Under the pieces are notes generated by a model. The model searched no databases. It worked only from the letters and a program-made list of their open reading frames with translations, and was not told the DNA's origin. From positions 32,001 to 66,430 of the forward strand of contig CABMIH010000006.1 in the NCBI GenBank assembly GCA_902386205.1: 34,430 nt of DNA, written 5' to 3'. Position 1 is the stretch's first letter; every line of letters begins with the position of its first letter. Below, in pieces: positions 1-34,430 of this stretch. The stretch comes from an uncultured archaeon (GTDB lineage: Archaea > Halobacteriota > Methanosarcinia > Methanosarcinales > Methanoperedenaceae). The translations under genes and the position numbers were made by a program.

Positions 1-3000
1 CGTCGGAGGTACGAAAGTGATGGAAAGCGGCACAGTGGGCGTAACAACATCAACGTTCCAAGTAATTGTATCCGAAGTTCCATTATTATTTGTTGCATTC
101 ACTTTTACTTTGTAAGTGCCTGTTGAAGCAAAGCTCCCCACGAAGTAGTCAGCATTATTATTCTGGTTAACATCATCCAGGAACCAGTTCCATGTATCAA
201 TTGCCTGGTTTGCTGCGGCGTTGAATCTCACGGTCTCAGACTTATTTATAGTTATACTGAGAGAACCATCTTTAGTTTTGTCATTGCCCCAGCTTATTAT
301 CTCTGGCAAAGGCGGTAGAGGTTGAGGTATTGACGGCCCGCTATCATCCCTGATTCTTCCGTTGGCTGCAAGGTCATCATCGCCATCTACCCCATCAGTA
401 AGGGTTAATGTCAGTGTGTTGCCATTTATTGTTGAGGGAATTATGTACCAGTGTGGTGCGGCATTTGTGGCATTCGCGCCATATTTCCAGTAGGTTGTGT
501 CGACAGGCAGGTTATCAGGGAATGTAAGCGTAAGAGTCACACTGCCACCCAGTCCAACACCTGTAATGTTGAACCTGAAAAGACCATAATAAAGATTCGC
601 ACCTTCAGGAGGCGCCTGCGGTATATCGCTTACATTAATAGCTGTAAGATCTTCAATTGCGCCTTTATCCGTAACAAAGTACACTATACCTTTTCCCGTG
701 CTGGATTGGACTGGCGTGCCTGTGGGTATTTGTGAGATTACCGACATCTCAGGATAGTATTGTAGTTCTGGCGTGTCATTCACTTTAAAGCGCAATCCAT
801 CAGCTATGTTTATTGTGGCGCCTTGCTCAAGTATGACAGAGCTATCGCTTTTTAAAGTAAGTCCATATATTGAGTCTTCTATTGCATCAACCTTGAATAT
901 ACCTATCTTGTCCCCTGACCTGATTTCCATAATGTTATCTGAAATCAGCCATGTGTACTTTAACCTTACAGAGCTTGAAGATACATTGTCAAGATAAGTT
1001 ACGAAAACGGGGACATTGTTTTCGCCGCCAATTCTCCTGGCATAGTATGTGTAAACTCCCTGAGTAGTACCTGTGAAGCTGGGTAATCCTTCCTCAATTA
1101 TTTTATCGTCGAGTTTGCTTTCCCCTTTGCTAAGTGTCATCCAGGCCTGCTTTGGAAATGCCTTTGCATCAATTCCCTGTAATTTCAGGCTGAATCCATC
1201 TCCAATATCCCATGTTTCTCCGACTGACAGGATCTTTTCATCTCCGGCAGCCTGTTCAAGTATAAGTTTTGAGAGCTTACTACTTCTACCATTGATAGCC
1301 ACATATTTCCTGCCAAACCAACCTTTCACGCCATAGTATTTACCACCTACACTTATGGGGATATTAGAATTATCCAATCCATATTCCACATTTCTTCCTT
1401 TTTCTCTGGATGCGGCATATTCTAAGTTCGCCACGGTAGTGTTGTACCACAGGTACCCATTTGGAATAACCCTGAAAGACATAGATATAATTTTCAGCGA
1501 CTCAGTCGATTTATTTGAATCACGCCAGAATGCCGGGAAATTCGTGACATTCCATTCCATTAAACCTGAAGTGGCCTGGCCGGAGATGTTGGTCTCATTA
1601 ACAGGGTATATAGTAATATTTACTGATGTGCTATTTGAGAAACCATTCATATCAATTACTTCAAATGTTAACTTATGAACTCCCGGGCTCAATGAAAAAG
1701 TGGATATCTTTGAAGTATTGCCAATAAACCCATCAATATTCGAAGTCCAGCTATAGTTATACGGGGGCATGCCGCTTGCAGAGCCTGAAAGCATTATCAT
1801 ATCGCCATGCAGGAAAGACGAATTGTCAACTGGATTTGTAATACCAACTTCGGGCGGCATTAACTTCAAGGTTTTCATCATGAAAGGATAAAACCTCACA
1901 GAATCAGTAATGTTACCTGCAACCCTGAATTTCATTTTACCTGTGAGGTCAATGGTTTCGCCTGCCTGGAACAAAATTGCGCTATCGCTTTTTAAGGTAA
2001 GTCCGTATGCCATATCCTCTGTGGCATCAACCTTAAATATGCCTATCTTGTCTCCGCTCCTGATCACAGTTGCATTCTGCGAAATCAACCATGTGTACTT
2101 AAGTCGCACCATATTTGAAGTAGCCCAGGAAAAAACGCTGTCAACATATGTAACTAATACAGGTACGTTGGATTCGCTTTCAATATTAGAGTAATATGTA
2201 TATACTCCCTGGCTTCCTGTACCGCCAAGTGAAGCTTCCTCGACAATTCTATCATCAAGTTTGTCGCCGCCCTTGCTCAGTTCCAGATGTACCTCCTTTG
2301 GTAAGGTACTTGTATTAATTTCCAGGATTTTGAGCTTGTACCCACCTCCCATATCCCATGTTTCACCAGCAGCCAGAGTCATATTATCTGTAGCTCTCTG
2401 CTCTAAAATCAGTTTGGCAAGTTTGTTATTCTTACCATTGACCCCCACAAATTTTTCACCCATCCAGCCCACTGCTGCATAGTATCTATCACCGACAGCA
2501 TTGGGCGCTGTTAATTCCTCATTAAAACCATACTCTACTGTTCTGTTCTCTTCTTTTGCGACATTGAACTGAATAGCGGTTTTGGTTGTATTGTACCACA
2601 GACGCTCTCTTGGAATTATTCGGCCAGATATTTCCTGGATTGTCAGTGACTCTGTGAATTTGTTATCATCCATGTCATACCAGAATCCAGCGAAATTCGC
2701 ATAATTCCATGAAGCAGGATAAGTTAAAGGATACATATATGGCCCATACCAGAAATTCTCGACTTTTCCGCGCGCTTCATATCTGTCCTGCGCGGCCTTC
2801 GATATGAATGGATAGAATCTAAGCGCAGATGTGTTGTTAGCTATTTTGAACTTGAAATTATCCGTTATATTAACAATAGAACCAGGTTCCAGGTTCAGGT
2901 TGGCCCTGTTCTTTAAATTGAGATAATATCCTCCTGCCTCATCCACAATCATATTGCCATATATATCCCCACTTTTGATTTCCTTCACATCACTTGAAAT

Positions 3001-3756
3001 GAGCCAGGTATACCTTAGCTGAACTATATTGGTGGAACTACTATTGAAAACACTATCCAGATAAGTCACAAAAATAGGTACGTTATATTCCCCTGCAAGA
3101 CTGTTATTATAATAGGTATAGGCTTCACCCTGCCCAATTACCTTCTGGTCGATATTTCTGCCATTTAAACTGAGATTGAACATGACCTGCCTTGGGAATG
3201 CCTGGGCATTCATTGATTCAGCCGTCAATGAATAGCCGTCACCCATATCCCATTTTTCCCCCATATACAATGATTTCTTATCAAAAGGACCCTGTTCAAG
3301 TATTAGCCTTGATATTTTATTTGCTTTGCAGTTGATAGCTGCAAATTTTTCTCCCTGCCATCCGATCACGGCATAATAGCCTCCGCTTGGAACTTGGTTA
3401 CAGGCGGGGTCAAGCGAATAATCTACAGTCTTTCCTTTGTAACGATAAACTCCATAGCTGGATATCTGTATGGTAGCGTTATACCACAGATGTTCTGCAT
3501 CAATAGACCTGTCAAAAGATGTGAGCGGCTCGCCTGGATTAATCTGAAGAGTCTCGCTGGTTTTATTGTCATCAAGATCATACCAGAATGCAGGAAAGTC
3601 TGAGGCACCCCAGAAGTACATCTTTGCATTCTCATCTGAAACTGTACCCCTTATTTCTATGCCATCGGTATTCGTTACTGCCGCACCAGCTATTCCAATT
3701 CCCAATACCAGCACCAGAACAGCGCTAACCGTAAGTAACCTGAACGCTTTATACAT
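1..3756 (-). CDS. S-layer protein with three S-layer domains and PKD-like modules (C-terminus beyond window)
   Basis: Translating the complement from an ATG at 3756 gives an open frame to base 1, about 1250 residues, with the C-terminus outside the window. An alternative ATG lies two codons upstream at 3762. GGTGAT lies 4 bases before the 3756 start, which I prefer. Residues 1-25 form a signal peptide (MYKAFRLL, then a hydrophobic stretch ending GIAGA). Three homologous S-layer domains of the Methanosarcina type follow, at about 33-320, 325-620 and 718-1003. Each carries FPAFWYD-, LWYNTT-, GEKWDMGDGY- and YTWLIS-like motifs. A PKD-like domain (about 625-715) separates copies two and three. 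After copy three comes a region resembling a choice-of-anchor U domain (WYIIPST, DGVDGDDD, about 1005-1140), then another Ig/PKD-like stretch. It is presumably exported and forms or decorates the cell envelope. Many N-x-S/T sequons are visible. The C-terminal anchor cannot be seen. The family call is strong; the choice-of-anchor call is tentative. Confidence 0.88.
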   Translation of the reverse strand, partial: MYKAFRLLTVSAVLVLVLGIGIAGAAVTNTDGIEIRGTVSDENAKMYFWGASDFPAFWYDLDDNKTSETLQINPGEPLTSFDRSIDAEHLWYNATIQISSYGVYRYKGKTVDYSLDPACNQVPSGGYYAVIGWQGEKFAAINCKANKISRLILEQGPFDKKSLYMGEKWDMGDGYSLTAESMNAQAFPRQVMFNLSLNGRNIDQKVIGQGEAYTYYNNSLAGEYNVPIFVTYLDSVFNSSSTNIVQLRYTWLISSDVKEIKSGDIYGNMIVDEAGGYYLNLKNRANLNLEPGSIVNITDNFKFKIANNTSALRFYPFISKAAQDRYEARGKVENFWYGPYMYPLTYPASWNYANFAGFWYDMDDNKFTESLTIQEISGRIIPRERLWYNTTKTAIQFNVAKEENRTVEYGFNEELTAPNAVGDRYYAAVGWMGEKFVGVNGKNNKLAKLILEQRATDNMTLAAGETWDMGGGYKLKILEINTSTLPKEVHLELSKGGDKLDDRIVEEASLGGTGSQGVYTYYSNIESESNVPVLVTYVDSVFSWATSNMVRLKYTWLISQNATVIRSGDKIGIFKVDATEDMAYGLTLKSDSAILFQAGETIDLTGKMKFRVAGNITDSVRFYPFMMKTLKLMPPEVGITNPVDNSSFLHGDMIMLSGSASGMPPYNYSWTSNIDGFIGNTSKISTFSLSPGVHKLTFEVIDMNGFSNSTSVNITIYPVNETNISGQATSGLMEWNVTNFPAFWRDSNKSTESLKIISMSFRVIPNGYLWYNTTVANLEYAASREKGRNVEYGLDNSNIPISVGGKYYGVKGWFGRKYVAINGRSSKLSKLILEQAAGDEKILSVGETWDIGDGFSLKLQGIDAKAFPKQAWMTLSKGESKLDDKIIEEGLPSFTGTTQGVYTYYARRIGGENNVPVFVTYLDNVSSSSVRLKYTWLISDNIMEIRSGDKIGIFKVDAIEDSIYGLTLKSDSSVILEQGATINIADGLRFKVNDTPELQYYPEMSVISQIPTGTPVQSSTGKGIVYFVTDKGAIEDLTAINVSDIPQAPPEGANLYYGLFRFNITGVGLGGSVTLTLTFPDNLPVDTTYWKYGANATNAAPHWYIIPSTINGNTLTLTLTDGVDGDDDLAANGRIRDDSGPSIPQPLPPLPEIISWGNDKTKDGSLSITINKSETVRFNAAANQAIDTWNWFLDDVNQNNNADYFVGSFASTGTYKVKVNATNNNGTSDTITWNVDVVTPTVPLSITFVPPT
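839..2064 (-). repeat. Diverged 1,140-bp-spaced duplication inside the S-layer gene
   Basis: The stretch 841-924 reappears at 1981-2064, exactly 1,140 bp (380 codons) away, at roughly 80% nucleotide identity by eye. Both copies contain the same block at their left edge (GCTATCGCTTTTTAA) and near-identical CATCAACCTT-AATAT-CCTATCTTGTC segments. They encode equivalent parts of S-layer domains three and two. The coordinates here span both copies. The domain-one equivalent (around 2900-3000) is clearly more diverged. Confidence 0.7.
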
Positions 3757-3794
3757 ATACATCACCACATTCTATTTGAAATCCCCGTTTTTCT

Positions 3795-3829
3795 AAATAA
3801 ATACTACTAAGCCTGAGCAGTATTTAAAA
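3795..3829 (-). promoter_or_regulatory. Candidate TATA elements for the S-layer gene
   Basis: The gap 3757-3865 holds two A/T-rich boxes on the minus strand: TTTTAAATA (complement of 3821-3829) and TATTTATTTA (complement of about 3795-3804). Either would place transcription start 20-50 bases upstream of the S-layer ATG, giving this gene a promoter separate from the upstream P-loop gene. Which box is used cannot be decided from sequence. Confidence 0.4.
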
Positions 3830-3865
3830 GCTTCGATACTGCAAATTTATTCCCAGCAGGCTCGA

Positions 3866-4993
3866 TCACTCCTCTATCTCAACCAGCCCCGAAATAATCT
3901 CTTCCAGCTCCGACTTCCTCTTTTTGCTGGAAGACTCCACTTTCCCATCATCCTCAACCACCGACACGATGACATCAAACCGCTCTGCGGCTGCAACATC
4001 GGCTGAGGACAGTATCTGTGTCGGTTCAGCAGACGGCGGTATCCACGGATTTGCCAGTATCGCAAGTTCCTGCAATGTTGGGGTGTAGGAGTGGATGACC
4101 TCAAGTTTTCCTTTTCTGGCATGTTTATACGCGCGGTAAAGGGATCTATTCTGCCTGAAACCTACATATATCTCAAGAAGCGTGACGCCTATCAGGGAAT
4201 TGGTATGTTTTCCCACGACAAGGTCGCTGATGATCTTTTCCCCTTCATCCGTATGAAGTACGAGAAAACCGCTTTCTTTATTCTCGTTGTTTGAAATCTC
4301 GATCATTGTCGCCAGGCCTTCTATCAGGGTCATGTCTTTTGTGGGGATCACCCTGTCAAAATCTTTTATGGTCCTTGATATCTGGTCTTCATCGTAATCC
4401 GCCACCCCATCACGGTTTATGATATCAGTGACCTTCGCCCCCTGTATCCCCCAGAGATTTGATTCTATCCCGTACTTTTTCTCCTTTTCCAGTAACATCG
4501 AGAGCCGCTCTTTGGCGTCAAGGTGCCGGCTGAGTCTTCTTTTCACGAGTTCTTCATCGCTTGCGACAAGCTCTACCGCCTTGGGGACAACACCTATCTT
4601 TTTTGTCAATAACGATATCTGCCTGACAAGTTCAGGCTCACCGAGTTCCATAACGTCAAAGATGTTCTCAACAAGCAGCTTGACCTGGTCATATAACGAA
4701 ACATCGACATATACAGGCTCATCGCCTTCAAAGATAGGCAGCTTTCTTTTCTCGTAGAGCTCTCCTTTCATCTTCTCTGCGATATCTTTCCTGATAAGCA
4801 CGACAGGCTGGGCCGAGCGCGCCCGTCCTTCAAAATAAGCCCCCACGTTCTCTGAAAGCAACTGTATCGCCAGGGTTGTTTTTCCCCCTCCCTGCGGCCC
4901 TGTGAGCATTAAAATAGGATGTTTTTCAAGTTTTTTTGAGAGTATCCTGACAGATTCTTCCTTTGTATGTGCCGAAGTATCAAGAATATCCAT
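3866..4993 (-). CDS. P-loop NTPase of unknown function, downstream of the thermosome
   Basis: I do not recognise this family. The protein has 375 residues from the ATG at 4993, which is preceded by GGGTG. A GTG at 5002 would add three residues but has no ribosome site. A Walker A motif (GPQGGGKT, residues 32-39) sits in a short N-terminal nucleotide-binding segment. I cannot assign a confident Walker B. Most of the rest is charged and helical (KEKKYG and DAKERLSMLLEKE regions). The C-terminal end is rich in Glu and Lys. There is no signal peptide or membrane segment, so it is cytoplasmic. It starts only about 40 bases after the thermosome stop, with a terminator-like hairpin between, so some readthrough co-expression with the chaperonin is plausible. 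A role beside the chaperonin is inferred from position alone. Confidence 0.75.
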   Translation of the reverse strand: MDILDTSAHTKEESVRILSKKLEKHPILMLTGPQGGGKTTLAIQLLSENVGAYFEGRARSAQPVVLIRKDIAEKMKGELYEKRKLPIFEGDEPVYVDVSLYDQVKLLVENIFDVMELGEPELVRQISLLTKKIGVVPKAVELVASDEELVKRRLSRHLDAKERLSMLLEKEKKYGIESNLWGIQGAKVTDIINRDGVADYDEDQISRTIKDFDRVIPTKDMTLIEGLATMIEISNNENKESGFLVLHTDEGEKIISDLVVGKHTNSLIGVTLLEIYVGFRQNRSLYRAYKHARKGKLEVIHSYTPTLQELAILANPWIPPSAEPTQILSSADVAAAERFDVIVSVVEDDGKVESSSKKRKSELEEIISGLVEIEE

Positions 4994-5004
4994 CAGGAAC
5001 ACCC

Positions 5005-5032
5005 TAAAAAAATAAGCGGTTTTTAGCCGCTT
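5005..5032 (-). terminator. Hairpin plus T-run after the thermosome gene
   Basis: On the minus strand, AAGCGG and CCGCTT (5014-5019 pairing with 5027-5032) form a 6-bp stem with a 7-base loop, followed directly by seven Ts. The left arm touches the thermosome stop codon, and the T-run abuts the ribosome site of the downstream P-loop gene. It looks like an attenuating terminator between the two genes. Archaea mostly terminate on T-runs alone, so the stem may be incidental. Confidence 0.5.
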
Positions 5033-6690
5033 TAGTCCATTCCTTCCATTCCGCCCATGCCTCCCATTCCACCCGGCATTCCACCTGGCGGCATGCCTCC
5101 GCCTGGTGCGGATTTGCTTGAGAGCACATCGTCGATGCGAAGGATCATGGTGGCCGCTTCTGTAGCTGAATCAATGGCCTGGGTCTTTACCCTCAGGGGC
5201 TCAACGACTCCTTCCTCCCACATGTCCACGACCTTTCCAGTGAACACATTGAGACCTGCGGTCTTTTTGCCCTGTTCATGCTGGCTTCTCATTTCAACAA
5301 GCATATCGATTGGGTCAAGTCCTGCATTCTCGGCCAGTGTTCTCGGGATGATTTCAAGCGCTTCTGCGAACTTGCTGACGGCCAGTTGTTCCCTTCCTGT
5401 CAGTGTGGATGAATATTCCCTCAACCGCAGGGCCAGTTCAACTTCAGGTGAACCTCCGCCTGCTACGAGTTTCTCATCCTCGATGGCAACTCCGACGACG
5501 CGCAGCGCATCATGCAGCGCGCGCTCGGCCTCATCGACCACATGCTCTGTGCCGCCGCGAAGGATTATCGAGACTGCTTTTGGATTGTGGCATTCTGTCA
5601 CATATGTCATTGCTTCGTCACCGATCTTTTTCTCTTCAACAAGGCCGGCCTTTCCGAGGTCCGAATCACTGATTTCCTTGAGGCTTGTCAAAATCTTTGC
5701 GCCTGTGGCACGGGCAAGCTTCTCCATGTCGCTCTTCTTGACGCGCCTGGCTGCATAAATTCCCGCTTTTGCAAGGTAATGCTGGGCAATATCGTCAATG
5801 CCTTTCTGCACGAACAGTACATTTGCGCCGCTGTCAATTACTTTGCTCACCATGTCGTGGAGCATCTGTTCTTCCTGGTCGAGGAATAACTGGAGCTGGT
5901 CGGGTGATTTTATTGATATTTCAGCATCTACTTCAGTCTTTTTGATTTCAAGGGCTTCATTGATAAGAAGTATTTTTGCATTTTTGATCTTCTTTGGCAT
6001 GTTGGTATGGACTCTTTCTTTATCTATTACCATGCCTTCGATGAGTTCTGAGGCTTCGATGCTGCCGCCTACCTTTTTCTCGACTTTTATATCCTCGACA
6101 TCAACTGTATATTTGCCGTTCTCTTTATCAACAACTGCAAGTACCGCATCAACAGAAAGATTGGCAAAAACATCCTTATGCGCTTCAGCGCCTTTTCCTG
6201 TTATTGCCGTGGCTGCGATCTTTAATAATAAATCCTTGTCTTTGACATTCACTTTCATAGCAAGGGTCTGGAGGATTTCTTTGGCTTTTATCGATGCAAG
6301 CCTGTAACCGCTTGCGATCACTGTGGGGTGTACGTTCTGTTCAAGGAGTTCTTCCGCGTTCTTTAAGAATTCTCCTGCAAGAACTGCTGCTGTTGTTGTG
6401 CCGTCCCCGACCTCGTCATCCTGGGTCTTTGAGACCTCAACTATCATCTTTGCTGCCGGGTGCTCGATGTCCATCTCTTTCAGGATGGTCGCACCGTCAT
6501 TTGTGATCACGATATCCCCGAGTGAGTCCACGAGCATTTTATCCATGCCCTTTGGACCAAGGGTTGTTCTTACTGCCGCAGCCACTGCTTTTGCTGCCAT
6601 GATATTATTGTTCTGAGCTTCTCTTCCTTTTGTTCTCTGACTGCCTTCTCTTAAAATCAAGATTGGCTGTCCAGCTAATTGTCCTGCCAT
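5032..6690 (-). CDS. thsA: Thermosome subunit (group II chaperonin)
   Basis: This is an ATP-dependent protein-folding chaperonin subunit of the archaeal thermosome, related to CCT/TCP-1. It has 552 residues, normal for the family. Diagnostic motifs are present: [13 protein letters not shown] near the N-terminus, the nucleotide-binding [15 protein letters not shown] and [33 protein letters not shown] in the second equatorial segment, and [17 protein letters not shown]. The C-terminus is the usual Gly-Met-rich tail (GGMPGGMGG). Eight or more subunits would form the double ring; whether other paralogs exist cannot be seen here. The start is supported by GGAGG 5 bases upstream. The promoter contains a good TATA box and an inverted repeat, both listed separately, which suits a stress-responsive gene. 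The symbol thsA is used generically. Confidence 0.97.
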
Positions 6691-6734
6691 AAATAACCTC
6701 CGTTAGAATTTTATCATTCGATCTTTAATAGTTT

Positions 6735-6788
6735 GTACAAATTCACGCTTGTACGAGGCTTTCGGATTGTTTGTGATTCTATATAAAC
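6735..6788 (-). promoter_or_regulatory. Thermosome promoter: TATA box and inverted repeat
   Basis: On the minus strand a TTTATATAG box (complement of 6779-6788) lies about 95 bases before the thermosome ATG. About 25 bases downstream, where transcription should start, lies the inverted repeat GTACAA-8-TTGTAC (complement of 6735-6754). A repeat over the start site is a typical place for a repressor to bind. The resulting leader would be about 65 bases, with a GGAGG ribosome site. The repeat does not match the Pyrococcus Phr heat-shock operator as I remember it, so the factor is unknown. Confidence 0.5.
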
Positions 6789-6830
6789 ATTGCTATGAAG
6801 CGTATTAATAATAATTAGTATATTTAAATC

Positions 6831-6844
6831 AAAAAAACCCCGGG
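6831..6844 (-). terminator. T-run terminator of RNase P RNA
   Basis: Directly after the RNase P 3' strand, the minus strand reads CCCGGGG followed by seven Ts. A T-run of this kind is the common archaeal termination signal. It separates the RNA gene from the thermosome promoter. Confidence 0.6.
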
Positions 6845-6849
6845 TAAAT

Positions 6850-7180
6850 ATGAGTGAGGAGAGTAAGCCCCTTTATGTTTGGCGCAAGGAGCGAGTGCCC
6901 CTGTAGCGCTTATGCGGCATTCGGCTATGCGCCGTACTCGGACAGGTCTGGACTGCCCTTTCTGTCCTATTTCGGCTTGCACCCGCGGGGATTCGCCGTT
7001 CCATCCGCAAAACGCATGACCTCGTCCTTTCGGATTCATCGCATTTCTGCGCTGCGGTTTCGTTTCTGTTCCAGAGCCAGGGTTCTCACCCTACACACTT
7101 GAATGTGTCCGCGGTCCAGATGGTGAGGGGACTTTCCTCAGCAGCACTTATGCCACCGGCAGCCGCCCTTCCTCTCTCAT
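6850..7180 (-). ncRNA. rnpB: RNase P RNA (archaeal type)
   Basis: This is the catalytic RNA of RNase P, which removes 5' leaders from pre-tRNAs. On the minus strand the conserved CR-I core GAGGAAAGTCC lies at the complement of 7129-7139, soon after the 5' end. An ACAGAAAC element (complement of 7062-7069), a second ACAGAA (around 6960) and GGGGCTTAC near the 3' end match the conserved P4 side. The ends pair to form helix P1: ATGAG-A-GAGGA (7170-7180) with TCCTC-A-CTCAT (6850-6860), giving 5 + 5 bp around an A-A mismatch. The length of about 331 nt is typical for archaea. A TATA box lies about 28 bases upstream and a T-run follows. Open frames crossing this stretch are spurious. Confidence 0.93.
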
Positions 7181-7203
7181 ATCTTAAAATGTCGTGTGAT
7201 AAG

Positions 7204-7212
7204 TTAAATATA
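7204..7212. promoter_or_regulatory. TATA box possibly shared by RNase P RNA and trm112
   Basis: TTAAATATA at 7204-7212 reads TATATTTAA on the minus strand, centred about 28 bases before the RNase P 5' end. That is standard archaeal spacing. On the plus strand the same box would start transcription near 7235, about 30 bases before the Trm112-like ATG. Another A/T-rich stretch (TTGATAATAAAAA, 7221-7233) could instead serve the plus-strand gene. Confidence 0.5.
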
Positions 7213-7264
7213 CCGATAACTTGATAATAAAAACGGCATTTAAGTGATTCAAGGTGCAAACATA

Positions 7265-7447
7265 ATGAAAAGAGACCTCATGGAAATCCTGTGCTGCCCG
7301 ATGTGCAAAAGCGACCTCGTACTTGAAGTGACGGAAGAAAATGAAAAAGAAATCGTGAAAGGGACACTCTTTTGCGGAAAGTGCAATGAATATTATCCGA
7401 TAGATGACGGCATACCTAATATGCTGCCGCCTGATTTGAGGGAATAA
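7265..7447 (+). CDS. Trm112-like zinc-ribbon protein
   Basis: This is a small protein of 60 residues. It starts MKRDLMEILCCPMCK and has a second zinc knuckle (CGKC) followed by NEYYPIDDGIPNMLPP. That is the signature of the Trm112/UPF0434 family. Trm112 proteins bind and activate methyltransferases acting on tRNA, rRNA or release factors, and the genes for several SAM methyltransferases occur elsewhere in the window. I chose the ATG at 7265, with GGTG 8 bases upstream, over an in-frame GTG at 7244 that would add seven unlikely residues. Its position next to RNase P RNA fits a general role in RNA and translation maintenance. The partner enzyme cannot be named from sequence. Confidence 0.85.
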   Translation: MKRDLMEILCCPMCKSDLVLEVTEENEKEIVKGTLFCGKCNEYYPIDDGIPNMLPPDLRE

Positions 7448-7485
7448 ACAGAACACCGCGGACAGCTTCTGTGAGGTCGCAATTT

Positions 7486-8538
7486 ATGCAGGAATCTAAA
7501 AAAAATTCCAGTAAATTCAGCCCCCACCCATTTATTTTTCTTGCGGCAGTCGTCGTTGCCGGTATAATGATATTTCCATTCGTAACCCCTCTCATACTTT
7601 CAGTAATAACCGCGTATGTCTTCAATCCAATAGTTAAGAGGCTTGAAGTTCATACACGTTCCCATCGTATTGCTCTCGGTGTTCTGGTAATTATTATTGG
7701 AATTCCGATCATATCCGGTCTTTTGTATCTTTCGGCAAATGCTGTGTTTTTTTTCCAGGATATTTCAGGGTTCGGGGATAAACTCATGGCTGTCATTTCG
7801 GGAGTTTCAAGCACCGTTGCCGGAATGGGGTTTGGAACTTATGCAGGATATTTTCTTGGCGCTCAGGATATAACTTCTAAAATCACTGCATTTACTATCG
7901 GTATTGTTTCGGATTTTGTCCAAAGCATTCCTTTTTTTCTTCTTGGCTGTGTGGTTTACTTATACGCAACATATCACTTTATGAGCAACTGGAGCAAAAT
8001 CATCGACTTTACTAAAACTTATGCATCAACCCTTCCAGCTGAAGACGAACACTTTATTTCAAGCATTTCAAAAGGACTCAAAAGAAGCTTTGATGTACTT
8101 TTCTTGTCCTACATAACGATGTCCCTTATAGTAACATTTGTTTCTTTTATCGGATACTCGGTTTTTGGAGTTCCGCACGCATTCCTTCTTGCGATCCTTA
8201 CCGGATTCTTCGGCCTTATTCCGGTTTTTGGCGTGTGGATGGTCTATGTTCCGGTTGCTGCGTATATGTACTATACAGGAAATGTTTTTGCAGCATCAGG
8301 CATAATGGTCTTTGGAGTGGTCATATTGACAATAGTCATTCCCTTTTTCTTGCAGCCATACCTGGGAGCTAAAAGTGCGGGAGTAAGCGCTCTTACGATA
8401 CTTCTTGGCTTCTTTTCAGGACCCATTATTTTTGGCGCAAAGGGATTACTTCTTGGCCCGATATTGTTTGTCATTACAGAAACAATTATTGTAGAATATA
8501 TGCGCTACAGGATTTCGGGAAATGAAGTCGCAGAATAA
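7486..8538 (+). CDS. AI-2E family transporter (PF01594-type membrane protein)
   Basis: A polytopic membrane protein of 350 residues. The pattern fits the AI-2E/YdiK/PerM permease family: two N-terminal helices (LAAVVVAGIMIFPFVTP), a pair around residues 65-90, a soluble mid-region with amphipathic helices, and the conserved LTGFFGLIPVFG and PYLGAKSAGVSALTILLGFFSGP segments near the C-terminus. Members are linked to export of small molecules or Na+/H+ exchange; the true substrate is usually unknown. Start: ATG at 7486, with GAGGT about 8 bases upstream. A GTG at 7471 is an alternative. It lies 38 bases after trm112 and may be cotranscribed with it. It converges with asd with only 26 bases between the stop codons. 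Confidence 0.88.
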   Translation: MQESKKNSSKFSPHPFIFLAAVVVAGIMIFPFVTPLILSVITAYVFNPIVKRLEVHTRSHRIALGVLVIIIGIPIISGLLYLSANAVFFFQDISGFGDKLMAVISGVSSTVAGMGFGTYAGYFLGAQDITSKITAFTIGIVSDFVQSIPFFLLGCVVYLYATYHFMSNWSKIIDFTKTYASTLPAEDEHFISSISKGLKRSFDVLFLSYITMSLIVTFVSFIGYSVFGVPHAFLLAILTGFFGLIPVFGVWMVYVPVAAYMYYTGNVFAASGIMVFGVVILTIVIPFFLQPYLGAKSAGVSALTILLGFFSGPIIFGAKGLLLGPILFVITETIIVEYMRYRISGNEVAE

Positions 8539-8564
8539 AGAAAAATTGGGAAGACTCTTATATT

Positions 8565-9593
8565 TTAAAGTTTCCTTTTCTTTTTAAGAAGCTCGGCATT
8601 CAAGACGCTTGCACCTGCTGCCCCTCTTATAGTGTTATGCCCCATGCAGATGTATCGGATACCTGGACGTATCCTTCCAACCGATACTGTCATCCCTCCG
8701 CCAAGGTTCCTGTCCATCCGGGGCTGTGGCCGGTCTTTTTCTTCCTTTACCTCGATTACAGGGGTGGGTTCAGTAGGCAGGTCCGATAATCCCGGGTCAA
8801 ATCCAAGGAAGGCCTCTTTAACCTGTTCAGGTGAGGGATTATCAGCCATTTCCACCCATACAGCTTCAGTATGGCCGTCCATGACCATGACCCTGTTGCA
8901 ACTGGCGCTCACCTTGAACGGGGCATCGATGATCTCGCTTCCGTTAAATTCCCCGAGTAGCTTCCTGGTCTCTGTCTCGACTTTTTCCTCCTCTTTTTCA
9001 ATGTAAGGGATCACATTGTCCAGGATAGACATTGAAGCTACCCCATCGTATCCTGCGCCCGATATTGCCTGCATTGAAGCCAGGTATATTTTATCGATCC
9101 CGAACTTCATGAGCGGCTTGAGCGTGACTACCATCATTATAGTTGTGCAGTTGGGATTCGTGACTATATATCCGTCCCAATCCCGGTTATCCTGCTGGAC
9201 ATCGATAAGGCCAAGATGCTCAGGGTTCACTTCCGGTATTACAAGAGGTATGTCCTTTACCATCCTCATAGCGCTGGCGTTGCTTGCGACTGCGAAACCC
9301 GCTTTTGCGAACTCCGGTTCCACGGTCTTTGCAAGGTCTGTGGGAAGGGCTGAGAAAACGATATCCGCATCGACTTTCTTCGGGTCAACAGGCACTACTG
9401 TCATGTCAACTGCATCATCGGGGATCTTGCTTTCAAGTCTCCAGTTTGCTGCATCGCCATATCTCTTTCCCGCACTTTTGTCGGAAGCCGCCAGCGATGT
9501 TATCTCAAACCAGGGGTGCCTGCTCAGCATATCTATGAATCTCTGGCCTACATTGCCTGTAGCACCCAGTACTCCAGCCCTTATTTTTGCCAT
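8565..9593 (-). CDS. asd: Aspartate-semialdehyde dehydrogenase
   Basis: It reduces 4-aspartyl phosphate to aspartate 4-semialdehyde with NADPH, the branch point to lysine, threonine and methionine. The 342 residues are typical of the archaeal/fungal class. The N-terminal Rossmann motif [10 protein letters not shown] (residues 10-19) binds the cofactor. The catalytic Cys is in TNPNCTT (C149). The catalytic His is H241 in [11 protein letters not shown]. The C-terminal GRIRPG and [11 protein letters not shown] segments match the family. The ATG is preceded by AAGGA. A ferredoxin gene ends 28 bases upstream in the same direction, and a PLP aminotransferase is divergent beyond that. The context therefore fits amino-acid metabolism. 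Confidence 0.96.
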
Positions 9594-9621
9594 AGATGTC
9601 CTTACAAGTTATTTTATTGTT

Positions 9622-9795
9622 TTATTCCACTGAAATTGCACTGTTCGGACATGAATCCGCACATGTGCCACAATCTGTGCACTCATCTTCGTCCACTTTT
9701 GCTTTCTCGTTTTTCACTTCTATTGCTGTTGCGGGACATTCGTCCACACATATTCCACATCCTGTACATTCTTCGATTTTTACTTTTGCTGCCAT
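9622..9795 (-). CDS. 2[4Fe-4S] ferredoxin
   Basis: A small electron carrier of 57 residues. It has two CxxCxxCxxxCP cluster motifs ([12 protein letters not shown] and [12 protein letters not shown]), so it should bind two [4Fe-4S] clusters. The start is ATG at 9795 ([10 protein letters not shown]), with GGTGACC just upstream. An open frame running further 5' overlaps the divergent promoter region and is not part of the gene. A TATA-like TTTTATATTTC lies about 40 bases upstream. It precedes asd, so the two may be cotranscribed. Whether it feeds electrons to a nearby biosynthetic step or is a housekeeping carrier cannot be told. Confidence 0.94.
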
Positions 9796-9828
9796 TTTGG
9801 TCACCTTTTCGTTCTCCATTGAACAAAT

Positions 9829-9877
9829 GAAATATAAAAGTAACGGTTTACATTGGTATAACAGAAGTCTAAATATA
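9829..9877. promoter_or_regulatory. Divergent promoters for ferredoxin (-) and aminotransferase (+)
   Basis: On the minus strand, CTTTTATATTTC (complement of 9829-9840) suits ferredoxin transcription starting near 9808. On the plus strand, CTAAATATA at 9869-9877 would place the start at about 9899-9903. The aminotransferase ATG is at 9902 with no ribosome site before it, so that mRNA is probably leaderless. Confidence 0.5.
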
Positions 9878-9901
9878 CCCCCTTGTCTTTTTATAGAGTC
9901 T

Positions 9902-11047
9902 ATGTTATCCCGCAGAGTAGAGCTTTTTGTTGAGTCTGTCATCAGGGACATGACCCGACTCTCATTAAAATACGATGCAATCAACCTTGCACAGGGATTC
10001 CCTGATTTTCCGGCCCCTGAGGAACTGAAGCGCACTGCAGCATCTGCAATAATGGAAGATTACAACCAGTATTCCATTACATGGGGCGCAAAAGACCTCC
10101 GCGCGGAGATCTCACAAAAGGCCCGAAAGTACAATCATATCGAATATGACCCTGAAAGCGAGATCACGGTGACATGCGGCTCGACCGAAGCCATGATGGC
10201 TTCCATGCTCGCCCTTATTAACGAAGGCGACGAAGTCGTTGTATTTGAACCGTTCTATGAGAACTATGGTCCCGATGCCGCAGTTTCAGGAGCAGTTCCC
10301 CGTTTTGTGCCCCTCGATGATGACTACGGCATCGATGAAGATGCACTTGCCTCTGCTTTTAATAAAAAAACCCGCGCGTTGATTCTTAATACCCCGAATA
10401 ACCCGAGCGGCAAGGTTTTCACGAAGGGTGAGTTGAAATTAATTGCGGACCTGTGCATTGACAATGACGTCATTGTTGTGACAGATGAGATATACGAACA
10501 TATCCTTTACGATGACAGGAAGCATATCAGCATCGCTTCTCTTGACGGGATGGGTGACAGGACAATAACCATAAGCGGTTTCTCAAAGACCTACAGCGTA
10601 ACAGGATGGAGAATTGGTTATGCTCTTGCAGAAAAAAACCTTACTTCCGCTGTCAGGAAGGTACATGACTTCCTCACAGTAGGCGCTCCCGCGCCGCTCC
10701 AGCATGCCTGCGTTGCAGCCCTGCGGTTCCCGGATTCATATTATGAAGAGCTTGCACGGATGTATGACGGGAAGAGAAAGCTTCTCTACAATGCCCTGAC
10801 AAAAGCGGGATTTGGATGCCAGATGCCGGAAGGGGCTTATTATATACTTGCAGATATACCTGAAGGTGTGGACATGGATGACATGGATTTTGCACGATAC
10901 ATGGTAAGCAAAGTCGGGGTTGCAGCAGTGCCGGGGAGCAGTTTCTACAGGAGCAAAAAAGGCAGGCATAAATTGCGGTTTACGTTTTCAAAAAAGGACG
11001 AGACCCTGATGGAAGCTGCAAGAAGACTGGAACGCCTGAACGTATGA
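9902..11047 (+). CDS. PLP-dependent class I/II aminotransferase
   Basis: A fold-type I aminotransferase of 381 residues that moves amino groups between an amino acid and a 2-oxo acid. Visible residues: [13 protein letters not shown] in the substrate loop, TPNNPSGK (N167), TDEIYEH (D195, Y198), the PLP lysine K229 in [17 protein letters not shown], and the C-terminal carboxylate-binding Arg in KLRFTFSK. Aspartate or aromatic aminotransferase are both possible; the sequence does not settle the substrate. The neighbouring asd gene hints at the aspartate family. Start: ATG at 9902. Residues encoded further upstream in frame lie in the promoter region and are rejected. It appears to be translated from a leaderless transcript. 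Confidence 0.93.
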
Positions 11048-11129
11048 GGACCTAATATTATACTTTGAGGATTTTTAAAAAAAGATAACTTTATGTAATA
11101 ATAATCACTTTCAATAGCAGTGAAAACGT

Positions 11130-11489
11130 ATGTATGATAACCTGACAACTTTTATTTCAGGCATTACGGTGATATTCGGCATTTTTGGACTGTATCTTTT
11201 CTTGAAATTCCTGTCTGTCTGGAAAAATACGGATCATGAAATTATTAAAGCACGGATTTCACGTTCGGACAGGTTTTTAATGAAAAATATCCTCGTGATT
11301 TTCATTGTGGGATTATTGATAGTATATCATAATTTCATGGAATTTTTAGGATTGGGATATCCTGATTTTTATTATGGCTATCTATCAGTCCGTTATCCGA
11401 CGCGTCTTATTGCGGTCACGGAATTGCTTCTGGCCCTGTTAATTACAGAATGGATGATGTACCAGTGGATCGAGATTACAAGAAAATAA
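11130..11489 (+). CDS. Small membrane protein of unknown function
   Basis: I do not recognise this protein. It has 119 residues with three clear hydrophobic segments, at about 7-28 (FISGITVIFGIFGLYLFLKFL), 52-70 (KNILVIFIVGLLIVYHNF) and 93-112 (LIAVTELLLALLITEWMMY). Charged loops lie between them (HEIIKARISRSDRFLMK). It has no enzyme motif or cysteines. Its size and layout resemble the two small membrane proteins at 29971-30547, but I see no convincing sequence match. The ribosome site is weak (AGTGA). It stands alone between the aminotransferase and hisH. Confidence 0.7.
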   Translation: MYDNLTTFISGITVIFGIFGLYLFLKFLSVWKNTDHEIIKARISRSDRFLMKNILVIFIVGLLIVYHNFMEFLGLGYPDFYYGYLSVRYPTRLIAVTELLLALLITEWMMYQWIEITRK

Positions 11490-11525
11490 TTTATCACCAG
11501 ACTGCATGTTAATAAAATAAGTGTT

Positions 11526-11555
11526 CGAAATAAAAGAACATTTCGTTTCTGTTCT
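11526..11555 (+). other. Overlapping alternative hairpins upstream of hisH
   Basis: Two inverted repeats share bases: CGAAAT (11526-11531) with ATTTCG (11540-11545), and AGAACA (11535-11540) with TGTTCT (11550-11555). Seven As follow. Only one stem can form at a time. The gap 11490-11725 otherwise holds A/T-rich promoter-like sequence (GTTATAATAATAG at 11641) and no gene I can see. Confidence 0.4.
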
Positions 11556-11725
11556 AAAAAAAGGTTTGTTCCCGCACAGTTCAATTAGTTTTTAATAGAT
11601 TGCTATTTTCAAAGAGGCTTTTTCGGAACAGTTAGTAAAGGTTATAATAATAGTAATATCAAGAGAAAGAGAATTATTGACCGAAAACTTATACGATGTA
11701 GTAATTTTTCTTACGGGATAAAAAA

Positions 11726-12337
11726 ATGAAAACCATCATAATCGACTATGGACTCGGAAACCTGCGCAGCATCGAAAAAGCCCTCCAGTTTGTGGGCGCG
11801 CAGGTTGAGATATCAAACGACTCCGCATCGATCGACCGCGCCGATGCCCTTGTACTTCCGGGTGTCGGGGCTTTTCGGGACGCAATGATGCATTTCTCAA
11901 CACTTGAGCGCGTGGTGAAAGATGCAGTAAATGAAGGCAAACCCCTTCTTGGAATATGCCTTGGAATGCAGATGCTTGCATCTGAGAGCGAAGAAGGCGG
12001 AAGGCATACGGGCATTGATATAATCCCCGGAAGGGTTATAAGGTTCCCTGCATCTGAATTAAAAGTCCCTCACATGGGGTGGAACTCCCTTATTATCAAG
12101 AGGGACATACCCCTCCTGAGAAACATAGAAAATGGCTCATACATGTATTTTGTTCATTCCTATCATGTCAGCACCGAAGATAAATATGAGGCTGCGCTCT
12201 GTGATTATGGCATAAAATTCCCTGCAATTATCACCAACGAAGGCGGGAATGTTGTCGGCACGCAGTTCCACCCTGAAAAAAGCGGCCTCGCAGGATTAAA
12301 AATGCTTCGGAACTTTGTGGAGTGTTATGGACATTGA
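11726..12337 (+). CDS. hisH: Imidazole glycerol phosphate synthase glutaminase subunit
   Basis: HisH hydrolyses glutamine and channels ammonia to HisF, making imidazole glycerol phosphate and AICAR in histidine synthesis. The 203 residues match the family. Class I glutaminase motifs are complete: DYGLGNLRSIEKAL at the N-terminus, PGVGAFRDAM, the nucleophile C78 in LLGICLGMQ, and H182/E184 in GTQFHPEKSG. The ATG follows a weak GGGAT. No other his gene is in the window, so hisH is separated from its partners. Its last 11 bases overlap the PurM/HypE-like gene, implying translational coupling. Confidence 0.96.
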   Translation: MKTIIIDYGLGNLRSIEKALQFVGAQVEISNDSASIDRADALVLPGVGAFRDAMMHFSTLERVVKDAVNEGKPLLGICLGMQMLASESEEGGRHTGIDIIPGRVIRFPASELKVPHMGWNSLIIKRDIPLLRNIENGSYMYFVHSYHVSTEDKYEAALCDYGIKFPAIITNEGGNVVGTQFHPEKSGLAGLKMLRNFVECYGH

Positions 12338-13643
12338 AGGTTATGCCAGGCGCGGCCTCCTGTGCAATGACAGGAATCTTAAAGAAAAGCTTGCAGACAG
12401 GATACTTGAGATAAAAAAGATCTCCAGGAAACATGCCGAAGAGATCGCCAGTGCGGTTATCGTGGAAGCAAAAGCCACCATAGACCCGCAGGGTAATATA
12501 CTGAAACCGATACATTCTGGCGTAACGATGGGTGATTTCGGCGTTGGCTCGCGCGGCATGGGGGATTTCTACACTCATGAAAAGATCGCCGAAGTGATCG
12601 GCAAAACTTCCGCGGTTGTTGATTCCTCTCATCTTGACGATTCGGGCGTGGTGCGCGCCGGGGGGCAGTATCTCGTTGTCACCATCGACGGGATGCATTC
12701 GCGCCTCTCGGATTTTCCGTTCCTTGCGGGTTTTCATGTGGCCCGTGCCGCCCTGCGGGATGTCTATGTCATGGGAGCGCGGCCTGCCGCGATGCTCTCT
12801 GACATCCATGTAGCCGATGATGGGGATGTAGGAAAGATCTTCGACCATATCGCAGGCATCACTACAGTATCGGAGCTTACAGGGATACCCCTTATTACAG
12901 GCAGCACGCTCAGGATCGGTGGGGACATGGTCATCGGGGAGCGAATGACCGGCGGCGTTGGTGCTGTCGGCATAGCAGATAATCTCACGGCGCGCATACA
13001 GGCAAAGCCGGAGGATGTTATCCTCATGACAGAAGGAGCAGGCGGCGGGACTGTCTCGACGACCGCGCTCTATTATGGGATGCACGAGATAGTGGATGAG
13101 ACGATTAACCTAAAATTCATCGATGCCTGCGAGGCGCTATTTGAAGCCGGGTTGATAGGAAAGATCCATGCAATGACCGATGTGACAAACGGCGGGGTAC
13201 GGGGTGATGCAAAAGAGATAGCAAGGACCGCTCACGTCAAATTGGTCTTTGAGGAAGAGAAAATGCGCGCACTTGTGAATAAAAAAGTGCTTTCGATGCT
13301 TGACCGGCTTGAAATTGATTACCTGGGTGTTTCACTGGATGCCTTATTGATAATCGCCCCGCCCGGACATGCGGATGAGATACTGGGATGCATCAGGGAT
13401 AAGAACGTGGCCATTGATATTGTTGGAAAAGTTGAAGAAGGTGAGGGTGCTGAATTAATGATCAACGGGGAAAAACATGAATTTACGCCCCGCTTCAGGG
13501 AATCTGCTTATACACCTATAAAGAAGCTTGTCGGGGAAAAGACCCCTCAGAATTTTGATGTAATGAGAGAGGCAGTGGATAAAGCTGCAACGCAGGCAGT
13601 GGAGAAAAAGAAAAAGATAGTTGAAAGGTTAAAAGCTAAGTGA
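12327..13643 (+). CDS. AIR synthase (PurM)/HypE-fold protein, archaeal family
   Basis: A protein of 438 residues with the PurM/HypE/SelD superfamily fold, whose members bind ATP and activate substrates by phosphorylation. Features: the N-terminal glycine-rich SGVTMGDFGVGSRGMGDF; DSSHLDDSGVV, an aspartate-rich segment of the kind that binds Mg-ATP; DVYVMGARPAAMLSDI, close to the family's DxxxMGA-P signature; MTDVTNGGVRGD; and a Lys-rich C-terminal tail. It is longer than PurM (about 340 residues) and its extra N-terminal helix is not in PurM. True purine synthesis is therefore unlikely, and an archaeal HypE-like paralog fits better. Start: ATG at 12327 with GGAG 4 bases upstream, overlapping hisH. 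It ends 8 bases inside the convergent glyS gene. The substrate is unknown. Confidence 0.85.
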   Translation: MDIEGYARRGLLCNDRNLKEKLADRILEIKKISRKHAEEIASAVIVEAKATIDPQGNILKPIHSGVTMGDFGVGSRGMGDFYTHEKIAEVIGKTSAVVDSSHLDDSGVVRAGGQYLVVTIDGMHSRLSDFPFLAGFHVARAALRDVYVMGARPAAMLSDIHVADDGDVGKIFDHIAGITTVSELTGIPLITGSTLRIGGDMVIGERMTGGVGAVGIADNLTARIQAKPEDVILMTEGAGGGTVSTTALYYGMHEIVDETINLKFIDACEALFEAGLIGKIHAMTDVTNGGVRGDAKEIARTAHVKLVFEEEKMRALVNKKVLSMLDRLEIDYLGVSLDALLIIAPPGHADEILGCIRDKNVAIDIVGKVEEGEGAELMINGEKHEFTPRFRESAYTPIKKLVGEKTPQNFDVMREAVDKAATQAVEKKKKIVERLKAK

Positions 13644-15384
13644 CCTTTTTACCTGCATCTTCGAAGGATTTGCCCCTGTAAATAAGATCATGTATCTTTT
13701 CAGCGATATCCCCCATACCGGCGCGCACCTGTCTCATGGTGTCCCTGTCCCTGATAGTGACAGTACCGTCTTTTAGTGTATCATAATCAACGGTTATTGA
13801 GTAGGGAGTGCCTATCTCATCGTTCCTGCGGTATCTGCGTCCTATTGTTCCTGAATCGTCAAAGCTTACAAGTATCCCTGCTTTTCGAAGGTTTTTTACG
13901 ATCTCGTTTGCAGGCCTGATCAATTCCTCGCGGGTAAGAAGAGGCAGCACGGCGGCCTGCACAGGCGCTACTTCAGGCGGGAGGCGCAGTACTATACGCG
14001 TTTCTTCCTCTTCTCCCTCTTCTTTTGCTTCTTCTTCATGATATGAGTGTTCAAGAAGGGAATATGTTATCCTATCAATCCCGAAGGAGGGTTCGATAAC
14101 ATGAGGTATGATAGTTTCACCGTGCACTTCCTCGCTCACGCTTTCATATGCAACGATATCCTTTTCGATAGTTATTTTTTCGCCGTCGATTTCCAACCGG
14201 ATAACACCCCCGGTCAGATCTTGCGGTTTCAATGCTTTCAGGGCAGTTGCTATTTTTCCGGCTTTTCCCTTGAACTTTGGCCCCAGGATTCCCATATTGG
14301 GCCTGACCGAAAAACGCTCGACTTTTTTCGGTTTATCGTATGGGATATATACTGCAAGCTCGGTCTCGCTTTGCTTTGCATGGGCTTTTAGATCATAGTC
14401 CGTCCTGTCTGCGATACCAACGACCTCGACCCACCCGAATCTTTCACTTTGTATCTCAGCGTCCCAGCAATCGGCGGCATAATGCGCCATTTCGTCTTTC
14501 ATGTGCTGCCTGAATCGCAGTTTATCCGGCGATACCCCTACGCGGGTAAGAAATTGATATGTCCGGGCAAGGCAATATCCCAAGAATTCATGGGCTATAA
14601 TGCCTTTTTCAACAGCCTCTTTTATCGGCATCTCCGTGGATTCCCCGGCCTCCTGCCCTTCCCTGGAATACAGGTTCAGGACGATATCCCCGATTTCCCT
14701 GAAACCCGGATGCGTCTTATCCCTGGGATCTATGAATATCTCGGCCTCGGCCTGCGTGAACTCGCGGAGGCGTATGACACCCTGCCTTGGAGATATCTCA
14801 TTGCGGTATGCCTTACCTATCTGCGTGGCGCCAAAGGGCAGGCGGTCGCGGTAGAACTTCGTAAGGCGCGGAAAGTCCACGAACATCCCCTGCGCAGTTT
14901 CGGGGCGGAGATAACCCGCGCGTTTACCGCCGGGGCCGATGCTTGTCTTGAACATGAGATTGAACTCGTAGACCTTGCCAAGCTTTCCCCCGCATTCGGG
15001 ACATTTTACATTATTTTTGCTTATGACGCCTGTAAGTTCATCAGCGCTCAGGGTATCGGGATTATCCACAACGTCTTTGACAAGATGATCTGCCCTGAAA
15101 GCTTCGTTGCATTTCTGGCATTCTGTGAGCGGATCAGAGAAACCACCCACATGTCCGGATGCGATAAAGATATCCTCAATTCCGATAGTTGGGGCCTCGA
15201 TCTCATAATATCCCTCGTTGATCACGAATATATCGCGCCAGATGTTCTCAACTCTTCGCTTGAGCATGGCGCCGAGGGGGCCGTAATCATAAAAACCTGC
15301 TGTGCCGCCGTACAGTTCAAACGAGTTCCATAAGAAACCGCGGCGCTTTGCCAGCTCTATCACCTGTTCGTATTTATCAGCCAT
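13636..15384 (-). CDS. glyS: Glycyl-tRNA synthetase (class II, archaeal/eukaryotic type)
   Basis: It charges tRNA-Gly with glycine. The 582 residues and the alpha2-type architecture fit archaeal enzymes. Motifs: the N-terminal GFLWNSFELYGGTAGFYDYGP, zinc-type cysteine pairs (CQKC and CPECGG), LRPETAQGMFVDF, FGATQIGKAYRNEISPR (motif 2), EPSFGIDRI near motif 3, and a C-terminal anticodon-binding domain (APVQAAVLPLLTREEL, then VSFDDSGTIGRRYRRNDEIGTP). The ATG is preceded by GAGGA. Upstream, a 9-base direct repeat (AATGAAACC, complements of 15431-15439 and 15448-15456) sits just before an A/T-rich TTAATAAT box. It converges with the PurM-like gene with an 8-base overlap. Confidence 0.97.
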   Translation of the reverse strand: MADKYEQVIELAKRRGFLWNSFELYGGTAGFYDYGPLGAMLKRRVENIWRDIFVINEGYYEIEAPTIGIEDIFIASGHVGGFSDPLTECQKCNEAFRADHLVKDVVDNPDTLSADELTGVISKNNVKCPECGGKLGKVYEFNLMFKTSIGPGGKRAGYLRPETAQGMFVDFPRLTKFYRDRLPFGATQIGKAYRNEISPRQGVIRLREFTQAEAEIFIDPRDKTHPGFREIGDIVLNLYSREGQEAGESTEMPIKEAVEKGIIAHEFLGYCLARTYQFLTRVGVSPDKLRFRQHMKDEMAHYAADCWDAEIQSERFGWVEVVGIADRTDYDLKAHAKQSETELAVYIPYDKPKKVERFSVRPNMGILGPKFKGKAGKIATALKALKPQDLTGGVIRLEIDGEKITIEKDIVAYESVSEEVHGETIIPHVIEPSFGIDRITYSLLEHSYHEEEAKEEGEEEETRIVLRLPPEVAPVQAAVLPLLTREELIRPANEIVKNLRKAGILVSFDDSGTIGRRYRRNDEIGTPYSITVDYDTLKDGTVTIRDRDTMRQVRAGMGDIAEKIHDLIYRGKSFEDAGKKVT

Positions 15385-15471
15385 GTATTATCCTCGCTTT
15401 TTTGCCTAATACAGGCTTTTAGATTATTAAGGTTTCATTGACCTTGCGGTTTCATTCTTAACTCTAAAAAA

Positions 15472-15840
15472 TCAAATGAACATCTTGACTTTTTCCGCTG
15501 ATTTTTTTAGCTCATTCAGGACCAGGCCGACAGGGACATCATTCCCCACAAGGACCACGATCAGCGCATCCGGGCCCGCGGCAAATGTTATCAAATGTTT
15601 GTTCTCGGTTTCAACAATAATGGATTTTGGTTTTTGCTGGGACAGGCGCATTGTTGTTGAATCTGCCGACATATATAAAGTTGCGGTCAATGCTGCAAAA
15701 GCTTCACTGTTGAGCCCTCCCCCCGTATCATTGGAAACCATCAGCAACCCCTGCCTTGAAACGATCGCTGACACTTCGATTCCACCCACTGCCTCCAGGT
15801 CTGAAAGGATTTTCCCAAGGGATTGAGCTATTGTTTCCAT
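15472..15840 (-). CDS. Roadblock/LC7-domain protein
   Basis: A single roadblock/LC7 domain of 122 residues. LSDLEAVGGIEVSAIVSRQGLLMVSN begins it, ITFAAGPDALIVVLVGNDVPVGLVLNEL ends it. These proteins dimerise and in prokaryotes usually partner small GTPases or P-loop switches; no GTPase lies next to this one. I prefer the ATG at 15840; an in-frame GTG two codons upstream (15846) is possible. GGTG lies only 3 bases before the ATG. A TATA-like box (TGTATAAAG, near 15861-15868) about 25 bases upstream suggests an independent, nearly leaderless transcript rather than readthrough from PAN. A second, related roadblock gene is at 32075-32446. Confidence 0.88.
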   Translation of the reverse strand: METIAQSLGKILSDLEAVGGIEVSAIVSRQGLLMVSNDTGGGLNSEAFAALTATLYMSADSTTMRLSQQKPKSIIVETENKHLITFAAGPDALIVVLVGNDVPVGLVLNELKKSAEKVKMFI

Positions 15841-15917
15841 TTGCACCGCTTTTTTACTGCTTTATACACAAACCTTTAGAAATAGATTATGCTTATGATG
15901 CTAATTTGTAAGACCTG

Positions 15918-17156
15918 TCAGGCAAACATACCTTCAGAATGGAGACTGGGTTTTGTGCTTGCGATCGTTAGTTTTTTAATCGCTTTTAAGAAATCATCCA
16001 TTACAATGCTGTAACGCTCCTCTCTTACTGCAAGCATCCCTGCTTCCATTGTAACGGCCCTGAGATCGGAACCATTAGCGCTTTCCGTAAGCGCGGCAAG
16101 TTCATCAAAATCAATGTCTTCTTCAAGCTTCATCCTTCTTGAATGTATTTTCAGGATCATTGCCCGTGCTTCTTTGCCTGGCATCGGGATCGATATGAAC
16201 CTGTCAAACCTTCCGGGTCGCAGGAGTGCAGGATCAAGGATATCGGGCCTGTTCGTTGCCGCGATGATCCTGACATCACCGCGCGCATTGAAGCCGTCCA
16301 TCTCTGAGAGAAGCTGCATCAGTGTTCTCTGGACTTCCCTGTCCCCTGAGGTTGCGGTATCGAGACGCTTTGCCCCGATCGAATCCAGTTCATCGATAAA
16401 TATAATGCTCGGGGCTTTATCTTTTGCCATTTTAAAGAGGTCCCTGACAAGCCTTGCGCCTTCTCCGATATACTTTTGTACGAGTTCAGATCCCACGATC
16501 CTTATAAAGGCTGCTTTTGTCTGGCTTGCCACGGCTTTTGCAAGAAGCGTCTTTCCAGTTCCCGGAGGCCCGTACAATAATACTCCTTTTGGAGGTTCTA
16601 TCCCGATGCGTTCAAACACTTCAGGCCTGGTAAGGGGCAGCTCAACAGTCTCACGGATCTCCCGGATTTGCTCCTCAAGGCCGCCAATATCGGAATATGA
16701 TATATTCGGGGAATCGATCACTTCCATGGCGTTCACGTAAGGATCGCGTGAAGACGGAAGAACGCCTATTACGGCAAGACTCTGGTAATTCAAAGAAACC
16801 CGCACTCCCGGCACGAGTTCTGAACTGTTTATGATCTGCGATGAACCTACCACGAACTGCGGGCCTGTACTGCTTCGGATAATCACCTTTCCATTCTCCA
16901 GGACATCCACGACGGTGCCAACGACAAGAGGGGGTGATTTCAACCGCTCAAGCTCGCTTTTTATTTGTCTCAATTCTCTTTCGTATTTAAGCTTCTGGCC
17001 CTCTGTAAAACGCTTCTCCAATTCTATCTTGTTAGCCTGTTCCCTCAGAAGGTTATTCCTTTCTTCAAGCATCTTGATCCTGTCCATCAGATAACGGGAA
17101 AAATCGTCGCTTCCCATTCCGATAGGAACATCCCGGGTTTCCTGAGCTTCAGACAT
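15918..17156 (-). CDS. pan: Proteasome-activating nucleotidase (PAN), AAA+ ATPase
   Basis: PAN is the hexameric ATPase that unfolds proteins and feeds them into the archaeal 20S proteasome. The 412 residues contain an N-terminal coiled coil (about 20-74), an OB domain (about 77-135) and an AAA domain. It has Walker A GPPGTGKT (196-203), Walker [12 protein letters not shown] (251-261), sensor ATNRPD, and the second region of homology with arginines in RPGRFDRF. The C-terminus is GMFA: the HbYX position holds Met-Phe-Ala, with Phe in place of Tyr. Start: ATG at 17156 (MSEAQE). A longer frame to 17219 crosses the promoter and is rejected. No ribosome site is present and TATA lies about 30 bases upstream, so the mRNA is probably leaderless or nearly so. 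Confidence 0.96.
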
Positions 17157-17185
17157 TTGGTATCGAATGATATTTAAGCGTGAAC

Positions 17186-17194
17186 GATATATAG
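17186..17194. promoter_or_regulatory. Single TATA element between divergent pan and aMBF1
   Basis: GATATATAG at 17186-17194 reads CTATATATC on the other strand. The two ATGs (17156 minus, 17214 plus) are 57 bases apart, and the box sits in the middle. TATA-to-start spacing of about 25-27 bases puts transcription start at or within a few bases of each ATG. Neither ATG has a ribosome site. Another A/T box, TTAAATAT on the minus strand near 17170, is too close to the pan ATG. Confidence 0.55.
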
Positions 17195-17213
17195 AGTTTT
17201 CGTAGCGATAAAA

Positions 17214-17699
17214 ATGCAATGCGAAATATGCGGTATTGATATAAAGGGAAGTCCCATCCGGGTGACCGTGGAAGGAACTGTTCTGGATGTGTGTGGAAAG
17301 TGCGCACGCTACGGGAAGCCTTCAGATAAATGGACCCCTGTATCCAGGAAAATGTCCCCGACTGAAAAACTGGTTATTTCCCGCAGGCCGAGAAGGGATA
17401 TTTTTGATAAGATGGAGGGTGAGATCAATCCGGATTACGCCCAAATGATAAGGAAAGCCAGGGAATCAAAGGGATTTACCATAGAAGAGCTTGCTTCAAA
17501 GATAATGGAAAAGTCCGCACTGCTAAAAAAGATCGAGCGTGAGGAACTTATACCCGAGGACGCAGTAAGGAAGAAGCTTGAAACCGAACTGGAAATAAAA
17601 CTCACAGAGAGGATATCCTCCCAGGACCAGCGCGGAGGCGGCTTTATAAGGGGAACCACACTTGGGGATGTGGCCATCATAAGGAAAAAAGCGAAATAA
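17214..17699 (+). CDS. Multiprotein bridging factor aMBF1 (zinc ribbon + HTH)
   Basis: An archaeal homolog of eukaryotic MBF1 with 161 residues. The N-terminal zinc ribbon has C3xxC6 (CEIC) and C27xxC30 (CGKC). A linker with basic residues (SRRPRRD) follows. The C-terminal Cro-like HTH (about 75-130) contains [23 protein letters not shown]. In archaea this protein is associated with the ribosome and translation rather than with classical activation. It ends in a basic tail (IIRKKAK). It is divergent from pan with a probable shared TATA and leaderless start; see the promoter entry. Confidence 0.93.
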
Positions 17700-17716
17700 G
17701 GTTTGGTTAGGTAGAC

Positions 17717-17852
17717 TTTATAAATATGTAATGCATAGTATATAAAAGTTGGAGACTGAAACTAACCAGATACATTTCCAGCAGCTTATGATATTATTCT
17801 TAAATATACAGACATTCAAAAGCTCCCGCGCGCTTTGAGCATAACATATAAA
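17717..17852 (+). promoter_or_regulatory. Promoter region of the CBS cassette
   Basis: The gap 17700-17892 contains three TATA-like boxes: TTTATAAATA (about 17718-17727), TATATAAAAG (17739-17748) and CATATAAAC (about 17845-17853). The last would start transcription near 17875, leaving a short leader that carries GGGAGG at 17880-17885, 7 bases before the first CBS ATG. The earlier boxes would give a leader of about 120 bases. I see no gene in the gap. Confidence 0.45.
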
Positions 17853-17892
17853 CACATCAAAACACATAACTACATACAAGGGAGGAAAATGC

Positions 17893-18441
17893 ATGGAAGT
17901 CAGAATGCCGGTAAAAGAAATAATGACAAGAGAAGTAGCAACAGTTGACATTAAAAGCGATGTTCCACAACTTGCAAAAAAAATGATAGAGCGTAACGTC
18001 GGCAGCGTCATCATAACTGACAAAAATGAGCCTGTTGGCATTGTTACAGAACGGGATATCGTCAGGAAAATAATATCAAAGAACCTGAAACCGAATGACA
18101 TACCTATCAAAAAATTGATGACATCCCCGCTGATAACCATACCTGCAGGAGAAAACGTCACGGATGCAATGCAAAAAATGGTGAAAATGCAGATCCGGAG
18201 GTTACCCGTAGTAGAAAATGCGAAACTTGTTGGCATTGTGACGGATATTGATTTAATCGCGGTCTCTGCTGAGATGGGAAACATCTTTTCAGATCTCATC
18301 AAAATGCACAGGGAAAAGATCTTTGCCCTTGAGGCTCCGCTGAAGATCTCCCGGGGTATATGCGAAGAATGCGGTGATAATGTTGACGATCTCCTGCTCG
18401 TAAATGGAAAACTTCTTTGCGAGAGTTGCAGGGAAACATAA
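17893..18441 (+). CDS. Two-CBS-domain protein with C-terminal zinc knuckle
   Basis: A protein of 182 residues with two CBS motifs, at about 3-60 (VKEIMTREVATV through VGIVTERDIVRKI) and 70-125 (LMTSPLITIPAG through VGIVTDIDLIAV). A C-terminal CEEC...CESC finger (about 156-178) should bind zinc. CBS pairs bind adenine nucleotides or SAM and usually regulate a partner. The GGAGG ribosome site is strong. It is the first of five CBS genes in a row, so it likely heads the operon. A TTTATATA box after it (18456-18463) may add a promoter for the next gene. The CBS-zinc combination is common in Methanosarcinales; the target is unknown. Confidence 0.9.
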   Translation: MEVRMPVKEIMTREVATVDIKSDVPQLAKKMIERNVGSVIITDKNEPVGIVTERDIVRKIISKNLKPNDIPIKKLMTSPLITIPAGENVTDAMQKMVKMQIRRLPVVENAKLVGIVTDIDLIAVSAEMGNIFSDLIKMHREKIFALEAPLKISRGICEECGDNVDDLLLVNGKLLCESCRET

Positions 18442-18486
18442 GGCAGAAACTAACATTTATATACACGGCAAAAGGAGTATGTTGTT

Positions 18487-19269
18487 ATGAAAGTGGTCGA
18501 AATAATGACAAGCAATCCTGTTTTTCTTCATGGTGTTGATTTTATGACACATGCGCGCCAGGTGATGAGGGACCAGCATAAAAGGACCATACCTGTCGTG
18601 GATAGCAAGAACAGGGTAATCGGGGTATTAACTGAAAAAGATATTTTAAACATTTATTCCACAAAATCCAACGTAACAGTAGAGGGGTTTGCTTCCGAGT
18701 TCCCCCCGGTATATCGGGATATGGAAATAATGCACGCTGCAAAATTGATGCTGGATGCAGGCATGGGTCGCGTCCCGATATTAAATTCAGGGCAGGATAA
18801 GACACTGGCAGGCATTTTGAGCATGGTGGATATTTTCAGGAACCTGGATCCGGATAAGATCCCTCCAAAGAAAATCAAAGAAATCATGACGACAGATGTA
18901 AAAACATGTTCGCCGAAAGACAGCGTCGCCAAAGTCTGGATTAACATGAAATCCACAGGATTCTCAGGTTATCCCGTTGTAAAAGATGGCAAAATACTCG
19001 GGATGGTTACAAGGCGGAATATAATCAATGCCGGCTATGCGAGGATCGAACGAGAAGATGAACACGGGACAAAATCCACGATGTCCCCGCCGGTTGAAAA
19101 GATCATGAGCGCTCCCGCATATATCTTATCGCCTGAGGCCACTTTGAAGGAAGCTATCCAGGCATTCCTGAAACTGGACGTGGGCAGGCTTTCAGTGGTC
19201 GAGGATGGGAAGCTTGTGGGTATAATTGACAGGAATGACATAATTAAAGCTTGCATTAAAAATGCTTGA
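18487..19269 (+). CDS. Four-CBS-domain protein (second of five)
   Basis: A protein of 260 residues made almost entirely of four CBS motifs, at about 3-55 (VVEIMTSNPVFL), 60-118, 125-180 (IKEIMTTDVKTCSP) and 198-256 (VEKIMSAPAYILSP). Motif ends such as VIGVLTEKDIL and LVGIIDRNDII are typical of nucleotide-binding loops. No catalytic or DNA-binding domain is present, so it presumably acts as a ligand sensor through partners. GGAG lies 9-10 bases before the ATG. TTTATATA at 18456-18463 could give a start within a few bases of the ATG, so expression independent of the first gene is possible. Confidence 0.9.
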   Translation: MKVVEIMTSNPVFLHGVDFMTHARQVMRDQHKRTIPVVDSKNRVIGVLTEKDILNIYSTKSNVTVEGFASEFPPVYRDMEIMHAAKLMLDAGMGRVPILNSGQDKTLAGILSMVDIFRNLDPDKIPPKKIKEIMTTDVKTCSPKDSVAKVWINMKSTGFSGYPVVKDGKILGMVTRRNIINAGYARIEREDEHGTKSTMSPPVEKIMSAPAYILSPEATLKEAIQAFLKLDVGRLSVVEDGKLVGIIDRNDIIKACIKNA

Positions 19270-19281
19270 TATGGGTGCTTT

Positions 19282-20214
19282 ATGAAGAACCAAAAAGCCA
19301 AATCCGGGATAAAAGAAGTTCGGGATGCATATATAAGGAACGTAGGACCTCTTGATTTTAAAACCAGGATTTCCGAGCGGCATGGGGATATTATGACTAT
19401 CGCATCAAGCGATGTTGTGACTATTCCTCCTACAATGCCTATAATAGAGGCTGCCAGGACCATGTTGAATAACGGCTTCAGGAGACTGCCAATAGCAGAC
19501 GCAGGTACAAAACGCCTCATGGGGATAGTAACCTCACAGGATATAGTGGATTTCCTGGGCGGCGGATCAAGATATTTGATAGTAAAGAACAGGTTCAAAG
19601 GGAACCTTCTTGCAGCAGTGAATGGAAGCATTAGCGAGATCATGGAAGAGAACGTTGTATCCCTTTATGAGAAAGATTCACTGAAAGACGCCCTTGATAT
19701 CATGCTGAAACAGAATGTGGGTGGAATTCCCATTATCGATGAGAATGCCACTGTGAAAGCAGTGATCACTGAGAAAGATTTTGTCTTTCTCATAGCCAAT
19801 GTTATCACGGGCAAAAAGGTGGTTGAATACATGAGTAAAAATATTGTGACGGCTTCACCTGATATGACCGTGGGGATGGCCACAAAATCCATGATAAATA
19901 ACGGCTTCAGGAGACTTCCTGTCATCAGGGACAATGTCCTTATCGGTATAATTACGGCTTCGGATATCCTGCGTTTCCTTGGCAGCGGGGATATGTTCGA
20001 GCGTCTTGTTACTGGAAATGCCAGGGAAGTTTTCGATGTACCAATCCGCACCCTCATAAAAAGGGATGTCATTTTCACAGGATCGGATGTAGATATAGGA
20101 GAAGCCGCAGGCATTATGCTTGAGAAAAATGTAGGTTCGCTCCCCGTATTCGAGAATGGAGAAATCAAAGGGATCATAACAGAACGCGACTTTGTCCGAG
20201 CAATCGCGGAATAG
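19282..20214 (+). CDS. Four-CBS-domain protein with N-terminal extension (third of five)
   Basis: A protein of 310 residues. A basic N-terminal extension (MKNQKAKSGIKEVRDAY, about 35 residues) precedes four CBS motifs, at about 37-93, 112-170, 177-235 and 250-308. Motif ends include MGIVTSQDIVDFLG and GIITERDFVRAIAE. Copies one and three share NNGFRRLP and, in DNA, an identical 20-base stretch at 19468-19487 and 19897-19916. That suggests an internal duplication or gene conversion. GGGTG precedes the ATG. It starts 12 bases after the previous stop. Confidence 0.9.
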   Translation: MKNQKAKSGIKEVRDAYIRNVGPLDFKTRISERHGDIMTIASSDVVTIPPTMPIIEAARTMLNNGFRRLPIADAGTKRLMGIVTSQDIVDFLGGGSRYLIVKNRFKGNLLAAVNGSISEIMEENVVSLYEKDSLKDALDIMLKQNVGGIPIIDENATVKAVITEKDFVFLIANVITGKKVVEYMSKNIVTASPDMTVGMATKSMINNGFRRLPVIRDNVLIGIITASDILRFLGSGDMFERLVTGNAREVFDVPIRTLIKRDVIFTGSDVDIGEAAGIMLEKNVGSLPVFENGEIKGIITERDFVRAIAE

Positions 20215-20225
20215 AAGGCATGTTT

Positions 20226-21074
20226 ATGAAAGTTAAAGAAATAATGAGTTCACCTGTTTACGTTGTATCGCCGGAAGAGAATGTATCAAGGGCAAGGAAC
20301 CTGATGCTGCGCCATAAGATCGGGAAACTTGTGATCATAGAAGATAACAAGCCCATCGGCATAGTTACTAAAAAGGATATCAGCAGGAGGCTTGACCAGG
20401 CAGAGCCGCAATGGCGGCGGCGTCCGATAGACCATATCCCGATCAGGAAGGTAATGACCGAGAGCCTTATCACGATATACCCGGACGCAACCCCGAAACA
20501 ACTTGCTGTATTGATGGCTGAGAACAATATAAGCGGGCTGCCGGTTGTAAACAGCAGGAATGAAGTTATAGGAATCGTCACAAAGTGGGATCTTATAAGG
20601 TATTTTTCAGAACAAACCCTGGAGCTTAAAGTCCGGGATATGAAAATCATTCCTGCGATTACTGTACACAGGCATCACACTATCAGCCATATCCTTTACG
20701 AGCTTGATGCAAATTCAACCGACAGGGCGGTCGTACTTGAGGACAATGATAAACCTGTCGGTATCATCACGAGTTCAAATCTCACTTTTACTGAGATGAA
20801 AAGCAAGACCGGTGGCCTTCCACAGAAAGAGATAAAAATGACGCGAAAGGAAAGCGCTGGCGGGAGGAAGCAATACAGGTATGTAAAGGATATGCCCCTG
20901 GTCGCCGAAGATATAATGTCAAGCCCTCTTATTACTGTTAAGGGCGATGATCTTGCAACATCCGCTGCTGGAATAATGGTAACCGAGAGGATCAACGGAC
21001 TTCCGGTGATCGATAATGGCGTAATGGGGATTTTGACCGGGGATAACATAGTAAAATCAATATTGACACTTTAA
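20226..21074 (+). CDS. Four-CBS-domain protein (fourth of five)
   Basis: A protein of 282 residues from the ATG at 20226. An ATG at 20220 is in frame, but the GAAGG element sits too close to it. CBS motifs lie at about 2-55 (VKEIMSSPVYVVSP), 75-130 (IRKVMTESLITIYP), 137-190 (VRDMKIIPAITV) and 225-280 (AEDIMSSPLITVKG). A basic linker (KEIKMTRKESAGGRKQYRYVK, about 200-220) separates motifs three and four and is unlike the other family members. Motif three is the most degenerate. No enzymatic domain is seen. Confidence 0.89.
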   Translation: MKVKEIMSSPVYVVSPEENVSRARNLMLRHKIGKLVIIEDNKPIGIVTKKDISRRLDQAEPQWRRRPIDHIPIRKVMTESLITIYPDATPKQLAVLMAENNISGLPVVNSRNEVIGIVTKWDLIRYFSEQTLELKVRDMKIIPAITVHRHHTISHILYELDANSTDRAVVLEDNDKPVGIITSSNLTFTEMKSKTGGLPQKEIKMTRKESAGGRKQYRYVKDMPLVAEDIMSSPLITVKGDDLATSAAGIMVTERINGLPVIDNGVMGILTGDNIVKSILTL

Positions 21075-21083
21075 GGTGAGAAC

Positions 21084-21869
21084 ATGATCGTAAAAAACAT
21101 AATGACAGACCCGATTCTTGTGCATAAGGCAGATAAGATTTCGCACGCAATGGAACTGATGGACAAACATGATACACGCAGGCTTCTCGTTATCAATGGG
21201 GGCGATATCCTTGGTGTTATTACAATGAGGAGCATCGCCCGGAAACTCGGGACGTGGAAAACATCAAACCTGCCTGCCTCATCGCTGCATGTTGCAACCG
21301 CAACAACGGATCTATTCGCAAAGGTCCTTCCTGATACAGGCATCGAAGATGCGGTTACATTAATGGACAGGAAAGGCGGGATCCTTGTGGTTACAGATAA
21401 CAGCAAGATCCTTGGATGGGTAACGCCTAATGAAATCCTGAAAAATGCACACGCGATAAAAGGTTATGCAGCGGAGATCATGAAAGAACCGATATCTGTA
21501 AGCGTGAACGACCGGGTGTCGCACGCAAGGCGCTTAATGCTGGATAATGATATTGGGAGGCTTCCGGTGGTCGAAAACGGCGATCTTGTCGGTATCATAA
21601 CAGAAAGGGATGTTGCAAAAAGCCTGATGAATTTCAGGACCCTTGTACCTGACAACCAGCAAGATGAAAGGATCCGCAATCTCATTGCCGCCGATATCAT
21701 GACCCAAAATGTGAAGTCTGTCAGGACGAATACACCCATATCCGAGGTCATATCGTTGATCCTGAATGAAAATATAGGTGGGGTGCCGGTACTGAATCTC
21801 AGGGACGAGATGGTAGGAGTTATCAGCAGGAGAGCGATCATCAGACATCTGGCTTTGAACCCGTCTTGA
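21084..21869 (+). CDS. Four-CBS-domain protein (fifth of five)
   Basis: A protein of 261 residues with CBS motifs at about 1-52 (VKNIMTDPILVHK), 65-122 (degenerate, with a GILVVTDNSKILGWVTP end), 130-185 (AAEIMKEPISVSV through GIITERDVAKSL) and 203-258 (AADIMTQNVKSVR). GGTGAG lies 4 bases before the ATG. It ends directly before the RNA ligase. The last three bases overlap a possible TTG start of the ligase, but the ligase more likely begins at an ATG 38 bases further on. Confidence 0.9.
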   Translation: MIVKNIMTDPILVHKADKISHAMELMDKHDTRRLLVINGGDILGVITMRSIARKLGTWKTSNLPASSLHVATATTDLFAKVLPDTGIEDAVTLMDRKGGILVVTDNSKILGWVTPNEILKNAHAIKGYAAEIMKEPISVSVNDRVSHARRLMLDNDIGRLPVVENGDLVGIITERDVAKSLMNFRTLVPDNQQDERIRNLIAADIMTQNVKSVRTNTPISEVISLILNENIGGVPVLNLRDEMVGVISRRAIIRHLALNPS

Positions 21870-21907
21870 AAGGTTTGGTATTTATTGGTTCATCAAACGG
21901 AGAAAGG

Positions 21908-23074
21908 ATGAGACGTGATGTCTCAGAACTCATAAATAAACTTGATATAGACAAAGCTTCAGGGTTGCTTGAGATACCCGGATACAGGATCACAGGCGCA
22001 ATACAAAGGAAGACGTTGCAGTATGTTCACGGAATACCTGAATTTTTCAGGTTCGATAAACCAATATCCACGGTCGAGGGCGGTACTTCTGTTTTTATTG
22101 AACCGTTCGATATCATACGGGGTTTTCCCAAGATATCACGTACCCTGGTACTCTATCCAGCGCTGGAGCGGCATTTCACTTCCTGTAGGAGCGTTGTTGT
22201 TGAAGAGAAGATGAACGGCTACAATGTCAGGGTCGCCCTTGTCGGTGATGCGATCGTGGGGCTTACCCGCGGCGGTTTTGTGTGTCCTTATACCACCGAG
22301 AAAGCAACGGAGTTGATAGGGCGTGATTTTTTTTTAGACCATCCTGATCTTGTGCTTTGCGGCGAGATGGTCGGCCCGGACAATCCCTATATTCCCAAAT
22401 CCTTTTACGATATCGAATCCCTTGAGTTTTATTTATTTGATATAAGAGAGAAGATCACCGGAAAACCTTTGCCTGTTATGGAACGGCAAGCGCTCGCCGA
22501 TACGTACGGGCTCAGATCAGTGCGGCTTTTCGGGGAATACGATGTCGATGAAGCGCATCACCAGATAACAAGAATAATAAAGGAATTCGGCGACTCGTTG
22601 CATGAAGGGGTGGTCATCAAGGACCCGCAAATGCGATTGCCCCCGGTAAAGTACACAAGTACGCAGAGCAACTGTGCGGATCTCAGGTACGCTTTTGAAT
22701 TTTACAATGATCTTGGAAGGGACTTTTTCTTCCCGAGGGTATGCAGGGAAGCTTTCCAGTCCGTGGAATGGGATGAGGATGAAGAGGACAGGAGGAAAAG
22801 ATGCCTGAGGCTGGGGGAGAGCATCCTGCTGCCTATGATCAATACGATCAACCATAAAAAGCAGGGCGAGCGGATTTCCGAAACTGTGCAGATAAGGGTC
22901 AAGAACCTGAAAACCGCAAGGGAATTCGAAGAGCATTTAAGGCTCCTTGGTGTGGATGCTGTTTTTGAAGAACCTGAAATGATCGGTGATGAATACCTGG
23001 TGCGGATTAAAAAAATATACATGAGTACGAACGACAAAACAGAATCAACCCTCAGGGGAGAACTGTGGAGTTGA
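21908..23074 (+). CDS. ATP-dependent RNA ligase (Pab1020-type, Rnl3 family)
   Basis: A protein of 388 residues, matching the archaeal homodimeric RNA ligases typified by Pyrococcus Pab1020, which join 5'-phosphate and 3'-OH RNA ends and can circularise RNA. Nucleotidyltransferase motifs: motif I EEKMNGYNVR with K101 as the adenylated lysine, TRGGF, EFYLFDIRE (motif III), HEGVVIKDP (motif IV) and PVKYTS (motif V). A C-terminal helical domain (EDEEDRRKRC) follows. Start: the ATG at 21908 has GGAG 5 bases upstream; a TTG at 21866 lacks a ribosome site and would add 14 residues. It ends the CBS cassette and is probably cotranscribed with it. A functional link to the CBS proteins is only positional. 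The natural substrate is not settled. Confidence 0.92.
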   Translation: MRRDVSELINKLDIDKASGLLEIPGYRITGAIQRKTLQYVHGIPEFFRFDKPISTVEGGTSVFIEPFDIIRGFPKISRTLVLYPALERHFTSCRSVVVEEKMNGYNVRVALVGDAIVGLTRGGFVCPYTTEKATELIGRDFFLDHPDLVLCGEMVGPDNPYIPKSFYDIESLEFYLFDIREKITGKPLPVMERQALADTYGLRSVRLFGEYDVDEAHHQITRIIKEFGDSLHEGVVIKDPQMRLPPVKYTSTQSNCADLRYAFEFYNDLGRDFFFPRVCREAFQSVEWDEDEEDRRKRCLRLGESILLPMINTINHKKQGERISETVQIRVKNLKTAREFEEHLRLLGVDAVFEEPEMIGDEYLVRIKKIYMSTNDKTESTLRGELWS

Positions 23075-23145
23075 GAGCTTTTAAAATATTTTTTTGATAG
23101 TGACCTTTATTACTTATACAATACAAATTTGAACAGGGTGAAAAA

Positions 23146-23355
23146 ATGCCGTTCGTCAAAATAATCGATACAGTGGGATCATCAGCCGAGAGCTGGGAGC
23201 AGGCTGCCAAAAACGCGATAGAAGATGCATCCAGGCTTCCGATTTTCAAGCAGAAAGGAAAGATAACAAAAGCCACTATAAAGGACTTTGATATCAAAAT
23301 CGAGGATAATAAGATCGTTGCCTACCTTTGCAGGGTAGAGATGTTCCTTGAATAG
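23146..23355 (+). CDS. Dodecin-like protein
   Basis: A small protein of 69 residues with the dodecin pattern: a short strand (FVKIIDTVGSS), the helix ESWEQAAKNAIEDASRL, then two strands ending IVAYLCRVEMFLE. Dodecins form hollow dodecamers that store flavins in archaea. In Halobacterium dodecin a Trp after the helix stacks on the flavin. By my alignment that position is not Trp here (ITKATIKDFD), so flavin binding is doubtful. The protein may instead be a dodecin-fold scaffold. GGGTG precedes the ATG. It lies 8 bases ahead of the winged-helix gene. Confidence 0.85.
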   Translation: MPFVKIIDTVGSSAESWEQAAKNAIEDASRLPIFKQKGKITKATIKDFDIKIEDNKIVAYLCRVEMFLE

Positions 23356-23363
23356 GAAGTAGC

Positions 23364-23666
23364 ATGCCTGAAATAAGCGACGATGAGCTTGAAGCCATGC
23401 TTGAGCGCCGTCCTTCGGTGAGGGAGGCAAAAGTCGCTGACCATGAACTCATGGTCAAGGCGCTGGAACACCCGACAAGGCGAAAAATGATAAAGGCCAT
23501 CGGGGTTTTTGGCAAGAAAAAAATGGAACTTCAAAAAGAAGTCGGGATGAATGATGCAATATTCAATTTCCAGACGGATTTCCTGATAAAGGGGAATTAT
23601 ATTAAGATAGAAGAGGACACTTTCAGGCTGACTGACAGGGGGCTTGTGCTGTTATCGAACATATGA
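23364..23666 (+). CDS. Small winged-helix protein
   Basis: A 100-residue protein not recognised to family level. Residues about 30-98 read as an ArsR-like winged helix: ALEHPTRRKMIKAIGVFGKKKMELQKEVG for the first two helices, a recognition helix, then a wing with IKIEEDTFRLTDRGLVLLSNI. The N-terminus is acidic (ISDDELEAMLERRPS). It has no sensor or metal cysteines. The ATG is preceded by GGAAG. It lies 8 bases after the dodecin-like gene and probably forms a two-gene unit with it. It may be a DNA-binding regulator; the target is unknown. Confidence 0.8.
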   Translation: MPEISDDELEAMLERRPSVREAKVADHELMVKALEHPTRRKMIKAIGVFGKKKMELQKEVGMNDAIFNFQTDFLIKGNYIKIEEDTFRLTDRGLVLLSNI

Positions 23667-23686
23667 GTCATCAAATATAAAGTAAC

Positions 23687-24451
23687 TTACACGACCACTT
23701 CCCCAAAAGCAAAATTGGGCTTGACATCTCTTATTCTTATGGTAACAGTCTCACCCTGTTTCGCGCCTTTCACGAATACCACAAAATCGTTTACCCTGGC
23801 AATACCATCCCCGTCTGCCCCCGTATCTTCAATGACCACGGTATATTCTTCGTTCATTTTCACTATCTTCGGCAGCAATTGCCTGCCTATCACATATATC
23901 TCCGCGCTTTGCTTTCGCGATGCTTCGGGGGAGAAAGCCTGCGCCTTCACAAAAGACTGGCGCGCTTTGTTTATAAAACCAGGGAACATATCCCCCTGGA
24001 AGACTTTCACAGCAAATCTTCCCCTGGGTTTTAAGATCTTCCTTGCACACTCAAGGGCCGAGGTTGCAAGGTCGATGGAACGCGCGTGGTCGTAGCTCCA
24101 GTTCCCCGAAAGATTCGGGGCAGCGTCACATATCACAACGTCAGCGCCTTCTTTCTTGATCTTTTCCCTGATCTTTTCAATTGTGGTATCAAGCCGGATA
24201 TCCCCTTTTATGGTATCCACGCCTTCAATTTCCCCGATAGGAAGTATGTCCACGCCCACAACAGTGCCGCCTGAGAGTTCCAGCGCGACCTGGAGCCATC
24301 CGCCGGGAGCAGCGCCGAGGTCAACCACAGTATCTCCTTTCCTTATCAGGTTGAACTTTTCGTTGATCTGCTTGAGCTTAAAAGCTGCCCGCGAACGGTA
24401 ACCCTCCTTCTTGGCTTTCCTGTAAAAATAATCCCTGCGGTCTCGCGGCAT
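23687..24451 (-). CDS. rlmE: 23S rRNA 2'-O-methyltransferase RlmE/FtsJ with TRAM domain
   Basis: A 254-residue FtsJ-family methyltransferase that adds a 2'-O-methyl to a uridine of 23S rRNA. The SAM motif is VVDLGAAPGGW (42-52). The K-D-K-E tetrad is visible: K25 (RAAFKL), D109 (CDAAPN), K149 (FAVKVF) and E184 (AEIYVIG), with the spacing of E. coli RrmJ. An archaeal C-terminal extension (about 200-254: YTVVIEDTGADGDGIARVNDFVVFV) is a TRAM domain that binds RNA. It is the last gene of the co-directional minus-strand block. Its start lies 1 base after the upstream methyltransferase stop. Confidence 0.95.
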   Translation of the reverse strand: MPRDRRDYFYRKAKKEGYRSRAAFKLKQINEKFNLIRKGDTVVDLGAAPGGWLQVALELSGGTVVGVDILPIGEIEGVDTIKGDIRLDTTIEKIREKIKKEGADVVICDAAPNLSGNWSYDHARSIDLATSALECARKILKPRGRFAVKVFQGDMFPGFINKARQSFVKAQAFSPEASRKQSAEIYVIGRQLLPKIVKMNEEYTVVIEDTGADGDGIARVNDFVVFVKGAKQGETVTIRIRDVKPNFAFGEVVV

Positions 24452-24452
24452 T

Positions 24453-25382
24453 TTATTTGTTCCCTATGTATACCCACTGGTCATAGATCCCTTTGCTGTC
24501 GGTATTATCAATTATATTTCCTTTGACCCCGCACTTTTCAAGCGCCTTCCCCAGGATCTCTATCTCTTCTTTCTTATACACTGTCAAAAGTATCATCCCC
24601 CCCGGCTTCAGGATTTTAGCTGATTCTTCCATTATCCTTTCCCATAGTTCCCGGTTATAAGAGTATATCATACCAAGCATAAAACCAACAATCGTGTCAA
24701 ACGATTTTTCAGTAAAAAACTGGGAAAGCCTCGTGGCATCAAGAACTATCGTCCTCTTTAGGTCAAGAACGTTATGTTCAAGCCCCTGGCAGATCTGGCA
24801 TTTGTCATTATCCACAGCCAGTGGCGCATATCCCAGTTCATGGAGCGGCAGGGTTGACATGCCGTTGCCGCAGCATATTTCAAGAATATCTCCCCTGAGT
24901 TTGTATTTATTTACCAGATCCTTTAACCTGGCATTGCGGCTTTCGATATATACCATTTCGTATGGTTCTTTTGATATGCGGCAATTCTCGCATAACTGCC
25001 TGTCCAGAAGTGCATGGGAATAATATTCGATTACCGCGTCGTTAAGTTCCCTGGATGACGTTTGGCGAAACGTCTTGATGTTCAAATTCCCTGCGATTTT
25101 TAAAAACTTCCTGCAGTTTTCATTTTGGGCGGGTTTTGAAGATATCAGGCATGTAAAGATGGCCCAGAACGCCGGGGAATCCTCAGTTTCCTGATTATAT
25201 ACAGCCACTCCCGTTACGTCCCCGTTTTCATCCCTCAGGCCAATAATTTCTTCTTGAGCGCCCCTGGGGATTTTTTCCAGATAATGCAGGGATAATGCAT
25301 TATTTTTTAGAGAAGCATAGCTTTCCTCAACAAAATATACGTTCTCTTCTGCCGTAAGTCTAAAAATATCGTGGATGAGCAT
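24453..25382 (-). CDS. Class I SAM-dependent methyltransferase of unknown substrate
   Basis: A protein of 309 residues. The SAM fold is C-terminal, with motif I ILEICCGNG (166-174), the acidic APLAVDND, VLDATRLSQFF and the post-motif KILKPGGMILLTVYK. The N-terminal 155 residues are not recognised and contain a CENC pair (131-134) and a central tryptophan- and threonine-rich stretch. They may be a substrate domain. Coupling to rlmE (1 base apart) suggests, but does not show, an RNA or translation target. It lies 8 bases after the DUF2150 gene. Confidence 0.82.
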   Translation of the reverse strand: MLIHDIFRLTAEENVYFVEESYASLKNNALSLHYLEKIPRGAQEEIIGLRDENGDVTGVAVYNQETEDSPAFWAIFTCLISSKPAQNENCRKFLKIAGNLNIKTFRQTSSRELNDAVIEYYSHALLDRQLCENCRISKEPYEMVYIESRNARLKDLVNKYKLRGDILEICCGNGMSTLPLHELGYAPLAVDNDKCQICQGLEHNVLDLKRTIVLDATRLSQFFTEKSFDTIVGFMLGMIYSYNRELWERIMEESAKILKPGGMILLTVYKKEEIEILGKALEKCGVKGNIIDNTDSKGIYDQWVYIGNK

Positions 25383-25390
25383 TACTGTTC

Positions 25391-25990
25391 TTAATCGCCT
25401 TCATCAGGTTCATCATCACGGTAACTGTTATCCCCTACCATGGCGGCGCTGATAGAATCTATGCCATCGAGCCATTCGGCCACAAGCCCTTCAGGTATGT
25501 CGTCAAGGTCCTTTTCTTTGATTTTCCCGCCAGCAAGGATATTTGCGCCGATTTCAGCGATATTACCCAGTGCTGCGCCCATATTATCTTCTTTTTCAGC
25601 CTTGACCGCGCTTTTTATCAATTTGTCAAGCGATTTTATTTTTTCAAAAGCCTTCTCCACATAACATTCGCAGGATGCAAAGACCCCCATTAGGGATAAT
25701 TGCGTTGATTCAAGCATTACATCGATATCCTCGTTTATCGGTTCTATCTTTTTCAGGACGATATCTTTTATTTCGGCGATATTTTTCAGCGCATCTTCCC
25801 TTGATAACAGGTTTTTATCAAATTTTGCTATTATTTTCAGGCATGCAAGAACAACGTCATCTTCCATATACACAAAAACAGCGCCTTTTTCTTCGTCGTC
25901 AAGCTTGAAACCGCTTTCTTTTACTTTGTTTATCCAGTTTTGCCACCGTTCTTCAGTATAGAACGGGATTGTAAATTTTGCCTCTTGCAT
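25391..25990 (-). CDS. DUF2150 family protein
   Basis: A 199-residue archaeal protein matching DUF2150, known mainly from methanogens and relatives. The beginning is FYTEERWQNWINKVKESGFKLDDEEKGAVFVYMEDDVVLACLK. The rest is predicted all-helical with charged helices (DALKNIAEIKDIVLKKIEP) and an acidic tail (DDEPDEGD). No membrane segment, metal site or P-loop is seen. Function is unknown in the whole family. It lies between the response regulator (27-base gap) and the methyltransferase (8-base gap), so it may be cotranscribed with both. Confidence 0.82.
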   Translation of the reverse strand: MQEAKFTIPFYTEERWQNWINKVKESGFKLDDEEKGAVFVYMEDDVVLACLKIIAKFDKNLLSREDALKNIAEIKDIVLKKIEPINEDIDVMLESTQLSLMGVFASCECYVEKAFEKIKSLDKLIKSAVKAEKEDNMGAALGNIAEIGANILAGGKIKEKDLDDIPEGLVAEWLDGIDSISAAMVGDNSYRDDEPDEGD

Positions 25991-26017
25991 AATTTCTCCT
26001 TTGTCCTGAAATGATTT

Positions 26018-26422
26018 TTAATTTTTGGTCACATGTCTGTTTTTTAAACCTGTTAATTTTCTTACCCTGTCTATTAATTCATTTTTCCCGAAAGGTTTTG
26101 TTATATAATCATCAGCTTTTAATACGTGCAGTCCCAGGAACTTATCTATGTTTTGCGCTTTCGCGGATAGGATAGCGATAGGAACTTTTGGGTCCTTTTC
26201 CTTGATTTTCCTGAATACATCCCATCCGTCCATGTCTGGCATCATAATGTCAAGAAGCACCAGATCAGGTCTTGAAGTGCCGATCTGCACCAATGCATCC
26301 TTCCCACTTGAAGCCTGCAAGGTTCTAAAACCTTCGCTTTCCAGCACCAATTTGACAAGTTCAAGAGTATCGGGTTCATCATCAACTATCAGCACTTTTT
26401 TATTTGGAGCGTCCTCTTTCAT
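26018..26422 (-). CDS. Receiver-only response regulator
   Basis: A protein of 134 residues, a single CheY-like receiver domain with no output domain. Acidic pocket D14/D15 (VDDEPD), phosphoacceptor D58 (LLDIMMPDMDG), S86 (ILSAK) and K109 (TKPFG) are all present, so it should be phosphorylatable. The last ten residues are basic (LKNRHVTKN). Its ATG overlaps the 3' end of the histidine-kinase gene by 23 bases, with GGAG 6 bases upstream. It is therefore coupled to, and very likely the partner of, that kinase. With no DNA-binding domain, it must act through protein contacts. Confidence 0.95.
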   Translation of the reverse strand: MKEDAPNKKVLIVDDEPDTLELVKLVLESEGFRTLQASSGKDALVQIGTSRPDLVLLDIMMPDMDGWDVFRKIKEKDPKVPIAILSAKAQNIDKFLGLHVLKADDYITKPFGKNELIDRVRKLTGLKNRHVTKN

Positions 26423-29054
26423 TCATTCTCCGTTCTGGTAATAAAATATGAAAGGTACTCCCTGTATTTTTACTTTCCGCCCATATCTTACCGCCGTGGG
26501 CTTCAACTATATTTTTTGAAACCCATAAACTCAAGCCTGTACCTCCATATTTTCGTGCACCTGACGACTCCAGGTGATAGAATTTATCAAATATGGATTC
26601 AAGTTTATCTGCCGGAATACCAATTCCGGTATCGCTTATTTTTATATGTGCGTAATTTTTTTCTTCTTCGGCTGTTATTTTTATCTCGCCTTTTATCGTA
26701 AATTTGATGGCATTATCCAGGATATAAGAGAAAACCTGTGTCAGCCTGTCCCTGTCGCCTTCAACTGTCAGTGAAGGAGGTATTTCGATAGATACCGGGA
26801 TATCCTTGATCGACGACATACTCCTCATATCTTCTGCAGCCAGTACCGCTATATCATATATCGATAACATTTGCATGTCGAGTTGAAGATTACTGGATTC
26901 GATAAGCGTTGAATCAAGCAGCCTGTTTATTAACATGGATAAACGTTTTGAGTTCCGAAGAATTGTCTCAAGTTTCTGTCTCTGTCCTTCAGTGATATTT
27001 TCATCAAGCATAAGCTCTGTATACCCCATGATCGATGTTAGTGGCGTCCTGAGTTCATGTGATATGTTTGAAAGGAAACTGTCTTTCATTTGAAAAAGTT
27101 CCTTGAGTTTCATATATGTTAGCTTCAGTTCGTCGTAAGAATCTTTAAGTTCTTCTTCAAGTTTTTTCTGGCTTGAAACGTCTTTTATAACTGTAATGAT
27201 CCTTTCAACATTGCCATTTTTGTCTTTGAGAGGTATTTTGGCCGTACTGGTAAAAATGAATTCGCCATAATATTCCATCTTTTCTTCGCTCATGAAAATT
27301 TCTCCGGTTTTGAATACATGTTCGTATTCCATATCTACACGTTTCGCTTTCAATACCGGGAAAGCTTCAAAAAGGTTCATATTCTGTATCTGTTCTTTTT
27401 TAAACATACCCCTGCTCAGGTTAAGCAATTCGTTATTAATAGTCAGGATTTTCATATCCTTATCGATCACATGGATTGCCAGGTTAACATTATTCAATAT
27501 TTCTTCGTTAAATTCTTTTAAGTATTTTATATTATTATAAAAAGAGATATTTTCTATTGCTACGCCGATCTGGTTTCCGATCGCAGAAAAAAGTTCATGA
27601 TATTTAGATGAAAATATACGAGGTTCCGAATTGCATAACCTTATTATACCAAGAACCTTATCTTTTGATTTAAGAGGTATGTGCACAGATAAAAAACCCG
27701 CATCCTTTTCATTGCTGTTTATAATATGTGGGAAAATTTTTTCATCAGTATCTCCCCTTCTTCCGGTATGAATTCTCAGATCGAAGCTTCCGTTGCTCTC
27801 ATCAAGAATATATGCCCCTGCGCTTTGCATCCCTGTGAGACTTAACAGATTTTCAAGTGTCTGCGACAGTAGTTTATCCAGATCAAATGTATCACTTATA
27901 TTTTTGGATATTTCATTAATTATTGTGAGCTCCCTGTTTCGTGCCACAAGCTCTTCTTCAAGCATTTTTTGTTGTGTTATGTCTCTTGAAACAAGAATTA
28001 TATTTATGAGATCTTTTTTATCGGAAAAAAAAGAAGCGTTCAACTCCAGTATTTTTTTAGTACCGTCTGAATATGTTTCATGTACTATCCTGATAGGAGT
28101 TCTCGTTTCAAGTAACCTGTTTACCGGGCATTCCTTTTTTTCTTGCCATGTTGCCACATTTTTAAAAATCAGATCATGGCAGGTTTTTCCCAGTACCTCA
28201 CCTTCACTCATACCGATCATTTTCAGAAAAGACTTGTTCGTTCTGATGATTTCATGATCCATGTTTATGACTATGATCCCGTCTTCAATACTGTCAAACA
28301 AAGTTTCAAGGTATTTCTGTGCAGTCTCTACCTGTTCTTTTGATGCGACTAAATCCGTGATTTTCTGGTTCAACCTCGAAGCCATTTCATTGAAGGTCCT
28401 GGCAAGGTCGCCAAGCTCATCTCTTGAGCTAATCTGGATTTTCTGGTCAAGAATCCCGTTATTTATCCTGTTCGCCCCTTCTGTAAGCTCCAGGATGGGC
28501 CCGGTCAGCCATCTTCCGATGAAATAAATAAACAGGCCCCCCAAAAACATTGCCGAAAGGGAAAGTAAAAGCAATTTCCGTGATGCGTCAAGAATCTGGG
28601 ATCTTACCCTGTTCTCAGATACCCCGATATGAACATAGCCAATGTTTTTAAAAACAGGAACACTGAATTCATGTATAATCCCTTTTTCAGTATCAAATAC
28701 ATACTCTTTCGTTTCATTTGAAGGTTTGCTCATATTTTGAAGCGCTTTCGGGAAACCTCCTTCAAACGTATTCACCAGAATTATTCCCTGGGAATCTGCA
28801 ACATAAATATATTCTATATCGGGGTAATTCTTCCTTAAAGCATCGACCGAATTCCTGATCCCCATTATATCATTTACAAGCACCGGATTTGTAATTTCCG
28901 ACGCAAGGTTATTGGCCAATAAAAATCCTTTATCGCGGAACTCACCTTCAATGATACCGGCCTGGATATCCTGGATGACTAAATATGAACCCGTTATTAT
29001 CAGGAACATTATAAAAAGTGTCGAAGCAATTATCCGGAAGCGCAGGCTTATCAT
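26400..29054 (-). CDS. Multi-sensor histidine kinase (extracellular sensor, HAMP, PAS, GAF, PAS)
   Basis: A protein of 884 residues. TM1 is at 8-27, an extracytoplasmic sensor domain at about 28-155, TM2 at about 160-180, HAMP at about 181-235, PAS at about 245-360, GAF at about 375-505 and a second PAS at about 515-630. A HisKA domain follows with H666 (NISHELRTPL), then a HATPase with N781 (DNAIKF), DTGIGIP (808-814) and GGTG (837-840). All catalytic parts look intact. PAS1 contains Cys residues (CHDLIF, ECPVNRL) that could bind a cofactor. The start overlaps the PhnD-like lipoprotein stop (ATGA), so the two are translationally coupled. It also overlaps the receiver gene. The lipoprotein may deliver the signal to the sensor domain. 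Confidence 0.94.
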   Translation of the reverse strand: MISLRFRIIASTLFIMFLIITGSYLVIQDIQAGIIEGEFRDKGFLLANNLASEITNPVLVNDIMGIRNSVDALRKNYPDIEYIYVADSQGIILVNTFEGGFPKALQNMSKPSNETKEYVFDTEKGIIHEFSVPVFKNIGYVHIGVSENRVRSQILDASRKLLLLSLSAMFLGGLFIYFIGRWLTGPILELTEGANRINNGILDQKIQISSRDELGDLARTFNEMASRLNQKITDLVASKEQVETAQKYLETLFDSIEDGIIVINMDHEIIRTNKSFLKMIGMSEGEVLGKTCHDLIFKNVATWQEKKECPVNRLLETRTPIRIVHETYSDGTKKILELNASFFSDKKDLINIILVSRDITQQKMLEEELVARNRELTIINEISKNISDTFDLDKLLSQTLENLLSLTGMQSAGAYILDESNGSFDLRIHTGRRGDTDEKIFPHIINSNEKDAGFLSVHIPLKSKDKVLGIIRLCNSEPRIFSSKYHELFSAIGNQIGVAIENISFYNNIKYLKEFNEEILNNVNLAIHVIDKDMKILTINNELLNLSRGMFKKEQIQNMNLFEAFPVLKAKRVDMEYEHVFKTGEIFMSEEKMEYYGEFIFTSTAKIPLKDKNGNVERIITVIKDVSSQKKLEEELKDSYDELKLTYMKLKELFQMKDSFLSNISHELRTPLTSIMGYTELMLDENITEGQRQKLETILRNSKRLSMLINRLLDSTLIESSNLQLDMQMLSIYDIAVLAAEDMRSMSSIKDIPVSIEIPPSLTVEGDRDRLTQVFSYILDNAIKFTIKGEIKITAEEEKNYAHIKISDTGIGIPADKLESIFDKFYHLESSGARKYGGTGLSLWVSKNIVEAHGGKIWAESKNTGSTFHILLPERRMNERGRSK

Positions 29055-29965
29055 TTGACCAGTTTCCTCATTTCCCTTATAGTATCATAAGAGCTGTCAT
29101 TTATAGTAACAAATCTGTCGATCATTATACTGGAAAGGATTTTCCTGCCTTTGTCATCCCTGTCCATATTCATGAAAATATCTTTAAGCCTTTGCTCTAA
29201 AAAAGGATCAATTTCCTTCGGAACTACAATAGGAGGATTCCCTAAAGCAGGTGATATTTCGATTATGCGTGTTTTTGATATTATTTCAGGTTTTGTGGTT
29301 TTCATATATTCATATACAAGGCTGTTTACCGCTGCGCCATCTGCCAATCCTTCAGCTACTGCGATAATGGAATAATCATGGCTGTAGGTAAAAAAATAAT
29401 TATTCATGCCTTTTTCGTCCTTTCCAAAGAAAGAATCGGGTGTTTCATTGATTAGAGCAAGCAGATATTCAGGATAAATCTTTCCTGAGCTTGATAAGGG
29501 ATCGGTAAAAGCAAATTTTTTACCGCGTAGCTGTGAAAAATTAGAATAACTGCTGTTATTCGCAACGATTATGTATGAATTATACGTTGTCCTGCCATAC
29601 ATTTCCGGCACTACGAGAAGTTTCATCCCGAACTCTGAATTGCCCTCAACATATGGGCCGCTGCAAACGAAAGCAAAATCGATTTCTTTGTTCTTGATAA
29701 GATCGTTTATTTCCTGGTATGTGCGTCTTTGTATGATTTTGACCGGCCCGTTGATTTTTATTGAGATATACTGGATCATTTCTTCATAATAAACATATGA
29801 TTCTTTAGGAGAAATGACCGATCCAATGGCGACTTTGACCGCAGGGTCACCTCCCCTGATATCAGGTTCCTGGACTATGCTCAGGTTGACTTTTTTTTCC
29901 TGCTTTTCGACGCAACCTGAGGCTATTAATAGTAATATAAAAACAATTAAATATCTATTATTCAT
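29051..29965 (-). CDS. PhnD-like substrate-binding lipoprotein
   Basis: A protein of 304 residues. The N-terminus MNNRYLIVFILLLIASGC is a lipoprotein signal with the lipobox IASGC, so it should be anchored outside the membrane at Cys. The mature part matches the PhnD/phosphate-phosphonate type II periplasmic binding fold: VAIGSVISPKESYVYYEEMIQYIS, the NDLIKNKEIDFAFVCSGPYVEG loop, FAFTDPLSSSGKIYPEYLL and ALGNPPIVVPKEID. The ligand is unknown; relatives bind phosphonates, phosphite or other small anions. No ABC ATPase or permease is nearby. With the ATGA overlap to the kinase, this points to a sensory rather than transport role. GGGAT precedes the ATG. Confidence 0.92.
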   Translation of the reverse strand: MNNRYLIVFILLLIASGCVEKQEKKVNLSIVQEPDIRGGDPAVKVAIGSVISPKESYVYYEEMIQYISIKINGPVKIIQRRTYQEINDLIKNKEIDFAFVCSGPYVEGNSEFGMKLLVVPEMYGRTTYNSYIIVANNSSYSNFSQLRGKKFAFTDPLSSSGKIYPEYLLALINETPDSFFGKDEKGMNNYFFTYSHDYSIIAVAEGLADGAAVNSLVYEYMKTTKPEIISKTRIIEISPALGNPPIVVPKEIDPFLEQRLKDIFMNMDRDDKGRKILSSIMIDRFVTINDSSYDTIREMRKLVK

Positions 29966-29970
29966 CGATG

Positions 29971-30267
29971 TTATCCCTTAATAAGTTCTTTTATTACCCA
30001 TCCCCAGTATTTTATTGATGCGACCAGACCTAAAGTCAAACCGATTGAAAAAAAAGTATATCCTATTAAATTAGTATTTTTTAAATCGACCATGGCCATT
30101 ATGATAGAGCCGGAAAACGTGAAAAATATACCTGCATAATATATATAATAATATTTTTTCATCCCCATAACTTCACCAAGCCGCTTACTGAAAACACTTA
30201 AAAAATAAAGTATTAATGTAAATAAAAAAATAGATAAAGAATCAATCATTTCTAATTTAATACTCAT
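29971..30267 (-). CDS. Small membrane protein B of the KaiC-PhnD-kinase operon
   Basis: A 98-residue protein not recognised. Hydrophobic helices lie at about 8-28, 38-58 and 68-88 (LSIFLFTLILYFLSVFS, YYIYYAGIFFTFSGSIIMAMV, GYTFFSIGLTLGLVASIKYWG), with short polar loops. GGAG lies about 6 bases before the ATG. Its first 11 bases overlap the 3' end of membrane protein A, and the two share length and three-helix layout, so they may be paralogs. It ends 5 bases before the lipoprotein start. A membrane adaptor for the sensing system is a reasonable guess only. Confidence 0.78.
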   Translation of the reverse strand: MSIKLEMIDSLSIFLFTLILYFLSVFSKRLGEVMGMKKYYYIYYAGIFFTFSGSIIMAMVDLKNTNLIGYTFFSIGLTLGLVASIKYWGWVIKELIKG

Positions 30268-30547
30268 TTTTTACTCCGACCATTATCCTGTAAAGATAAT
30301 AACTTGCCGCAAAAGAAGCGACAGACCCGGTAAATTCCAACAATTCGTCTACAAGCGCATTATATGAAAAAAGATGAACACCAGCCACAAAAAGAATAAA
30401 AATAGGAATTATATACATATAATAAAATGTTTTTTTTCCGAATTTCTTCTGATAAAATGCTGCTATTGCTGCAATAAAAATCATTATGAAACTGGCAGCA
30501 ATCCATGAGTATATTCTAATAAACGCACTGAATAATATTTCTGTCAT
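30257..30547 (-). CDS. Small membrane protein A of the KaiC-PhnD-kinase operon
   Basis: A 96-residue protein not recognised. Three hydrophobic helices lie at about 10-30 (IYSWIAASFIMIFIAAIAAFY), 42-60 (YYMYIIPIFILFVAGVHLFS) and 73-90 (GSVASFAASYYLYRIM), with basic loops (QKKFGKK). A lone AAAGGAT precedes the ATG. It starts 5 bases after the KaiC stop and overlaps membrane protein B by 11 bases, so translation is coupled. Both A and B are rich in Tyr and Phe and contain Y-Y-x-Y patterns (YYMYI here, YYYIYY in B), which supports a common origin. Confidence 0.78.
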   Translation of the reverse strand: MTEILFSAFIRIYSWIAASFIMIFIAAIAAFYQKKFGKKTFYYMYIIPIFILFVAGVHLFSYNALVDELLEFTGSVASFAASYYLYRIMVGVKNEY

Positions 30548-30552
30548 ATCCT

Positions 30553-31995
30553 TTACTTTTTAAATGCTTCCACAAAAGCTTCAGAAAATACCCTGATGGG
30601 ACTACCTGACATCAATCCTGAGTATTCCGTGAATGGAAGCCTTATTTCAACACCTTTTCTGCTTACAACGAATTCCCTGATCTCCTTGTCGTGATCGCTG
30701 CTTTTCATCTTGAGTACGGATATGGCTTTTCGCATCTCGCTCTTTATTTCCACATACCTCAGCAATATGATGACATCCATTTTTGGTGAAATGCCTGCGC
30801 ATGTCACCTGGTCCGTACCTGTCAGGTTCGAGCTCTCATTTGTATATATAGCGGTTAGATTTTTATTTTTTAAATTATTGATAATAGCTCCCAGATACTC
30901 ATGGAATGATATAAACTGGGGCATCATTCTTTTAAGCCTTGCCATACCATCAACCAGCAAACGCCTGGCTTTGATTTTTTCAATCGTTTCGTCTATTTGC
31001 ATCGCAAGTTCATGGGCGTCAAATTCAAGTGGATTTATAAATTTTAGCAAGTTTTTATTTTCAAAATCTTCTAAATTCCATCCGAACTGCTTTGAATTTT
31101 CACGTATCTGGACAGCATCCTCTTCAAATGATATTATAATGCCGGGTTCTTTTTTTAATAAACCATCAAAAATGAATTGTGTTCCGATTATAGTCTTACC
31201 CATTCCGCTTGGGCCGGAAAGCAATATGGAAGAACCTCTTATAAAACCTCCGCCTGTCATCAGGTCCATTCCCTTTATTCCGCATGAAAGCCGTTCTATC
31301 GATATTGTTTTCCTCTCACCGGGGGATAACCTGGGAAATACTGCAAATCCATCCTTTGTTATTTTGCATGAATGTTTACCCCCCTGGAAATCCTGCCCTC
31401 TCATCTTGAGAATATTGATATAGCGGATATTGCGATCGTAAAAAGGCTCATAATCAATATAAATAACCCCGTCGACCAGGTAACTTATAGTGCTTTTGAC
31501 AAGCTCCTTCTGGGTAAACTCGCCTGTCAACAGGACAAGGGAGTTCCAGCTTTTCATGCTTGTGAAAAACTCATAATAGAACTGGCGCTGGGATTCTTCA
31601 TCCATTCCCATTGTGAACACATTCACGGGGTCGATAACTATCCTGTCGGGCTTGATAGTTTCCACGTTCTTTTCCATTTCGTTGATAATGGCTTTCGGGC
31701 CCTTATGGAGGACTTCAATATCAATAGGCACATACTTTACATTACCTTTTCCAAGGAATGAGAAATTATAAAATGAGAATCTTGACATGAAATTGTTGAT
31801 CATGGCTATAGGCTCGGAAAGCGATGTAATGTACATGCAGACCTCTTCATTTTTTGCAGCTTTGAAAAGCGATTGCATTGCAAATGTGGTCTTTCCTGTC
31901 CCTGCGGTCCCTGCAATTAATAGAATCGACGGTCGCAGGAAACCTCCTTCCAATACTTTGTCAAGACCGTTTATGCCTGTGGCAACCTGTTTCAT
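30553..31995 (-). CDS. Double-domain KaiC-like ATPase
   Basis: A RecA/KaiC-family protein of 480 residues with two tandem ATPase domains. Domain 1 has Walker A GTAGTGKT (29-36) and DRIVIDPVN (about 117-125). Domain 2 has GPSGMGKT (261-268), RRLLVDGMARL, and the glutamates FEED (290-293). The C-terminal DVIILLRYVEIKSEMRKAISVLKMKSSDHDKEIREF is very close to cyanobacterial KaiC around its CII phosphosites. Domain 1 reads SLSE (58-61) where KaiC CI has FEE, so one catalytic glutamate may be missing. At the KaiC S431/T432 pair this protein has S-P (403-404). It is encoded between a roadblock gene and the two membrane proteins. AGTGAG precedes the ATG. It is likely an ATP-driven switch, but no clock role is implied. 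Confidence 0.92.
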   Translation of the reverse strand: MKQVATGINGLDKVLEGGFLRPSILLIAGTAGTGKTTFAMQSLFKAAKNEEVCMYITSLSEPIAMINNFMSRFSFYNFSFLGKGNVKYVPIDIEVLHKGPKAIINEMEKNVETIKPDRIVIDPVNVFTMGMDEESQRQFYYEFFTSMKSWNSLVLLTGEFTQKELVKSTISYLVDGVIYIDYEPFYDRNIRYINILKMRGQDFQGGKHSCKITKDGFAVFPRLSPGERKTISIERLSCGIKGMDLMTGGGFIRGSSILLSGPSGMGKTIIGTQFIFDGLLKKEPGIIISFEEDAVQIRENSKQFGWNLEDFENKNLLKFINPLEFDAHELAMQIDETIEKIKARRLLVDGMARLKRMMPQFISFHEYLGAIINNLKNKNLTAIYTNESSNLTGTDQVTCAGISPKMDVIILLRYVEIKSEMRKAISVLKMKSSDHDKEIREFVVSRKGVEIRLPFTEYSGLMSGSPIRVFSEAFVEAFKK

Positions 31996-32074
31996 GATAT
32001 CTCACTTTTCGTGGTAATAATTTTCAAATTATAACAATCTTTCTATTTATTATCAGGTTTTTAACAATATTTAT

Positions 32075-32446
32075 TCAGTATGTGCCAAGGACCTGATTTA
32101 TTTTTTCGGATGCTTTTGCGACCTCGACCAATACTAATCCAAGACCTGCATCAGGTCTTGTCATAACTATGAGTATCGCCTTCGGCCCTGCCCCTGTTGC
32201 AATGATCTTTGCATGCTTTGATTCCACTATCACCCTGTCCGGAATGCCTTTTCCAAGCTCGGACGTTGCAGTTTCAGCTGCTCCAAGCATTGTAGCCGAC
32301 ATTGCGCAAAATGTCTCTGTTTTATTTTTTTGGGGTACATTTGAATATATTAGTAAGCCGTCCCTGCTTGCTATTGCCGACGCTTCGATACCCCCGATGT
32401 TCTTGAGGTCGGCCATTATCTTTTCAAGAATTTCTACAGTTGTCAT
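32075..32446 (-). CDS. Roadblock/LC7-domain protein heading the KaiC operon
   Basis: A single roadblock/LC7 domain of 123 residues: IMADLKNIGGIEASAIASRDGLLIYSN at the start, KIIATGAGPKAILIVMTRPDAGLGLVLVEVAKASEK at the end. It is clearly related to the roadblock protein at 15472-15840, sharing LK-IGGIE-SAI-SR-GLL. GGGG lies a few bases before the ATG. TATA-like boxes lie upstream on the minus strand, at 32492-32499 and about 32508-32517. The KaiC gene begins 79 bases downstream. In that gap TTATAATTT (near 32028) might give KaiC its own promoter. Roadblock proteins typically regulate P-loop switches, so KaiC is the natural candidate partner here. Confidence 0.9.
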   Translation of the reverse strand: MTTVEILEKIMADLKNIGGIEASAIASRDGLLIYSNVPQKNKTETFCAMSATMLGAAETATSELGKGIPDRVIVESKHAKIIATGAGPKAILIVMTRPDAGLGLVLVEVAKASEKINQVLGTY

Positions 32447-32539
32447 GCTTTCCCCTTTTTATTAGAGCTATTATTTATTTGTAAACTCATTGATATATTC
32501 GTTCAGGAATTATATGAATCTTGTCTTTTTGCCAGCAAG

Positions 32540-32558
32540 ATTGCTTAATTTAAGCAAT
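32540..32558 (+). promoter_or_regulatory. Perfect 19-bp palindrome, candidate operator
   Basis: ATTGCTTAA-T-TTAAGCAAT at 32540-32558 is a perfect inverted repeat of 9-bp arms around one base. An overlapping repeat, AGCAA-GA-TTGCT, is at 32534-32545. It lies just upstream of A/T-rich TATA candidates for the DUF1724-type regulator (about 32574-32582), and about 40-50 bp upstream of the TATA boxes of the divergent roadblock gene. A dimeric regulator could control both, and the winged-helix protein encoded next door is the obvious candidate. Confidence 0.55.
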
Positions 32559-32633
32559 GATACAAATATTTAACTATATATGTAAGATATGTCTTTATTG
32601 CAGTAAAATGTACTGGTTGTGACGGAGCGGACA

Positions 32634-33458
32634 ATGGTAACCGGAAATGATGCAGATATAGACCGGAAAATCAATACGCAGGACATACTCCGTCTTGCAA
32701 TCTGCTCCGACCTGCGAAAGAATTTGCTTATAACTCTGAACGAAGGGGCAAAATCGCTCGGCAGTCTCCGTGACGGGTTGAACATAAGTTCTACGACAGC
32801 TTTGCATGCATTAAAAGAGCTTGAAAAGAGCAATCTAATTTTTAAGGATAGGGATAAAAACTATGCGCTTACCAATATCGGGAGGATTACAACCCTTAAA
32901 CTTCTGGATTTCGGCAATGCGGCTGAAGTTTTATATAAGTATGAAAGGTTCTGGCTTGAGCATGATTTGAGTGGGATTCCTGACCATCTGCTTGAGAAAG
33001 TTGGGTGGTTGAGGGAATCCACCATCATAGAAGACGCGCCTACCGATATTTTCAAATCGCATATATTCTTTGTTGAATTACTTAGTGAGGCAAAGGAAAT
33101 AAAAGGAGTGTCTTCGATATTTCATCCTGAATATCCAATATTAATCGAAGAATTGGTGAATAGAAAGATTCCTGTAGAAATTATAGTAACTCATAAAGTA
33201 TTCGACAGGATATTAGAAGTTGCAGAAAAAATACTAAAAAAAATAATTTCTGAACCAAACTTTAGTTTATATGTGTTAAATGAAGATACAAAAATAGCAT
33301 TAACCCTTACAGATAGTGCATTACACATCGGTTTATTTGACAATAAAGGAACATACGATTATAACAAGGATATCATAAGTTATGATGATAAAGCCATTTC
33401 CTGGGGGAGATTATTATATGAACATTACTTCTACAAATCAAAAAAATTTTATCTATAA
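32634..33458 (+). CDS. Winged-helix regulator with DUF1724-like domain
   Basis: A protein of 274 residues from the ATG at 32634, with GGAG 6 bases upstream. A GTG at 32619 is in frame but less likely. The N-terminal winged helix (about 15-80) reads DILRLAICSDLRKNLLITLNEGAKSLGSLRDGL, then the recognition segment ISSTTALHALKELEKSNLIF. The C-terminal half resembles DUF1724 (GVSSIFHPEYPILIEELVNRKIPVEIIVT, then TLTDSALHIGLFDNKGTYDYN). This family is abundant in Methanosarcinales as regulators, some linked to C1 or sulfur metabolism. It is divergent from the roadblock-KaiC-kinase operon across the palindrome. Its last 41 bases overlap the 5' part of the UbiA gene. Confidence 0.88.
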   Translation: MVTGNDADIDRKINTQDILRLAICSDLRKNLLITLNEGAKSLGSLRDGLNISSTTALHALKELEKSNLIFKDRDKNYALTNIGRITTLKLLDFGNAAEVLYKYERFWLEHDLSGIPDHLLEKVGWLRESTIIEDAPTDIFKSHIFFVELLSEAKEIKGVSSIFHPEYPILIEELVNRKIPVEIIVTHKVFDRILEVAEKILKKIISEPNFSLYVLNEDTKIALTLTDSALHIGLFDNKGTYDYNKDIISYDDKAISWGRLLYEHYFYKSKKFYL

Positions 33459-34310
33459 ATCCTGGATTTATCTTGATCTCAAGGTAGTGTTCAGTTTTTT
33501 CTATCAACTTCGATCTTTATAGCATTAACCGGCTTTTTCGAACTTTATTTTACATTTTTATTATTTAATGCCCCACTCAATCCGAATGTGCTGGCAAGCT
33601 TTTTTTTTGCCACATATAGTGTTTACGGCCTGAATAAATTGACTGATTTTGAAGAGGATATTATAAATAATCCGGAAAGAGAAAAGACTATTAAAAAAAT
33701 AAGCAAAATTTTCGAAATTTCATTGGTTTTATCTTTCATACTTTCGCTGGTTATTGGTTTTTCTACAAATATCCTTACTTTACCCGCTCTTCTTTTTCCT
33801 CTTTTAATGGGTGTTGTTTATAGCGTAAGAATATTACCTCATGTACCCCGTTTAAAAGATGTGACGGGCGTGAAAAATCTTATTATAGCACTTAGCTGGA
33901 GCGTTTCTTTGACTCTCCTTCCGGTTATTGGATTGTCAATAATAGAACCTAAACCAATTATTCTTGTGGGTTACATCTCTTTTGTAAAAAGTTTTATCAA
34001 TTCCATTTTATTTGATGTACGCGATATTGAAGGCGACAGAATTAATTTGATTAAAACAATACCTGTACTAATAGGCATTAATAAAACAAAAAAAATTCTA
34101 TTAATCATGAACTCAACCCTTATACCATGGTTAATTTTTGCATATTATTTTTTCTCAAAATATTTTTTTGTTCTGTTTTTCATCATTATCTATGGATACT
34201 GGTACATTCTTTATTTTTGCAGGGATGGAAAAAAAATAGGTAAGTCGCTGGATTTACTTGTGGACGGCGAATTCATACTTGCAGTAATCCTCGCTTTAAT
34301 CTTTGTTTAG
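33418..34310 (+). pseudogene. UbiA-family prenyltransferase split by a -1 frameshift
   Basis: A UbiA-type membrane prenyltransferase in two frames. The 5' part starts at ATG 33418 (MNITSTNQKNF), with GGGGAG about 8 bases upstream, and reads WIYLDLKVVFSFFYQL to a stop at 33520. The remainder continues in the -1 frame, FLSTSIFIALTGFFELY, with no in-frame start until a GTG at 33588. The join falls at the T TTT TTC heptamer 33495-33501. The second frame has both aspartate-rich motifs, NKLTDFEED and DVRDIEGD, and six or more membrane helices, so the catalytic part is intact. Products of such enzymes are prenylated quinones or archaeal lipids. It could be a sequencing error, a real frameshift mutation, or programmed slippage. 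The gene overlaps the regulator gene by 41 bases. Confidence 0.75.
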
Positions 34311-34315
34311 TTCGG

Positions 34316-34364
34316 GGGTATCAAGAACCCTCCGCCTTTCGAAGGCGGAGATGAATTGATACCC
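34316..34364. repeat. Nested hairpin downstream of the UbiA gene
   Basis: The outer arms GGGTATCAA (34316-34324) and TTGATACCC (34356-34364) are perfect complements. Inside, after a 5x5 internal loop, CTCCGCCTT (34330-34338) pairs perfectly with AAGGCGGAG (34342-34350) around a TCG loop. No T-run follows, so it is not a conventional terminator. Hairpins of this kind occur at the ends of IS200/IS605-type elements and in REP-like repeats. No transposase gene lies in the window. Confidence 0.6.
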
Positions 34365-34395
34365 ACACTTTTGAACATGAATCCGTAATAAGTAC

Positions 34396-34423
34396 GTGAG
34401 AGGGTCTCCAAAACACCTCTCAC
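34396..34423. repeat. Second hairpin at the right edge
   Basis: GTGAGAGG (34396-34403) and CCTCTCAC (34416-34423) are perfect 8-bp complements with a 12-base loop. It lies 31 bases after the nested hairpin. The stretch 34311-34430 holds only these two structures and no gene that I can see. Confidence 0.55.
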
Positions 34424-34430
34424 AAACTAA

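Follow-up and report, generated by a model that had tools for sequence, protein, structure and literature searches.

In HptA-HptS-HptR of Staphylococcus, a binding protein acts on a membrane kinase without a role in transport. The same holds for LuxP-LuxQ and TorT-TorS (LuxP and TorT in PMC5908839), where LuxP and TorT come from binding-protein families other than that of the lipoprotein discussed here. The closest described systems are ArrXSR and AioXSR, in which the sensors ArrX and AioX act on a kinase and have no transport role; ArrX binds arsenate with a Kd of 1 uM and phosphate with a Kd of 150 uM, and AioX binds arsenite (PMC5908839). HptA-HptS-HptR, LuxP-LuxQ and TorT-TorS have conventional outputs, unlike the unit described below.

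KaiC-family ATPases of archaea reportedly serve as signalling hubs, as surveyed by Makarova, Galperin and Koonin in 2017, and to our knowledge the signals to which these proteins respond are largely unknown. In the locus analysed here, a KaiC is accompanied by a defined receptor, and for relatives of that receptor structures have been solved and ligands measured. It lies in a window of 34,430 nucleotides (the whole stretch of DNA that was analysed) from a Methanoperedenaceae genome (G000) of 2.79 Mb that is approximately 95% complete; the hosts oxidise methane anaerobically, and arsenate reduction has been proposed for them (PMC7327174). As in the archaeal hubs, the KaiC-family ATPase adjoins genes for a kinase and a receiver; its linkage to a pair of small membrane proteins and to an ArrX-type receptor head, neither of which is known to us from the hubs, would set it apart. 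We consider it fairly probable, from sequence comparison, that the locus encodes a signalling unit at the membrane, formed by the addition of an ArrX/ArrS-type receptor to an old KaiC core of archaea.

Gene order and conservation

The minus strand of the window carries seven consecutive genes. In the direction of transcription these encode a Roadblock/LC7 protein of 123 residues (Robl, 32075..32446; Pfam PF03259, E=3.6e-13), a double-domain KaiC ATPase of 480 residues (30553..31995; Pfam KaiC, E 7e-83), two related three-helix membrane proteins, m1 (30257..30547) and m2 (29971..30267), a lipoprotein termed PhnD in the first-pass annotation and X here (29051..29965; Pfam Phosphonate-bd PF12974, E 9e-56), a sensor histidine kinase of 884 residues (26400..29054) and a lone receiver of 134 residues (26018..26422; Pfam, E 7e-31). 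All seven open reading frames were recovered in the order given by that annotation, five of them with Pfam domains, and the spacing it reported was reproduced: m1 and m2 overlap by 11 bp, the kinase and receiver genes by 23 bp, and the X and kinase genes by the 4 bp of an ATGA. On the same strand, after gaps of 27, 8 and 1 bp, follow genes for a DUF2150 protein (25391..25990; PF09920), a methyltransferase (24453..25382) and an RlmE/RrmJ-TRAM rRNA methyltransferase (23687..24451), the latter two assigned by family matches. Their synteny with the unit holds in the genus, and the transcription unit probably extends into them.

The order Robl, KaiC, m1, m2, X (not always present), kinase, receiver was found throughout Candidatus Methanoperedens and in one sister genus. 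Since it recurs in Methanoperedens species whose KaiC identity to the window is as low as 68%, the locus is more than a chance assembly. The adjacency of KaiC, the small membrane proteins, X and the kinase, which had been put forward as a check, is therefore not peculiar to this genome, and the unit is conserved. The window KaiC shares 93% identity with its counterpart in Candidatus Methanoperedens sp. MnB_21, and most of the other close KaiC loci carry the label Methanoperedens. Among 34 genomes examined from the window's own family (f1), 27 hold the KaiC ortholog, with neighbouring genes that keep their order wherever the contigs extend, and one (G079) has a KaiC that is only 47% identical. 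The remaining six comprise one genome whose contig stops inside the X gene (G002), three that are incomplete, and two (G073 and G078) that are considered with the proposed mechanism. Most of these assemblies are drafts, in which an absence may reflect assembly loss.

The KaiC core

An m2 profile was run against 238 genomes belonging to the class and 393 belonging to the phylum. KaiC lies upstream of m1/m2 in 20 of the 23 regions fetched for m2 matches; the contig of one region (L120) starts at m2, and in two others (L128, L129) m1-m2 occur without an adjacent KaiC, which counts against a coupled unit. Robl-KaiC-m1-m2 is common to f1, f2 (loci of the ANME-2 cluster or Methanosarcinales) and f5 (Methanosarcinaceae), with a roadblock protein adjoining KaiC in all three, and in f3 KaiC-m1-m2 mostly stands beside a kinase. 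In f15, outside the class, a single-domain KaiC accompanies m2, and a receiver is present in two of three loci. Four families of the order share the core, and members of the m2 family adjoin KaiC even in another class. The input side differs between loci (another Cache kinase, Rsb-type genes or none) while KaiC-m1-m2 is constant. At one locus (L118), four genes typed from sequence by eye as RsbR, RsbS, RsbT and RsbX lie between m2 and the kinase; f5 and one further locus (L124) have KaiC-m1-m2 with neither kinase nor receiver, which again counts against a coupled unit. Nob1- and GfcR-like genes that follow m2 in f5 were judged, by eye, to be unlinked housekeeping genes and were set aside. Judged by gene linkage, KaiC, m1 and m2 are an old core, usually accompanied by Robl and often by a kinase and a lone receiver. 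The earlier suggestion that KaiC and the small membrane proteins are the likely output side fits this conserved linkage.

The Walker A motif of KaiC is intact in both halves; the catalytic glutamate pair is intact as EE in CII and reads SE in CI. Alignment with KaiC structures in the PDB places Ser403 and Pro404 at the positions that we take to be the phosphosites Ser431 and Thr432. All KaiC sequences that cover the position retain the Ser431 equivalent, and Thr432 is replaced by proline in nearly all members of the genus. The double KaiC, the two intact Walker A motifs, a relationship to cyanobacterial-type KaiC at E 6e-75 and the retained serine are what a variant of the Kai clock would show, with the kinase and receiver as input and output of time-keeping instead of sensing. 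We regard such a clock as very improbable, as KaiA and KaiB genes are absent at the locus, the three KaiB of the genome over the cut-off adjoin a different KaiC (C41), and the second phosphosite residue is lost. The putative membrane partners are a further difference from the cyanobacterial KaiABC system.

The roadblock protein invites comparison with the MglA/MglB polarity switch. A receiver-domain protein takes part in that switch in Myxococcus (PMC6785124). By Pfam, a small GTPase is absent at the present locus, unlike MglA/MglB, and KaiC is the nucleotide-hydrolysing protein.

The small membrane proteins

Both m1 and m2 have approximately 97 residues, and neither matches a Pfam family above the cut-off; MASE3, RseC_MucC and TMEM174 appeared as sub-threshold matches only and were discarded. 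AlphaFold models predict helices at 2-36, 42-60 and 64-90 for m1 (pLDDT 85) and at 3-34, 40-58 and 65-97 for m2 (pLDDT 86), hence the same three-helix layout, and the two families align weakly with each other (hhalign E 1.6e-4, probability 50). A fold search of the PDB with m1 gave no match with E <1. Conservation is highest in the basic loop and at the C-terminus, and the alignments yield the motif FYQKKF..KT in the basic loop of m1 and the motifs SKRLGE.MGMKKYYY and KYWGWLIKE in m2. By the positive-inside rule, the conserved loop and C-terminus are presumably cytoplasmic. The pair represents two small membrane families, tied to KaiC and without a Pfam entry, and offers a specific candidate for the link between KaiC and the membrane. 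One f1 genome (G078) contains an apparent m2 remnant, SVKYKNWLIK.

The lipoprotein and its relatives

X carries an ASGC lipobox. Its closest relatives in the PDB by phmmer are ArrX (6x6b, 4.6e-54) and AioX (4e-35), followed by PtxB (3e-17) and PhnD (~3.5e-8). These matches make X an ArrX/AioX-type sensor without a transporter, and the ligand of the KaiC-linked X may be arsenate, phosphate or another oxyanion. Six of the seven pocket residues described in PMC5908839 are kept (Y83, C101, Y128, S158, S160 and H196), with N214 in place of Asp210. The full set of Tyr, Cys, Tyr, Ser, Ser, His and Asp is found in approximately 10 of 22 KaiC-linked X proteins versus 10 of 11 paralogs elsewhere; three X orthologs lack four pocket residues, which, together with the asparagine in the window, counts against the proposed receptor unit. 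In a tree of X proteins the KaiC-linked set occupies one side of a branch with a support of only 33/0, too low to give a direction or date to a transfer from an arrX-type gene.

The Phosphonate-bd fold would also suit a subunit that binds substrate for a phosphonate/phosphate ABC transporter encoded at another site, and the genome has one weak PhnE-like match at C16. That match, at 31 bits (E 1e-7), is the best against a curated cut-off of 216.7 bits, and no PhnE over the cut-off was found in the window genome. The closest solved relatives are sensors, the 4-bp overlap with the kinase gene is kept in the intact orthologous loci compared (n=14, plus the window), and X paralogs of approximately 50% identity likewise stand in the order X, kinase, regulator (X-S-R). 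On the PhnE search and these comparisons a transporter role seems most unlikely, and the earlier description of X as a binding lipoprotein coupled to the kinase without an ABC transporter holds.

Those paralogs occur at a second site in eight Methanoperedens genomes, where an X 48-54% identical to that of the window is followed by a kinase and a regulator of 210-218 residues; G014 has two X-S-R sets of the arrXSR type. The C-terminal extension of the 210-residue regulators is taken, from its sequence, to be a putative DNA-binding domain. A molybdoenzyme adjoins X-S-R in seven of the eight genomes (in L142, the one checked, its best model is ArrA, with a score of 469 bits that falls well short of the 1600-bit cut-off), and four-cluster iron-sulfur-type, NrfD/DsrP-like and TorD-like proteins neighbour it in those seven; in G008 a TtrA-like enzyme follows X-S-R. 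On these matches, sister species hold arrXSR-arrAB-like clusters ending in a larger regulator. Leu et al. described two reductases of the ArrA/ArxA group in M. nitroreducens (PMC7327174). A search of the window genome for ArrA-like proteins gave nothing at E<1e-100; the receptor linked to KaiC therefore does not simply belong to arsenate respiration. No arsenic molybdoenzyme was found among the genes neighbouring the unit.

The chimeric kinase and the lone receiver

Pfam assigns the kinase a HAMP-PAS-GAF-PAS-HisKA-HATPase architecture with a weak single Cache domain (sCache). Residues 31-232 match ArrS of the genus over the full Cache-TM-HAMP segment (32-36% identity, BLAST E 2e-38 to 7e-33), versus alignment mainly around HAMP with other KaiC-operon kinases. 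Residues 641-884 match KaiC-operon kinases of other families and of paralog clusters at E 2e-47 to 3e-65, versus only E 3e-20 to 1e-25 for ArrS. In a kinase tree ArrS is separated at 100/100, and three general kinases encoded in the window genome fall on the KaiC-operon side. The receiver, with D58 as the acceptor, is 57-63% identical to KaiC-operon receivers, those of another class included (58-63%), and 28-34% identical to ArrR-type receivers. Therefore, the catalytic half of the kinase and the receiver group with KaiC, and X and the sensor half group with ArrX-ArrS. The kinase is, by these alignments, a chimera: an ArrS-like TM-Cache-TM-HAMP extracellular half is followed by PAS-GAF-PAS and a HisKA-HATPase of the KaiC-operon lineage. 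The receiver is strongly conserved with the core, and the earlier statement that it has no DNA-binding domain agrees with Pfam, which finds a receiver domain only. A 554-residue KaiC in G027, examined as a possible KaiC-receiver fusion, contains no receiver by Pfam.

The unit resembles ArrXSR/AioXSR (PMC5908839) in an X that belongs to their subfamily and keeps six of the seven pocket residues, in the X-S-R order, in the absence of an ABC transporter and in a homologous kinase sensor half. Unlike those systems, it has a receiver without an output domain that is not of the ArrR type, a kinase catalytic half that is not of the ArrS type, no adjoining reductase genes, a position behind Robl-KaiC-m1-m2, and Asn for the pocket Asp.

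Proposed mechanism

In the mechanism that we infer, X would bind an external oxyanion of the arsenate/phosphate class and would act on the kinase through its Cache domain. The kinase would then phosphorylate Asp58 of the lone receiver, and the receiver would act on the KaiC ring, which m1 and m2 would anchor at the membrane and which Robl would assist. Output, on a KaiC target that is presumed likewise, would run through protein contact instead of direct DNA binding. The steps past the receiver would follow from gene linkage and from the KaiC-receiver fusions reported in Methanosarcinaceae (PMC5847659). The first-pass annotation had drawn the same route from an extracellular ligand through kinase and receiver to KaiC; comparison with related systems favours its direction, and its individual contacts are here proposed. 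Its remark that no named system has this set stands in part. The pairing of X with the kinase is of a known kind, ArrX/AioX-ArrS; for the wiring of an outside sensor to KaiC rather than a DNA-binding regulator, no description was found in the literature searched. Somewhat more tentatively, at a little below even confidence, the locus may represent a case in which a three-component receptor that reads an outside oxyanion through an ArrX-type lipoprotein has moved from gene control to setting the state of a membrane-held KaiC by way of the lone receiver. KaiC-m1-m2 would then be a general archaeal output module for exchangeable input heads, such as Cache kinases, the ArrX/ArrS head or Rsb-type stressosome genes.

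Two genomes (G073, locus L152, and G078, locus L149) keep X-S-R and DUF2150 but have lost both the adjacent Robl-KaiC-m1-m2 and the KaiC ortholog, which counts against a coupled unit; both retain a KaiC paralog. The receiver may therefore act on another KaiC or elsewhere. These genomes, together with the f5 loci without kinase or receiver, would also suit two neighbouring systems: an independent X-S-R whose receiver acts on another KaiC or, in trans, on a partner of chemotaxis-like or DNA-binding type, and a Robl-KaiC-m1-m2 that merely shares its transcript or promoter region. We consider this unlikely, though appreciably less so than a clock or a transporter, since the catalytic half of the kinase and the receiver are of the KaiC-operon lineage and not of that of ArrS/ArrR, and a kinase or receiver stands beside KaiC-m1-m2 in f1, f2, most of f3, the paralog clusters and two f15 loci.

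Loss of the receptor

For a KaiC core coupled to its receptor head, natural comparisons are offered by sister species with the same receptor type and a larger regulator near arsenate-reductase-like genes, by KaiC cores with other input heads, and by losses of the receptor. The distribution of X indicates that it joined the core only in the window's family and was then lost several times. X is intact in 20 of the 27 loci, absent from six (G001, G012, G013, G014, G022 and G070) and broken in one (G011). Four loci without X retain the Cache domain of the kinase, and in two (G014 and G070) the membrane half of the kinase is entirely gone as well, leaving proteins of 368 and 374 residues; an intact X with a lost Cache domain occurs in none of the loci examined, a pattern that favours the proposed unit. 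At one locus (L059), a partial second copy of X sits between X and the kinase.

Related gene sets in and beyond the window

Behind the receiver of the main locus lie a DUF2150 gene and a methyltransferase gene (window 24453-25990), and this synteny extends across most of the genus. A second roadblock protein in the window (15472-15846) adjoins the gene for a PAN-like proteasomal ATPase (15918-17219) and also neighbours a tRNA synthetase-like gene (13636-15384).

The window's genome (G000) contains a second Robl-KaiC pairing on contig C21, where two KaiC-like ORFs are immediately followed by a close paralog of Robl (region L242:3083-5320). Pairs of binding protein and kinase recur without KaiC, as on contig C88 (L084:7773-14624), in which a membrane kinase comes after two Phosphonate-bd proteins, and another after the LivJ-like lipoprotein that is next in line. 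The locus at C41:63300-66200 (L244:5100-8700) is KaiBC-type, in Methanoperedens, and comprises a 592 aa KaiC, distinct from that of the main locus, and three KaiB-like genes, with kinase and receiver genes close by.

In two genomes of f5, the family with loci labelled Methanosarcinaceae, the membrane protein genes m1-m2 are retained with the usual f5 flanking genes, and Robl and KaiC are missing from their usual place beside them (L128, G149; L129, G027). The KaiC operon of G078:C82 (L118:1600-9100) runs KaiC-m1-m2, four Rsb-like genes, kinase and lone receiver; by sequence, the four read as RsbR, RsbS, RsbT and RsbX, that is, as putative stressosome-type genes within the operon.
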